Shown here piece after piece: positions 1 to 64,000 of a DNA stretch of 64,000 nucleotides. The position numbers and the translations under genes were made by a program. Position 1 is the first letter of the stretch. Each line of letters begins with the position of its first letter. Origin of the DNA: Vulgatibacter incomptus (GTDB taxonomy: Bacteria > Myxococcota > Myxococcia > Myxococcales > Vulgatibacteraceae); assembly GCF_001263175.1 (NCBI RefSeq), contig NZ_CP012332.1, forward strand, positions 180,001 through 244,000. Reading direction: 5' to 3'. Below the pieces are notes generated by a model. The model had not been told where the DNA came from. It made no database searches and saw only the letters and a list, made by a program, of their open reading frames with translations.

Positions 1-1485
<1,485 letters not shown>

Positions 1486-1661
1486 CCCATTCCTCTGACC
1501 GCCAAAGGCACTGGCGGCTCGAGGCCAAGGTCGAAGTCTACGACCTGGACGCATCACGAACTGCATCCGACTCGTGCTTTTCCGGCTCCGACCGGAACCT
1601 TCCTTCGTATGTGGTACATTTTTGGTTCCTCTGCGGCCTTGCCGTAGAGAGACCTTGGATT

Positions 1662-1780
<119 letters not shown>

Positions 1781-1790
1781 CTATTTGCGA

Positions 1791-1830
1791 GCCCCTAGCG
1801 ACTCTTTCGAGTGGCGCTGGAGTTGTCGCG
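1791..1830 (+). other. Decayed terminator after 5S copy 1
   Basis: This is the counterpart of the terminator at 2028. The left arm GCCCCTAGCG can pair only imperfectly with CGCTGGAGTT, and the T-rich tract is replaced by GTCGCGTC. The substitutions should abolish termination, which would let transcription continue into the second 5S gene. Confidence 0.65.
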
Positions 1831-1898
1831 TCTTCCTTCGTTACAGTCTAATACGATTTTGGTTCACCTGCGGCCCTGCCGTAGGGAAACCGCCGATT

Positions 1899-2017
<119 letters not shown>

Positions 2018-2027
2018 CTATTTGCGA

Positions 2028-2072
2028 GCCCCCAGCGACTCTTTCGAGAGACGCTGGGGGCTTTCGCTTTTT
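2028..2072 (+). terminator. Rho-independent terminator of the rRNA operon
   Basis: A perfect 10-bp stem (GCCCCCAGCG at 2028-2037, CGCTGGGGGC at 2052-2061) with a 14-nt loop is followed by TTTCGCTTTTT. It lies about 10 nt past the 3' end of the second 5S gene. Confidence 0.9.
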
Positions 2073-2347
2073 CCGGGGCGTTGCCGACCGCGTCGAGCGC
2101 GTGGCCGGCCTCCCGTGACCGGTCGACGGCCGCTTCGAAATAGCCACAGATCGGATTCTTGACCGCGGCACGCGCCCATCGACACTGCTGGGCGGAGCCG
2201 AAGGCGGAGCGGACGTGGGGAAAAGGCGTTCCCGCGCACGCGAAGCCGAAGGCGGAGCCAGAAAAGGGTGCGGTCGCGCGGAACGCGGTGAAGAAGTCGG
2301 GCCCGCTTCACCCGGGACCGATTCCTTCAGACGCTCAGAGGTTTGCG

Positions 2348-3964
2348 ATGCGTTGTCCGGGTTGTGGCGAGGTTTCTTCGGGGAGTGGAAGGTGTGGAGC
2401 GTGCGGAGGGATCATGCCGCTCCCCGGAGAGGAGCTCGTCTGGGAATCGCCTCTCGCGAGTGAGGTCGCGATGGATCGCCGGCTCTCTCGGGACGGCGGG
2501 AGCTCGCCGTTCTCGGACGCCGCTTCTCGCGAGTTGCCGATCGACCGACGTCTGGTGCCGCGGGCTCCTCGCGTGAGCTGGGATCGTGGTGGCGAGCTGG
2601 AGGATGCGTCCGGCGGCGAAGAGGAGACCGGTTCTCCTCTCTCGGAGGTGGAGGCGAGGCTCGCGGCCGCGATTCGATCGGTCTCGGAAGGGGTCCAGCG
2701 CCGGCTGACCTTTTCGGACGCGCTCCTTGCGCGAGCCCGGACGCACATTTCGGACGGTGAGGTCGATCTCGCGTTCGACATGCTGGGCCAATGTCTGCTT
2801 GCGAGGCCGCTCGACCCGGCGCCGGTCCGGGAACTCGAGGATCTGGCGGCGCGCCATGGGAAGCAGGGCGCGCTGGCTGCGCTCTACGAGAGGCTCCTCG
2901 CGGAGAACCCCGACCACCCCAGCGGGGAGGTCCTTTCTCGGCGGATCGTCGCGCTCCAGGAGGCGAGTCTTCCGGGGCAGGGGGCGGCGGATTCGGAGGG
3001 GAGTTCGACGGTTCTCGACGGCGTGAAGGCGGAGACCGAGTTTTCGCTTCAGGGGCCAGGCCCGGCCAGCGTCGTGCGGCCGCCGCTGGAGCTCGACGAG
3101 GTTGCGGACTCCACCGAGCCGCCTCTGGGTGAAGTGGCTGCGCGCGTGTCGCCGTCGGCGGACATTCGCCGTGCCCCGCTCGGGCTCCGCGTCGAACCGC
3201 TACTGGGCGAGAGGCCGTCGCGCGGGCCCGAACTGGACAGCATTCTGCGGGCGCCGCTCGAGCTCGGCGAACCAAGCGTGGGCTCCGTCGAACCGCTCCT
3301 GGGCGAAATTCCGTCGCGCGGGCCGGAGTCAGACAGGATTCTGCGCGCGCCTCTCGATCTCGGCGACGGCAGCGTGGGCTCCTCCGAACCCCTCCTGGGC
3401 GATGTTCCGTCGCGCGGTCCGGGGTCGGACATCGTTCTGCGTGCCGCGCTCGAGCTCGACGACGGGCCCGTCGGTTCCGAGGAACGGGTTCAGGTCGAGA
3501 GGCCGCTGCGACGATCGGTGTCGTCCGGAGAGAGCCAGCGAGTCCCGGTGTCGCGACGAGCGTCTGCGTGGCTCGTGGACGTCGCGGTGCTCGTCGCGAT
3601 GACCGTGGCGATCCTCGCTGCGGGGTTGAGCGCGGTAGGGAGCGGGGAGGCCGGAGCGGCAGGCGCGAGCCTCCACCGCGCGAGTCCTTCGATCCCGATG
3701 GTGCTCGGGAGCCTCTGCGCCTTCGTCTACCTCACGCTCTGTTGGGGGCTGGGCGGGAAGACGCTCGGGGAGAGCGTCGCAGGGCTTCGCTCCATCGATA
3801 CGCTCAGCGGCGGCACTCCGCGGATCGGGCGTGCAGCCCTGCGGGCTGCGTTGGCGATCCTCGGCACGCTCATGTTCCTGGTCGGGCCGCTCTGGGCGCT
3901 GGTCGATCGAAATGGTCGCACCTTACACGACATGATCGCGGGAACCGCCACGGTCCGGGGTTGA
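2348..3964 (+). CDS. Zinc-ribbon / RDD-domain membrane protein with internal repeats
   Basis: The predicted protein has 538 residues. I chose the ATG at 2348 because AGAGG lies 7 nt upstream and the protein then opens with a compact zinc ribbon (C3, C6, C16, C19); an upstream in-frame start would add a low-quality basic leader. Residues of about 105-200 look like TPR-type helices. Residues of about 270-370 hold three near-identical 32-residue repeats containing EPLLGE and PSRGP. The last 140 residues form an RDD domain with hydrophobic segments and the motifs GGKTLGESVAGL and LVDRNGRTLHDMIAGT. RDD proteins sit in the inner membrane, but their function is mostly unknown; some have been linked to ion transport. 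The gene stands alone between the rRNA operon and the next gene. Confidence 0.82.
   Translation: MRCPGCGEVSSGSGRCGACGGIMPLPGEELVWESPLASEVAMDRRLSRDGGSSPFSDAASRELPIDRRLVPRAPRVSWDRGGELEDASGGEEETGSPLSEVEARLAAAIRSVSEGVQRRLTFSDALLARARTHISDGEVDLAFDMLGQCLLARPLDPAPVRELEDLAARHGKQGALAALYERLLAENPDHPSGEVLSRRIVALQEASLPGQGAADSEGSSTVLDGVKAETEFSLQGPGPASVVRPPLELDEVADSTEPPLGEVAARVSPSADIRRAPLGLRVEPLLGERPSRGPELDSILRAPLELGEPSVGSVEPLLGEIPSRGPESDRILRAPLDLGDGSVGSSEPLLGDVPSRGPGSDIVLRAALELDDGPVGSEERVQVERPLRRSVSSGESQRVPVSRRASAWLVDVAVLVAMTVAILAAGLSAVGSGEAGAAGASLHRASPSIPMVLGSLCAFVYLTLCWGLGGKTLGESVAGLRSIDTLSGGTPRIGRAALRAALAILGTLMFLVGPLWALVDRNGRTLHDMIAGTATVRG
3168..3455 (+). repeat. Three in-frame 96-bp repeats inside the RDD gene
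   Basis: The segment encoding EPLLGE recurs at 3194, 3290 and 3386, an exact 96-bp period. Each unit codes for 32 residues of the form RAPLxLxxxxVGSxEPLLGExPSRGPxSDxIL. A partial fourth unit follows. The units sit between the cytosolic N-terminal part and the RDD membrane domain, so they probably form a flexible linker or a binding array. Confidence 0.8.
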
Positions 3965-4088
3965 GCTCGCGCGGGCTGTCGCGAAGTGTAGGTGGAGCGC
4001 GTGAAATGCTGGGTTTTTCGCTCTCTGCAGAGCGGTCTCCACACGCGTTCGTTGACGGGGCCGTCGCGCCAAGTGAAGATTGCCGAGC

Positions 4089-5918
4089 ATGCCTCTCTTT
4101 CTAGCTGGCCTCTTGGTTCGTGGCGGAGTCGTGGCCCCGGATGCGGCCGAAGAAGCGCTCCAGCGGCAGATCCTCCTCGGGGGCGCGCTGGACACGAGCC
4201 TCCTCGAGCTCGACTCGATCGACGAGGAGACCCTCGGCGTGTATCTCTCGCGCGCCAGCGGTCTCCCCTTGGCTCCGCCCGAGGCGTTGTCCTCTCCGCC
4301 TGAGTCGCTGCGGCGGGTGCTCCCCCTGCGCCTGGCCGAGCGCTACGGCGTCGTCCCCTTCGACCAGGAGGATCGGACGCTCCACATGGCGTGTAGCCAT
4401 CCGGTCGAGGCCACCCACCTGGACGAGATGGCCTTCCTGCTCTCGCAGCGAATCGTCGCCTACGTCGCGCCCGAGTTCCGGGTCCGGATCGCGATGGAGC
4501 AGCTCTTCGGCCATCCCGCGGCGCCTCGCTTCCACGAGCTCGCGCAGAGACTCGGCGCTTCGACCCGGGAGAGGCCCGCGGCGGCTTCTCCCTCGTCCAG
4601 CACGGATCTCTCGCGCTCCGAGGTGCCGGATTGGACCAAGGACGAGGCGCTCTCGAGGGTCGCCGCGGCGGCGGATCGGGACGACGCGATCGAGGTCCTC
4701 CTGCGGTTCACCCGGCGTTTCTTCGATTTCACGTCGGCATTCGTCGTCCAGGGGAACCGGGCGCTCGGCTGGGACGCGCTGGGATCCGATCCCGGGGCAG
4801 CGGCTCGCATCGAGCAGCTCGTCCTCTCTCTGGAGGTTCCGTCGGTCCTGCAGCTGGTGTCGCGCAAGGGGGGGCGATTCCTCGGCCCTCTCTCCGAGGA
4901 AGAGGGCGATCGCGAGCTCCTCTCGGGCATCGGACGCCCCTCGCCCCGGTCGGTGCTGGTGCAGCCGATCTCGATCGCCAAGCGGACGGTCGCCTTGCTC
5001 TACGCGGAGAACGGGCCCGAGGAAGTCGCCCCGGCCCGGGTCGAGCAGGTGACGCAGGTGGCGCAGGCCGTGGGAGCGGCCCTCGAGCGGATGATCCTCG
5101 CTCGAAAGCACGCGATGGGGGAGGCCGGCGGTGCGGGCCTCGGTGTCACGCCGGGGCCGATCAGCGCCCCGAATCTGATGGCGAGCCGGCAGACGACTCC
5201 GGGGCCGATCAGCGCCCCGATCCCGGTGGCGCGCTCGGCGACGACGCCTGGGCCGATCGGCGCTCCGATTCCGGGAGCCGCTACGCCCGGCCCGAGCCTC
5301 GCCCCGATCGCGATGACCGCCACGCCGGGGCCGAGCCTCGCGTCGAATCCGATGCCCCCGACGAGCGTAGCCCCGAATTCGCGACCCGTCGCGACGCCAG
5401 GGCCCGAGCTGCGCCGGGAAGGTACGCTGAGCTTCGGAACGCCGGGGCCGGCGGCCATCGCGTCAGCGGCAGGGATCGAGCCGGCGCGCGTCGCCGCGAT
5501 CCGCTCCGGCACCCTGGACGTCGGAATTCCGCTCCAGACCGCTTGCCGCGCCGTCGAGCGCTATCTGGTTGCCCGAGGAGACGCCGAGCTCTCCGACGCG
5601 CTGGACGAGCTCCGGCCCGTGGCGACGCTCGCATCGGAGGTGCTGGTCGCGCTACTGCCCGGCCAGCCCGCCCAGGCGGCCGATCGCGCGCCCGGCTTCC
5701 ATCGGGTCACGCGTGCATTGGAGGCCCTCGGGTCGCTGGCGCTCCCGGCGCTGAAGATCGCGGCGGGTTCATCCGCCCCGGGGACCCGGCACCAGGTCGC
5801 CCACCTCCTTCGCGCCTGCAATGACGACGCGGCGCATCCAATCCTCGCGGTGCTCGCGGGGGACGAGGATCCGGGCGTCTCGGCAGCGGCACGAGGTCTG
5901 GCCGCGTCGAGCGCTTGA
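4089..5918 (+). CDS. MshEN (GspE N-terminal)-GAF-like protein with TPGP linker
   Basis: The protein has 609 residues from the ATG at 4089; a TTG at 4080 is a weaker alternative. Residues of about 1-150 resemble the N-terminal domain of GspE/PilB-type ATPases (MshEN, a c-di-GMP-binding fold in some members), but no ATPase domain follows. Residues of about 180-340 look like a GAF-type domain (ending near VALLYAENGP and a long helix). Residues of about 350-455 are a low-complexity linker with seven TPGP motifs. The C-terminal 150 residues are helical and HEAT-like. Myxobacterial genomes carry several such ATPase-less MshEN proteins near type IV pilus or regulatory genes. A sensory or scaffold role is an inference. 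Confidence 0.7.
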   Translation: MPLFLAGLLVRGGVVAPDAAEEALQRQILLGGALDTSLLELDSIDEETLGVYLSRASGLPLAPPEALSSPPESLRRVLPLRLAERYGVVPFDQEDRTLHMACSHPVEATHLDEMAFLLSQRIVAYVAPEFRVRIAMEQLFGHPAAPRFHELAQRLGASTRERPAAASPSSSTDLSRSEVPDWTKDEALSRVAAAADRDDAIEVLLRFTRRFFDFTSAFVVQGNRALGWDALGSDPGAAARIEQLVLSLEVPSVLQLVSRKGGRFLGPLSEEEGDRELLSGIGRPSPRSVLVQPISIAKRTVALLYAENGPEEVAPARVEQVTQVAQAVGAALERMILARKHAMGEAGGAGLGVTPGPISAPNLMASRQTTPGPISAPIPVARSATTPGPIGAPIPGAATPGPSLAPIAMTATPGPSLASNPMPPTSVAPNSRPVATPGPELRREGTLSFGTPGPAAIASAAGIEPARVAAIRSGTLDVGIPLQTACRAVERYLVARGDAELSDALDELRPVATLASEVLVALLPGQPAQAADRAPGFHRVTRALEALGSLALPALKIAAGSSAPGTRHQVAHLLRACNDDAAHPILAVLAGDEDPGVSAAARGLAASSA

Positions 5919-6022
5919 GAGCTCGTCAAGAATTCACGAGCGCGCGCGGAGCCGAAGCATAGCTCGGCGCCACGAAGATCTGGCGGTTCGAGCCCGGGAA
6001 CTACCGAAGCCGAAGGCGTCGC

Positions 6023-7063
6023 TCAGCCGAAGGCCGCGCGGTAGTCGACGCCGTCGTCGTCGAGGTCGTCGTTCTCGCTGGAGCCGGTGACCCGCCTGTC
6101 GAGGACGGCGGTGGAGAAGAAGGCGTCGAGCGCTGCCTCCAGCTCCTTCGCCGGCTCCATCCGCATCGCGTCGGAGCGGAAGGACGCGGATCCGACGAGG
6201 CCCTTCGCGTACCACGCCAGGTGCTTGCGGAACTGATGCACCGCGCGCCGCTCGTCGCCGCAGAAGGCGAGGTGCTGCTCGAAGTGCTCCATCACCAGCG
6301 CGTGCCGCTCTGCGGTGGTGGGGCCCTTGCCGCCTTCCAACTCGCGGAAGAGCCAGGGGTTGCCGAGGGCGCCGCGACCGATCATCACGGCGTCGCAGCC
6401 GGTCTCGGCCAGCATGCGGTGGGCGTCCGCGACGCTCTTCACGTCGCCGTTGCCGATGACCGGGATCCGCAGCGCGTCCTTGAGGCGCTTGATCAGCGTC
6501 CAGTCGGCGGAACCCGAGTAGCCCTGCGCACGGGTGCGCGGGTGGAGGGCGACGGCCTGGCAGCCGGCCTCCTGGAGGGCGAGGCCCACCTCGACGCAGT
6601 TGATGCTCCGGGAGTCGATTCCGGCGCGGATCTTCGCCGTGACCGGCAGACCCGTGGCCTCCGCGATCTGGGTGATCACGGCCGCCGCCCGGTCGGGGTC
6701 GCTCATGAGCGCGCAGCCCGAGCCGCTCTTGGTCACCTTCGGGACCGGGCAGCCCATGTTGACGTCGATGATCTGGGCGCCGTGATCCCGCGCGACCTTC
6801 GACGCCTCCGCGAGCACCTCCGGCTTTCCGCCGAAGACCTGCACGGAGAACGGCCGCTCCCACTTCGGGTCGAAGCGGAGGTAGCGCATGGTGCGGTTCG
6901 ACGCCCGCATCAGGCCTTCGGCCGAGACCAGCTCGGTGGGGCAAAGGCCGGCGCCGAGCCGAAACGCGAGGCTCCGGAAGGGCATCTCGCTGATCCCCGC
7001 CATGGGGGCGAGAATCCAGCGGTTCTTCAGCTCGTGGGGTCCGATCCGCATCGTCGTCGCCAA
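6023..7063 (-). CDS. dusB: tRNA-dihydrouridine synthase B
   Basis: This flavoenzyme reduces specific uridines in the tRNA D-loop with NADPH. The 346-residue protein shows the whole DUS signature: LAPMAGISEMPFR near residue 18 (FMN site), VNMGCPVPKV at about 101-110 with the catalytic Cys at 105, SGSGCALM, LHPRTRAQGYSG, and the phosphate-binding IGNGDV and IGRGALGNPW segments. Length is typical (320-350). It is read convergently with the MshEN gene and lies 57 bp after fetB on the same strand, so it may share that transcript. Confidence 0.95.
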   Translation of the reverse strand: MATTMRIGPHELKNRWILAPMAGISEMPFRSLAFRLGAGLCPTELVSAEGLMRASNRTMRYLRFDPKWERPFSVQVFGGKPEVLAEASKVARDHGAQIIDVNMGCPVPKVTKSGSGCALMSDPDRAAAVITQIAEATGLPVTAKIRAGIDSRSINCVEVGLALQEAGCQAVALHPRTRAQGYSGSADWTLIKRLKDALRIPVIGNGDVKSVADAHRMLAETGCDAVMIGRGALGNPWLFRELEGGKGPTTAERHALVMEHFEQHLAFCGDERRAVHQFRKHLAWYAKGLVGSASFRSDAMRMEPAKELEAALDAFFSTAVLDRRVTGSSENDDLDDDGVDYRAAFG

Positions 7064-7120
7064 AACCGCTCGCGGCAGCAGGATCGTCCGCGAAGTCGGC
7101 GACTTCCTACCGGCAATGCG

Positions 7121-7978
7121 TCATCGGCGCAACTTGCTGGTCCATCCCCTCGACGCGATGCGCAGGAGGCTCGCGGCGTCCTTGGGCTCGGCGAGGCGGT
7201 CGAGGCGGAGCCGATGCCGCTTGTCGAAGAGGGTCCGGAAGGCGAGGAGGACCATGCCCAGGATCCCGAGCGCGGTCGCCGAGGCGATCATGAACATGAT
7301 CACGATCTGGTAGCGAACGGCCTCACCGGGAGCGGCGCCCGCGAGGATCTGGCCCGTCGTCATACCGGGGAGGCTCACCAGGCCCATCACCGCCATCGAG
7401 TTGAGGGTGGGGATCATGCCGGTGCGCATCGCCCCCTGCACCTCGCCGAGGGCCGCCTCCCAGCGCGTCCCGCCGAGGGCGAGCAGCGTCTCGATCGAGT
7501 CCCTGCGGTCGGAGATCCCCTCCATGAAGCGGTCGGTGGCGAGGGAGATCCCGCTGAGCGTGTTGCCGAGCACCATGCCCAGGAGCGGCACGAGGTACTG
7601 CGGCTCGTACCAGGGCTCCACCCGGAGGATCCCGAAGAGCGCGAACCCCGTGATCACGAAGGACGAGCCGAGCACGCTGACCAGGCTGTCCCAATAGATC
7701 CCCGCGAAGCGCCGGGAGGTCCTTCCCGCCGCGGCGACGCCGGCCAGCGTCGACATCACGACGGCGAGCGCCAGGATCACGAGGGGGCGATCGAGCGCGA
7801 AGATCCACTTGAGCACGCGGCCGATCACTAGGAGCTGCACGGTCATGCGGACCGACGCGACGAGGAGCGGCATCCCCAGTCGAAGCCGGAGCGCGAAGGA
7901 GAGGGCGAAGTTGATCGCGAGCAGGAGGGACGCGAGGACGAGGTCGACGACGCTCAGGGAGACGTAGGTGGAGGTCAC
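7121..7978 (-). CDS. fetB: FetB-type (UPF0014) ABC transporter permease
   Basis: The 285-residue integral membrane protein has about seven hydrophobic segments and matches the UPF0014 family by eye (GMVLGNTLSGISLATDRF, GMTTGQILAG motifs). In E. coli the FetA/FetB pair exports iron and raises resistance to oxidative stress. The GTG start at 7978 overlaps the stop of the ATPase gene by 4 bp (GTGA), so the two subunits are translationally coupled. A longer upstream reading frame in the same phase is antisense noise. Confidence 0.87.
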   Translation of the reverse strand: MTSTYVSLSVVDLVLASLLLAINFALSFALRLRLGMPLLVASVRMTVQLLVIGRVLKWIFALDRPLVILALAVVMSTLAGVAAAGRTSRRFAGIYWDSLVSVLGSSFVITGFALFGILRVEPWYEPQYLVPLLGMVLGNTLSGISLATDRFMEGISDRRDSIETLLALGGTRWEAALGEVQGAMRTGMIPTLNSMAVMGLVSLPGMTTGQILAGAAPGEAVRYQIVIMFMIASATALGILGMVLLAFRTLFDKRHRLRLDRLAEPKDAASLLRIASRGWTSKLRR

Positions 7979-8646
7979 GGGACCTCCGAGCGCGATCGGG
8001 GCAGCTCGATGCGCCGGCTCGCGATCCGTTCGAGCTGCGCCGGCTCGTGGCTCGTCCACACGAGGGCGCGGCCCTCCGCTTCCGAGATCCACCCGTCGAT
8101 CACGGTCTCCGCTCTGCCGGCGGTCTCGCGGTCGAGGGACGCCGTCGGCTCGTCGAGGAGGAGGACCCGCGGCGCCAGCAGCAGCGCGCGGACGAGGGCC
8201 ACGATCTGCGCCTCGCCGCCGGAGAGCGTGGAGGCCCGCTGCGTGAGGAGCGCGGGATCGCGGCCGAGCCTTCCCAGCAACTCCTCCGCGAGCTCGCGGT
8301 CGAACTCCCGCCCTCGATGGACCTCCAGCAGGAACGGGCGCCTCAGGTTCTCCTCGACGGTCCCGGGGAGGAGGGCGGGACGCTGGTGGAGGTAGCAGAT
8401 CCGCGACCGCCAGGCCGGCGCGCTCCATTGCCGGAACGGAACGCCCTCCAGCTCCAGCTCGCCCTCGTCCATCCGATCGAGTCCGGCGAGCGTGCGGAGC
8501 AGGAGGGTCTTACCGGCACCCGACGGACCTGCCAGCGCCAGCTTCTCGCCCGCGCGGACCTCGAACGAGAGCCCCCGGAAGATCCAGCTGCCCTCGAGCC
8601 GCCGGCCCAGGCCTTCCATCACGAGAAGCGGCTCGCCATGCTCCAT
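7975..8646 (-). CDS. fetA: FetA-type ABC transporter ATP-binding protein
   Basis: The protein has 223 residues, the usual size for a minimal ABC ATPase. Walker A is GPSGAGKTLLLR, the Q-loop is in YLHQRP, the signature is LSGGEAQ, and Walker B is VLLLDEPTASLD followed by the switch His in TSHEP. It is coupled to the permease and should energise substrate movement across the inner membrane; the FetAB family is linked to iron efflux. The ATG at 8646 was chosen because it precedes the first recognisable ABC strand. The gene is divergent from the 8805 gene. Confidence 0.88.
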   Translation of the reverse strand: MEHGEPLLVMEGLGRRLEGSWIFRGLSFEVRAGEKLALAGPSGAGKTLLLRTLAGLDRMDEGELELEGVPFRQWSAPAWRSRICYLHQRPALLPGTVEENLRRPFLLEVHRGREFDRELAEELLGRLGRDPALLTQRASTLSGGEAQIVALVRALLLAPRVLLLDEPTASLDRETAGRAETVIDGWISEAEGRALVWTSHEPAQLERIASRRIELPRSRSEVP

Positions 8647-8804
8647 CGCCCGCTGACGTATGACAGCCGCTTCCGGTTGGCAATCGCGCGGGCGCCGGTT
8701 CGCGTGACGAAGCGCCCGCGAGCCGACCGAGCGCGGTCTGTTCACTTGTGGTAACCAGGACGCGAAAGCAGACCCGGACCGCTCCTCCCCTCCCAGGTGC
8801 AGGC

Positions 8805-9272
8805 ATGAACGAGCTCCGCATCCCGAAGCGCCGCACGCCGATCGAGATCGCCGACCCGAGCGGCGAGGTCCATCGCTACGCTGTCTTCCTGGGCGACCTG
8901 GCGAGGGAACACGCCGGCGTCGAGCGAGTCTCGGATCTGCTGAACGGTTCGGAGGAGTTCTTCCCCGTGCTGGATCCGGAGTCCGACGCGATCGCGATCC
9001 TCGGGAAGAGCCAGATCTCCGTGGCGTGGGTGGAACCGGAGCTCGAGGAGCTCGAGGACCACGCGCCGGGAGAGGAGTGCGTGGAGGTCGAGATCCGGCT
9101 CGTGGGTGGACGACGCGTGCGCGGACGGCTCGCCTACGGCGCGCCTCCCGGACGGGCACGGCTCGTCGACTTCCTCAATCGGGCGCCTTCGTTCATCGCG
9201 CTCGTCGACGGCGGGCGGATCGCGCTCGTCAACAAGCGCCGGATCTTCAGCGTGGCGCAGGTCCAGGGCTGA
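8805..9272 (+). CDS. Hypothetical protein coupled to a PilT-like ATPase
   Basis: I do not recognise this 155-residue protein. It is acidic and soluble, with no signal peptide or membrane segment. It reads as two beta-rich halves (about 1-75 and 85-155), and the second half ends with the pattern FIALVDGGRIALVNKRRIF. It starts at an ATG at 8805 and ends 2 bp before the start of the PilT-like gene, so the two are almost certainly co-expressed. A small partner or regulator of the ATPase is a reasonable guess from position only. Confidence 0.75.
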   Translation: MNELRIPKRRTPIEIADPSGEVHRYAVFLGDLAREHAGVERVSDLLNGSEEFFPVLDPESDAIAILGKSQISVAWVEPELEELEDHAPGEECVEVEIRLVGGRRVRGRLAYGAPPGRARLVDFLNRAPSFIALVDGGRIALVNKRRIFSVAQVQG

Positions 9273-9274
9273 AC

Positions 9275-10858
9275 ATGGCACGCATCGACTCCGTCCTCTC
9301 GAAGGTCTTCCAGGAATCCGCCTCCGAGCTCGTGTTCGAGACCGGCACGACCGCGCTGATCCGGAACGGGGATCGCGAGCGCCCGGTGTATCGGGAGCCC
9401 CTCTCCTCGCCGCAGATCCTCGGCCTGTTCGCGGAGATCGCGCCGGACGGCTACTCGGCGAGCCTCGCCACCCAGGGCTCGACCCGCTTCGACTACCGGT
9501 CGCCCTCGGGCACGGTGGAGATCGTCCTCGAGAGGGTAGGCGCGAGCGTGAGGGCCGTGATCCAGCCGCGCGGCAGGGGAGCTGCCCCGGATCAGGAGGG
9601 CGCATTCGGTAGCGGCTTCGATCCCTTCGCCCCGGCGGGCCGCTCGATGCCTGGCGTCGGGATCGCGCCGACGCCTCCGCCGGCTCCCGTCCCCGAACAT
9701 TCGCAAATCCAGATCGCCCAGGCGCCTGCGCCGAAACCCGTGGTCCCCGTCGTCTTCGGCGCGGACCCGCGGGCGATGATGGAACAGCTCCTCCTTCTCA
9801 TGCTGGAGCGGAAGGCCTCGGATCTCCACCTGACCAGCCACGCGCCGGTGATGCTGCGGGTCGACGGCGACATGGTGTCGGTGCCCGAGTACGGCACGCT
9901 CCAGCCCGACCGCCTCCAGGCGGCGCTGTGGAGCATCGCCCCGGAGCGGAACCAGCGCGAGTGGACCGAGATCCACGACACGGACTTCGCCCACGAGACC
10001 GAGAAGGCGCGGTTCCGCGTGAACGTCTTCGCGGACCGGATGGGCATCGGCGCGGTGCTGCGCCAGATCCCCAACGAGATCCTCACCGCCGAGAAGATGG
10101 GCCTCTCCCCGGCCATCCTCGACCTCTGCTTCTTGAGCAAGGGCCTGGTCCTCGTCACGGGGCCCACGGGCTCCGGGAAGTCGACGACGCTCGCGGCGAT
10201 GATCGACTACATCAACCGCTACCGCAGCGATCACATCATCACCATCGAGGATCCGGTCGAGTTCGTGCACCAGAACCAGCGCTGCCTGGTGAACCAGCGC
10301 GAGATCGGCGTGCACACGGGCTCGTTCAAGAACGCCCTCCGCGCCGCGCTGCGCGAGGATCCCGACATCATCCTCGTGGGCGAGCTCCGCGACCTGGAGA
10401 CGATCTCCATCGCGATCGAGACCGCGGAGACCGGCCACCTGGTGTTCGGCACGCTCCACACCAACACGGCGCCCTCGACCATCGATCGAATCATCGATCA
10501 GTTCCCCCCGGATCGGCAGGAGCAGATCCGAACCATGCTCTCGGAGTCCCTCAAGGGCGTGATCGCGCAGACGCTCTGCAAGAAGATCGGCGGAGGACGA
10601 GCGGCGGCGCAGGAGGTGCTGATCGCGAACAACGCCATCGCGAACATGATCCGGGAGGGGAAGACCTTCCAGATCCCGTCGCTGATGCAGACCGGTCGTG
10701 CACAGGGGATGGTGACGATGAACGACGCCCTCTTCGACCTGGTCAAGCGGGGCCTCGTCGAGCCGGCGGAGGCCTACAAGAAGGCCGTTGCCCGGACCGA
10801 GCTCAAGGCGATGCTGGAGCGGGCGGGGCACACCGTCGACCCGGCCGCCGAGAAGTAG
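9275..10858 (+). CDS. PilT-like type IV pilus retraction ATPase with N-terminal extension
   Basis: The protein has 527 residues, against about 350 for a usual PilT. Residues of about 170-520 are the PilT/GspE-type hexameric ATPase: Walker A GPTGSGKST near residue 296, the Asp box HIITIEDPVEFVHQ, Walker B DPDIILVGELRD, the His box TGHLVFGTLHTNTA, and a C-terminal helix region. The AIRAG-type retraction motif of classical PilT is not evident; the corresponding region reads ANMIREGKTFQIPS, as in many PilT paralogues. The first 110 residues look like a separate alpha/beta domain, joined by a Pro-rich linker (about 120-160). Myxobacteria carry several PilT paralogues; which one this is cannot be told here. 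Confidence 0.88.
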   Translation: MARIDSVLSKVFQESASELVFETGTTALIRNGDRERPVYREPLSSPQILGLFAEIAPDGYSASLATQGSTRFDYRSPSGTVEIVLERVGASVRAVIQPRGRGAAPDQEGAFGSGFDPFAPAGRSMPGVGIAPTPPPAPVPEHSQIQIAQAPAPKPVVPVVFGADPRAMMEQLLLLMLERKASDLHLTSHAPVMLRVDGDMVSVPEYGTLQPDRLQAALWSIAPERNQREWTEIHDTDFAHETEKARFRVNVFADRMGIGAVLRQIPNEILTAEKMGLSPAILDLCFLSKGLVLVTGPTGSGKSTTLAAMIDYINRYRSDHIITIEDPVEFVHQNQRCLVNQREIGVHTGSFKNALRAALREDPDIILVGELRDLETISIAIETAETGHLVFGTLHTNTAPSTIDRIIDQFPPDRQEQIRTMLSESLKGVIAQTLCKKIGGGRAAAQEVLIANNAIANMIREGKTFQIPSLMQTGRAQGMVTMNDALFDLVKRGLVEPAEAYKKAVARTELKAMLERAGHTVDPAAEK

Positions 10859-10926
10859 TGCCGCCGCGCTCCTGGCGGGGCCCGGCCTGAACCTCGAGAC
10901 GAGTGGATCCCCCGGCGCCAGCGTCG

Positions 10927-10955
10927 TTGACCCTGGACTCCGCGGTTGCTAGGAT
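10927..10955 (+). promoter_or_regulatory. Candidate sigma-70-type promoter of the propionate operon
   Basis: TTGACC at 10927 and TAGGAT at 10950 are separated by 17 bp, giving 5/6 and 4/6 matches to the vegetative consensus. The predicted transcription start is near 10962, about 60 nt before the start of the carboxyltransferase gene. This is pattern matching only. Confidence 0.45.
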
Positions 10956-11019
10956 CGCGCCCTTTTTGGGAGCGCGAACCTCGTAATTTCGCCGGGTTGC
11001 GCCTCCGTCCGGAGTGAGA

Positions 11020-12612
<1,593 letters not shown>

Positions 12613-12660
12613 CTCTCCCGCTGCGCCGCAAAGCAGGTCTCCCTCCTGGCTCGTGAAAAC

Positions 12661-14741
12661 ATGACCGAAGACAGCCGTCGCCTCCTGCCCGACCCGGGTC
12701 CCTTCCCCGATTCCGCCGCCTGGCGGGAGCAGGTGGAAGAGGGCCTGGAGGGCGCCCCGTTCGAGAAGAAGCTCGTCACCCGCCTCGAGGAAGGGCTGGC
12801 CATCCAGCCCCTCTACACGCGGGCCGACCTCCCGGCCGGAACCGATCCCGCCGGGTTCCCGGGCTTCGCGCCCCTGGTCCGCGGCTCGTCCCCGGTGGCG
12901 GATCGCGGGGGATGGCGGATCCGGGCGGCGATCGACGCTGCCGATCCCCGAGTCGCCAAGCGGCTCGTGGCGCGCGAGATCGAGCGCGGCGCGAGCGCGG
13001 TGACGCTCGAAATGGACGCGGCGTTCCGCAAGGGTCTCTCTCCTGCGGATCCCGGCGCCGAGCCTCATCTGGGAGAAGGCGGCGTCCACGTCACCACCGC
13101 AGAGGACCTCGCCGAGCTGCTCCCGGACGGACACGTCTCAGTGGACGCGGGCGGACAGGCGCTCCCGGCCGCAGCCACGCTCGCCGCGGCGTGGGAGGCC
13201 CGGGGCGTCGCTCCTGCCGAGGCCCGCGGCTCCTTCGATGCGGATCCCCTCGGCGTCCTCGCCAGGGAGGGGACGCTGCCCGTCTCCCTCGACGACGCGC
13301 TCTTGCAGCTCGGCGAGCTCGCGGCGTGGACCGTCTCGCGCTTTCCCGGCGTGACGAGCACGCTCGTCTCCACCGCGCCCTACCACGACGCAGGCGCCAC
13401 CGCGGACCTCGAGCTGGCGGCGGCGATGTCCACGGGCGCCGCGTACCTCCGAGCTCTCGAGGCCGGCGGTCTCTCCCTCGAAGCGGCGAGCGCGCAGATC
13501 GTCTTCCGCTTCCAGGTGGGCGTCGACGTCTTCCTCGAGATCGCGAAGCTGCGGGCGGCCCGGCGCCTCTGGTGCCGGATCCTGGAGGCGAGCGGCGTCC
13601 GCGAGCCGTCCATGGCGCTGGAAGCAGAGACCGCCTGGCGGAACCTCGCGGCCCGCGACCCCTGGGTCAACATGCTGCGCACGACGATCGGCGCGTTCGC
13701 GTCGGCTTCCGGCGGCGCGCAGGCCGTCCTCGTCCGGCCCTTCGACGAGGCCATCGGACCGTCGGATGACTTCGCCCGGCGGATCGCGCGCAACACCCAG
13801 CTCATCCTCCGCGACGAGTCGCAGCTCCACCGCGTGGAGGATCCGGCCGGCGGCTCGTTCTACCTGGAGCGGCTCACCGAGGAGCTCGCCGTCGCGGCCT
13901 GGGCGAAGCTCCAGGCCCTCGAGGCAGAGGGCGGGATCGCCGCGGCCCTCGCGTCGGGCTCGCTCCGCCAGCAGCTCGAGGCCACCCGCGCGAAGCGGAG
14001 CGAGGGTATCGCCCGCCGGAAGACGCCCATCACGGGCGTCAACGAGTTCCCCAACCTTCACGAGGCCCCGGTCTCGCGTCCGGTGCCCGACCTCGCCGCT
14101 CTTCGCTCCGAGTGGACCAAGCGAGCACCCAAGGTGGACGGCGCCCGTCCTGAAGGGGCGAGCCGCCTCGACACCGCCGTCGCCCTCGCGGCGAAGGGGG
14201 CGGGGGTCTCCGCGCTGGCGGCGCGCTTCGCGACGGACGCCCCGCCGGCCTCGATCCCGCCGCTCCGCTTCGAGAGGCTCTCGGAGCCCTTCGAGCGGCT
14301 GCGCGATCGCAGCGACGCGCACCTGGCCCGGACCGGCGCGCGCCCCAAGGTCTTCCTCGCCAACCTCGGCCCTGTCGCCAAGCACGTCGCCAGGGCCACC
14401 TTCGCCGACAACTTCTTCGCCGCCGGCGGCATCGAGACCCTGGGCAACGAGGGCTTCGCCTCCGCCGATGCGGCAGCCGAGGCGCTTCGCGCGAACGGCG
14501 CGAAGGTCGCCGTGATCTGCGGCACCGACGCGGCCTACGCCGAGCAGGTGTCCGCCCTCGGGCCCGCCCTGCGGGCCGCCGGCGCCGAGCGGATCCTTCT
14601 CGCCGGCAGGCCTGGCGAGAGCGAGGCCGTCTTCCGCGCCAGCGGCGTGGACGACTTCGTCTTCGTCGGCGTGGATCTCCTCGAGAAGCTGTCCTCGACC
14701 CTCGATGCGCTTGGGGTCGCCCCCGCGCCGCAGGTGAAGCC

Positions 14742-14745
<4 letters not shown>
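12661..14745 (+). CDS. mutA: Methylmalonyl-CoA mutase small (beta) subunit
   Basis: The 694-residue protein has the mutase TIM-barrel (for example [31 protein letters not shown] at about 375-405) and a C-terminal flavodoxin-like B12-type domain. That domain lacks the DxHxxG cobalamin ligand motif, as expected for the non-catalytic subunit. It pairs with MutB to interconvert methylmalonyl-CoA and succinyl-CoA. The stop overlaps the GTG start of mutB by 3 bp. No clear Shine-Dalgarno precedes its ATG, and the gap after pccB is 48 bp without any B12 riboswitch. Confidence 0.92.
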
Positions 14746-16925
<2,180 letters not shown>

Positions 16926-16929
16926 CGGG

Positions 16930-17931
16930 ATGGACGGGATCATGCGCCGGCGGCTCTCCGAGGACGACTACGTCCAGGGCGTGGTCGCCGGCGATCGCAC
17001 CATCCTGGCGCGGGCGATCACTCTCGTGGAGAGCACCCACCCGGCCCACGAAGCGCTGGGGCAGGCGGTGCTCGCGCGGCTCCTGCCCCGCGCGGGCCGC
17101 GCCGTCCGCGTAGGCGTCAGCGGCGTCCCGGGCGTGGGCAAGAGCACCTTCATCGACGCCTTCGGCACGCACCTCACCGGCGAGGGCCACGAGGTGGCAG
17201 TCCTCGCGGTGGATCCGTCGAGCACGGTCACCGGCGGTAGCATCCTCGGCGACAAGACGCGGATGCAGCGTCTTTCGGTCGACCCCCACGCCTTCATCCG
17301 CCCGTCTCCGAGCGCGGGGTCCCTCGGCGGGGTCGCGCGCCGCACCCGCGAGGCCTCCCTCCTCTGCGAGGCGGCGGGCTTCGACGTGATCCTGATCGAG
17401 ACCGTCGGGGTCGGGCAGTCCGAGACCTCCGTCGCCGGGATGGTCGATTTCTTCCTCGTGCTCATGCTCGCCGGCGCCGGCGACGAGCTCCAGGGAATCA
17501 AGAAGGGGATCCTCGAGCTCGCGGACCTCATCGCCATCAACAAGGCCGACGGTCCCAATGCGGAGCGCGCCCGACGTGCTGCCCGCGAGTACCAGGGGGC
17601 GCTCCACTACGTCCGGCAGGCGAGCCCGAGCTGGGCGCCCCGCGTGCTCACCTGCAGCGCCCGCGAGGACCAGGGCCTCGACGCGATCTGGAAGGCGATC
17701 CTCGAGCACCGCGACGCGCTCTCCGCCACGGGCGAGCTCGCCGAGAAGCGCCGCGCCCAACAGCTCCGCTGGATGTGGAGCATGGTCGAGGAGGGCCTGC
17801 TGGACGCGCTGCGGAAGGCGCCCGGGATGTCCGAGCGCCTTTCGCGCCTCGAGCGCGCGGTCCTCGAGGCGCACGCGACTCCTTCGCAGGCGGCGGGCGA
17901 GATCCTCGGGGCGTTCCGCACGGGCGGGTAG
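16930..17931 (+). CDS. meaB: MeaB/ArgK-family GTPase, methylmalonyl-CoA mutase chaperone
   Basis: The 333-residue G3E GTPase protects and reactivates adenosylcobalamin-dependent mutase. It shows GVSGVPGVGKSTFIDAF (P-loop), the base-II segment VLAVDPSSTVTGGSILGDKTRM, switch region IETVGVGQSE and the NKAD guanine-specificity motif. It is the last gene of the mutase operon, 4 bp after mutB, and faces the kdp operon tail-to-tail with a 17-bp gap. The ATG at 16930 is probably right; a second ATG (MRRRLSE) is four codons in. Confidence 0.94.
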   Translation: MDGIMRRRLSEDDYVQGVVAGDRTILARAITLVESTHPAHEALGQAVLARLLPRAGRAVRVGVSGVPGVGKSTFIDAFGTHLTGEGHEVAVLAVDPSSTVTGGSILGDKTRMQRLSVDPHAFIRPSPSAGSLGGVARRTREASLLCEAAGFDVILIETVGVGQSETSVAGMVDFFLVLMLAGAGDELQGIKKGILELADLIAINKADGPNAERARRAAREYQGALHYVRQASPSWAPRVLTCSAREDQGLDAIWKAILEHRDALSATGELAEKRRAQQLRWMWSMVEEGLLDALRKAPGMSERLSRLERAVLEAHATPSQAAGEILGAFRTGG

Positions 17932-17948
17932 GGCCGAGGCGCGGTCGG

Positions 17949-19058
17949 TCAATCCTCCGCCGAGACGATCGAGAGATCGAAGCCCCGCGATTCCCGCACC
18001 ATGCGCTCGACGAAGCTGCGCCGGGTCAGCCGCTCCGGGAGCGTGCGCGCCGTCCGCCCGATGATGATCCGCTGGACCTCGTGCGATCGGGCGAAGTCGA
18101 GGAGGGCCTGCACCGGATCACGGGCCCGGAGGCGCATGACCTCGGCCCCATGGTCGCGGGCATGGTCCAGGTTGGCCTCGAGGCGGCGCGCCTTCTCAGC
18201 GCTCATCCGGCTCTCGGCAGGCGTCTCCACGTAGACGACGAACCACTCGGTGCCCAGGTGCGCCGCGACCCGCGAGCCGCGCCGGAGCAGCACCTCCGCC
18301 CGCGGGGATGCCGGCGAGATGCAGACCATGATGCGTCCGATGGCCTCGCGCCGCTCCTTGGGCGTGAGCGCGGTCAGCTCGCGATCGAGGCTCTCGGCCA
18401 CCTCGCGCAGGGAGAGCTCCCGAAGCGCCGCCAGCTTCTGCTCGCGGAAGAAGTTCTGGAGCGCCGTCGGGATCTCCGCTTCCGAGACGATCTTCCCCTC
18501 GCGCAGCCGCTCGAGCAGGTCCTCGACGGCCAGATCCAGGTTCACGACCTGATCGGCCCGCTCCAGGAAGCTGTCGGGGATCGTCTCCCGGACCACGAGT
18601 CCGGCGGCGCGGTGCACGAGGTCGTTCAAGCTCTCTAGGTGCTGCACGTTGACCGCGCTGATGACGTTGATGCCCGCGTCGAGGAGCTCGAGGACGTCGA
18701 GGTAGCGCTTCGGATGCCGTGAGCCCGGCGCGTTGGTGTGGGCGAGCTCGTCGACCACCGCGATCTCCGGGGCGCGCGCCAGGAGCGCGTCGAGATCGAG
18801 CTCCTCGAGGGTCCCACCCCGGTAGGCGATCTTCTTCCGAGGCACCACCTCGAGCCCCTCGACCAGCGCCTCCGTGTCGGGCCTGCCGTGGGTCTCGATG
18901 AATCCCAGCACGACGTCGGTGCCGTGGGCCTGGAGCGCGTGGGCCTCCTCGAGCATGTGATAGGTCTTGCCGACGCCCGACGCGAAACCGACGTAGATCT
19001 TGAGCCGGCCCCGCCTGGCGCGTCGGACCAGATCGAGGAACGCGCCCGGGTTCGTCAT
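17949..19058 (-). CDS. kdpD: KdpD-type sensor protein without histidine kinase
   Basis: The 369-residue protein contains only the cytosolic N-terminal half of KdpD: the KdpD domain (residues of about 15-225; Walker A GFASGVGKT at 24-32, VVDELAHTNAPGSRHPKRY) and a universal-stress-protein-like domain (about 240-360). Full KdpD of enteric bacteria is about 890 residues and adds four TM segments and a kinase. The stop at 17949 is clean, with no kinase remnant or KdpE gene beyond it. Such short KdpD proteins are known in cyanobacteria and some Deltaproteobacteria, so this is an architecture and not decay. The ATG overlaps the kdpC stop (ATGA). Confidence 0.92.
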   Translation of the reverse strand: MTNPGAFLDLVRRARRGRLKIYVGFASGVGKTYHMLEEAHALQAHGTDVVLGFIETHGRPDTEALVEGLEVVPRKKIAYRGGTLEELDLDALLARAPEIAVVDELAHTNAPGSRHPKRYLDVLELLDAGINVISAVNVQHLESLNDLVHRAAGLVVRETIPDSFLERADQVVNLDLAVEDLLERLREGKIVSEAEIPTALQNFFREQKLAALRELSLREVAESLDRELTALTPKERREAIGRIMVCISPASPRAEVLLRRGSRVAAHLGTEWFVVYVETPAESRMSAEKARRLEANLDHARDHGAEVMRLRARDPVQALLDFARSHEVQRIIIGRTARTLPERLTRRSFVERMVRESRGFDLSIVSAED

Positions 19059-19639
19059 CGTGGGCTCGCTCTCCCGAAGCGCCGATCGAGCTCGAGGTTC
19101 ACGGCGAGGACGTTCACCCGGTCTTCCCCCAGGAAGCCCAAGGTCCGCCGAGCCACCCGCTCGTCGATCACCGCCTCCACCGCCCAGGTCGGGACGCCCC
19201 GCGCCCGCGCGATCCGCGGCGCCTGCCAACGTGCCGCCTTGGGGGAGAGGTGGGGATCGAGGCCGCTGCCCGACGTCGTGACGAGCTCCACCGGCACGGG
19301 CGGCTTCGCCTCCGGGTTCTCCCGGAGGAGGCGCTCGAGCTCCGCCTCCACTCGCTCTCGGAGCTTGCGCGAGGTCGGTCCGAGGTTGGAGCCCCCGGAC
19401 GCCAAGGAGTCGTAGCCTGCGCCCGCCGCCGAAGGGCGCGGCTGCAGGTAGGCGGCGCCGCGGAACGCTTGGCCGATGAGCTCGGAGCCGATCACGCCTC
19501 CGCCGGGATCGACGACGAGGCTGCCGCGTGCCCGCCACGGAACGAGCTGTGCGATCGCGAGCACCAGGAGTGGATAGGCGAGGCCGCAGAGGAGGAGGCT
19601 GACGAGGACGAGGCGGAGCGAGAGGAGGAACGACCTCAT
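19055..19639 (-). CDS. kdpC: K+-transporting ATPase subunit C
   Basis: The 194-residue protein has one N-terminal membrane segment (residues of about 5-33), followed by the periplasmic KdpC domain with the recognisable GSELIGQAF, YLQPRPSA, LVTTSGSGLDPHLSP and EDRVNVLAVN motifs. It stabilises ATP binding to KdpB in the high-affinity potassium pump. It lies 1 bp after kdpB and overlaps kdpD by 4 bp. Confidence 0.95.
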   Translation of the reverse strand: MRSFLLSLRLVLVSLLLCGLAYPLLVLAIAQLVPWRARGSLVVDPGGGVIGSELIGQAFRGAAYLQPRPSAAGAGYDSLASGGSNLGPTSRKLRERVEAELERLLRENPEAKPPVPVELVTTSGSGLDPHLSPKAARWQAPRIARARGVPTWAVEAVIDERVARRTLGFLGEDRVNVLAVNLELDRRFGRASPR

Positions 19640-19640
19640 C

Positions 19641-21665
19641 TCAGGTGAGCCCGATGGCGGCGAGCACCAGGTCGATGAGCTTGATCCCGGCGAAGGGCGC
19701 GATCACGCCGCCCACGCCGTAGACGAGCAGCGACCGCCGCAGGATCGCGGCGGCGCCGAGCGGCCGATAGCGCACGCCGCGGAGCGCGAGCGGGATCAGG
19801 AGCACGATGATCAGCGCGTTGAAGATCACCGCCGAGAGGATGGCGCCGTAGGGCGAGGAGAGCCGCATCACGTTGATCGGCTCGAACTCGGGGTAGACCC
19901 CGACGATCAGCGCGGGGAGGATCGCGAAGTACTTGGCGACGTCGTTGGCCACCGAGAAGGTGGTGAGGCTGCCGCGGGTCATCAGCAGCTGCTTGCCCAC
20001 CTCCACGATCTCCAGGAGCTTGGTCGGGTCGGAGTCGAGGTCGATCATGTTCGACGCCTCCTTCGCCGCCTGGGTGCCGCTGTTCATCGACACGCCGACG
20101 TCGGCCTGTGCGAGGGCCGGCGCGTCGTTGGTGCCGTCGCCGGTCATCGCCACGAGCCGGCCCTTCGCCTGCTCCTCCCGGATGAGCTGCATCTTCTTCT
20201 CGGGCGTGGCCTGTGCGAGGAAGCCGTCGACCCCCGCCTCCCGGGCGATAGACGCCGCCGTCCGCGGGTTGTCGCCCGTGATCATCAGCGTCTGGATGCC
20301 CATGGCCCGGAACTGCGCGAAGCGGGCGTGGATGCCGGGCTTCACGACGTCCTTGAGGTGGATGATCCCGACGACGCGATCGCCGTCCGAGACCGCCAGC
20401 GGCGTCCCGCCGTCGTCGCCGATCCGGTGGGAGACGTCGATTGCCTCGGGAGGCATGACGCCGCCGACGTGATCCTGGATCGCGTCGACCGCGCCCTTGC
20501 GGATCCTGCGACCCTCCAGGTCGCAACCGCTCATCCGCGTGTGGGCGGAGAAAGGGATCGCCTCGATCGGCCCCTGGCCTGCGGCCAGATCGCCGTGGCG
20601 CTCCTTCACGAAGGCCACGATCGAGCGCCCCTCGGGCGTCTCGTCGGAGAGGCTCGAGAGCTGGGCGGCGAGGGCGAGCTCCCGCTCTTCGACCCCCGGC
20701 ATCGGGATGAGGTCCGAGGCGATCCGGTTCCCGAGCGTGATCGTGCCCGTCTTGTCGAGGAGCATGATGTCCACGTCGCCGGCCGCCTCCACCGCGCGCC
20801 CGCTCATCGCGATCACGTTCTTGCGGACGAGGCGATCCATGCCGGCGATCCCGATGGCCGAGAGCAGCCCGCCGATCGTGGTCGGGATCAGGCAGACCAG
20901 CAGCGCGATCACCACGGTGAGCGTGAGGTCGATCCGGGCGTGGAGGGCGAGGGGGACGAGCGTCGCGCAGACGAAGAGGAAGATCAGCGTGAGCCCGACG
21001 AGGAGCAGGTGGAGCGCGAGCTCGTTGGGGGTCTTCTTGCGGGATGCGCCCTCCACCAGCCGGATCATCGAGTCGAGGAAGCTCGAGCCCGGGTCGGCCG
21101 CGATTCGGACGACGATCCGATCGGAGAGGACCCTGGTGCCGCCCGTCACGGCGGATCGATCGCCGCCGCTCTCCCGGATCACGGGTGCCGACTCGCCCGT
21201 GATCGCCGATTCGTCCACGGAAGCCACGCCTTCGACGACGTCGCCGTCGCCGGGGATCAGCTCGCTCGCCTCCACGACGACGAGATCTCCCTTGCGGAGG
21301 CGGGACGCCGAGGTCGGCTCCTCATCGCCATCGACCAGACGGCGGGCCGGCACGTCCCGCCGCAGCTTGCGCAGCTCCGCCGCCTGGGCCTTGCCGCGTC
21401 CTTCCGCCACCGCCTCAGCGAAGTTGGCGAAGAGCACGGTGAGCCAGAGCCAGAGCGCGACGAGGCCCGTGAACCAGAGCGGCGCCTCGCGGCGAGCCGA
21501 AGCGACCGCGTCCCGGACGAAGAGCACGGAGGTGTAGACGCTCCCCACTTCGACCACGAGCATCACCGGGTTCTTCGCCACCCGCCAGGGCGCGAGCTTC
21601 CGCACGCATTCCGGCAGGGCCTGGCGCAGGATCGTCGCGCGAAGCTGGACGTGCTTCCTCGCCAC
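19641..21665 (-). CDS. kdpB: K+-transporting P-type ATPase subunit B
   Basis: The 674-residue catalytic P-type ATPase subunit hydrolyses ATP to drive potassium uptake. The phosphorylation motif [10 protein letters not shown] lies near residue 305, the actuator motif is TGESAP, and the hinge is [18 protein letters not shown]. Length and order of TM segments are normal. It begins with GTG, 1 bp after the kdpA stop. Subunits A, C and F are adjacent, so the pump is complete. Confidence 0.97.
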
Positions 21666-21666
21666 G

Positions 21667-23388
21667 TCAGAAGAGCCTCCCCGCCGTCGCGGCGAAGTGC
21701 TCCACCAGCGGCCCGAGCGAGATCACCGGGAAGAAGGTGAGGGCGCCCACGATCGCGATCACCGCCGTCAGGAGGAAGGCGAAGAGGACGGAGTCGGTCG
21801 GAAAGGTCCCCGGCCCCGGCGGCACCCGCTTCTTGCCGGCGAGCGATCCCGCGATCGCGAGGACCGGAGCGAATGGCAGGAACCGACCGGCGAGCATCCC
21901 GACCCCGGTGGTCACGTTCCACCACGCGGTGTCGGCGTTCAGCCCCGCGAAGGCGGAGCCGTTGTTGGCCACCGCGCTCGAGTACGCGTAGAGCCGCTCG
22001 GTTAGCCCGTGTGGCCCGGCGTTGGCCTCCGAGCTCAGGGCGCTCGCGTCCTGGCCCGACCACGCGGTGAAGACGAGCACGAAGAGCGGGTAGACCAGCA
22101 GGTAGAGGACGACGAGCTTCATCTCCCGGGCCTCGATCTTCTTTCCGAGGAGCTCCGGGGTGCGGCCCACCATCAGGCCCGCGAGGAAGACCGAGAGGAG
22201 CGCGAAGATCAGGAGGCCGGCGAGTCCGCCGCCCACGCCGCCGAAGACCACCTCGCCGAGCTGCATCAACACCATGGGCACCAGCCCGCCCAGGGGGTTG
22301 AAGCTGTCGAGCATCGCGTTGGTGGCGCCGCAGGAGGAGGCCGTCGTCACCGCCGCGAAGGACGCGCTCGCGGCGGCGCCGAGGCGGAGCTCCTTGCCCT
22401 CCATGTTGCCCATCGCGTGGTCGAGGGGCAGGCCCGCCAGCGCCGAGTTCGGAGAGGATTCGGCCAGGTATCCGATGGCGCTCCCGCCCAGGAAGAAGAG
22501 GGCGATGGCCAGGAGGATCGCCCAGCTCTGAAGTTTGTTTCCCGCCATCTCACCGTAGGTGTGAATCAAGCCGGACGGGATCCAGAGGACGAGGAACATC
22601 TCGACCAGATTGGTCAGGGGCGTCGGGTTCTCGAACGGATGGGCGCTGTTCGCGCCGAAGAAGCCGCCGCCGTTGCTACCCAGGAGCTTGATCGACTCCT
22701 GGGAAGCCACCGGCCCCATCGGAAGGAGCTGCGACGCCCCTTCCACGGTGGTCGCGTGGACGTAGGGGGCTAAGCTCTGGATGACGCCCTGTGAGACGAA
22801 GAACACCGCCGCCGCGAGGCTCGTCGGGAGGAGCACGTAGACGAGCGAGCGGATCAGATCGACCGGGAAGCTCCCGACGGTCGGGCGAAGCACACCCTGG
22901 GGCTTTCGGGTCAGGCCGCGGGCCAGGGCGAGGCCCACGCCGATGCCCGCCGCGGCGGAGGTGAAGTTCTGCCACGCGAGGCCGAGCATCTGGCTCAGGT
23001 AGCTCAGCGCGCGCTCGCCCGTGTAGGCCTGCCAGTCGGTGTTGGAAACGAAACTCGCGGCGGTGTTGAAGGCGAGAGCGCCTGCCATCGGACCCAGCTG
23101 CGCCGGGTTCAGCGGGAGGCGGTGCTGGAGCCGCAGGATCGCATAGAGGACGGCGAAGCCCAGCAGGTGGAAGAGCAGGAGGGAGCCCAGGTACGCCGGC
23201 CAGGTCTGCTCCTCCTCCCCGTCGATGCCGCAGAGCTGGAGGAGCGCGCGCTCCACCCGCCCGAAGCTCCTCGGAAGGGGACGCTCCGTCCCCTCGAAAA
23301 CGCGGTACATGTAGGAGCCGAAGGAAGGACCGGCCGCGACCACGGCGCCGAAGAGCACGGCGAGCTCGATCCAGCCCCGGAGACCCAT
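21667..23388 (-). CDS. kdpA: K+-transporting ATPase subunit A (channel subunit)
   Basis: The 573-residue polytopic protein is the potassium-conducting subunit, related to Trk/HKT channels. Selectivity-loop motifs are visible ([70 protein letters not shown]). I placed the start at the ATG at 23388, 1 bp after the kdpF stop; a longer frame upstream overlaps kdpF and is not real. Confidence 0.97.
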
Positions 23389-23389
23389 C

Positions 23390-23479
23390 CTAGAACCTGT
23401 CCGGCTGGACCAGCGCGAACGCGAGGTAGGCAACCAGGGCCACCGCGACGATCCCGCCGATCCAGTGCTCCAGGGACAT
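23390..23479 (-). CDS. kdpF: K+-transporting ATPase small subunit F
   Basis: This is a 29-codon gene easily missed by gene finders. The peptide begins MSLEHWIGGIVAV, is a single hydrophobic helix, and ends QPDRF. That matches the size, position and character of KdpF, a lipid-like stabiliser of the KdpABC complex. It ends 1 bp before kdpA and has GAGGCGGGG upstream as ribosome binding site. It is therefore the first gene of the kdpFABCD operon. Confidence 0.88.
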   Translation of the reverse strand: MSLEHWIGGIVAVALVAYLAFALVQPDRF

Positions 23480-23660
23480 TGCCGCCCCGCCTCAGAGGCC
23501 AGGCTCCTCGCCTGCCGACGGGTGCAAAGCTAAGCAGGGCCCGCCCCGACCGGCAGGTGCTCCACGCGGGCGTGACGCGAACGAGTTGCGTCGAAACTGC
23601 ACTCGTGGTTCTTCCGGATGGACGACGAAGCGCCTAGACTGCGCCTTCTTCGGGAGTGTC

Positions 23661-25208
23661 ATGGCCAAAGAGAATCGAATGTTCCGCAAGATCCTGGTCG
23701 CGAACCGGGGCGAGATCGCCGTGCGGGTGATGCGGACCTGCCGCGAGATGGGCGTGCAGACGGTTGCCGTCTATTCCGACGCCGACCGTGGCGCTCTCCA
23801 CGTCCGCACCGCCGACGAGGCGGTTCGCGTCGGCGCTCCGCCGTCCGCCGAGAGCTACCTACGGATCGACCGGGTGATCGCCGCCGCCAAGGCCACCGGC
23901 GCCGAGGCGATCCACCCCGGCTACGGCTTCCTCTCCGAGCGCGCCGCCTTCGTCGAGGCCTGCGAGCAGGCCGGCATCGTCTTCATCGGCCCGCCCGCAG
24001 CGGCCATGGACGCGATGGGCGAGAAGACCCAGGCGCGCCGCCGCATGATCGCGGCAGGCGTCCCCGTGGTGCCCGGCATGGCCGAGCCCGAGGCCGACAT
24101 CGAGAAGGCCCGCGCCTTCGCCGCGCAGTGCGGCTATCCGGTGATGATCAAGGCGGCCGCCGGCGGCGGCGGCAAGGGCATGCGCCGGGTCGACTCCGAG
24201 CGCGAGTTCGACGCGGCCTTCGGCGGCGCCCAGCGCGAAGCCAAGAACGCCTTCGGCGACGACCGCGTCTACATCGAGAAGTTCCTCGAGAAGCCCCGGC
24301 ACGTCGAGATCCAGGTCTTCGCCGACGGACACGGGAACTGCATCCACCTCTTCGAGCGCGAGTGCTCGGTCCAGCGCCGGCACCAGAAGGTGATCGAGGA
24401 GACGCCGTCGCCGATCGTCGATCCCGAGATGCGGGCGAAGATGGGCGAGGTCGCGGTACGGGCCGCGAAGGCCGTGGGCTACGTGGGCGCCGGGACCTGC
24501 GAGTTCCTCGTCGACGCCCACATGAACTTCTACTTCCTCGAGATGAACACCCGCCTCCAGGTGGAGCACCCGGTGACGGAGCTCCGCACCGGCCTCGACC
24601 TGGTGCGCTGGCAGCTCGAGGTGGCGGCAGGCGGCAAGCTCCCGCTGGCCCAGGACGAGGTGCCCTCGAACGGCCACGCGATCGAGGCGCGCATCAACGC
24701 CGAGGATCCGGCGAACGGCTTCATGCCGAGCCCCGGGAAGATCACCTACCTCCGCCTCCCGGGCGGCCCCGGTACGCGGATCGACGGCGGCGTCTACCCC
24801 GGCTACACCGTGCCGATGACGTACGACTCGATGATCGCCAAGCTCATCGTCTGGGCGCCGTCCCGCGACGAGGCGATCGACCGGCTGAAGCGCGCGCTCT
24901 CCGAGTTCGTGGTCAAGGGGATCACCACCAACATCGGCTATTTGAAGCGGATCCTCGCCCACCGCGAGTTCCTGAGCGGCGACTACGACACGACCTTCCT
25001 CGGCCGGTGCGCCAAGGACCTCGAGCCGGTGCCCAACGTGGAGCTCGCGAAGGTGGCCCTGATGGCCTCCGCCATCCACCAGTTCCAGCTCGACCACAAG
25101 CGGTCCCGGCAGCTCGCGGCGAGCGCCGAGGGGGCGAGGGAGGCCCACTCGCGCTGGGCCGAGGTCGGCCGGATCCATGCACTGGGGCGGAGTGGAGGTG
25201 TGCGGTGA
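23661..25208 (+). CDS. accC: Acyl-CoA carboxylase biotin carboxylase (alpha) subunit
   Basis: The 515-residue ATP-grasp enzyme carboxylates biotin using bicarbonate. It has the biotin carboxylase sequence throughout: KILVANRGEIAVRVMRTCRE, IHPGYGFLSE, the Gly-rich loop KAAAGGGGKGMR, FECSVQRR-type segment ERECSVQRRHQK, EMNTRLQVEHPVTE. It is about 60 residues longer than E. coli AccC at the C-terminus, as in acyl-CoA carboxylase alpha chains. The ATG at 23661 has GGGAG upstream; an inner ATG at 23679 is possible. It overlaps the carrier gene by 4 bp. With the 11-kb carboxyltransferase it would form propionyl-CoA carboxylase; pccA is an equally good name. Confidence 0.92.
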   Translation: MAKENRMFRKILVANRGEIAVRVMRTCREMGVQTVAVYSDADRGALHVRTADEAVRVGAPPSAESYLRIDRVIAAAKATGAEAIHPGYGFLSERAAFVEACEQAGIVFIGPPAAAMDAMGEKTQARRRMIAAGVPVVPGMAEPEADIEKARAFAAQCGYPVMIKAAAGGGGKGMRRVDSEREFDAAFGGAQREAKNAFGDDRVYIEKFLEKPRHVEIQVFADGHGNCIHLFERECSVQRRHQKVIEETPSPIVDPEMRAKMGEVAVRAAKAVGYVGAGTCEFLVDAHMNFYFLEMNTRLQVEHPVTELRTGLDLVRWQLEVAAGGKLPLAQDEVPSNGHAIEARINAEDPANGFMPSPGKITYLRLPGGPGTRIDGGVYPGYTVPMTYDSMIAKLIVWAPSRDEAIDRLKRALSEFVVKGITTNIGYLKRILAHREFLSGDYDTTFLGRCAKDLEPVPNVELAKVALMASAIHQFQLDHKRSRQLAASAEGAREAHSRWAEVGRIHALGRSGGVR

Positions 25209-25711
25209 AGTATCAGGCGACCCTGGCGAAGCAGAACCACGAGATCGACGTCGTGGACAAGGGTGACGGCGTCTACGAGGTGACGCTCGACGGACAGGTG
25301 CACGTGCTCGACGCCCTCGAGCTCTCGCACGGCGCCGTCAGCCTGATCGTCGATCACGCGTCCTACTCGGTGGAGTTCGAGGACACCGCCGACGGGAGCG
25401 TCAACGTCCTCGTCCGGGATCAGGTCTTCTCGGTCGACGTGCTCGACGAGCGGCGCCTGCGCATGCGCGCGGCCGGTGGGCGCTTCGCCGTCGAGGGGCC
25501 CCAGATGATCACGGCTCCGATGCCCGGCAAGGTGGTGAAGTACCTGGTCGCGGTCGGTGAAGAGGTGGCCGAGGGCCAGGGCCTCGTGGTGGTCGAGGCC
25601 ATGAAGATGGAGAACGAGCTCAAGAGCCCGAAGAGCGGCGTGGTGAAGGAGGTCTTCGCCAAGGAGGGTGCCTCCGTGGAGAGTGGCGCCAAGCTCGTCG
25701 TGGTGGAGTAG
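25205..25711 (+). CDS. Biotin carboxyl carrier protein (biotinyl domain)
   Basis: The 168-residue protein ends in a biotinyl domain: TAPMPGKVVKYLVAVGEEV, then VVEAMKMENELKSP with the biotin-accepting Lys between the two Met residues, and a final lobe GASVESGAKLVVVE. The first 90 residues resemble the N-terminal beta-rich domain found in carriers of acyl-CoA carboxylases. The GTG start overlaps the biotin carboxylase stop (GTGA). It carries carboxybiotin between the carboxylase and the carboxyltransferase. Confidence 0.92.
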   Translation: MKYQATLAKQNHEIDVVDKGDGVYEVTLDGQVHVLDALELSHGAVSLIVDHASYSVEFEDTADGSVNVLVRDQVFSVDVLDERRLRMRAAGGRFAVEGPQMITAPMPGKVVKYLVAVGEEVAEGQGLVVVEAMKMENELKSPKSGVVKEVFAKEGASVESGAKLVVVE

Positions 25712-25720
25712 GGGGGCGGG

Positions 25721-26986
25721 ATGTCGGGGCAGGAAGCGCGGATCCGGAGCCCCAAGGGGGCGCTTGAGGAGCTGGTTCCGGAAGGGGCGCTCGCCGGGGG
25801 CTCCGCCTTTCGGCTCTACTACCTGATCGGCACGGGGCGGGCCACGGGCAGGCTGGTGCTCCAGGAGCCGGCCGGCATCCTCTGGGAGCTCTGGTTTCGG
25901 CGAGGCGCTCCACTCCAGGTGAGGACCACCTCGCCGCTCCTCGGCCTCGGGCGCTACCTCGCGGCGCAGGGCGCGCTGGGGCCGGACGAGCTCGCGAGGG
26001 CCCAGGCGGTCGTCCAGCGCGATGGCGGGGAGCTGATCGACGTTCTCGGCCGGATGCCTGGTGTCGAGCCGATGGAGATCTTCCGCCACCTGGCCGGGTA
26101 CGGCCGCGCGCTCCTCGTCCGCGCCCTCGCGCTCGAGGCCGGAGCGTTCCGGTGGGAGGATCAGGCGCCAGCGCCACCCGGCGCCGCGCCCCTTGGGGAG
26201 ACCTGGCCGCTGCTCTGTGAGGCGGGGCGCAGGATCTCGCCGGACGCGGCCCGCCGCCTACTCGGCGACAGGCTCGAGCGCCCAGTCATGAGGAGCGGCG
26301 ACGGCCGCATGCAGCTGGAGGAGCTGGGCGTCAACGCCCAGGAGGCACGGATCGCTGCCTCCTTCGACGGCGTCCGCTCCCTCGCCGGGCTCGCGCGGGC
26401 CTCGCCGGAGGAGTCCGACCGGATCGCTCGGCTGGGTTACTTCCTCGGGGCGCTCGGCTTCGCGTCCTTCTCCGGCGCCGAAGCGGCGCGGGAGCCGACG
26501 CGCACGGCGTCCCCCTCTCTCGACGACCAGCCCGCCTACGAGTTCACGCCCGGCCCCGCCTCGCCCATCGCGCAGCGCCGGCCGATCGCGGCGGGGAGGC
26601 CCGGACCTGCGCGGACGGCGGAGTCGACCCCTGGCCCCTTCCGGACGGCGGAGGCGACGCCCGGCCCGTTCCGGGCGGGAGGGATGACGCCCGGCCCCTC
26701 TCGGTCGGCGGGAATGACGCCAGGCCCCGGCCAGGCTGCGAGGAGCCCGACCCCTGGCCCACAGGCCGCGCCGCTCCCCAGGCCGCGCACCGACGCCGAG
26801 GTCTACGAGTTCCTGGAGACCCTGGACCGGAAGAACCACCTCGAGTTGCTCGGGTCTCGGCGCAGACGGCGCCGGCGGAGGTCAAGCAGGCCTACTTCCG
26901 CCTCGCGCGGGTCTTCCACCCCGACACGGCAGGGCCGAAGAACGAGGCGATCAGGCGGGCGAAGGAGCAGATCACCGCGTGCCTGA
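25721..26986 (+). CDS. DUF4388 protein, 5' part of a frameshifted DUF4388-J-domain-TPR gene
   Basis: In this frame the product is 421 residues. Residues of about 25-130 resemble DUF4388 (a PATAN-like domain of myxobacterial regulatory proteins). Residues of about 190-250 look like a small winged-helix-type module (DGVRSLAGLARAS). Residues of about 275-350 are a linker with six TPGP motifs. After residue 376 (HLELLG) the reading turns into an Arg-rich tail that is the wrong frame of a J domain. The natural protein should continue in the +2 frame from 26854, so a single base appears to be missing in the G run at 26852-26854. The gene begins 9 bp after the biotin carrier gene. The domain set implies a scaffold or co-chaperone of regulatory complexes; the exact role is unknown. 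Confidence 0.75.
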   Translation: MSGQEARIRSPKGALEELVPEGALAGGSAFRLYYLIGTGRATGRLVLQEPAGILWELWFRRGAPLQVRTTSPLLGLGRYLAAQGALGPDELARAQAVVQRDGGELIDVLGRMPGVEPMEIFRHLAGYGRALLVRALALEAGAFRWEDQAPAPPGAAPLGETWPLLCEAGRRISPDAARRLLGDRLERPVMRSGDGRMQLEELGVNAQEARIAASFDGVRSLAGLARASPEESDRIARLGYFLGALGFASFSGAEAAREPTRTASPSLDDQPAYEFTPGPASPIAQRRPIAAGRPGPARTAESTPGPFRTAEATPGPFRAGGMTPGPSRSAGMTPGPGQAARSPTPGPQAAPLPRPRTDAEVYEFLETLDRKNHLELLGSRRRRRRRRSSRPTSASRGSSTPTRQGRRTRRSGGRRSRSPRA

Positions 26987-27465
26987 ACGAGGCGTACGAC
27001 GTGCTCTGCAACGAGGCCAAGAAGGCCGCCTACCTCGGCGGGCTGGGGAAGGGCGCCGGTGCCAACCCGATCGACGTCGCGAGCCTGCTCGAGGCGGAGC
27101 GGATCTTCGCCGGGGCCGCCGCCCTGGTGCGGGCCCGACGCTTCAAGGAGGCCATCCCCGAGCTCGACAGGGCCATCGCCCTCAACGACGCGGAAGGGGA
27201 GTTCTTCGCCTGGCGGGCCTTCGCGCGATTCTCGTCGACGCCCGACAAGCGGCTGGTCGAGCGCCAGACCCAAGAGGAGCTGGAGCTCGCGATCCAGAAG
27301 AGCCCCAATTGCGTGGTCGCCTTCCTCTTTTCCGCGAGGGTCGCCACGGTTCTCGGTGACGTACCTGGCGCGATCAAGTACTACAAGCGCTGTCTCGCGC
27401 AGGAGCCGGACCACCTGGAAGCCAAGCGCGAGCTTCGTCTGCTGGAAACGAGGAACCTGAAGTGA
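26854..27465 (+). pseudogene. 3' part of the frameshifted gene: J domain and TPR
   Basis: From 26854 the alternative frame reads VSAQTAPAEVKQAYF, then FHPDTAG (HPD at 26917-26925, the Hsp70-stimulating motif) and helix IV, and then about 130 residues of TPR repeats (for example RARRFKEAIPELDRAIALN and GDVPGAIKYYKRCLAQEPDHLEAKREL). No start codon precedes the J domain in this frame; the first is a GTG at 27001, which would lose it. The sequence quality of the domain argues that this is the true continuation of the preceding gene. Whether the shift is a mutation or a sequencing error cannot be decided here. The stop overlaps the next gene (GTGA). Confidence 0.75.
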
Positions 27466-27944
27466 CCCTGGCTGGAAAAGATCGCCGTGCCCTGCGAGCC
27501 CTCGGGCACCACCTCGAGCCGGTGATCCAGCTCGGCCAGCGGGGGATCACCGCCGCCCTGGTCGAAGCGTCGAACGACGCGCTCGCGGACCACGAGCTGA
27601 TCAAGGTCAGGGTCCTGGAAGCCTGCCCGCTCGACCGCCACGAGGCCGCCGAGCAGCTCGCCCAGGAGACAGGCTCGGAGCTCGCGCAGGTCCTCGGGCG
27701 GACCTTCCTGCTCTACAAGCGGAACCCCGAGTCGCCGAAGATCGCGATCGGGACCCCGCCGAAGGCCGCGCTCCACGGTCACGTCGGAGGAGAGGGCGAC
27801 CGGCCCGCCGCCCGCAAGCCGAAGCGCGCCATCACGCAGGGCGCCGCCGACGAGGGCGCCCCGGGGCGCGCTGCCAAGAAGGAGCCCGCCGGGAAGCGGC
27901 GCTCCGGCACCGGCGCAGCGCTCCCGCCCCGCCGGCACCGCTGA
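27462..27944 (+). CDS. yhbY: YhbY/CRS1-domain RNA-binding protein with basic tail
   Basis: The protein has 160 residues. The first 96 form a YhbY/CRM domain (LRALGHHLEPVIQLGQRGIT, LADHELIKVRV, GRTFLLYKRN), a fold that binds rRNA and associates with pre-50S particles in E. coli. The remaining 65 residues are a Lys/Arg/Ala/Gly-rich extension absent from the enteric protein. The GTG start overlaps the preceding stop, so it is translated from the same transcript as the DUF4388/J-domain gene. Confidence 0.88.
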   Translation: MTLAGKDRRALRALGHHLEPVIQLGQRGITAALVEASNDALADHELIKVRVLEACPLDRHEAAEQLAQETGSELAQVLGRTFLLYKRNPESPKIAIGTPPKAALHGHVGGEGDRPAARKPKRAITQGAADEGAPGRAAKKEPAGKRRSGTGAALPPRRHR

Positions 27945-27972
27945 TCTCGGCAATCGATTCCGGTTGCAGCTT

Positions 27973-28001
27973 CGAACGGCGCGCATGAAACGCGCCGTTC
28001 G
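27973..28001. terminator. Hairpin between convergent genes
   Basis: A perfect 11-bp inverted repeat (CGAACGGCGCG / CGCGCCGTTCG) with a 7-nt loop lies between yhbY and the convergent lipoprotein gene. There is no T tract on either strand, so it may act as a bidirectional or weak terminator, or as a 3'-end stabiliser. Confidence 0.55.
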
Positions 28002-28013
28002 CTCGTTCCGCGC

Positions 28014-28832
28014 TTAGAACTCGATGGGGCCGGCGAGCTCCACCGGGATGTGCCCGATCGAGAGCTGGATCTGCCCGTCGATCAGGTACTGCATCCTCGC
28101 CCTGGAGCGGATGATCTGCTCCACCTGCGGGAAGTTCTCCTTGCTCAGGGTGAAGGGGATCTCGAGGTTGGCGGTCGCGCTCGGCGGGACACGCTGCTTG
28201 CGGCCGGCGGTGCCCTTCTCGACCAGCTTCGTCCCGTTGATGGCGAGGTCGAAGGCGAGACCGTTGAGCTGGAGCTCGAAGGGGTTCATGTTCTCGACGC
28301 GGAGGAAGAAGACCAGGCTGACCTCCTTGTCCTGGATGCTCGTCTCGACGTGCCACACCGACGCGTTCGGGACCCTGGGCGCGCGGACCATCGCCGCCCG
28401 CTGGAACTCGAAGATGTGGCCGTCGTCGGTGGTCACCGTGCCCTTGAACACGTAGGGCAGCGGCGCCTCCCGCTCCATCACATCGCCGAGATCGTCCTCG
28501 TCGGCGTAGGGCGCGGTGGCGGCGATCTCCACGGTGCCCCCCGCGGCCACGTCGGCGCCGAGCGAGACCTTGCCGGCGGCGAGGAGCTTCCTGCCGTCTC
28601 CGACGAAGAGCTCGTAGCGTGCCTCGCGCGCGGGGTGGGCCTGCGCCGGGTCGAGCTTCAGCGTCGCGGTCGAGGTGAAGGTGGTGAAGGACTGATCCGT
28701 CACCTCGATCTTCATGACCTCGGCCTTGCTGACGATGGGCTCGGGCGCCACCTGGGCGCCGGCGCATCCACCTGCGGCCAGAGCCGCGGCCGCCCCGGCG
28801 ATCGTTCCTCGGATTCGAAGTGCTCGATTCAT
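28014..28832 (-). CDS. LEA/WHy-domain lipoprotein
   Basis: The 272-residue precursor has a lipoprotein signal (lipobox AAGGC, Cys 23). Two LEA-14/water-stress-hypersensitive-response (WHy) beta-sandwich domains seem to follow (about 40-145 and 155-265). They can be recognised by alternating polar/hydrophobic strands and segments such as NMNPFELQLNGLAFDLAING. It should be anchored in the outer membrane or periplasm. The function of bacterial LEA2 proteins is not settled; desiccation protection is the usual proposal. It follows another lipoprotein gene on the same strand. Confidence 0.75.
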   Translation of the reverse strand: MNRALRIRGTIAGAAAALAAGGCAGAQVAPEPIVSKAEVMKIEVTDQSFTTFTSTATLKLDPAQAHPAREARYELFVGDGRKLLAAGKVSLGADVAAGGTVEIAATAPYADEDDLGDVMEREAPLPYVFKGTVTTDDGHIFEFQRAAMVRAPRVPNASVWHVETSIQDKEVSLVFFLRVENMNPFELQLNGLAFDLAINGTKLVEKGTAGRKQRVPPSATANLEIPFTLSKENFPQVEQIIRSRARMQYLIDGQIQLSIGHIPVELAGPIEF

Positions 28833-28851
28833 GGTCTCCCTCTCAGGGACT

Positions 28852-28867
28852 CAAGTGTTTTCACTTG
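28852..28867. promoter_or_regulatory. Small palindrome between two lipoprotein genes
   Basis: CAAGTG-TTTT-CACTTG is a perfect 6-bp inverted repeat 20 bp upstream of the LEA lipoprotein start. It could be an operator half-site pair or a weak intra-operon hairpin. No family can be assigned. Confidence 0.3.
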
Positions 28868-28901
28868 GAGCGTGTGAAGAGCGTGAAACTCGGCTCCGCT
28901 C

Positions 28902-29633
28902 TCAGAGGCCGCAGGCGTCTTTCGGATTGACGCTCGGGCAGTCCTTGAGCGTCCGGATCTTCTTCAGGGTCCAGGTGGAACGATTGGCGCTGTTGCCGAG
29001 CTCGAGCTTGACCACGCCGACCTTCGGCACGAACCAGCGGCTCTGCTCGTCCCACGGCGTGCCGAAGTAGTCGACCTTGATCGCGTCGAAGGTCTCCGTC
29101 TCACTGCCGGTGCGGGACGCCACCACCTGTTCCTTGGTGTAGATCACCGAGTAGTCCAGCTTCTCCGCCAGGTCTTCCTGCTCGACGCCGTTCTGGAACG
29201 CGTGCGCGTCGGTATCGGAGGTCCGGAACGCCTTCTGCATCGGCCAGCGGAAGAGCGGGAGGCCGGGCTCGAGGCGCCACTCGTCCTGGCCGCCCTCGCC
29301 GGAGAAGACCCGGTGCAGGAGGAGGTCGGGTTCGGTGGGATCCACGACGTAGCTGAGGATCGTCGTCCCGTTCTGGCGGTAGACGACCACGTTCATGTCC
29401 TTGTGGTCGGGCGAGTACTGATTGTTCACCCGCTCGACGGCGACGCCGAGCTTGAAGGCGCTGCCGGGCGACTCGTACTCGTAGCACTGGCAGGCCTCGA
29501 CCCCGAAGTAGGCGGCCGGATTCTCCATGTCGGGATCGCCCGTGCCCGGGCCGATCTGCTTCTTCGACTCGCTGCCACAGGACGAGAGCGCGAGGACGGC
29601 GATGGGGATGAGCGCGAGACGAGACTTCAACAT
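28902..29633 (-). CDS. Hypothetical lipoprotein
   Basis: I do not recognise this 243-residue protein. It begins with a lipoprotein signal peptide (lipobox ALSSC, Cys 19). Its mature part has a short Cys-containing stretch (ACQCYEYESPG) near residue 48 and ends with a second pair of Cys (DCPSVNPKDAC). The pattern of strands and the motif LDYSVIYTKEQVV suggest a soluble periplasmic beta-protein. The start at 29633 was chosen because the signal peptide begins there. It lies 69 bp before the LEA lipoprotein, probably in one operon. Confidence 0.78.
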   Translation of the reverse strand: MLKSRLALIPIAVLALSSCGSESKKQIGPGTGDPDMENPAAYFGVEACQCYEYESPGSAFKLGVAVERVNNQYSPDHKDMNVVVYRQNGTTILSYVVDPTEPDLLLHRVFSGEGGQDEWRLEPGLPLFRWPMQKAFRTSDTDAHAFQNGVEQEDLAEKLDYSVIYTKEQVVASRTGSETETFDAIKVDYFGTPWDEQSRWFVPKVGVVKLELGNSANRSTWTLKKIRTLKDCPSVNPKDACGL

Positions 29634-29813
29634 GCGGATTGCCTTCCTGTAGAGAGCCGCCGCCGGCTCGGAATCGAATGACCAGGGCGGGAAGGCGGCG
29701 AGCATAGCAAAGGCAGGAGCGCGCGCCCAGGTAGCGCGAGCGCGCAGATCTTCGCCTCGCTGGCCACTTGCAGAGTCGACGCGGCTTCGTGCGAACCGGT
29801 ACCATCGGTGACG

Positions 29814-30446
29814 ATGACGCGAACGGGCCGTCCCAACCTCGGCAAGACGATCAAGGCCGTGATGCGCGACGCGGCGCGGCGGCTGCCCGAATTCGCCCAT
29901 ATTGACGCATCGCGGATCCTGATCGTCGCGGGGGAGGCGAGGCGGGCCAGCCGGGCGACCGTGCGCCCCATGTGCTTCGCCGACTCCCGGACCCGATTCT
30001 CTCTGGACGGGAAGCGGGCCAAGCCGATCGTGCAGCTCCGCGGCACGCAGATGCTCTACGTGGTGGCGTTCCGGCCCAGGTTCTTCATGCGGTCCACGCC
30101 CGAGCAGCGGGTGGAGACGATCCTCCACGAGCTCTGGCACATGGCGCAGGAGTTCGACGGCACCCTCCATCGGGCCCGCCGCCACGCAGTCCTACCGGGG
30201 CAACGGTTCCACGACGTGTTCCAGCCGCTGGTCAAACGCTATCTGTCCGCGGTGCCCCCCAAGCTCCTGGCCGCCCTCGCGTTCCATGGAGAGGGGATCA
30301 TGCGCCATTGGCTCGAGAGGCCCGCGCCCTTCTTCCACGTGGACGGGCGGAACCCGTCCAAGCCGGCGCGGCGCCCGATCTTCACGGAGGCCCAGCTCTT
30401 CTACGGGCCGGTGAAGATGATCACCCCTGACGCTTGGCGGCACTGA
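29814..30446 (+). CDS. Putative zinc metallopeptidase-like protein (HELWH)
   Basis: The 210-residue cytosolic protein carries a zinc-binding HExxH motif in ILHELWHMAQEFDGTLH near residue 102. A possible third ligand is His 113 or one of the following HRARRH histidines. No signal peptide or membrane segment is visible. It resembles proteins annotated as putative metallopeptidase in other bacteria; substrates are unknown. I preferred the ATG at 29814 over a GTG two codons upstream. Its last 26 bp overlap the end of the convergent fumarase beta gene. Confidence 0.7.
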   Translation: MTRTGRPNLGKTIKAVMRDAARRLPEFAHIDASRILIVAGEARRASRATVRPMCFADSRTRFSLDGKRAKPIVQLRGTQMLYVVAFRPRFFMRSTPEQRVETILHELWHMAQEFDGTLHRARRHAVLPGQRFHDVFQPLVKRYLSAVPPKLLAALAFHGEGIMRHWLERPAPFFHVDGRNPSKPARRPIFTEAQLFYGPVKMITPDAWRH

Positions 30447-31047
30447 CCTTCGGCGCGGCCAGACCCTGCTCCATCAGCGCCTGCGCTGCGTCGCGGGACT
30501 GGGCGAACATCGTCTCGTGGAGCGAGCCGCCGTGGGAGTCCATGGTGATCACGCAGGGGAAGTCCTTCACCTCGATCGACCACATCGCCTCGGGGACGCC
30601 CAGCTCGTCGAGCATGTGGGCGCCGTGGACCTTCACCACCTTCTCGGCGAGGACCACGGCGAGACCGCCGATGGCGTGGAGGTAGACGCAGCCGTGCTTG
30701 CGCATGGCCTCGAGCGTCCGCGGACCCATGCCGCCCTTGCCGATGACGCCGCGGACCCCGTACTGCTCGATCACCTGGGCCTCGTAGGGCTCCTCACGGA
30801 TCGACGTCGTGGGGCCGGCCGCCACGAAGCGGTAGCCGCCGTCAGCGGTCCGGCTGACGACCGGGCCGCAGTGGTAGAGGAAGCGATCGCGAGCGAGGCG
30901 ATCGAACTCGGGGTCGAAGGCCTTCACCAGGTGCTTGTGTGCGGCGTCGCGGCCCAGGACCATGGGGCCGCTGATCTCCACCTCGTCCCCGATCCGCAGC
31001 TCGCGGATGGCCGACTCGGTGATGGGAAGCTCGATCTTCTTGGGCAT
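30421..31047 (-). CDS. Class I fumarate hydratase, beta (C-terminal) subunit
   Basis: The 208-residue protein is the C-terminal half of the [4Fe-4S] fumarase/tartrate dehydratase family (GDEVEISGPMVLGRDAAHK, FLYHCGPVV, AAGPTTSIREEPYE, GKGGMG). It catalyses fumarate-malate interconversion in the TCA cycle together with the alpha subunit encoded 16 bp upstream. Its C-terminus ends with a short basic AAPKVSAAKRQG. The L-tartrate dehydratase beta subunit (TtdB) is the closest alternative. Confidence 0.9.
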   Translation of the reverse strand: MPKKIELPITESAIRELRIGDEVEISGPMVLGRDAAHKHLVKAFDPEFDRLARDRFLYHCGPVVSRTADGGYRFVAAGPTTSIREEPYEAQVIEQYGVRGVIGKGGMGPRTLEAMRKHGCVYLHAIGGLAVVLAEKVVKVHGAHMLDELGVPEAMWSIEVKDFPCVITMDSHGGSLHETMFAQSRDAAQALMEQGLAAPKVSAAKRQG

Positions 31048-31063
31048 GGCCGTTCCGGGGGAT

Positions 31064-32323
31064 TCAGAGGATGGGAAGCTTGCGGCGGGTCGCGCGGCGG
31101 GAGGGGATCGCCACTGCCGGCTTCTTGCCAGTCGACTTGGGGGCGGCCTTCTTCGCGGCCGCCTTGGCAGCGGTCGTCGCGGGAGCCTTGGCCAAGGTCT
31201 TTCCGGCCGCCTTCGCGGGAGCCTTGGCCACGGTCTTTCCGGCCGCCTTCGCGGGAGCCTTGGCCACGGTCCTTCCGGCCGCCTTCGCGGGAGCCTTGGC
31301 CACGGTCTTTCCGGCCGCCTTCGCGGGAGCCTTGGCCACGGTCTTCCCGGCCGCCTTCGCAGGAGCCTTCGCCGCCGCCTTACCGCCCGCGACCTTCGCC
31401 GCGGTCGCCGCCGACGCGGCCTTGCGCTTCGGGACCGCCACCGCGAGGGGCCTTCCGTCGAGGTGGGCCTTCTGCCCCTTCACGACCAGCTCACCCTTCC
31501 GATACGCCCAGCACATGTAGCTGATCGAGACGAAGAAGCTCGCCGGCACCCGGTGCCGCGCGCCGATCTTCACCCCGAGGACGGTGGTCTTCCCGCCGAA
31601 GCCCATCGGGCCGATGTTGAGCCCCTGGAGCGAGCCGGTGAGCTCCTGCTCCAGCGCGGCGAGGGTGGCGTTCGGGTTCTCGTCGTAGAGCGGGCGGAAG
31701 AGCTGCTCCTTCGACTCGATGTAGCTCGTGACGCGATCGCCGCCGACGCCGACGCCCACCGTGCCCGGCGCGCAGCCATAGCCCTGGGCCTTCTGCACCG
31801 CGTCGATGATGCAGCGCCGGATCCCGTCGAGGTCGCGGCCGGCGCCGATGCTCTCGTCGGGCAGCGAGTACTGGCCGCCGACGTTCTCGCAGCCGCCGCC
31901 CTTCATCATCAGCCGCACCTGCACGCCCTTCTCCTTGCGGGCGTGGAAGTGGATGTACGGGGAGCCGTTGCCGACGTTGTCGCCGGAGTTCTGTCCCGTG
32001 ATCGAGTCCACCGCGTTGGGGCGCAGGTACGAGCGCTTGGTGGCCTCGCGGACCGCGTCGACGATCTCCTTCTCGAGGGCGTGGGCGGTGTGGTCCGGGC
32101 CGTAGTCCACGTAGAAGATCAGCGTGCCGGTGTCCTGGCAGATCGGCGCGCTCGCCTCGCGGGCGGCCTCCACGTTCTGGATCATCAGCTCGAACGTCGA
32201 CCACGCGCGCGAGCCTTCGGTCTCGAGGTCGCGCGCCCGGGCCAGGGCGTCGAGCACGTCCTCGGGCAGCCCGGAGGAGGTGTGGCGGATCAGCTCGAGA
32301 AGCTGGGGTCTGAGAGTTGCCAT
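31064..32323 (-). CDS. Class I fumarate hydratase, alpha subunit with Lys/Ala/Pro repeat tail
   Basis: Residues 1-298 are a normal class I fumarase alpha subunit, with the probable 4Fe-4S ligands C62 (ICQDTG), C145 (GGGCENVGG) and C184 (GYGCAPGTVG). Residues 299-419 form a highly basic low-complexity tail. It contains five copies of KAPAKAAGKTVA and ends AIPSRRATRRKLPIL, closely resembling histone H1 or bacterial HU-like tails. No such tail is part of the known enzyme family. The open frame is continuous and has a normal ATG. The gene is divergent from pfkA across a 195-bp gap. Confidence 0.92.
   Translation of the reverse strand: MATLRPQLLELIRHTSSGLPEDVLDALARARDLETEGSRAWSTFELMIQNVEAAREASAPICQDTGTLIFYVDYGPDHTAHALEKEIVDAVREATKRSYLRPNAVDSITGQNSGDNVGNGSPYIHFHARKEKGVQVRLMMKGGGCENVGGQYSLPDESIGAGRDLDGIRRCIIDAVQKAQGYGCAPGTVGVGVGGDRVTSYIESKEQLFRPLYDENPNATLAALEQELTGSLQGLNIGPMGFGGKTTVLGVKIGARHRVPASFFVSISYMCWAYRKGELVVKGQKAHLDGRPLAVAVPKRKAASAATAAKVAGGKAAAKAPAKAAGKTVAKAPAKAAGKTVAKAPAKAAGRTVAKAPAKAAGKTVAKAPAKAAGKTLAKAPATTAAKAAAKKAAPKSTGKKPAVAIPSRRATRRKLPIL
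31181..31360 (-). repeat. Five 36-bp in-frame repeats in the fumarase tail
   Basis: The unit beginning GGGAGCCTTGGCCA on the plus strand starts at 31181, 31217, 31253, 31289 and 31325. Copies differ by only one or two bases, and each encodes 12 residues (KAPAKAAGKTVA with one R and one L variant). A degenerate unit begins at 31361. The near identity points to recent slippage or unequal crossover, so copy number may vary between strains. Confidence 0.9.
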
Positions 32324-32518
32324 CGACGATCACTCGCAGCTTGGTGGGGGTCTCGACTCATACAACCCGAGTGGCCCTCGCATCAATCGAATCTCGAGGA
32401 ATCCAGGCCGAGCCTCCGTGCGCCCGCTTGCCTCGAACGCGATGCGGACTCCATGTTCCCGGAAGCGAACCCGCACGCCCGCGCCATCGGCGCGAGGCCT
32501 TCCGGAGAAGGGGGCCAA

Positions 32519-33556
32519 GTGTCCCTCGTCAAGGTCGCGGTCCTCACGGGCGGGGGCGATTGCCCGGGCCTGAACGCCGTCATCCGCGCGATCGTGCGCC
32601 GCAGCGAGCAGCGCCACCTCGAGGTGATGGGGATCCGCGACGGCTGGGAGGGCCTCGTGGAGGAGCGGCACGAGCGCCTCACGCGCCAGCGCGTCTCCGG
32701 GATCCTCCACCTGGGCGGCACCATCCTGGGGACCTCGCGCTTCAACCCGTTCGCGATCGAGGACGGGCCGGAGCGCGTGATGCGTACGCTGCAGCGCCAC
32801 AACGTGGGCGCGGTGATCGCGATCGGAGGCGACGGGACCCTCTCGATCGCCCGCGAGATGCACGCCCTCGGGGTCTCGATCGTCGGAGTGCCGAAGACCA
32901 TCGACAACGACCTGGGCGGAACCGACTACACCTTCGGCTTCGACACCGCGGTCTCCATCGCCACCGAAGCCATCGATCGCCTCCACTCCACCGCCGAGGC
33001 GCATCAGCGAGTGATCGTGGTGGAGGTGATGGGACGGCACGTGGGCTGGATCGCGGCCTACGCCGGCCTCGCTGGAGGCGCCGACGCGATCCTCGTGCCG
33101 GAGCGCCCCGCCCGGATCGAGGAGGTGATCGAGCACGTGGAGCGGCGCCGGAAGGAGGGGCGGAAGTTCTCGATCATCGTCTGCGCCGAGGGCGCGATGG
33201 TGGATCTCGGCGAGGGCGCGAAGCTGATCTCCCGCGGCCGGGACGAGTGGGGCCACGAGCGCCTGGGCGGGGTCGCGCAATCCGTGGCACACGCGATCGA
33301 GAAGCGGACCGGGATCGAGACGCGGGTCACGGTGTTGGGCTACGTGCAGCGCGGGGGAAGTCCCACCGCCTCCGATCGGGTGCTCGGCACGAGGTACGGC
33401 GTGATGGCTGCCGATCTGGTCGCCTCGAAGCGGTGGGGGACCATGGCCGCCCTCCGCGGCAACGAGATTGTGGCGGTGCCGCTGGCGGACGCCACCCGCA
33501 GCCTCAAGCAGCTCGACCCGCGCATCTACGACGTCGCCAGCGTCTTCTTCGGGTAG
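32519..33556 (+). CDS. pfkA: 6-phosphofructokinase
   Basis: The 345-residue enzyme phosphorylates fructose 6-phosphate in glycolysis. Motifs are VAVLTGGGDCPGLNAVIR at the N-terminus, AIGGDGT at 102-107 and VPKTIDND at 124-131, plus VEVMGRHVGWIAAYAGL. Gly at the GGDG position favours ATP as donor, while Lys in PKTIDND is the residue typical of PPi-type enzymes; this pairing occurs in group III ATP-PFKs of actinomycetes. I chose the GTG at 32519, preceded by GAGAAGGGGG; an ATG at 32453 would add a disordered leader. The pseudouridine synthase gene follows after 9 bp. Confidence 0.9.
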   Translation: MSLVKVAVLTGGGDCPGLNAVIRAIVRRSEQRHLEVMGIRDGWEGLVEERHERLTRQRVSGILHLGGTILGTSRFNPFAIEDGPERVMRTLQRHNVGAVIAIGGDGTLSIAREMHALGVSIVGVPKTIDNDLGGTDYTFGFDTAVSIATEAIDRLHSTAEAHQRVIVVEVMGRHVGWIAAYAGLAGGADAILVPERPARIEEVIEHVERRRKEGRKFSIIVCAEGAMVDLGEGAKLISRGRDEWGHERLGGVAQSVAHAIEKRTGIETRVTVLGYVQRGGSPTASDRVLGTRYGVMAADLVASKRWGTMAALRGNEIVAVPLADATRSLKQLDPRIYDVASVFFG

Positions 33557-33565
33557 AACGCTCGG

Positions 33566-34480
33566 GTGGACGAATTCGTGGACCATCGGCTGGAGGTCTC
33601 CGCGGAGGCGGCGGGGAGGCTCGATCGCTTCGTCGCCTCGTCGCTCGGGCGCTCGCGCAGGTTCGCGATGGACGCCATCGAGAGGGGCCTCGTCGCCGTG
33701 GACGGCCGCAGAGCGCGGAAGGGCGACCTCGTCCGCACGGGACAGCAGGTGAGCGTCCGCGTCCCTCGCCTGGAGCTGGTGCCCCAGCCGGAGCTGCCGC
33801 TCGAGGTCGTCTACGAGGACGCGAGCGTGGTGGTCGTCTCCAAGCCCAGCGGCGTCCCGACGCATCCCTTGCGCGCCGGCGAGAGGGGCACCCTCGCCAA
33901 CGCCCTCGCGGGGCGCTGGCCCGAGTGCGCGTCGGCGAGCCGGGATCCGAGGGAGGGTGGCGTCGCCCATCGGCTCGATACGCCGACCTCGGGCCTGGTC
34001 GTCGCGGCCCGCGATCGCGCCTCCTGGGAGTCGCTGCGCCGGCAGTTCTCGGAGCGGACGGTCCGCAAGGAGTATCTCGCCCTCGCGTCCGGCCGCTTGT
34101 CCGGGCCTGTGATGGTCGACACTCCCATCGCAGGGCAGGGGAGAATGCGCGCCGTCGAGGACGAGGGGCTCGTGGAGAGCGGCGAGGCGCGGGAGGCGCA
34201 CACCCGCGTCGTGGTCGAGCGCGCCTTCGATCGGTGGACGCTCGTGAGATGCGTGATCACCACCGGTGTCATGCACCAGATCCGGGTGCACCTCGCGCAC
34301 CTGGGCTGTCCCGTGGCGGGCGACGACCGCTATGGGGGGCCGAGCCCCGAGGGCCTGGAGAGGCTCTTCCTCCACTCGGCGGCCCTCGGCTTCGACCATC
34401 CGGTCACCGGGGAGCGCCTGGAGTTCGAGTCGCCGCTGCCGTCCGATCTCGCCGCCTGCCTGGCGAACCTGGCGGGCTGA
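33566..34480 (+). CDS. RluA-family pseudouridine synthase
   Basis: The 304-residue protein isomerises uridine to pseudouridine in rRNA or tRNA. It has an N-terminal S4 RNA-binding domain (about 12-70) and the RluA catalytic domain with the active-site Asp in HRLDTPTSGL (Asp 138). The later motifs TGVMHQIRVHLAHLGCPVAGDDRYG and FLHSAALGF are also typical. The exact site modified (RluC/RluD-like) cannot be told. It starts with GTG and lies 9 bp after pfkA; the Shine-Dalgarno is poor, so coupling is likely. Confidence 0.9.
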   Translation: MDEFVDHRLEVSAEAAGRLDRFVASSLGRSRRFAMDAIERGLVAVDGRRARKGDLVRTGQQVSVRVPRLELVPQPELPLEVVYEDASVVVVSKPSGVPTHPLRAGERGTLANALAGRWPECASASRDPREGGVAHRLDTPTSGLVVAARDRASWESLRRQFSERTVRKEYLALASGRLSGPVMVDTPIAGQGRMRAVEDEGLVESGEAREAHTRVVVERAFDRWTLVRCVITTGVMHQIRVHLAHLGCPVAGDDRYGGPSPEGLERLFLHSAALGFDHPVTGERLEFESPLPSDLAACLANLAG

Positions 34481-34498
34481 TGAGACCGGTTAGGAGGA

Positions 34499-36289
34499 TT
34501 AGAAGGGGAGCAGGGACGCGGGGCCCGGCGGCGGACGGCGCTCGGCCTCCGGCGGCAGGCTTTCGGGGCCCGAGAGCTCCGTCGGCATCGCGGCCACCGC
34601 CATGGCCTCCGCGGCCTCGACGACCGAAACCTCGTCCTTGGCTCGGCCCCTGCGGCGGCGCTTCCTGCCGCGTCCTCCAGGCGTCTCGGCGGGCGCCACG
34701 GGAGCGACCGCCTCCACGGCCTCGGCCACCGCCTCGGCGCGCGCAGGCTCCCGCGGAACCGGTGCCGCGGTCTCTGGGGTGCGGGCCTTCCAGCGCGCCA
34801 GGCTCTCGGCGCCGTGGCCGGTGGCCACGACGTAGAGCTCGTAGATCAGGAGGGCGTCGGCGAAGTACGGCTGCCGAAGGAACTTGGCAGGGGAGCCTCG
34901 CCGCTTGCGCTCGCCCGAGAGGATCCGCTGCGCGTGGAGCAGCAGCCTCGAGCGCTCGGCGATCCGGCGCGGAAGGCGGGCGCTGCGGACCAGCTCCGCC
35001 AGGAGCTCGTCGACCGACCGCGCGGAGGCCGAGATGCTCCAGGGCACCTGCGGGGCCTCCCCTTCCTCGACCTCGGCGGGCAGCGGGGCCTCCGCGTTGC
35101 TCCGCTCCTCCAGGGCCTCGAGCTCGTCGAGGACGTCGGGGCCGGACGCGTCCGCCTCCTCCGCGCGGGCTTCGCCGGAGACTCCCGGCTGCTCCTGGGA
35201 TGGGACGCCATTGGCCAGGGCGGCGCCGTTCTGCACCTCCGCCCCGGTAGCCTGTCGAGCCCGGTCCGCCGATCCGGCGCGACCCTTGATCAGCTCGTGC
35301 TGGGAGAGGTGGACCAGGAGGGTCGAGAGCAGGACCGAGTCGTCGGGGAGCGGGCCGCGGCGGACGACCTCGTCCAGGAGCCGAAGCGAGCCGAAGAGAG
35401 CCTGGCTGCGCTCGTCTTCCGACTGCTCGAGGAAGGATGCGAGGGGAGGAAGGAGGACCTTCAGCCCGTCCAGGCGATGGAGGAGCTCGATGCAACGGTG
35501 GGAGTGCCCCGAGCGGAGCAGCCGGAAGATCTCCTCGAGCACACGGGGCGGCGCGCAGCGCGCGAGCTCGCCCTTGTAGTCGCACATGGACTTCCAGGTC
35601 TCGGCTTCGATCTCGAGCCCGGCCTTGGCCGCGAAGCGGACCGCGCGGAGGATCCGGACCGGATCCTCCTGCATCCGGACCGCCGGCTCCCCAATCGTGC
35701 GGATTTGACGCTTCTCGAGGTCCGCCCGGCCGTCGACGTAGTCGATCACCCGGCCGAGGATCACATCGTAGAACAGCCCGTTGATCGTGAAGTCGCGGCG
35801 GCGGGCGTCCTGCTCGGCGCTGCCGAAGACGTTGTCCTGCGTGATCAGGAGGTCACCGGGGCCCCCGGCGCCGGAGTCGGCCTCGCTGGGGTTGGCCCGG
35901 AAGGTGGCCGTCTCGATCACCTTGCCGCCGCGGAAGAAGACGTGTGCGAGCCGGAAGCGCCTCCCGATCAGGCGGCAGTTCCGGAAGATCGCCCGGATCT
36001 CTCCAGGGTGGGCGCTCGTCGCGACGTCGAAGTCCTTCGGGACGAGACCGAGGAGGAGGTCGCGCACGCAGCCGCCGACGAGATACGCCTGATGACCGTG
36101 TGAGCGCAGCCGGTGGATCACCTTGAGCGCGTCGGGATCGAGCTGCTCGAAGGGGATCTCGGGCGGGGGACCGAAGGGGTCGAGCGCGGTGAGCGCCGCA
36201 AGGGGCTCCGAGTGGCGGCGGAGCGCCTCGGACTCAGTGCGTGGGTGGGCTTCCGCCTCTTGCTTGTCTCGACTCGGTTCTTCGTTCAT
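34499..36289 (-). CDS. pcnB: Poly(A) polymerase / CCA-adding-family nucleotidyltransferase with long tail
   Basis: The protein has 596 residues. Residues of about 48-300 are the class II nucleotidyltransferase head and neck: LVGGCVRDLLLG, the metal-binding PKDFDVATSA, RRRDFTINGLFYD, and VRMQEDPVRILRAVRFAAK. This form (with DFTINGLFYD) is typical of poly(A) polymerase I, although CCA-adding activity cannot be excluded. Residues of about 300-600 are a helical region followed by an Ala/Pro/Glu-rich tail with a strongly basic patch GRGRKRRRRGR. The gene is convergent with the pseudouridine synthase, 18 bp apart. Confidence 0.9.
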   Translation of the reverse strand: MNEEPSRDKQEAEAHPRTESEALRRHSEPLAALTALDPFGPPPEIPFEQLDPDALKVIHRLRSHGHQAYLVGGCVRDLLLGLVPKDFDVATSAHPGEIRAIFRNCRLIGRRFRLAHVFFRGGKVIETATFRANPSEADSGAGGPGDLLITQDNVFGSAEQDARRRDFTINGLFYDVILGRVIDYVDGRADLEKRQIRTIGEPAVRMQEDPVRILRAVRFAAKAGLEIEAETWKSMCDYKGELARCAPPRVLEEIFRLLRSGHSHRCIELLHRLDGLKVLLPPLASFLEQSEDERSQALFGSLRLLDEVVRRGPLPDDSVLLSTLLVHLSQHELIKGRAGSADRARQATGAEVQNGAALANGVPSQEQPGVSGEARAEEADASGPDVLDELEALEERSNAEAPLPAEVEEGEAPQVPWSISASARSVDELLAELVRSARLPRRIAERSRLLLHAQRILSGERKRRGSPAKFLRQPYFADALLIYELYVVATGHGAESLARWKARTPETAAPVPREPARAEAVAEAVEAVAPVAPAETPGGRGRKRRRRGRAKDEVSVVEAAEAMAVAAMPTELSGPESLPPEAERRPPPGPASLLPF

Positions 36290-36365
36290 CTCGTTCCATG
36301 GTCCGGCGGGCTGGCCAGACTAGGAGAGAACCGTCGGCAGGGTCAATGTTTTCCGCGGCTTGCAC

Positions 36366-36398
36366 GAAAAAGGGACGCGGGCAATGGGCCCGCGTCCC
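36366..36398 (-). terminator. Rho-independent terminator of the DUF5666-like gene
   Basis: An 11-bp perfect stem (GGGACGCGGGC / GCCCGCGTCCC) with a 5-nt loop is followed, on the minus strand, by five T residues. It lies 25 bp after the stop of the small secreted protein gene and before pcnB's upstream region. Confidence 0.88.
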
Positions 36399-36422
36399 GA
36401 TGAGTCCGACCGAACCGGGTCG

Positions 36423-36938
36423 CTAGTAGCTCGACCCGCCGCCATGGGTGCCGCCCTGGGTCCCACCCTGGCTCTTTCCACCGGGCGCCGTGCCGCCTTT
36501 CATCTGGCCCTTGCCTTCCTTGGCGTCGACCGAGACGGCGATCGGGCGATTCTCCGCCAGATTGAACTCGGCGCGGACCTCGGAGCCCGGCTGCAGATCC
36601 TGGATGGAGGCGCTCTTGCCGTTCACCCGGATCTTCGTGTCGTTGGCAATCTTCAGCTCGGCGGGCGGCATGCCCGTGCGCTGCAGCGTGAGCTCGCCGC
36701 TGCTGGCGTCGATCGAGGCGATGGTGCCATCCACCTTGAAGTTGCTCTTGTTCTTGAAGACCTCGGCGTTCTCCGCGCCGGCGGCCTTCGGGCTGGTGGC
36801 GGTCCGCCCGCTCGGGTTGCTCATCCCGGGCTGCTGCTGCATCGATCCGTTGGATCCTTCCTCACCGGCCGCAGCAGCGAGCGCCGGAACAGCCAGCAGG
36901 CTCGCGGTGACCACCAGAAGCTTCGTCGGCATCCGCAT
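36423..36938 (-). CDS. Secreted DUF5666-like protein with Gly-rich C-terminus
   Basis: The 171-residue precursor starts with a Sec signal peptide (residues 1 to about 23, AAAA cleavage region). An Asn/Ser/Met-rich spacer follows, then a DUF5666-like OB/beta domain at about 65-145 (VDGTIASIDASSGELTL, NDTKIRVNGK, LQPGSEVRAEF). It ends in a GG(T/S)-rich stretch. A near-perfect Shine-Dalgarno AGGAGG lies 6 nt before the ATG at 36938, and its own terminator follows, so it is a well-expressed single-gene unit. Function unknown; periplasmic. Confidence 0.8.
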   Translation of the reverse strand: MRMPTKLLVVTASLLAVPALAAAAGEEGSNGSMQQQPGMSNPSGRTATSPKAAGAENAEVFKNKSNFKVDGTIASIDASSGELTLQRTGMPPAELKIANDTKIRVNGKSASIQDLQPGSEVRAEFNLAENRPIAVSVDAKEGKGQMKGGTAPGGKSQGGTQGGTHGGGSSY

Positions 36939-37082
36939 CGGCTCCCTCCTTTACGCGGCAGCCACGCCGCCGCCGCAGAACAGGATCTGCACACGGCCTG
37001 TCCAGAGGGAAGCCACGGCCGGCACCTCGGGGGCACGGCGGCCTGCCTGTCCCGCAAGCGAGGAAGGGGGCCGAAACGAACA

Positions 37083-37113
37083 CGGCCCCGAGAGACAATC
37101 GCTCCCGGGGCCG
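37083..37113 (-). terminator. Hairpin downstream of superoxide dismutase
   Basis: CGGCCCCG and CGGGGCCG form an 8-bp GC-rich stem 23 bp past the sod stop codon. On the minus strand it is followed by GTGTTCGTTTCGG, which is only moderately T-rich. Confidence 0.6.
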
Positions 37114-37135
37114 GACGTAGTAGACGGCCTCCCGC

Positions 37136-37738
37136 CTACTTCTTGGGCGGGTTGATGTGCGCGAACCGCTCGTTGATCGCGTTCCAGTTGAGCGCGTTCA
37201 TCACGTTGTTCACGTAGTCCGGCTTCTTGGTGCCGTAGTCGATCATGTAGGCGTGCTCCCACGCGTCGACCGCGCAGAGGACGCTCACGTTCGGCCACAG
37301 GCCCACGTGGTGCTCGCTCTGGACGAGCATGTTGGACACCCGGTTCAGGTTCCAGTCGTAGACCGTGAGCGTCCAGCCGTGCGCCGACGCGAGGCAGGCC
37401 TTCGCGTCGATCATCCAGTTGTCGAAGGAGCCGAAGCTGGCCTCGATGGCCTTCTTCAGGTCGGGGGAGACGGCGCCCTCGTGTCCCAGGTTCGAGAAGT
37501 AGAGCTCGTGGAGGAACGTGCCGTTGTACGCCACGGGCTCGCGGCGCTTGAGCTCGGAGTACTCGTTGAAGGAGTAGTTCGCCTTCGACTTGTCCACCGT
37601 GCCGAGCTTCTCCCAGATCTCGTTCAGCTTGTTCACGTAGCCCTGGTACAGGCCGAAGTGCGCCTTGAGCTGGGCCTCGGAGAGACCGTTCACCTTGCCG
37701 AGAAGGTGGTTGAAGTCCTTTGCCTCGTACTTGGACAT
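37136..37738 (-). CDS. sod: Superoxide dismutase (Fe/Mn family)
   Basis: The 200-residue cytosolic enzyme dismutates superoxide. Metal ligands are visible: His 27 in KAHFGLYQGYV, His 76 region in FLHELYFSNLG, and Asp/His in DAWEHAYMIDYGTKKPDYV. The distal motif ASFGSFDNW and the active-site GWTLTVYDW fit the family. Its N-terminus (KDFNHLLGKVNGLSEAQLKAHF) departs from the usual LPALPY form, marking a divergent subfamily. Fe versus Mn cannot be decided by eye. GGAGG lies 7 nt before the ATG, and a possible TTGACG -35 element with a weak TACCTA -10 lies about 70-95 bp upstream. Confidence 0.93.
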   Translation of the reverse strand: MSKYEAKDFNHLLGKVNGLSEAQLKAHFGLYQGYVNKLNEIWEKLGTVDKSKANYSFNEYSELKRREPVAYNGTFLHELYFSNLGHEGAVSPDLKKAIEASFGSFDNWMIDAKACLASAHGWTLTVYDWNLNRVSNMLVQSEHHVGLWPNVSVLCAVDAWEHAYMIDYGTKKPDYVNNVMNALNWNAINERFAHINPPKK

Positions 37739-38189
37739 GTGTGACCTCCGGAATGAGCCGTGGTGCAATGGAGCGCCACGAGTTGTGCCGTGCGGCGAAA
37801 GCGCTCTAGGTAATCGTCGAGGGTCCGGATCGTCAAGGCGAGTTGGCGCCTCCCTGCCTGCTCGGGTGACGGATGCCAAACTCGTCGGTGGCCACGGGAG
37901 GTTCGACACCCACCACCTGCCAGGGGCGGCCGTGCGCTAACCTCCCTGCCTGATGCGAGGCCAGGGATGCCTCCTGGCCCTCCCAGATGCCCTTCGGCCC
38001 CGCCGACGATGCCCTTCGGCCCGCCTGCCGAGGCCGCTCGGCGGGCGGCCGGCGCCCTCGCGGTTATGTTAGAAGCAGTTTTCTTTGCGACAGCCCGCTC
38101 CCAACCGGAGGCGACGGGCTCCGCACCCTCCCGAACCCCATGAAGCCCGCTCCGGCGCGACGGGCCACACCATGACGAGGAAGCTGACC
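37739..38189. other. Divergent intergenic region between sod and isocitrate dehydrogenase
   Basis: I see no convincing gene in these 450 bp. It holds the possible sod promoter (TTGACG on the minus strand at 37831-37836), an inverted repeat GGCCAGG/CCTGGCC at 37959-37979, a direct repeat at 37986, and an AT-richer stretch at 38064-38090 (GGTTATGTTAGAAGCAG) that may contain the isocitrate dehydrogenase promoter. Confidence 0.6.
37986..38022 (+). repeat. 22-bp-spaced direct repeat
   Basis: The 15-mer GATGCCCTTCGGCCC occurs at 37986-38000 and again at 38008-38022, a 22-bp period equal to about two helical turns. It is 190 bp before the isocitrate dehydrogenase gene and could be a pair of regulator sites or a chance duplication. 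Confidence 0.55.
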
Positions 38190-39191
38190 ATGGCACACAA
38201 GGTGACGTACATCCCAGGCGACGGCATCGGCCCCGAGGTGATGGAGGCGGCGATCGCGGTCATCGACGCCACGGGCGTCAGCATCGAGTGGGAGAAGGGC
38301 GAAGCGGGGGCGGAGGTCGAGGCCCGGGTCGGGACGAACCTGCCGACCTCCACCCTCGAGCAGATCATCCGCTCCCACGCGACGCTCAAGGGCCCGACCG
38401 AGACGGGCGTCGGCAAGGGCGCCAAGAGCGCGAACGTCGCGCTGCGGAAGTCTCTCGACCTCTACGCGAACCTCCGCCCGGTCAAGAGCATCCCCGGCGT
38501 GAAGACCCGCTACGAGGACGTGGATCTCGTGGTCGTGCGCGAGAACACGGAGGATCTCTACTCGGGCCTCGAGCACATCGTCGTCCCGGGCGTGGTCGAA
38601 TCCATCAAGATCATCACCGAGAAGGCCTCCACCAGGATCGCCAGGTTCGCCTTCGAGCACGCCCGCAAGCATGGCCGCAAGAAGGTCACGGCCGTGCACA
38701 AGGCGAACATCATGAAGCTCTCCGACGGCCTCTTCCTGGAGTGCTGCCGGAACGTCTCCCGCGCCTATCCCGAGATCGAGTACACCGAGATCATCGTCGA
38801 CAACTGCTGTCTGCAGCTCGTGCGCGATCCCTCGCGGTTCGACGTGCTCGTCCTCGAGAACCTCTACGGCGACATCGTGAGCGACCTCTGCGCCGGCCTC
38901 GTCGGTGGCCTGGGCGTGGTCCCCGGCGCGAACATCGGAGAGGTGAACGCCGTCTTCGAGGCGGTGCACGGTACGGCGCCGGATATCGCGGGCAAGGGGA
39001 TCGCGAACCCCACTGCGCTGCTGCTCTCCGCGGAGCTCATGCTCCAGCACCTCGGGGAGATGGACGCCGCGAAGCGCCTCCGGGGCGCCATCGAGCGGGT
39101 CCTCGGCGAGGGCCGCGTGCTCAACCCGGACCTCGGCGGCACCGCCACCACGAAGGAATACGTCGAGGCGCTCAAGGCCGCGCTGGCGTAA
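38190..39191 (+). CDS. NAD-type isocitrate dehydrogenase
   Basis: The 333-residue protein belongs to the short isocitrate/isopropylmalate dehydrogenase family. Motifs are [15 protein letters not shown] at the N-terminus, [13 protein letters not shown] (substrate loop), [15 protein letters not shown], the catalytic Lys in [12 protein letters not shown], and [17 protein letters not shown] (nucleotide binding). [12 protein letters not shown] and the short length indicate the IDH3-like, NAD-dependent branch, not isopropylmalate dehydrogenase. I chose the ATG at 38190 because GAGGAAG lies 8 nt upstream; an ATG six codons earlier has no such site. It feeds 2-oxoglutarate into the TCA cycle. Confidence 0.9.
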
Positions 39192-39289
39192 TCCAAGCAT
39201 CGGGATCGGGCCGGCCTGCCGCGGATCGCTCGCGGCGGCCCGGCGGCTACATCGGGAACCGCCTTCGGCGCCGATCCGTTGCTTGCAGC

Positions 39290-39326
39290 CGTGCCATGGC
39301 GGTCCTATACCGACCGCCATGGCACG
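39290..39326 (+). promoter_or_regulatory. Perfect 15-bp inverted repeat enclosing the ygfZ start codon
   Basis: The left arm 39290-39304 (CGTGCCATGGCGGTC) and right arm 39312-39326 (GACCGCCATGGCACG) are exact reverse complements with a 7-nt loop CTATACC. The ygfZ ATG at 39319 lies in the right arm. In mRNA this would be a very stable hairpin hiding the start codon; on DNA it is a large palindrome suitable for a dimeric regulator. Confidence 0.85.
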
Positions 39327-40395
39327 CATTCTTCCGCTCCATTCCTCTCACGTCTCTGCAGGCGCCCGCCTGGGCATGCGCGACGACGCCGAGATCGTGC
39401 TCTCCTTCCGTGAGGCCTCCCGGGAGTGGAGCTCCCTCACCGAGTCCGCCGGCGTCGCCGATCGCTCCCATCGCGCGGTCCTCCGCGTCACCGGCCCCGA
39501 GGCGAAGCTCTTCCTGCACGGCCTGGTGACGAACCAGGTGAAGGCGGTCGAAGCAGGGCAGGGGAACTACACGGCGATCATCAACGCCCGTGGCAAGACC
39601 CTGGGCGACGGGAGGATGCTGGTCGTCGGCAAGGAGGAGCTGCTCCTCGACCTCGAGCCGGAGTCGAGGGAGAAGGTGCTCTCGCACCTCGACCAGCTCC
39701 TGATCTCGGAGGACTGCGAGCTTCACGACGTCACGGATCGCTGGGCGATCCTCGGTGTCTATGGGCCGGAATCGGCCCGCGTCGTGGCGGATGCCCTCGG
39801 ATCTGCGATTCCATCGCTTCCCTTGCACCACCATGTGGCCGTGCCTTTCGAGGGCGGAGAGGTGAGGGTGGTTGCGGCGGCGCCCGCCGGCGTGGCCGGA
39901 CTGGATTTCTTCGTGGAGCGCTCGGTGGTAGAGCCCCTCTGGAACCGTTTGCTGGGGGCCGCGAGCCGGCACGGAGGCGGCCCGATCGGAGACGAGATCC
40001 TGGACGCCGCGAGGATCCACCACGCGATCCCGCGATATGGAGCCGAGCTCGACGAGTCGACGATCCCGCTGGAGGTGAACCTCGAGAGGGCCATCAGCTA
40101 CACCAAGGGCTGCTACGTCGGCCAGGAGGTGATCGCGAAGGCCACCTACCGGGGACAGGTCCGCCGGAAGCTCGTGCAGCTCCGGGTGCCCCACGGCGCG
40201 GCTCCAGGTGCTTCGCTCCTGGAGGGCGAGAAGGTCGCAGGGGCCCTCGTGTCGGTCCTCGACCCCGATCCCGCCGGGGGCGGCCCGCTGGCCCTCGGCT
40301 TCGTCCGGCCCGATCGGCTGGAGCTGGGCGCCAGGCTCGCGATCGAAGGCGGCGGCGAGGCCGAGATCTCCTGGGTTCCGCCGCCCAGGGAATGA
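39319..40395 (+). CDS. ygfZ: YgfZ/GcvT-domain folate-binding protein
   Basis: The 358-residue protein resembles the T-protein of glycine cleavage but carries the YgfZ signature KGCYVGQEVIAKATYRGQ near residue 263 with its conserved Cys. YgfZ binds tetrahydrofolate and supports assembly or repair of Fe-S proteins such as the radical-SAM enzyme MiaB. The first domain includes FLHGLVTNQVKAVEAGQGNY. The start is taken at the ATG at 39319, giving MARILPLH; there is no good Shine-Dalgarno, and the start sits in a strong hairpin. Two Fe-S-dependent fumarase genes are 8 kb away, an incidental link. Confidence 0.87.
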   Translation: MARILPLHSSHVSAGARLGMRDDAEIVLSFREASREWSSLTESAGVADRSHRAVLRVTGPEAKLFLHGLVTNQVKAVEAGQGNYTAIINARGKTLGDGRMLVVGKEELLLDLEPESREKVLSHLDQLLISEDCELHDVTDRWAILGVYGPESARVVADALGSAIPSLPLHHHVAVPFEGGEVRVVAAAPAGVAGLDFFVERSVVEPLWNRLLGAASRHGGGPIGDEILDAARIHHAIPRYGAELDESTIPLEVNLERAISYTKGCYVGQEVIAKATYRGQVRRKLVQLRVPHGAAPGASLLEGEKVAGALVSVLDPDPAGGGPLALGFVRPDRLELGARLAIEGGGEAEISWVPPPRE

Positions 40396-40449
40396 GAAAG
40401 ACAGCGTGCTCCGCTTCTCGGAACCGCCTGGCGATTGGGTGACGAATCG

Positions 40450-40824
40450 ATGACCGACGGCCCTCGTATCCTCCTCCTCTGCACCGATCTCATCTTCTCG
40501 TCGAAGATCCTGACCACCGCCCGCCTCACGGGCGCCGAGGTGCACACCAACGAGAGCCACTTCGGAGACGGTGCGCCGGATCTCGTGCTGGTGGATCTCG
40601 ACGCGGAGAGGCTGTTTCCGGAAGACGCGATCCGACGTCTCCGGGAGCGGATGCCCGACGTCCCGATCGTCGCATTCGTGCGGCACGAACGGGTCGACCT
40701 CATCCAGGCCGCCCGGGCCGCCGGAGCGAGCCAGGTGCTCGCCAGGGGGGCGTTCAGCGAACGGTTGCCCGCGATCCTCGCCGGTCCGAATGGGGGAGAT
40801 TCGCCTTCCGGCCGGCAGCGGTAG
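40450..40824 (+). CDS. Receiver-like (pseudo-receiver) protein
   Basis: The 124-residue protein has the alternating alpha/beta pattern of a response-regulator receiver domain, with LVLVDLD at the usual phospho-acceptor strand and AARAAGASQVLARGAF in the place of the AGADGYLxKP strand. The acidic pair at the end of strand 1 is reduced (LLLCTDLIF), and the conserved Thr/Ser and Lys are replaced. It may therefore act without phosphorylation. No output domain follows. It lies between ygfZ and a secreted protein gene with 54- and 13-bp gaps, so co-transcription is likely. Confidence 0.6.
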   Translation: MTDGPRILLLCTDLIFSSKILTTARLTGAEVHTNESHFGDGAPDLVLVDLDAERLFPEDAIRRLRERMPDVPIVAFVRHERVDLIQAARAAGASQVLARGAFSERLPAILAGPNGGDSPSGRQR

Positions 40825-40837
40825 TATCGTCGGACCC

Positions 40838-41545
40838 ATGAAAACACTCGCGATCGGGATCCTGCTGGCCATCGTCTCTTTTTCGACGAAGGAGGCGCGA
40901 GCGTCCGCCGCCCTCGTGGATCGATCGACCGGGGTGAAGTTCGATTCCTTCACCACCGTGGGAGGGACGCGCTACGAGTGCCTCGGCGCCGGCGTGCGAA
41001 AGGTCCTCTTTTTCAAGGCTTACGCCGTCACCTATTGCGTCGAGGCGTCCCGTGCCGACGAGCTGGTCGCCGGCTACGTCCGCTCGCGTCACCCGGATCT
41101 GTCGGGGGAAGCGCTCGGGGATCGTCTCGAAGAAGACGAGCGATTCTTCGAGGCCCTGGCGGATTCTTCCGCAGACAAGCTCGTGATCATGCAGCTCGTA
41201 CGCGACATCTCGAAGGAGAAGATCGCCGGTGCGTTCCGCACGTCGCTGAGCGAGGTGCTTCCCCACGAGAAGGTCGAGAGGCTCATCTCGACGATCCCGG
41301 GCGATGGAAAGGACGGTCAGAGGATCCTCATCCATTCGCACGGCGACACCCTCGTGATCGACATCGCCGGAGACGCGAAGAAGCTCGAGGACGCACAGAT
41401 CAGCCGAAAGCTGTGGCGGGTCTGGCTCGGCCCCGACAGCGTCTCATCGACGTTGAAGGAGTCGATCGCGCAGAGGGCAGCCGCCCGAATTCCGCCCCGT
41501 GGCTACATGCCGGCCTCAGCGCCGGCGGAGCGCGCGAAGGAGTAG
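40838..41545 (+). CDS. Secreted chalcone-isomerase-like protein
   Basis: The 235-residue precursor has a Sec signal peptide (residues 1 to about 24, ending ARASA) and a domain resembling the chalcone isomerase-like fold (Chalcone_3/CHI-like). Segments are RYECLGAGVRKVLFFKAYAVTYCV, LVIMQLVRDISKEKIAGAFRTSL and KLWRVWLGPDSVS. Bacterial members are not thought to make flavonoids; some of this fold bind fatty acids. Location is periplasmic. The ATG at 40838 is followed at once by a good signal sequence. Confidence 0.82.
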   Translation: MKTLAIGILLAIVSFSTKEARASAALVDRSTGVKFDSFTTVGGTRYECLGAGVRKVLFFKAYAVTYCVEASRADELVAGYVRSRHPDLSGEALGDRLEEDERFFEALADSSADKLVIMQLVRDISKEKIAGAFRTSLSEVLPHEKVERLISTIPGDGKDGQRILIHSHGDTLVIDIAGDAKKLEDAQISRKLWRVWLGPDSVSSTLKESIAQRAAARIPPRGYMPASAPAERAKE

Positions 41546-41616
41546 CGCGCTCGGACGAATCGGGGCGGGCGGGGGTCGAACGTCTCTCCAGCCGGCGCGA
41601 AGGGGCTCGACCGCGC

Positions 41617-41650
41617 AAAAAAAAGAGCCGCGGGGCGAACCCCGCGGCTC
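41617..41650 (-). terminator. Strong rho-independent terminator of the AT-hook gene
   Basis: An 11-bp perfect stem (GAGCCGCGGGG / CCCCGCGGCTC) with a CGAA tetraloop is followed on the minus strand by eight T residues. It is 26 bp past the stop of the AT-hook/zinc-finger gene and is the most canonical terminator in the window. Confidence 0.95.
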
Positions 41651-41676
41651 CGAAACGAGCCAGACGCTCGAACAGG

Positions 41677-42105
41677 CTACATCGCAGCCTTGGATGCGTC
41701 CTTCGGCGGACGACCGCGCGAGGGGCGCGGCGGCGCCTTGAAGTTCTCGGGAGCCGGAAGCGGCCAGTCGTACTTGCGCGCAGCCTGGTAGTGCGCAGCG
41801 CAGTAGCCCTGGGACCGATACGGCCTGTTGCAGCCGACGACCTCGCACTTCTTGCCTGCGGGCTTCCGTCCGGGAGCGGCTGCCTTCGCCGTCTTGGCGG
41901 CGGCCTTCGGGCCCGGCTTGCGGCCCGGGCGCTTCGCGGCGGGGGCTGCGACCTGGGGCGCGCCGGTGCCGAGAGCCTGAGCGAGCTCCTCCGCGAAGAT
42001 CTCCCGGAGGTTCGTGCGGACCGCTGCCTCGACCGTCTCCTCGACGATCTTGCGGATGCGCTGATCCAACGCGTTGGCGAATGGGTTGTTCGAAATCTTG
42101 GCCAT
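41677..42105 (-). CDS. AT-hook and zinc-finger DNA-binding protein
   Basis: The 142-residue basic protein has three recognisable parts. Residues 1-47 are an amphipathic helix region (IRKIVEETVEAAVRTNLREIF) probably used for oligomerisation. Residues 56-85 are an Ala/Lys/Pro stretch with AT-hook-like RPGRKPGPK and PGRKPAGKK, with another AT-hook core RGRPPK at 130. Residues 87-105 form a small zinc-binding unit, C-x4-C-x9-C-x2-H. AGGAG lies 10 nt before the ATG. Such proteins bind the minor groove of DNA and resemble eukaryotic HMGA more than classical bacterial regulators. It has its own strong terminator and a long upstream region. Confidence 0.78.
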   Translation of the reverse strand: MAKISNNPFANALDQRIRKIVEETVEAAVRTNLREIFAEELAQALGTGAPQVAAPAAKRPGRKPGPKAAAKTAKAAAPGRKPAGKKCEVVGCNRPYRSQGYCAAHYQAARKYDWPLPAPENFKAPPRPSRGRPPKDASKAAM

Positions 42106-42908
42106 GAGGGTGGGTACTCCTTTACCTCGAGTGATGCTGCAACCTAACCAATCGGGAGCCACAAAACAACGAATCTCGTCTGATAGCAAGCATGGAAACA
42201 GAGTCCATGCCGATTCCCTTCGAACCGCGGCGAGAGAACATGCATTTCCCGGAGGTTCATCCTCGGCGCGGCGGAAACGAGATCCATGGAGCGCCGCCAC
42301 CGGCATCCACGAAGACATCCGACGACGCGTGGCGAGGCGACGGAGATCATGGCTCCTGAGTGTCCCGTGGAGGACGTTTCTTCGTCCGAGAGATCGGTTG
42401 GGCGCGATCGGCCCGCTCGCTCTCGTCTCGACGATCGATGGCTCAGCTCGCAGCCTCGCCCCGCTGGCGGGGGGTCTCGGGCGCTCGCCCTCGGGCGAAG
42501 GCTTGGGCCGTCATCCCGCGGTCCCCAACCATCCTCGAACCATGTCAAGTGGTTTCGAGCCCTGCAGATCCGACACGATCGCCCTGCCACGGATCGAGCG
42601 CGATCGGGACCTGAACGGCCTTTCCCGGCGATCGACGCGGAGCGGTGAGAGCTCGAGGCACCTAGGGGCTTGACATGCGGGCCTGCTTGCTGCTCCGATC
42701 CGGGTTCCCCCAGGTTCGCTGTCCCAATTGCGAGTGATCCGGCCGGAGAACGAATGAGGCTCCATCGAGGCAATCCTCCGACCGCGACCAAGGGACCGAG
42801 AACCGATCGTCTCCGGACGAGACCATCCGAGGGAGATCCCGCCGCGGGATCGCCCTCCGCCACGCAAAGGCAGGCAGTTGTCCTGCAGCCCTCTCCAGGG
42901 GAGCCCCG
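42106..42908. other. Gene-free divergent intergenic region (about 0.8 kb)
   Basis: I find no reading frame with protein-like composition here on either strand. It contains a stretch of lower GC just upstream of the AT-hook gene (42110-42260), a TCGAACCA/TGGTTTCGA imperfect inverted repeat near 42535-42560, and an isolated TTGACA at 42670 without a matching -10 box. It must hold the promoters of the AT-hook gene and of the large MYXO-CTERM gene, and could hold a small RNA. Confidence 0.6.
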
Positions 42909-45900
42909 ATGAAGCGTAATCTCCTTCCGATGCTGCTAGGCGCTGTGGCCTTCGCCGTCCCGATGGCCGCGGCGGGGCAGGTGCCCCCTCCTACCTTCAC
43001 CTGGTCGAGCCCGTTCCAGCCGCTCCCGATCGAGGGAGGGGGGCCGAAGACCTTCGCGAACGTCACCGGCACGGCGCCTCTTGGTTATAACGGCCAGGAG
43101 CTAGGCAAGGACCTGCCGTTCGACGTCACGTTCTTCGACAACACCTACAACAAGATCAACGTGGGTGCGAAGGGTTACATCACCTTCGGCCCCAACCGCG
43201 CGGACGGGACCCCCACTCCCGCCGTAAGCGGTAACCTCGACGCCATCAAGGTGTCGCCGACTACCACCAGTCCCGCCAACCTGAAGAATACCTCGAACCC
43301 CTTCAACGTGGTCGCCGCGTGGTGGGGCGACCACTACTGCGAGCCTTCGGCCGAGATCAGCTACCAGGTCCTCGACACGGGCGAGCACGCCGCGCCGAAC
43401 CGGGTGTTCATCGTCCAGTGGTTCTGCACCAAGGCCGTCAACTCGACGTCGCCTGTCGGGACCCTGACGCGGTTCCAGGCGCAGATTTGGCTCTACGAGC
43501 GTTCGGTCCCCGGCCGGAACAACGTGATCCGCGCCCGGTACGGGACGCTCACGCTGGATACGCAGTCTGTCTGGGCCAACGTCAGCTGGGGCCTCAAGAA
43601 GAACAACGCCGCCGGCACGTTGGGGCCCGCCGCCGACGGCAGCGTCGACATCTGCAATCCTCTCAACGCTGCCAACGGATTGCCCAAGTGTGGCCCCGAG
43701 CACTTCCCGGCCCAGACCACCATCCAGTACGGGCTCATGGAGGGCGTCGATTTCACCGCCGCCGTCAAGCCGGGCCGGATCAAGGCCACCGGCAACACCA
43801 TCGACTTCTCCATCGACACCACGCTGCGAAACGTAGGTGACCAGACGGGCGACGCGATCTACGACCTCTGGCTCGTCAAGGCTGCGGTTGGCCCTGCGGG
43901 CTTCGTCCCGGATGGACCGGGTGCGACGAAGATCGGCTCCGTGACCAGGCCGACCACCGTCCCCGGCGGCGGCTCCGTCGTCCTGACCGAGAACCTCGTC
44001 GGCGTCTCGCGGACCAACATCGCGAACGGGCTCTACTACATCTGCGCCGACATCCATCCGGCATCGGGGACGGCCGAGGTGTACGAGTCCAACAACCGCG
44101 TCTGCTCGACCAGCAAGGTCGCGATCGGCCCTGACCTTACGGGCAAGATCACCGGCTTCACTCCCACCACGGCTGGGCCGGGTCAGGACATCACGGTTCA
44201 GTTCGAGTTGTCGAACATCGGCTCGGCCGATTCGGGACCTTTCAACTACTGGATCGTGATGGATACCGTCCAGGGGACTGGGATTGGGGTCGCCCGCAGC
44301 CAGTCGATCGTGCACAATCGCATCGATAACGGCCTCCAGGCCGGGCAGACCATCCCCATGGTCACCCTGGACGCGAAGACGCCTTGGAAGCTCCTCGGCG
44401 ACAAGTACACCTTCTCCCTCCACGTCGACTCCTCCGACCCGACCACGCTGCCAATCGTGCGAGAGGTGGAAGATGATGCGGATTTCACGAACAACGTAGT
44501 ACGGACCACGGCGACGCTGACAAGCAAGCGCCACACGGGGGTGAAGGTGACCCAGACCCGGGTCACGATCAACCTTCCGAATGGCTGCTTCTATGGCGAA
44601 CCGATCGAGGGGAGCCTCGAGGTCTGCAACACCCTCACCGGGTCCGCAGACGCCTGGAACTTCCACCCGGCCCTGATGATGGGGCCGACAGACCGGGTCG
44701 CTTGGGAAAACGACGCGGTGGCTGCCTCCTATCCGCCCGCTTGCAACGACGATGATGCGAACGTCGAGTGGAACCACGCGACCTGCGCCGATCCGGCTGC
44801 TCAGTGCATCGCCGGCCGCTGCCGCGTCGAGTGCGAGACGAACGCCGACTGCGGCACGAACCTGTTCTGTGGGCACGACTGGACGGCCGAGCCGCAGCTC
44901 GGTCCCAAGGCGAAGACGTGCATGAACTATCTGCCCGCCCCGCCCCCGGCGAGCCAGTGCAAGGTCTACCCGGTGAAGGGCCGGATCCCTCTGGCGGACG
45001 CCGATAACCAGCGCTACCAGAACGGCAGCCAGCTCTTCCACTGGGTTGCGGACAGCCTTCGGACCCTGAGCCAGGATACGCCTGACGAGTTCGCGTCCAG
45101 CCGGTACAACTGCCGGAGACCGCTTCCCGACTTCACGGTGGGCTACATGAATCCCCCGTCGCGGGTCGTGGCCGGCGAAGCCGCGGTGATCTCCCGCTCG
45201 ATCAAGAACGTCGGCCTGATCGAGCAGCCGGCTCTTGCGGGTGTGGCGCCGCCCACGACGGTGCAGGCCAAGTACGCCTACTACCTCGGCTCGACTAAGT
45301 ACGTCTCGATCCACGACATCCGGCTCGACGTCCAGTCGACCGGTGGCGCCGGCGTCGTCTCGCTCGGACGCTTCGACGAGAACCGGCTCACCGATCAGGT
45401 CATCATCCCGTCTGACACCAAGGCGGGCGAGTACTTCATCGCCCTCATCGTCGATCCGGACAACGAGTTCGCCGAGCTCGACAAGTCCAACAACGTCTTC
45501 GTGCACCCGACGCAGAAGGTCGTCGTCGTGGAGTCGTCCCTCAAGATCCTCAACGGGACCATTCCGCCCGTGACCCTCGGGGAGTCGCCGGTCTACCAGT
45601 TCGACGCCGCTGGCGGAGTCGTCCGCCCGCTGCAGTGGTCCGCCGACGGGACGCCCCCCGGCATGACGCTGGACTCGAACGGTCTGCTCACTGGCACGCC
45701 GATCGATGACGGTGACAACTACTTCATCGTCTCCGTGCGGTCGGGTGACCTCGTGGCGAAGAAGGCCGTGAAGCTTACGGTCCTCAAGCCCATGGGCTCC
45801 CTCCAGATCACCACCCGGACCCTCCCCACCGGCATCAGGGGCAAGGCCTACGGTGGCTGGATCGACGCAGCCGGCAAGTCCCACAAGGGCGTGCCCCTCA

Positions 45901-46823
45901 CGGCCAGCGGCGGTCTCCCGCCGTACACGTGGGCTTTGGCGAGTCCGAAGGACACGATTCCGAACGGCATGGACACCAGTCTCGGCCTACTCAACTGTGG
46001 GGACGAATGCGAAGCGAAGGTGACGGGCACGCTCCAGACGACGGGCTCGAAGACCTTCACTGTCAAGGTGACGGACGCCAGGGGGAACTGGGTCACCCAG
46101 GAGCTCACGCTGATGGTGGTCGAGGAGTCCAGCCTGATGATCACCGTCGACCGGTTCCAGCAGGGGTGGACCGCAAGGTACTACGAATTCTGTCTCGTCG
46201 CGTCCGGCGGCGTTGGCCCGGAATACTCCTGGCGCTTTGACCCGAGGACCTACCCGGCAGGCCTCACCGTTGAGACTCGGGGCAGCGTGCGGGGGTGCCT
46301 GGTTGGAACGCCGAAGGAGTGCGGCAACTTCATGGTCGACTCGACGGTGACGGACGACGCGAGAGGGCAGAGCTTCAACGCCCGGGTTCCGTTCCCGGTG
46401 GAATGCTCAGGGGTTGACCTGACCATGCCTCGTATCCCGGACATCAAGCGCGGCCAGGTGGTGGAGATCTCGCTCTACTCGACCAACGCCGTCGACCCGA
46501 CCTTCCGCCTCGTGCAGGGCACCCTGCCGCCGGGCTTGTCGCTCTCGGATGGCGTCATCTCGGGCACGGTCTCGTCCGACGCACCCTTCGGAGCGTACAC
46601 CGTGATGATCGAGATCAAGGACGTCGAGGGTCGCTTGGGTCTGGATTCCTTGACGCTCACGGTGCAGATCGAGCCCAAGGAGGCGCACACCGAGACGAAG
46701 AAGAAGTCCGGCTGCAGCGCGGCCGGCTCGCCGGCCAACGGGGTCGCCTTCGGCCTCGCCCTCGTCGGCGCCGCGTTGCTCCGCCGGCGCGGAAACGGGA
46801 CCCTTGGAGGCTCGGATTCTTGA
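42909..46823 (+). CDS. Large CARDB/Ig-like surface protein with MYXO-CTERM-type tail
   Basis: The 1304-residue protein has a Sec signal (residues 1-23). About 220 residues of unassigned beta-rich sequence follow, then CARDB-like adhesion domains (about 280-400, 410-540 and 740-870; hallmarks NNRVC, FTNNV, DKSNNVFV). A Cys-rich insert lies at about 615-670. Three or more Ig-like He_PIG-type domains (LPPGLSLSDGVISGT pattern) fill about 880-1260. The C-terminus reads SGCSAAGSP, then a hydrophobic helix, then LLRRRG, the MYXO-CTERM arrangement that directs sorting to the myxobacterial cell surface via a myxosortase. It is a likely adhesin or matrix protein. The next gene is a Cys-rich lipoprotein. 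Confidence 0.85.
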   Translation: MKRNLLPMLLGAVAFAVPMAAAGQVPPPTFTWSSPFQPLPIEGGGPKTFANVTGTAPLGYNGQELGKDLPFDVTFFDNTYNKINVGAKGYITFGPNRADGTPTPAVSGNLDAIKVSPTTTSPANLKNTSNPFNVVAAWWGDHYCEPSAEISYQVLDTGEHAAPNRVFIVQWFCTKAVNSTSPVGTLTRFQAQIWLYERSVPGRNNVIRARYGTLTLDTQSVWANVSWGLKKNNAAGTLGPAADGSVDICNPLNAANGLPKCGPEHFPAQTTIQYGLMEGVDFTAAVKPGRIKATGNTIDFSIDTTLRNVGDQTGDAIYDLWLVKAAVGPAGFVPDGPGATKIGSVTRPTTVPGGGSVVLTENLVGVSRTNIANGLYYICADIHPASGTAEVYESNNRVCSTSKVAIGPDLTGKITGFTPTTAGPGQDITVQFELSNIGSADSGPFNYWIVMDTVQGTGIGVARSQSIVHNRIDNGLQAGQTIPMVTLDAKTPWKLLGDKYTFSLHVDSSDPTTLPIVREVEDDADFTNNVVRTTATLTSKRHTGVKVTQTRVTINLPNGCFYGEPIEGSLEVCNTLTGSADAWNFHPALMMGPTDRVAWENDAVAASYPPACNDDDANVEWNHATCADPAAQCIAGRCRVECETNADCGTNLFCGHDWTAEPQLGPKAKTCMNYLPAPPPASQCKVYPVKGRIPLADADNQRYQNGSQLFHWVADSLRTLSQDTPDEFASSRYNCRRPLPDFTVGYMNPPSRVVAGEAAVISRSIKNVGLIEQPALAGVAPPTTVQAKYAYYLGSTKYVSIHDIRLDVQSTGGAGVVSLGRFDENRLTDQVIIPSDTKAGEYFIALIVDPDNEFAELDKSNNVFVHPTQKVVVVESSLKILNGTIPPVTLGESPVYQFDAAGGVVRPLQWSADGTPPGMTLDSNGLLTGTPIDDGDNYFIVSVRSGDLVAKKAVKLTVLKPMGSLQITTRTLPTGIRGKAYGGWIDAAGKSHKGVPLTASGGLPPYTWALASPKDTIPNGMDTSLGLLNCGDECEAKVTGTLQTTGSKTFTVKVTDARGNWVTQELTLMVVEESSLMITVDRFQQGWTARYYEFCLVASGGVGPEYSWRFDPRTYPAGLTVETRGSVRGCLVGTPKECGNFMVDSTVTDDARGQSFNARVPFPVECSGVDLTMPRIPDIKRGQVVEISLYSTNAVDPTFRLVQGTLPPGLSLSDGVISGTVSSDAPFGAYTVMIEIKDVEGRLGLDSLTLTVQIEPKEAHTETKKKSGCSAAGSPANGVAFGLALVGAALLRRRGNGTLGGSDS

Positions 46824-46948
46824 CAAATCCGGAGCCATCGGAACGCCGCCCGATCCGGGCGGCGGATCCCTTCGATCGGGCGGCGCCCCGTCTCACCTGC
46901 GGCGCCGCCACGCTCTTCTTCATTGCATTCCCCTGAGGATGACAGCCC

Positions 46949-48241
46949 ATGACCTCTAGAATTCGCTGGCTCGGTTTCGCCGCGATCGTCGCGACGCTCT
47001 CCGCTGGAGCCATCGCGTGTGGCTCGAACACCGAACAGATCGTCCTTCCCCTTTGCGAAGGGGTCATCTGCGACGATCCCATGGTCTGCGACCCGACCGA
47101 CGGCTACTGCAAGTGCGGCGGCGAGGGCGGGATCCCGTGCAAGCCCGGCGAGTCGTGTACCCTCGACCCCGCTCCCCAGTGCTACTCGCCCAAGTGCCAG
47201 TTCGCCGAATGCACCCGCGGTGAGTCCTGCGATCCGCTCACCGGCGACTGTGTCTGCGGGCAGCAGGCCTGCGCCGATGGCGAGGTCTGCGTGAACCAGC
47301 AGTGCAAGGCTAACAACCTCTGCCTTGGCGTGAAGTGCGGCACGGGCCTCGACTGCGACCCCGAGGACGGCGATTGCAAGTGCGGGGGCGTCAGCTGTGA
47401 GGCGGGCGAGGCCTGCTCCGACGGCAAGTGCACCCTCGACCCCTGTGCCGGCGTCAACTGCGACAAGAACTCCGTCTGCAACCCGGCCGATGGCCAGTGC
47501 CACTGCGACACGATCAACGGACCGATCTGCAGGGGCGGCGAGGCGTGTGCCAAGAACGGGAACTCGACGGTCTTCGAGTGCATCTCCAGCGACAAGTGCT
47601 CCAGCGTGAGCTGCGTAGATGGCGAATACTGCGACCCGGTGGACGGCAAGTGCAAGTGCGGAGTCGACGGGATTGAGTGCGGCCCGGGCGATAGCTGCGT
47701 CAATGGAGAGTGCCGCGGCGGTACCCGCTGCACCTCGGAGAAGATTCAGGCGTGCAGGGATAGCAATGGGGCGGGATGGGAATGCGATCCGAACGACGGC
47801 GTGTGCAAGTGCGGCGGAATCGGCGGCAATGTATGTGTCGCTGATGCTCAGACCTGCACCCAGGTGAAGACCGCGCCCTACGCTTGCCTCATGGACTGCA
47901 AGCCTCGCGAAGTCGACGAGACCGGCGCGAACCCTTCCTGCGCCCAGGGCGAGTCCTGCTACATCCCGTTCGTGCGTCCGATCGACGCCTGGCCCGCCTA
48001 CTGCTTCCCCACGGGGACGAAGGGCGAAGGGGTCGCGTGCGCGGATTCCACCGAGTGTTCAGCCAATCTCTTCTGCGCCCCGGCTGGTGGTGGCGGCGCT
48101 CGGAAATGCCGCATGGTTTGCGACCACGATGTTGACGAGTGGGAGCGCTGCGTCGGCGGCCCGGTCGGCTCGGAGTGCACGAGCGAGATTTGGAAGGTCG
48201 GCGGGAAGAGGTTCGGGTACTGCGCCGTCCCGAGCGCTTGA
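46949..48241 (+). CDS. Cysteine-rich repeat lipoprotein
   Basis: The 430-residue protein begins with a lipoprotein-type signal (Cys 24 after AIA; the -3 residue is unusual). It carries about 50 cysteines in tandem units of the form C-x3-C-x6-CDPxDGxCxCG, repeated about six times across residues 35-290 and resembling EGF- or TIL-type disulfide knots. The last 120 residues are a different Cys-containing domain. Such Cys-rich proteins are common at the myxobacterial surface; binding and structural roles are guesses. It follows the MYXO-CTERM gene by 125 bp and ends before a strong hairpin, so the two may form a unit. Confidence 0.82.
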   Translation: MTSRIRWLGFAAIVATLSAGAIACGSNTEQIVLPLCEGVICDDPMVCDPTDGYCKCGGEGGIPCKPGESCTLDPAPQCYSPKCQFAECTRGESCDPLTGDCVCGQQACADGEVCVNQQCKANNLCLGVKCGTGLDCDPEDGDCKCGGVSCEAGEACSDGKCTLDPCAGVNCDKNSVCNPADGQCHCDTINGPICRGGEACAKNGNSTVFECISSDKCSSVSCVDGEYCDPVDGKCKCGVDGIECGPGDSCVNGECRGGTRCTSEKIQACRDSNGAGWECDPNDGVCKCGGIGGNVCVADAQTCTQVKTAPYACLMDCKPREVDETGANPSCAQGESCYIPFVRPIDAWPAYCFPTGTKGEGVACADSTECSANLFCAPAGGGGARKCRMVCDHDVDEWERCVGGPVGSECTSEIWKVGGKRFGYCAVPSA

Positions 48242-48275
48242 CGGGACCGATCGAAAGAACCATCTGCTGAAATCC

Positions 48276-48313
48276 GCGAGCGCCCGGGCCTAAATGTCCC
48301 GGGCGCTCGCCCT
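48276..48313 (+). terminator. Hairpin terminator of the surface-protein pair
   Basis: A perfect 13-bp stem (GCGAGCGCCCGGG / CCCGGGCGCTCGC) with a 9-nt loop is followed by CCTTTGCG, a weak T tract. It lies between the lipoprotein stop and argD, and makes an upstream start for argD at 48294 unlikely. Confidence 0.75.
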
Positions 48314-48329
48314 TTGCGCCGAGAGGACG

Positions 48330-49526
48330 ATGGGACGCAACGAGGAGCTCGCCGACCGGGCCAGAAACGTATTGGTCGGAAACTACAAGCAGCAGCCGAT
48401 CGCGATCGAGCGTGGCGAGGGATGCTACCTCTACGACGCGGAGGGCCGCCGCTACCTCGACATGATCGCGGGGATCGCGACCGTGTCGCTGGGCCACTGC
48501 CATCCGAAGGTGGTGGCGGCGCTCGAGGCCCAGTCGAAGCAGCTCTGGCACGCGTCGAACGTGGTCTACACGCTGCCGCAGATCGAGCTCGCCGAGCGGA
48601 TCTGCAGCTCGTCGTTCGCGGAGCGCGTCTTCTTCTGCAACTCGGGCGCGGAGGCCAACGAGGCGGCGCTGAAGCTCGCCCGCCGCTGGCAGCGCGACCG
48701 GGGCCAGGATCGCTTCGAGATCATCGCGTTCCAGAGCAGCTTCCACGGCCGCACCCTCTTCACGGTCACCGCCACGGGCCAGCCCAAGTACTGGGAGGGC
48801 TTCGAGCCGATGGTCCCCGGCGTGCATCACGCCAAATACGGAGACCTGGCCTCGGTGGAGGCGCTCATCGGGCCGAAGACGGCGGCGATCATCGTCGAGC
48901 CGGTCCAGGGAGAGGGCGGCGTCCGCCCTGCGCCCAAGGGCTTCCTCGCCGGGCTGCGGAAGCTCGCCGATGAGCACGGGCTCGTCCTGATCTTCGACGA
49001 GGTCCAGACGGGCATGGGCCGCACCGGCCCGCTCTTCGCGTACCAGCGGCACGGCGTCGAGCCGGACGTGATGACCCTCGCGAAGGCCCTGGGCAACGGG
49101 ATCCCCATCGGCGCGATGTGCACGAGGGAGGAGCTCGCGCGCTCCCTGGTCCCGGGAACCCACGCCTCCACCTTCGGCGGCAACCCCCTCGCTGCCGCAT
49201 GTGCCTCGGCGGTCTTCGACGAGCTCCTCGACGGTGGCGTCCTCGAGCGCGGGCAGATCGCCGGCGAGTACCTGGCGGCGCGCCTCGGAGACATGGCCCG
49301 CCGCCTCGGACCCGAGAAGGTCGTCGAGGCCCGAGGCCAGGGGCTCCTCCACGGCGTCGAGCTGCTCGGGCCGGCCGCACCCGTGATCTCGCGGTGCCGC
49401 GAGCTGGGCGTGATCGTCAACGCGGCCGGCGAGAAGGTCGTCCGCCTCGCGCCTCCGCTCATCATCGAGCACGTGCAGATCGACGAAGCGGTCGACGTCC
49501 TCGAGCGCGCCATTCGCGAGAGCTGA
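48330..49526 (+). CDS. argD: Acetylornithine/ornithine-family aminotransferase
   Basis: The 398-residue PLP enzyme catalyses transamination of N-acetylornithine in arginine synthesis (succinyldiaminopimelate activity is common too). Motifs: LYDAEGRRYLDMIAGIATVSLGHCHP, FCNSGAEANEAALKLAR, the PLP-phosphate motif FHGRT, the Asp in LIFDEVQTGMGRTG, and the Schiff-base Lys in TLAKALGNG. AGAGGACG directly precedes the ATG at 48330. argF lies 106 bp downstream, confirming the arginine pathway. Confidence 0.92.
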   Translation: MGRNEELADRARNVLVGNYKQQPIAIERGEGCYLYDAEGRRYLDMIAGIATVSLGHCHPKVVAALEAQSKQLWHASNVVYTLPQIELAERICSSSFAERVFFCNSGAEANEAALKLARRWQRDRGQDRFEIIAFQSSFHGRTLFTVTATGQPKYWEGFEPMVPGVHHAKYGDLASVEALIGPKTAAIIVEPVQGEGGVRPAPKGFLAGLRKLADEHGLVLIFDEVQTGMGRTGPLFAYQRHGVEPDVMTLAKALGNGIPIGAMCTREELARSLVPGTHASTFGGNPLAAACASAVFDELLDGGVLERGQIAGEYLAARLGDMARRLGPEKVVEARGQGLLHGVELLGPAAPVISRCRELGVIVNAAGEKVVRLAPPLIIEHVQIDEAVDVLERAIRES

Positions 49527-49632
49527 CGGGCGAATCGGCCGATCGCGCGCGCAGCCAAGCCGCCGCGCGATCGGCAAATCAGATACGGGAGCGCTGCCAC
49601 GCTCCCGCGAGACGGGTCTAGGGAGATTCGAG

Positions 49633-50568
49633 TTGTCGAAGCACACCGATGCAAAGCAGAAGCGGGATTTCCTGTCACTGGACGGTTGGTCGAAGCAGGA
49701 GCTCCTCGGTCTCCTCGAGCGAGCCCGAGAGCTGAAGGAGCTGCGCCGCCTGGGGGAGCGCCATCAGCCACTGGCCGGCAAGAGCGTGGGGCTCGTCTTC
49801 GAGAAGGCTTCCACCCGGACTCGCGTCTCCTTTTCCGTGGGCGCGTTCGAGCTGGGGGCCCAGGCGCTCGATCTGCCCGTGGCCCAGACCCAGCTCGGGA
49901 GGGGTGAGCCTATCCCCGACGCGGCGCGCGTTCTCTCGCGCTACGTCCACGGGCTGGTGATCCGCACCTTCGCCCACGAGCGGCTGGAGGAGTTCGCCCG
50001 CTGGTCGAGCGTGCCCGTGATCAACGGCCTCACCGACCTCCACCACCCCTGCCAGATCCTCGCAGACGTACAGACGGCGATGGAGCGCCTCGGTGCCGTG
50101 GAGGACCTCGAGGTCGCGTGGATCGGCGACGGGAACAACGTCGCCCACTCCTGGATCGAGGCCGCTTCGATCCTCGGCTTCCGCTTGCGTCTGGCCTGCC
50201 CGGAGGGCTACGGCCCCGACGCCGCCGTCCTCGCCGCGGCACAGGCGCGAGCCCCCGGTCTCGTGAGCTGCGTCGGCAGCCCCGAGGAGGCGGCTCGCGG
50301 AGCCAACGTCCTCACCACCGACGTCTGGGCGTCGATGGGGCAGGAGGAGGAGGCCAAGGTCCGCGCGGCGGCGTTCGCGGGCTTCAAGATCGACCGCCAG
50401 CTCCTCTCCCTCGCCACGAGCGAGGCCATCGTTCTCCACTGCCTTCCGGCGCACCGCGGCGAGGAGATCGACGAGGGCGTCCTCGAGGGCCCGAGCTCCG
50501 CGGTCTTCGACGAGGCGGAGAACCGCCTCCACGTCCAGAAGGCGCTCCTCGAGCTCCTGGTCGGCTAG
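49633..50568 (+). CDS. argF: Ornithine carbamoyltransferase
   Basis: The 311-residue enzyme makes citrulline from ornithine and carbamoyl phosphate. Carbamoyl-phosphate site STRTR (FEKASTRTRVSF) is near residue 60, HPCQ is in LTDLHHPCQILAD, ornithine site DVWASMG, and the catalytic HCLPAHRG is near residue 270. All key residues are present. The start appears to be TTG at 49633 with GGGAGA 7 nt upstream; no in-frame ATG suits. TTG starts are weak, which may limit expression. Confidence 0.94.
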   Translation: MSKHTDAKQKRDFLSLDGWSKQELLGLLERARELKELRRLGERHQPLAGKSVGLVFEKASTRTRVSFSVGAFELGAQALDLPVAQTQLGRGEPIPDAARVLSRYVHGLVIRTFAHERLEEFARWSSVPVINGLTDLHHPCQILADVQTAMERLGAVEDLEVAWIGDGNNVAHSWIEAASILGFRLRLACPEGYGPDAAVLAAAQARAPGLVSCVGSPEEAARGANVLTTDVWASMGQEEEAKVRAAAFAGFKIDRQLLSLATSEAIVLHCLPAHRGEEIDEGVLEGPSSAVFDEAENRLHVQKALLELLVG

Positions 50569-50576
50569 CTATTGAG

Positions 50577-50600
50577 CGGGTGCGGCTCGCTCCGCACCCG
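50577..50600 (+). terminator. Hairpin after argF
   Basis: A 9-bp perfect stem (CGGGTGCGG / CCGCACCCG) with a 6-nt loop starts 9 bp past the argF stop. No T tract follows. Confidence 0.5.
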
Positions 50601-50901
50601 TCGTAGCAGGCAAGTTCACTGCGAGCTCTGGCGCGACGTGGTGCTCCGCGCGCGTCAGGCGCGTTACCCTCCGCAGCAGGCGTGAACACAAGTCGCGCCG
50701 GCGCGCCGTCGTGCCCGGTGTGCGACGGGCACGTACCACCAGCAACGGAGGCCTCCCGGCCTCAGTCCGCTCCGCCATCGGGCATTCGACCGATGCGCCA
50801 GGACTTTGCCTCGACCTTCTGCTCGTGGTAGCAGGATCGAATACTGTTTTTCCGATTGTTGCAGGTCGATTTCGCTTCCGCGGGCACGGGTGGGGGACGC
50901 G
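50601..50901. other. Intergenic region before the PEGA operon
   Basis: About 300 bp with no gene that I can support. An AT-rich patch near 50828-50870 (ATCGAATACTGTTTTTCCGATTG) is the best place for the promoter of the downstream three-gene operon. Confidence 0.5.
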
Positions 50902-52005
50902 ATGCGCTGGCTTCGTTGGATCATTGTGGCAGTCGCCAGCGCCTTGCCGGGCGTGGGCGCCGCGGAGCCACGGATCCTCGCGCTCCCGATCGACGCCGAC
51001 GGAGTCCCGGCCCGGCAGGTGGCCGAAGTGCAGGCCGAGCTGGATCGCGCGCTCGCCGAGCTCCACGGTTGGAGCCGGATCGGGCTCCCGGCACCTCCTC
51101 CCTGTGAACGGTCTGACGAGGCCTGTCTCGCCGAGGCCGGCAGGGCGGCGCGGGCCGACCGGATCTTCGCCCCCTCGCTCCGATCCCTGGGAGGCGCCCT
51201 GGTCCTCGCGGCGGTCTCCGTGGACCCGGAGTCCGGCTCGGCGCAGCGCCTGACCCAGGCGATCGCCGGGAGCCCGGCAGGGGCGGCGCGGGAGCTCGTC
51301 GTTCGCGCGATCACCCCGGAGCGCTGGACCGGGAGGCTCGAGGTCGACGCGGCCCGCGGATCCGAAATCTGGATCGACGGCGTCCTCCACGGCAGCTCGC
51401 CCCTCGAGGGCGCGATCACCGGCCTCGTCCCCGGTCCCCACGTGCTGCGGGTGGTCCGCCCGGGAGGAGGGGAGGCGAGGAGCTACGTCGAGGTGCGGTT
51501 CGGCGCCGCCACCCGCGTTCGGGTCGAGCCGCGCTCCGACGACGTCACCCTGGTCGGCGTGGAGCCGGCCCCGGTGGCGGCAACGGCGCTCTCGGAAGGG
51601 CCTGCCGCCGTCGCCGTCGACCGGGACGGCGGGCTGCCTCGCGGCTGGACAATCGCCAAGTGGGCCCTCCTGGGCGGCGGCGCCGCGGTGGCCGCGGCGG
51701 GCACGATCCCCGCGGCGGCGGCGGGCGCGAGCCTGCGGGAGCGCGATGCGCTCCGCGACGGCTCGGGCTCGTTCCCTGCCGACGCACGCGCCAGGCAGGA
51801 AGAGCTGGGCAGGCGCTACGAGGCGCGGCGGAGCGCGGCCACCGGCCTATTCGTCGCAGGCGGCGCGATGCTGGTCGGGGCCGGGGTGCTCTTCGCGTGG
51901 GAAGCGCTCCTCCCCGGCGGAGAGCGCGACGAGCGAAGGGATCGGGCGGCGTCGGTCGCGCTGACCGTTTCCGCAGACGGTGCCGGAGTGGTCGGACGAT
52001 TCTAG
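50902..52005 (+). CDS. PEGA-domain envelope protein with two C-terminal TM helices
   Basis: The 367-residue precursor has a signal peptide (residues 1-21, GVGA cleavage). A conserved periplasmic alpha/beta domain follows (RILALPIDADGVPARQVAEVQ..., about 25-125), then a PEGA domain at about 145-210 (RLEVDAARGSEIWIDGVLHGSSPLEGAITGLVPGPH). Two membrane helices (about 250-272 and 310-335) enclose a charged 40-residue loop. PEGA domains are extracytoplasmic and bind surface or peptidoglycan partners. The start ATG has GGGGGA upstream. The next gene begins 13 bp later. Confidence 0.8.
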   Translation: MRWLRWIIVAVASALPGVGAAEPRILALPIDADGVPARQVAEVQAELDRALAELHGWSRIGLPAPPPCERSDEACLAEAGRAARADRIFAPSLRSLGGALVLAAVSVDPESGSAQRLTQAIAGSPAGAARELVVRAITPERWTGRLEVDAARGSEIWIDGVLHGSSPLEGAITGLVPGPHVLRVVRPGGGEARSYVEVRFGAATRVRVEPRSDDVTLVGVEPAPVAATALSEGPAAVAVDRDGGLPRGWTIAKWALLGGGAAVAAAGTIPAAAAGASLRERDALRDGSGSFPADARARQEELGRRYEARRSAATGLFVAGGAMLVGAGVLFAWEALLPGGERDERRDRAASVALTVSADGAGVVGRF

Positions 52006-52018
52006 AACGGAGGACGCG

Positions 52019-54229
52019 ATGCGACTCGAGGCCACGTGGGTGATCCTGGCGGTGGGCCTTGCCGCCGGATGCAGTCGAAGCGAGCTGAGGACGTGCAGCG
52101 AGGCGGACGACTGCGGCGTGGACGCCGTCTGCACCGAGGGCTTCTGCCTGACCGACCCGGCGCCCCGAATCGTGCTGGCGCCGGAGAGGACCCGGGCCCG
52201 GCTCGGAGAGTGGGTCCGAATCGACGGGCGCGCCTCCTCGATCCGTGGAGGCGAGGTCGAGCTCGAGTTCTCCGCCGACCCCGCCGATGCGGTCGAGATT
52301 ACCTCGTCCCCGGAGGAGAAGAACGTCGCCTCCATGCGGTTCGTTCGGCCTCACGTCGACGTCGAGGTGACCGCCCGAGCGCTCTCGAAGGGAGGGCGCG
52401 CATTCGAGGAGAAGGTCTCCATCGCCTCGGTGAACTCGCCGCCGCGGGTCTCCCTCCGCGCGACGCCGAACCCCGGGCGGCCAGGCGCGCGGATCGAGCT
52501 CGTCGCCGACGCGACGGATCCCGACGGCGACGCGCTCACCTACCAGTGGGAGCTCGTCTCGGGGCCCGGCTCGCTCGAAGCCAGCGGAGACCGCGCCTAC
52601 CTGGACACCGCGATCGATCGAGCCGAGGAGCGCTACAAGGTGAAGGTCGTGGTCTCGGATGGACTGCCCGATGGCTCGACCACGGCTACGGTCACGGTCG
52701 ATTCCAAGACCCAGGCCCCCGAAATCGTGTTCGGCGAGACGCCGGAGGTCGACCACCTCTGCAGCGGCACGCCTCTCACGTGCGCTGCGACGGCGCAGCT
52801 CGCTCCCACCGTCGAAGACGTGGGTCCGTTGACCTACTCGTGGAGGCTCCTGGGGGACGGCCCTGTGAAGGCGACCTTCGATCCCGAGGACGGCGCCGCG
52901 CCGGCCGTGACCCTGAGCTGTTCGCCGGCCTGCCCGATCGCCGGGAGCCATCGGGTCGAGCTTGCCGTCTCGGACATGTGGGGAGAGCGCGCGACGGCGG
53001 AGATCGAGATCCGCGTCCTCAACCGGCCGCCCGTCCTCGTCGCCCACGGAGGAGCGGAGCTCCCGCACCTCTATTTGAGGGAGGGGCCCGAGGGGGCTTC
53101 GATCTTCCGCGTAGTTCGAGCGCCCGGCTCCTTCGTCGTGTATTCGGACCCGGACGGCGACCCTCCGGATCCGTCGTCGTTCGTCTGGTCGTCGACCGGC
53201 CCGGTCGTCTTCGGTAGCGCTTCGTCGCGGGACCCGACGGTCACGGCAGAAGGGACAGCCGCTCAGCTTCGAGACCTGGAGCTGACCGTGGTCGCGGCGG
53301 ACATCAACGGCGCGATCGCAGCAGACACGCGCAGGGTGCCGATCGCGAACCAGCCGCCGACCGTGAAGTTCCTCGACGATTCGAGCGCGGGCCACGAGCA
53401 CCGCGATGGGATCTATCGCAAGCGCCTCGATCCCGCGAAGCTGACCGCGTCGGATCCCGAGGGTGCTCCGGTGACGATCGTGGTGGAGCTCGATCCGTCC
53501 GACGCGGCAGGCCTCTCCCGGGCCGCTTCCGTGATCCTGGAGGACGGGGCGTGGACGCTGAAGGGCCCTTCCTCGGTCGTCGGTTACAGATATTCGCTGG
53601 TCGCCCGTGCGACCGACGCTTGGGGGGCCACATCGGAGGCGAAGGCGAAGTTCAACGTGACGAGCCGTCCACCCGTGCTCGAGGTCACGAACTGGCCGGT
53701 AAAGTCCTTCGCGAACTGGGCCGAATCCCGCATGTGCTGTGCGGTTCAGGAGCTGGGAGGGTGCCGGTTCTCGAAGAGCTTCAGCGTGGGCATGTTCTAC
53801 AACACCATCGACGGATCGCACGCCGCGTATACCTTTCGCACCAGCTTCGTGATTCGGGATCCGGACGGCGATCCGGTAGAGCTTCGGCTCAGCCAGCTCG
53901 AGATCGGCAAGAACCTCCTGAAGGCCTCCACGTCCACCGGCTGGCGGACGGTGCCGCTCTCCGGCTGCCCCATTGGCGACTGCCCGCCCGACCCGAGCGT
54001 CCCGCGACTCGTGATTCCCTGTGGCGTGGGGACCGAGGTGTCGTGCCGCCCCCAGATCGCGCTCCACGCGCACCTGCCGGAGGCGACGTCCCTGGACTTG
54101 CGAGGACCCTGTGTCTTCCCCGAGGCCTCCGGCGTCGACGGCTTCGCCCGGATGGAGGTCCGTGCCGCGGACATCTTCGGAACGCTCTCACCGGTGATCG
54201 AGATGAAATTCGAGACGTATTCGCTGTGA
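52019..54229 (+). CDS. Large Ig/PKD-like domain lipoprotein
   Basis: The 736-residue lipoprotein (lipobox LAAGC, Cys 18) has a Cys-rich N-terminal stretch CSEADDCGVDAVCTEGFC. It then carries at least five beta-sandwich modules of the PKD/cadherin/Ig type, each marked by a DPDGDxLTYxW or DPDGDPP motif (about 160, 260, 370, 480 and 600). These are calcium- or protein-binding surface modules in other bacteria. GGAGG sits 6 nt before the ATG. Its stop overlaps the GTG of the next gene, so it is the middle of a three-gene envelope operon. Confidence 0.8.
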   Translation: MRLEATWVILAVGLAAGCSRSELRTCSEADDCGVDAVCTEGFCLTDPAPRIVLAPERTRARLGEWVRIDGRASSIRGGEVELEFSADPADAVEITSSPEEKNVASMRFVRPHVDVEVTARALSKGGRAFEEKVSIASVNSPPRVSLRATPNPGRPGARIELVADATDPDGDALTYQWELVSGPGSLEASGDRAYLDTAIDRAEERYKVKVVVSDGLPDGSTTATVTVDSKTQAPEIVFGETPEVDHLCSGTPLTCAATAQLAPTVEDVGPLTYSWRLLGDGPVKATFDPEDGAAPAVTLSCSPACPIAGSHRVELAVSDMWGERATAEIEIRVLNRPPVLVAHGGAELPHLYLREGPEGASIFRVVRAPGSFVVYSDPDGDPPDPSSFVWSSTGPVVFGSASSRDPTVTAEGTAAQLRDLELTVVAADINGAIAADTRRVPIANQPPTVKFLDDSSAGHEHRDGIYRKRLDPAKLTASDPEGAPVTIVVELDPSDAAGLSRAASVILEDGAWTLKGPSSVVGYRYSLVARATDAWGATSEAKAKFNVTSRPPVLEVTNWPVKSFANWAESRMCCAVQELGGCRFSKSFSVGMFYNTIDGSHAAYTFRTSFVIRDPDGDPVELRLSQLEIGKNLLKASTSTGWRTVPLSGCPIGDCPPDPSVPRLVIPCGVGTEVSCRPQIALHAHLPEATSLDLRGPCVFPEASGVDGFARMEVRAADIFGTLSPVIEMKFETYSL

Positions 54230-55824
54230 GTAAGCGAATCGGACACAAGGTGCTGGCCCTCGCGCTGCTGCTCCTGCCGTCGATCGGGCTCGCGGCAGCG
54301 GAGCCGGAGACCTGGGCCGTCGTGGGCCTGCGGGGCCCGGCGGCCTCCCGCATGCACGATCGGGTCGAGACGCTGCGAGGCTTCCTCGCGCTGTCCTTGC
54401 GCGAAGGAAAGGACACGCGGGTCCTCGGCGAGGAGGAGACCCGCGCGCGGCTGGGGCTGGAGACCCGGAGCTTCCAGAAGATCGAGGCCCAGATCGACGG
54501 GGCGGAGCTCTTCTACTTCCAGCTCGAGCTTCGGCATGCACGCGACAACCTCGAGCAGGCGCTCGCGGCGCTCGCGCACCATGGCGGCCCCGAGGCGTGG
54601 GAGCGGACGCGAGTCTCGAGGTTGCTCCTGGCGACGGTCTTGCTCGCGGAGCGCGGGAGCGATTCGCGCGCCAAGGCGCGGGAGGCGCTCGGGCCGATCG
54701 CGCGGGTTCGGCCGGACTATCGCCCGCCGCCCATGGCCTATCCCGCGGAGCTGATCGCCCTGCACGACGAGGTCCGCCAGGAGGTGGTGCGGCTTCCCAA
54801 GGGATGGCTCCGCGTGGACTGCGAGGCGGCGTGTCCGGGCGGCCAGGTCTGGGTCGAGACCTTTCCCCTCGGTGCGCCCGGTGAGGCGATCCCCCTTCCG
54901 GCGGGCCGCTATCGCGTGACGATCGGGGACTCCTTCGAGAAGCCCACCGCGCGCTCTCTGCTTCGCGAGGTCGTCGTCGAAGCGGGGCGGGAGACCTCCC
55001 TGCTCATCGATCTCGGGATCGAAGGGAGCGCTGATGCGGGCGACGGCCCTTCCTTCCTCGTCCCGAACGAGGAGGCGCGCCTGGTCGCCGCGCACCGAGC
55101 GGCCGCGCAGCTCGGGACCTCCCAGCTGGTGGTGCTCTGGGCGGAGCCCGACGGAGAGGCGAAGGAGCTCCACGCCGCGGTGATCGAGGCATCGACCGGG
55201 CGGCTTCGGCGGCAGGCGTCGGTTGCGTTCGACGATGGCTCCAGCGAAGGCGCCGCCCTCGAGCGCCTCGCAAAACGACTGATCGGCTCCGAGACGACGG
55301 ACGTGGCGGATGCGGTCGGCTCCGGCGGCGGGGATGCGCGGAGCCCGGGAGCCGGCGCGGCCGACGACGCGGGAGTCGGGATCCTCGCGATCCGCAGCGA
55401 ACCGTCCGTGCTGAACGCCGCCGCTCCGAAGGCGGAGAGCGCGACGGCGCAGAAGGCTGCCGCCCGGAAGTCAGCACCGGAGAGCGCGACAGCGCCACCA
55501 TCCAGCCGCCTCGATGGTCGTGTCGCTTCCGCGGGGGAGCCGCCGAGCTGGGTGCCGACGGCGCGGTGGACGGGCGTGGCGGTCACGGCCGTCGCTGCCA
55601 CGGCGGGACTCTGGCTCCGCGCAAACGCGACGAGTCAGATCGATCGGCTTCGAGGGAGCGGACCATTCGCTTCCGTCTCGGAGGCGCGGCAGGCGTCGGC
55701 GGATCTCGCGTCGGCAGGCACGCGCGCGGACGTGGGCACGTCGCTCCTGGTGGGCGCCGGCGCTGCTGCGGTGACCACGCTCGTTTTGCATCTTCTCGAT
55801 TTCGACGCGCCGACATCGCCGTGA
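54226..55824 (+). CDS. Envelope protein with PEGA-like region and two C-terminal TM helices
   Basis: The 532-residue precursor has a signal peptide (residues 1 to about 24). Residues of about 40-165 form a helical solenoid-like region (LFYFQLELRHARDNLEQALAALAHHGG, TPR-like). A PEGA-like segment (WLRVDCEAACPGGQVWVETFPLG, then LPAGRYRVTIG) lies at about 190-240, and a conserved alpha/beta module (about 280-355) comes next. A Pro/Ala/Ser linker leads to two membrane helices (about 446-465 and 505-525) with a charged loop between. This matches the architecture of the first gene of the operon. It starts with GTG overlapping the lipoprotein stop. Confidence 0.78.
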   Translation: MSKRIGHKVLALALLLLPSIGLAAAEPETWAVVGLRGPAASRMHDRVETLRGFLALSLREGKDTRVLGEEETRARLGLETRSFQKIEAQIDGAELFYFQLELRHARDNLEQALAALAHHGGPEAWERTRVSRLLLATVLLAERGSDSRAKAREALGPIARVRPDYRPPPMAYPAELIALHDEVRQEVVRLPKGWLRVDCEAACPGGQVWVETFPLGAPGEAIPLPAGRYRVTIGDSFEKPTARSLLREVVVEAGRETSLLIDLGIEGSADAGDGPSFLVPNEEARLVAAHRAAAQLGTSQLVVLWAEPDGEAKELHAAVIEASTGRLRRQASVAFDDGSSEGAALERLAKRLIGSETTDVADAVGSGGGDARSPGAGAADDAGVGILAIRSEPSVLNAAAPKAESATAQKAAARKSAPESATAPPSSRLDGRVASAGEPPSWVPTARWTGVAVTAVAATAGLWLRANATSQIDRLRGSGPFASVSEARQASADLASAGTRADVGTSLLVGAGAAAVTTLVLHLLDFDAPTSP

Positions 55825-55859
55825 GCGCCATCTGTGTGCAACTTCTCGCCTCCCTCGAA

Positions 55860-55888
55860 TTGACGGCTTCCTGAGCGGCATCTATGGT
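55860..55888 (+). promoter_or_regulatory. Candidate promoter of the Hsp70 operon
   Basis: TTGACG at 55860 and TATGGT at 55883 are spaced by 17 bp, a fair vegetative-type promoter. A start near 55895 would give a 35-nt leader for the J-domain gene. Not a recognisable heat-shock (CIRCE) element. Confidence 0.45.
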
Positions 55889-55929
55889 CGGAAGTCGTTG
55901 GGGTAGAAAATCGAATGGGATGAGCGCGA

Positions 55930-56915
55930 GTGCCGGGGGATGACGACATCGCGGATCTCGGACTTCGGGGGAGAGGTCCGAGAGCCGATTCGGGGAACGT
56001 GCCAGCCGGGATCGATCCCGGAGAGGGCCGCGCGATCCTCGACCTGCATGCGCGCCTCCCGTCGATCACGCACTTCGAGCTCCTTGGGGTCGAGCGGTCC
56101 GCCGGCCCGGGCGAGGTCGAGGAGGCCTACTTCGAGCTCTCGAAGCGCTTCCATCCGGATCGCTACTACGGCAGGAACCTCGGCCCCTACGAGGTCGCCG
56201 TCGGCGAGATCTTCCGGAGGCTGAAGGAGGCCGCGCAGACGCTGCGGGATCCGGTGCAGCGGCGCGCGTACCTCGCTTCGATGGCGACGCCCGACGATCG
56301 GGCGGAGGACGCCGTCACGAAGGCCCGGCGGGCCGAGCGAAGCGAGCGGCTCCGACGGATGGACCCGGGCCTTCGTCGGGCGCAGACCGCGACGGAGCTC
56401 GAGGCCCGGGGCCGCAAGAGCTTCGCCGAGGGGCGATGGCGCGAGGCGGCGGCGGATCTCTCGTCCGCGGCGAGCCTCCAGGGCTCTCGTGAGGTCGGAG
56501 GCGAGAGTCCGCTCTCGGCCCTCGCAGAAGAGGCGAGGGGGCGGGCGGCGAGCGAGCACGCCGCGATGCTCGCGGAATCGGCCGACAGGCTGGCGATCAC
56601 GGGAGACGCGCAGCAGGCTCGCGGCCGGTGGCTCGAGGCGGCGCGCCTGGTTCCCCACGACGTCGCCTTCGTCACCCGGGCGATGACCTCGTTTCTCGAG
56701 TTGGGCGGAGAGGCGTCCGAAGCGCGCGACGTGATCCAGCTGCTTCGGGAGACGGCTCCCCGCGACGCCGACGCCCAGGCGCTCGTCGGCCGAGCCCTCC
56801 TCGCCTCCGGCCACGAAAAGGCCGGACGGCAGGCGCTGGAGCAGGCGCTCCGGCTCGATCCCAGACAACCCTTTGCACGGAGCGCGCTGCGAAAGTGGCG
56901 CTGGCCCTTTCGATC

Positions 56916-56919
<4 letters not shown>
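55930..56919 (+). CDS. J-domain/TPR co-chaperone
   Basis: The 329-residue protein has a J domain at residues of about 45-110 (HFELLGV, AYFELSKRFHPDRYYG with HPD at 75-77, LRDPVQRRAYLA). The rest is helical with TPR features (ARGRWLEAARLVPHD, GHEKAGRQALEQALRLDP). There is no Gly/Phe or zinc-finger domain, so this is not general DnaJ but a specialised co-chaperone. The start is GTG at 55930. Its stop overlaps the DnaK-like gene by 4 bp (ATGA), so the pair is coupled. Confidence 0.85.
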
Positions 56920-58762
<1,843 letters not shown>

Positions 58763-58763
<1 letters not shown>

Positions 58764-59467
58764 TGGGCGATCTTCGGACGGACCGGCTCGTGATGATGGG
58801 CATGCTCCACCACGAGCAGGGTGATCTCGGGAGGGCCGTGAGCTGCTTTCAGCAGGCCCTCGACCTCGCGCCCGGGCATGCCCAGGCGCGGCACTGCCTG
58901 GCGCTGATGGCGAGCGGAATGCCGATCGCCGTCTCCTCTCCCGACGGCATCGACATCGACGTAGAGGACTTGGAGCTGCCGCCGGAGGCCCTGGGCGATG
59001 GGGATGCGCTGGACCTCCTCGAGGCGCCGCTGCTGCCGGCGCCGATCGCCGTGCCCAAGGGAGCGATGAGGCCGAGGGTGCCGGTCCGCACGGAGTTGGA
59101 CACGCTGATGGCAGGGGCGCGGGAGCTCTTCGAGCTGGGGGACTTCTCCGGCTCGCTCCAGCTCGTGGAGAAGGCGCTCGGCATGGATCCCGGAAACCGT
59201 GAGGCGCGCGACTACCTGGACCGCAACCGCGAGACGCTCGTCCACATGTACGAGTCGAAGATCGGGCCGCTCTCGGCCCGGCCGCGGGTGCTCCTCCGAC
59301 CGGACGAGATCATCTGGTTGAACCTGGACCATCGATCCGGCTTCGTCCTCGCGCAGCTCGACGGGACGGTGTCGATCGAGGATGTCTACGCGCTGTGCGG
59401 CCTCTCGCACCTGGACTCGGCGCGGATCCTCGCGGAGCTCTTCGAGCAGGGCGTGATCGCCACCTGA
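58763..59467 (+). CDS. TPR protein with C-terminal winged-helix-like module
   Basis: The 234-residue protein has a TPR near residues 7-40 (LHHEQGDLGRAVSCFQQALDLAPGHAQAR) and another near 110-148 (ARELFELGDFSGSLQLVEKALGMDPGN). Its C-terminal module at about 178-234 (IIWLNLDHRSGFVLAQLDGTVSIEDVYALCGL) is like that seen in DUF4388-type proteins. Its ATG overlaps the A of the DnaK stop (TGATG). It probably joins the J-domain protein and DnaK in one complex. Confidence 0.82.
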
Positions 59468-59534
59468 ATAGAGCTTGCCCGATCGCTTGCCGCCCACCCG
59501 AGCCCGTCTCAGGTTGGTGGCAAAGGAGTCGGCG

Positions 59535-60311
59535 ATGCGACGGGTGCACGGCAGCTTCGGAAGGTGGAGTCTCTTCGTCGCGCTCTCCTGGATGGCCGCG
59601 ACCGCCTGTGTCCACGAGCCCGTCCTGATCCCAGCGCCGGGCGCCGCTCTCTCGCAGACCGGCGGTGCGAACGCGACCCATTCGGGCGTGACCGTGGACG
59701 TCCGGGGCGACGCCTGGAAGTCGGATCCGAAGGACCTCGCGAGGATCCTGACCCCGGTGCTGATCGTGGTGGCGAACGAGAGCGGCAGGCCCCTGCAGAT
59801 CCGCTACTCGGACTTCGATCTCGTCGGCGAGTCGGGCTTCCGCTACGCGGCCCTTCCTCCGTTCCAGCCGATGGGCTCCGCGTACGGGTCGGCAGATCAG
59901 AATCTGGACCAGGACCAGTCGGCGGCGCCGGCGCTGGGTGGCGCGCCACCGCCGGCCCGCGGCGCGCCACCGCCCTCACGCCGCTTCGGGCACCGCCATT
60001 TCTTCGTCGCGCCCTACCTGTCGCCCTACTACTACGACTACGGGGTCTATCCGTATCCCTTCGCCTTCGACCCCTTCTACTGGGGCCAGTACTACGCGGT
60101 CTGGGTGCAGCCCCTCCCGACGCGGGCCATGCTGGACGACGCCCTCCCCGAGGGGGTCTTGCAGCAGCACGGCGAGGTCGCGGGCTTCGTCTACTTCCAG
60201 AACGTGACGCCGCGGGAGGGGAAGGTGACCTTCGTGGCGCGGCTGGTGGACGCCAACACGAACGAGGACTTCGGCGAAGTCCAGATCCCGCTCGTCACGA
60301 GCCAGGATTGA
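59535..60311 (+). CDS. Hypothetical lipoprotein with Tyr/Pro-rich segment
   Basis: The 258-residue precursor has a lipoprotein signal (lipobox AATAC, Cys 25). A beta-domain at about 50-110 (DVRGDAWKSDPKDLARILTPVLIVVANES) comes next, then a low-complexity Pro/Ala-rich stretch, a Tyr/Pro/Phe-rich segment (PYLSPYYYDYGVYPYPFAFDP) and a C-terminal beta-domain. I cannot assign a family. AAGGAG lies 6 nt before the ATG. It follows the chaperone operon by 67 bp and may be a client or fellow member. Confidence 0.78.
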   Translation: MRRVHGSFGRWSLFVALSWMAATACVHEPVLIPAPGAALSQTGGANATHSGVTVDVRGDAWKSDPKDLARILTPVLIVVANESGRPLQIRYSDFDLVGESGFRYAALPPFQPMGSAYGSADQNLDQDQSAAPALGGAPPPARGAPPPSRRFGHRHFFVAPYLSPYYYDYGVYPYPFAFDPFYWGQYYAVWVQPLPTRAMLDDALPEGVLQQHGEVAGFVYFQNVTPREGKVTFVARLVDANTNEDFGEVQIPLVTSQD

Positions 60312-60315
60312 ACCT

Positions 60316-61461
60316 TCACACGCTCGCGAGGCTGTCCTGCGCGGGCTCGGCGGGGGCCAGCGGATCGTCGATGGCCGCTTCCGGGAGGCGAGCGGTGCGC
60401 TCGGCAGCGACCTGCTGCCGCACCCGGCCTACCAACCGATCGAGGTAGGCATCGAGAGGCGGGCAGCGGATCCCCGTGCCATCCAGGAGCTCGAGGGTGT
60501 TGCGGCAGTTGAAGATCACGATCTGGTTGAGGTGATCGAGGTTCGTGCGGCCGCCGCCGACGATCCGCTCGATCACGGGCAGGCGGAAGAGCGCGGCGGA
60601 GGCCTTGGCCGAGAGCCCGAGGCGGAGCGGCTTGCGGCCGGCCATCTCGGCGATCCGCTCGTAGACCTTTCGCGCCGACATCGGGTTGGGGTCGACGAGG
60701 TGGAAGGTCTTGCCCACGGCCTCTGGTTTGCGGGCGAGCTCGAGCATCGCGTCGGCGACGAAGTCCGAAGGGACGACGTTCAGGGGAAAGGAGCCGTCGC
60801 CCGGGAGCGGGACCGGCACCCGCAGTGGCGAGGTGACGAGCTGGAGCGCGAGGGAGTACGGGCCGCCGAGGCGGTCGACCTCGCCGGTCCGCGAGTCGCC
60901 GATGATCGTCGACGGCCGAAACACCGTGATCGGCAGGTCGGACATCGCCTTGCGGACGATGACCTCGGCGCGGAACTTGGTCTCCTCGTACGCGTTGCGG
61001 AAGCGCTGCCCTTCTTCGAGCTCGGCCTCGTCGACGACGCCCTGGCGGTCGCCCGCGACCTGGACGGTGGAGACGTGGCCGAAGCGCACCAGGTTCGGCG
61101 AGTCGGCCGCGAGCTCGAGCACGTTGCGGGTGCCGACGACGTTCACCCTCTCGAGGGCGCGCCGGTCGGCGGCGAGCTGGCTCGCCGCGGCGAGGTGGAA
61201 GATCCGTGTGACCTCGGAGGTGAGGCTCCGATACTCGTCGCCCGACAGCCCCAGGTGCATGTCGACGATGTCGCCCACGAGCATGCGGACGCGGCTCGAC
61301 TTGGGCCGGGGGAGGGCGAGGAGCTCCTTCTTCGCGTCCTTGGCAAAGCGGGGCTGCACGAGCACCGCGACCGTGGACTTTCGATCGACCTCGAGGAGGC
61401 GCTCGAGGAGGCGCCTGCCGAGGAATCCGGGCCAGCCGGTGAGGAAGTGTACGTTCGTCAT
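60316..61461 (-). CDS. SDR-family NAD(P)-dependent reductase (thioester-reductase-like)
   Basis: The 381-residue protein opens with a Rossmann fold (LTGWPGFLGRRLLERLL) and has a catalytic YxxxK in NAYEETKFRAE near residue 160-165, plus the PSTIIGDSRTGEV segment of extended SDRs. The pattern resembles NAD_binding_4/male-sterility-type reductases that act on acyl thioesters, but a sugar epimerase cannot be ruled out. No carrier or polyketide genes are nearby. It is convergent with the lipoprotein gene, 4 bp apart. Confidence 0.8.
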   Translation of the reverse strand: MTNVHFLTGWPGFLGRRLLERLLEVDRKSTVAVLVQPRFAKDAKKELLALPRPKSSRVRMLVGDIVDMHLGLSGDEYRSLTSEVTRIFHLAAASQLAADRRALERVNVVGTRNVLELAADSPNLVRFGHVSTVQVAGDRQGVVDEAELEEGQRFRNAYEETKFRAEVIVRKAMSDLPITVFRPSTIIGDSRTGEVDRLGGPYSLALQLVTSPLRVPVPLPGDGSFPLNVVPSDFVADAMLELARKPEAVGKTFHLVDPNPMSARKVYERIAEMAGRKPLRLGLSAKASAALFRLPVIERIVGGGRTNLDHLNQIVIFNCRNTLELLDGTGIRCPPLDAYLDRLVGRVRQQVAAERTARLPEAAIDDPLAPAEPAQDSLASV

Positions 61462-61513
61462 CGTCAGGTCGTCCCCCGTCGTGGAACCGTCTTCGAGCCG
61501 CAGGCCTTCCGTC

Positions 61514-62116
61514 TCAATCTCCGGACGTCTTTCGCTCCACCTCGCTCCAGACCGCGTCGAGCCGCGCCCGGAGTGCATCGAGGTCTCCGTCGTTCTCGAT
61601 CACGAAGGTCGCTTTGGCGAGCCGCTCGGCGGGCGATGCCTGTGCGGCCAGCCTGGCGCGGGCGCCTTCGAGGTCGAAGCCGTCGCGCTCCATGAGGCGG
61701 CGAAGCTGGACCTCCTCCGACGCCGAGACCACGATCAGCTCGTCGAGGAGGCGGTCGAAGCCCGTCTCGACGAGGAGCGGCGCCTCGTAGACGGCTCGTG
61801 GCACGCCTCGCTCCTCGAGCTCCGCGAAGCGGGACTCGACCTCGGCGCGGATCCGGGGGTGGAGGATGGCCTCGAGCGCGCGCCGCTCGACCGGGTTGCC
61901 GAAGATCACCGCGCCGAGCGCCTTGCGATCGAGGTGGCCATCCCGGACGACGCCGGGCCAGCGGTCGGCGATCTCGGCGAGGGCCGGGCGGCCGGGCTCG
62001 ACCACGGCCCGGGCGACCCGATCGGCGTCGATCACCGGCACGCCGCGCTCGACGAGGAGCCTGGCGACCCGGCTCTTGCCGGAGGCGATGCCGCCCGTGA
62101 GTCCGATCCGCTTCAT
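61514..62116 (-). CDS. coaE: Dephospho-CoA kinase
   Basis: The 200-residue kinase performs the last step of coenzyme A synthesis. P-loop GLTGGIASGKS lies at residues 5-15, the substrate-binding DADRVARAVVEPG follows, and HPRIRAEV and EAPLLVETGFDRLLDELIVV complete the family signature. Length is normal. It lies 52 bp before the SDR gene on the same strand and is divergent from engB. Confidence 0.95.
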   Translation of the reverse strand: MKRIGLTGGIASGKSRVARLLVERGVPVIDADRVARAVVEPGRPALAEIADRWPGVVRDGHLDRKALGAVIFGNPVERRALEAILHPRIRAEVESRFAELEERGVPRAVYEAPLLVETGFDRLLDELIVVSASEEVQLRRLMERDGFDLEGARARLAAQASPAERLAKATFVIENDGDLDALRARLDAVWSEVERKTSGD

Positions 62117-62187
62117 CTGCGCACCTCTCGAACGAAGAGCTACCACGCTTGCCCGTAGTTCGGGTCCATGGTAGCCGCAGCGCACCC

Positions 62188-62796
62188 ATGAAAATCGTCG
62201 ACGCCGAGTTCGTGAAGAGTGCGGTGGAGCCCGAAACCTGGCCACCTGCCGAGCGCCCCGAGATCGCCTTCGTAGGGCGATCGAACGTCGGCAAGTCGTC
62301 GATGCTCAATCGCTTGTCCGGGCGAAAGGCCCTCGCCCGCGTCTCGAACACGCCGGGCCGCACGCGGCTGCTCAACTTCTTCGATCTGACGATCGAGAGG
62401 GGCGCGAGCCGCGAGATCCTGCGGATTTGCGACCTGCCCGGCTACGGCTTCGCCAAGGTCTCCAAGACCGAGCGGGCCAATTGGTCGCAGATGATCGGGG
62501 CGTACCTCGAAGAACGCGAGGCGCTGAAGGCGGTGGTGGTGATCATCGACGTCCGGATCGGTCCCACCGACGACGACCTCGAGATGCTCCGCTGGCTCGA
62601 CGCCGAGGGGCGCCGCTCGATCGTTGTGGCGACGAAGCTCGACAAGCTTCCAAAGGCGAAGCGCGCGGGTCGGCTGCGCCAGATCGAGGTGCAGCTCCAG
62701 ATGACGGCGCGCTCGCTGCTTGGGTTCTCGTCCGAGGAGGGCCTGGGACGCGACGAGCTCCTGGGTCGGATCCTCGAGGCCGCTCACGCGGACTGA
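62188..62796 (+). CDS. engB: Ribosome-biogenesis GTPase EngB/YsxC
   Basis: The 202-residue GTPase is needed for late 50S subunit assembly. G1 is GRSNVGKSS, G2/G3 are TPGRTRLLNFF and CDLPGYGFAK, G4 is TKLDK, all in order. The ATG at 62188 gives the usual N-terminus MKIVDAEFVKSA. The gene is divergent from coaE and convergent with the small membrane-protein operon. Confidence 0.95.
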   Translation: MKIVDAEFVKSAVEPETWPPAERPEIAFVGRSNVGKSSMLNRLSGRKALARVSNTPGRTRLLNFFDLTIERGASREILRICDLPGYGFAKVSKTERANWSQMIGAYLEEREALKAVVVIIDVRIGPTDDDLEMLRWLDAEGRRSIVVATKLDKLPKAKRAGRLRQIEVQLQMTARSLLGFSSEEGLGRDELLGRILEAAHAD

Positions 62797-62824
62797 CGTC
62801 GGCGAGCTCGCGAGGGCGCCGAAG

Positions 62825-63106
62825 TCAGTCGGACATCTCGCCCTCGGCGGCGGTCGCCGCCTGGGAGAGCACGAACTGCAGCGCGGGGATCGCGAGGGCG
62901 CGCACGCCGACCCGGAGGAGGCTCGCGGTCAGCGGCGTGAAGAGGCCCCCGCCCAGCACGTAGCCCATGCCGGCAGCGACGGCGAGGGTTCGATAGGGAT
63001 GCTCCCGCAGCTCGTGGCCGACGTCGATCTTCTCGTAGAGATCGGTGGCCGCCTGGCCGAGATCCGACGCGATCTCCTGCAGGTTCCGCTGTCGCCCGTG
63101 CTCCAT
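62825..63106 (-). CDS. Small membrane protein, last gene of a DUF3618/DUF883-like operon
   Basis: The 93-residue protein has an N-terminal amphipathic helix (LQEIASDLGQAATDLYEKIDVGHELREHP) followed by one or two hydrophobic helices (about 38-60 and 64-80). GGGAGAG precedes the ATG at 63106. It resembles YqjE/ElaB-operon accessory proteins; role unknown. Confidence 0.65.
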   Translation of the reverse strand: MEHGRQRNLQEIASDLGQAATDLYEKIDVGHELREHPYRTLAVAAGMGYVLGGGLFTPLTASLLRVGVRALAIPALQFVLSQAATAAEGEMSD

Positions 63107-63128
63107 GATCGGCTCTCCCGGGCCCACG

Positions 63129-63371
63129 TCAGCGCCCCGCCTTCGACGCGATCTTGCCGACGACGTAGCCCAGCGCCACGGCACCCAGGAGCGCCGCTCC
63201 GGGTCGCTCGCGGATGAAGGTGTTCACCCTCTCGCCGACGTCCTCGAAGAGCATCCGCGCCTGCTCGAGCTGGGCGCTCGCGTCCTGAGCGAACTGCTGC
63301 ACCTTTTCCTGCACGTCGTGGCCCGCCCCGTCTCCGTAGATGGGGGAGCCTCCGCTCGGTCCCTGGTTCAT
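63129..63371 (-). CDS. DUF883/YqjD-ElaB-like membrane-anchored protein
   Basis: The 80-residue protein has a polar helical N-terminus (QEKVQQFAQDASAQLEQARML) and a C-terminal single TM helix preceded by the RERPGAALLGAVALGYVVG motif, which is the hallmark of the ElaB/YqjD family. E. coli YqjD binds ribosomes at the membrane in stationary phase. Its ATG overlaps the stop of the upstream gene (ATGA). Confidence 0.78.
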   Translation of the reverse strand: MNQGPSGGSPIYGDGAGHDVQEKVQQFAQDASAQLEQARMLFEDVGERVNTFIRERPGAALLGAVALGYVVGKIASKAGR

Positions 63372-63598
63372 CGCTTCGTCTCCCGGCGCACGGTCAGGAG
63401 CCGTGCGAGCACCAAGCCAACCGCGAGGCCCACCAGCACCGCCTGGACGGGCTTGCGGCGGACGACGGCCTTCCAGTCCATTCGCCCGGTCACGCGATCC
63501 CGGATCGCCACGAGCGAGTCGGCGAGCTCGTTGCGTGCGCGATCGATGTCGTTGCGGAGGCGCTCCTGCTCGTGGAGCCGCGCCGGATAGTCGGTCAT
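63368..63598 (-). CDS. DUF3618-domain small membrane protein
   Basis: The 76-residue protein begins with a DUF3618-like region (RNDIDRARNELADSLVAIRDRV), which ends in a basic stretch and a single membrane helix (about 50-66, VQAVLVGLAVGLVLARLL). It is the first gene of the three-gene operon. DUF3618, DUF883-like and holin-like proteins are commonly encoded together in Gram-negative bacteria, with envelope-stress links proposed. Confidence 0.8.
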   Translation of the reverse strand: MTDYPARLHEQERLRNDIDRARNELADSLVAIRDRVTGRMDWKAVVRRKPVQAVLVGLAVGLVLARLLTVRRETKR

Positions 63599-63679
63599 TC
63601 GCGAAGTCCAGAGGGTCGTCGTCTGATTGGCCGAAGATAGGGACGGGTGATCCCTGCCGCTACGGCCCCCAATTGGGTC

Positions 63680-64000
63680 TCAGGCGAGGATGCCGCGCTC
63701 GGTACGCTCCGGCAGGACGATCGCCTCGGCCCGCAGCCGGAGTCTGGCGACGAGCGGATAGTGGTCGCTCGCCAGCTTCGCGAGAGGGGTGCGGTGGACG
63801 CGGACGTCGAGGATGTCCCAGGCCTCGTCGATGTAGATGCGGTCGAGGCGCAGATAGGGCAGGCGGGTCGGGTAGCTCGCGCGCCTCACGCCGGCCTTCG
63901 ACGCGGAGTCGATGAGCGCGCGGCGGACCATGCGGGCGATCGGGCCCGGAAACCAGAAGTTGAAGTCTCCCATCACCACGAGAGGCCACGCCACGGCCGC
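63680..64000 (-). CDS. Endonuclease/exonuclease/phosphatase-family protein, C-terminal part (truncated by window end)
   Basis: The visible about 106 residues hold the C-terminal catalytic half of an EEP-fold enzyme: GDFNFWFPGP (metal/phosphate site), RLDRIYID, and SDHYPLVARL with the catalytic Asp-His. Members hydrolyse phosphodiester bonds in DNA, RNA or phospholipids. The start lies beyond position 64000. The stop is at 63680-63682. Confidence 0.85.
   Translation of the reverse strand, partial: AAVAWPLVVMGDFNFWFPGPIARMVRRALIDSASKAGVRRASYPTRLPYLRLDRIYIDEAWDILDVRVHRTPLAKLASDHYPLVARLRLRAEAIVLPERTERGILA

Follow-up and report, generated by a model that had tools for sequence, protein, structure and literature searches.

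H1-like tails rich in Lys, Ala and Pro are known from AlgP and PhaF of Pseudomonas, in which disordered KPAA repeats of variable number sit on a helical or a phasin domain. KPAA-type peptides bind DNA, and granules, a non-DNA structure, are believed to be anchored to the nucleoid by the tail of PhaF (PMC9239181). The PAKK/KAAK-type H1-like tail of mycobacterial HupB was reported to be indispensable for nucleoid association (PMC5676037). Actinobacterial TopA carries a lysine-repeat C-terminal domain, i.e., a Lys/Ala tail on an enzyme (PMC7398561). A connection between fumarase and DNA has been described as well. The fumarase of Bacillus subtilis co-localises with DNA, and the response to DNA damage depends on it (PMC5711358); fumarate and related metabolites act as modulators of AlkB in Escherichia coli (PMC12098349, which cites Silas et al. 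2021). The two-subunit fumarase of Methanocaldococcus jannaschii (PDB 7xky) consists of separate alpha and beta chains, and it is the alpha chain that bears the three cluster cysteines.

The alpha chain of a class I fumarase-type enzyme from the myxobacterium Vulgatibacter incomptus shares this fold and, unlike 7xky, ends in a cationic tail. The tail resembles those of AlgP and PhaF in composition, disorder and repeats, but it is attached to an enzyme, and no sequence homology is claimed. The body of HupB is HU, which itself binds DNA, unlike fumarase; likewise TopA acts on DNA and fumarase does not. The B. subtilis enzyme is a different fumarase, and its abstract names no tail of this kind (PMC5711358). 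The literature searched gave no precedent for a lysine-rich extension at the C-terminus of a fumarate hydratase; a known enzyme and a known type of tail are thus combined in a way that has no precedent there.

Gene and catalytic core

The gene was analysed in a stretch of 64,000 nucleotides of the V. incomptus genome (the window), to which the following coordinates refer:

31430..32323, minus strand: class I (Fe-S) fumarase/hydro-lyase alpha chain core, residues 1-298 (Pfam, TIGRFAM, cysteines, structure match)
31067..31429, minus strand: polycationic Lys/Ala/Pro tail, predicted to be disordered, residues 299-419 (composition, pLDDT, homologue comparison)
31193..31372, minus strand: five full 12-residue units AKAPAKAAGKT(V/L), residues 318-377 (from the listed units)
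31067..31108, minus strand: conserved C-terminal 14 residues, IPSRRATRRKLPIL (in the sister genus IPSRRASATKLPVL) (ungapped C-terminal alignment)
30421..31047, minus strand: class I fumarase beta chain (Pfam PF05683, 1.9e-48; TIGR00723 above cut-off)

The minus-strand open reading frame 31064-32323 starts with ATG and encodes 419 amino acids; neither a frameshift nor an internal stop was found in it or ahead of the tail, either of which would, according to the first-pass annotation, have counted against its view. Residues 10-278 match the Pfam family Fumerase PF05681 (E 1.7e-71, 241 bits against a curated cut-off of 25), and the chain passes the curated cut-off of TIGR00722 (227 bits against 100.65). 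C62, C184 and C271, taken to be the Fe-S cluster ligands as in the rest of the fumarase family, are unchanged across an alignment of 12 homologues. The earlier assignment to a class I fumarase-type alpha chain with three cysteines is thereby borne out. In an AlphaFold model of the alpha chain alone, the core has a pLDDT mostly of 77-97, and the top Foldseek match of this model is 7xky_A, with a TM score of 0.88 by target length.

That the enzyme is specifically a fumarase, and not a tartrate dehydratase or a mesaconase, is less certain. Membership in the fumarase/tartrate-dehydratase alpha subfamily (TIGR00722) holds, but the equivalog cut-off of fumarate hydratase PRK06246 is missed (216 bits against 276); the score against the tartrate dehydratase model is 173 bits, below its cut-off of 365. 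Judged from these scores, fumarase activity of the tailed enzyme is likely. The V. incomptus genome also encodes a class II fumarase, FumC, above its cut-off and without a Lys/Ala tail. With two fumarases in this organism, a tailed and an untailed one, there would be room for specialisation. No FumC above the cut-off was found in the sister genome, which is 92% complete, and the class I enzyme is therefore probably the TCA fumarase there.

Composition and conservation of the tail

The tail comprises 121 residues (A47 K26 T10 P10 G8 R6), contains no Asp or Glu and has a net charge of +32; its pI is about 12, against 6.2 for the core. From residue ~297 on, the AlphaFold model of the alpha chain alone shows no secondary structure and a pLDDT of 30-41. 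A sixth, degenerate 12-residue unit accompanies the five full ones, and the units are encoded by a 36-bp tandem array at window positions 31177-31373 (5.5 copies, 96% matches, TRF score 359). Composition and array confirm the Lys/Ala/Pro tail of 121 residues with five 12-residue repeats that had been proposed on first inspection. No NCBIfam family covering the tail and no Pfam family past the core was matched. Going by its sequence, the tail looks like an H1-like or KPAA-type tail, as it is predicted to be disordered, rich in Lys, Ala and Pro, built of short repeats and strongly basic. This likeness to H1 and AlgP is one of composition, and composition alone cannot establish homology.

The tail is in frame and coding, since its GC3 is 0.87, compared with 0.96 in the core, and a tail with a homologous end is found at the same place in the sister genus. 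Two plus-strand open reading frames over the tail (30935-33556 and 31071-31520) were rejected as shadow frames arising from the GC-rich repeats, because the homologues and the GC3 signal belong to the minus frame.

Conservation was judged from one pair of genomes, V. incomptus and the sole other Vulgatibacteraceae genome compared, which belongs to another genus; the sister MAG and QGUN01000060.1 have identical ORFs, are apparently one MAG and were counted once. The cores of the two alpha chains are 82% identical. In the sister genus, the same gene carries at the same place a comparable tail of ~105 residues (A34 K22 R9) with one acidic residue, a Glu, so that the tail is not missing from all close relatives. 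Neither the 12-residue units nor the 36-bp array were found in it. When the last 16 residues are removed, the alignment of the two tails scores 103.5, against 89.7 +/- 9.2 for shuffles, about 1.5 standard deviations higher. The last 16 residues themselves align without gaps, with 10 of 16 identical (P ~2e-4 by tail composition), and over the last 14 the pattern IPSRRAxxxKLPxL is kept. Three of the 10 conserved codons of this peptide differ synonymously, which equals the core rate (30%) and is as expected for retention at the protein level rather than for too little time since divergence. In this comparison, charge and the last peptide are the parts kept between genera, and not the repeats.

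Both family genomes contain the pattern PSRRAxxxKLP a single time, in the tailed alpha gene; in the other 97 order-level genomes it turns up at scattered places. For the terminal peptide, a role as a genome-wide sorting signal was considered and rejected on account of this single occurrence per family genome in the tailed gene.

Outside the family, the alpha chains of the next relatives (76%, 70% and 63% identity) stop soon after the core. None of 12 further split alpha chains from Myxococcota carries the tail, and neither do the distant homologues examined; untailed split alpha chains end at most about 40 residues past the YMCWA motif. Conservation of the tail among myxobacterial fumarases, which the first-pass annotation had proposed to check, thus extends to the sister genus and not to those split class I alpha homologues that were examined elsewhere in the phylum. 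Presence in both family members and absence in the relatives examined imply that the tail was gained in, or retained only by, Vulgatibacteraceae. To judge from these sequences, it is a real, lineage-specific and compositionally conserved addition.

The same data bear on the question of whether the tail has a function at all. It might owe its origin to slippage or to the loss of a stop codon, the genome being GC-rich, and have drifted near-neutrally since then, tolerated as it is soluble and disordered and leaves catalysis undisturbed. The 36-bp array with its 96% identical units indicates a recent expansion, the middle of the tail hardly aligns between the genera beyond its composition, and close homologues outside the family do without it, all of which is consistent with such an origin. 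However, 18% of the core residues differ between the two genera, and both have kept the tail with similar charge and almost no acidic residues; its C-terminal peptide is conserved between them. As the comparison is informed by two species, a near-neutral tail keeps some probability, but we consider it rather unlikely.

Lys/Ala-rich proteins elsewhere in the genome

The V. incomptus genome is a single contig of 4,350,553 bases. A test for such a composition was applied to 60 stretches of 20 kb and to the window, together ~1.26 Mb or 29% of the genome. Besides the tailed alpha chain, it flagged DNA topoisomerase I, a 217-amino-acid protein with KPAA repeats, a TfoX_N protein and a protein of 1093 amino acids. 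The last one (sampled stretch L044) was discarded as a comparable carrier, its C-terminus being of mixed charge. Searching at the DNA level for the repeat unit added an apparent RpoD, named from sequence motifs; it holds the best match to the 36-bp array elsewhere in the genome (76% over 55 bp). The carriers are the following, with positions given within the stretches (L numbers) where these are named:

L055:1681-4449, plus strand: DNA topoisomerase I (TopA) with a C-terminal Lys/Ala tail (composition test)
About 3,204,098-3,204,751 (L077:4098-4751), minus strand: free-standing protein of ~217 amino acids with KPAA / AAKPAARK repeats, AlgP/H1-like, no Pfam match
L131:9067-9675, minus strand: protein with a TfoX_N domain and, at its C-terminus, a tail rich in Lys, Ala and Pro (composition test)
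L150:1-2145, near 429,900, minus strand: apparent RpoD with a Lys/Ala-rich N-terminal region of ~200 residues followed by an acidic stretch

The Lys/Ala tail of TopA, here in a myxobacterium, resembles the lysine-repeat domain described for actinobacterial TopA (PMC7398561). A HU-family protein of V. incomptus has a short Lys/Ala N-terminus. A protein search with the tail against the genome gave no convincing paralogue, and composition correction probably hides such matches; two weak matches turned out on inspection to be unrelated repeats.

Among the carriers found in the 29% sample and by targeted searches, fumarase is the only metabolic enzyme, and the others appear from their sequences to be related to nucleic acids or transcription. 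This makes a role of the fumarase tail in binding DNA or another polyanion plausible, although the argument is one of guilt by association drawn from 29% of the genome.

Possible function of the tail and the alpha/beta junction

We favour, with moderate confidence, the interpretation by analogy that the tail is a polycationic tether that holds the enzyme to the nucleoid or another polyanion, combined with repeats expanded by slippage. The Lys/Ala/Pro stretch would bind polyanions non-specifically, chromosomal DNA in the first place and possibly also RNA or polyphosphate, and avidity would hold an enzyme complex with more than one tail within the nucleoid or close to it, much as has been proposed for the tails of PhaF, AlgP, HupB and TopA with respect to the proteins that bear them. 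The conserved C-terminal 14-mer may serve as a docking peptide. The 12-residue array would represent a recent expansion by replication slippage in a region that is under selection for composition and not for sequence. The precedents of PhaF/AlgP, HupB, B. subtilis fumarase and E. coli AlkB make a nucleoid role of the tailed fumarase reasonable by analogy, and nucleoid binding as well as any part in the DNA damage response would be an inference from them. What counts against a tether is that the known tethering tails are found on DNA-working or storage-granule proteins, whereas the tail of V. incomptus is on a soluble metabolic enzyme.

The sequence of the tail itself does not favour DNA over RNA or polyphosphate, and for a polycation, RNA, ribosomes, polyphosphate, membranes and acidic proteins are just as possible as targets. 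The tail might accordingly be an electrostatic scaffold for polyphosphate granules, for ribosomes or RNA, for an acidic membrane face or for an acidic TCA partner, with the 14-mer as a specific contact. Indeed, AlgP, which has a similar tail, is located at polyphosphate granules and, in cells without polyphosphate, on the nucleoid (PMC9239181), and the C-terminal peptide is both conserved and unique to the alpha chain within its genome. Such a scaffold is nevertheless unlikely in our judgement, the other carriers found in V. incomptus being nucleic-acid or transcription proteins.

Returning to the tether, a bolder version appears improbable to us, namely that in one family an acquired H1-like tail has brought a TCA-cycle enzyme to the nucleoid, to act there as a local sink of fumarate or source of malate that tunes fumarate-sensitive 2-oxoglutarate dioxygenases and DNA repair, while in V. 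incomptus FumC serves bulk metabolism. If the tail places fumarase on the nucleoid, it would constitute a natural gain of localisation, and the proposed link between fumarase and bacterial DNA maintenance would become testable by deletion of the tail, with the untailed FumC as internal control. If it does not, the tail shows how easily H1-like tails join enzymes in GC-rich genomes.

The beta chain (PF05683, 165 bits against a cut-off of 22.2) begins 16 nt past the alpha stop codon, and the order of the two genes is the same in the sister genus; they probably form one operon. An 11-nt string, AGCTTCCCATC, recurs at the junction (window positions 31017-31081): the alpha gene has it near its end, within KLPI, and the beta gene near its start, within ELPI. 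Both copies carry the otherwise rare Leu codon CTT. The match is weaker in the sister genus, and the sharing of the string at the junction is possibly due to chance.

A further explanation proceeds from this junction. The 14-mer could fold onto the enzyme itself, perhaps adding an edge strand close to the N-terminus of the beta chain, with the Lys/Ala part as no more than a long linker; the tail would then act on assembly or on protection of the cluster. The end of the alpha chain, RRKLPIL, resembles the start of the beta chain, KKIELPIT, and the two ends have the 11-nt string in common. This resemblance is short, however, and weaker in the sister genus, and AlphaFold predicts no structure at the C-terminal peptide of the alpha chain modelled alone; we therefore regard the folding back as highly improbable. 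Convergent with the fumarase genes, the plus-strand open reading frame 29808-30446 of the window contains a zinc-metallopeptidase-like HELWH motif and looks SprT-like by eye.
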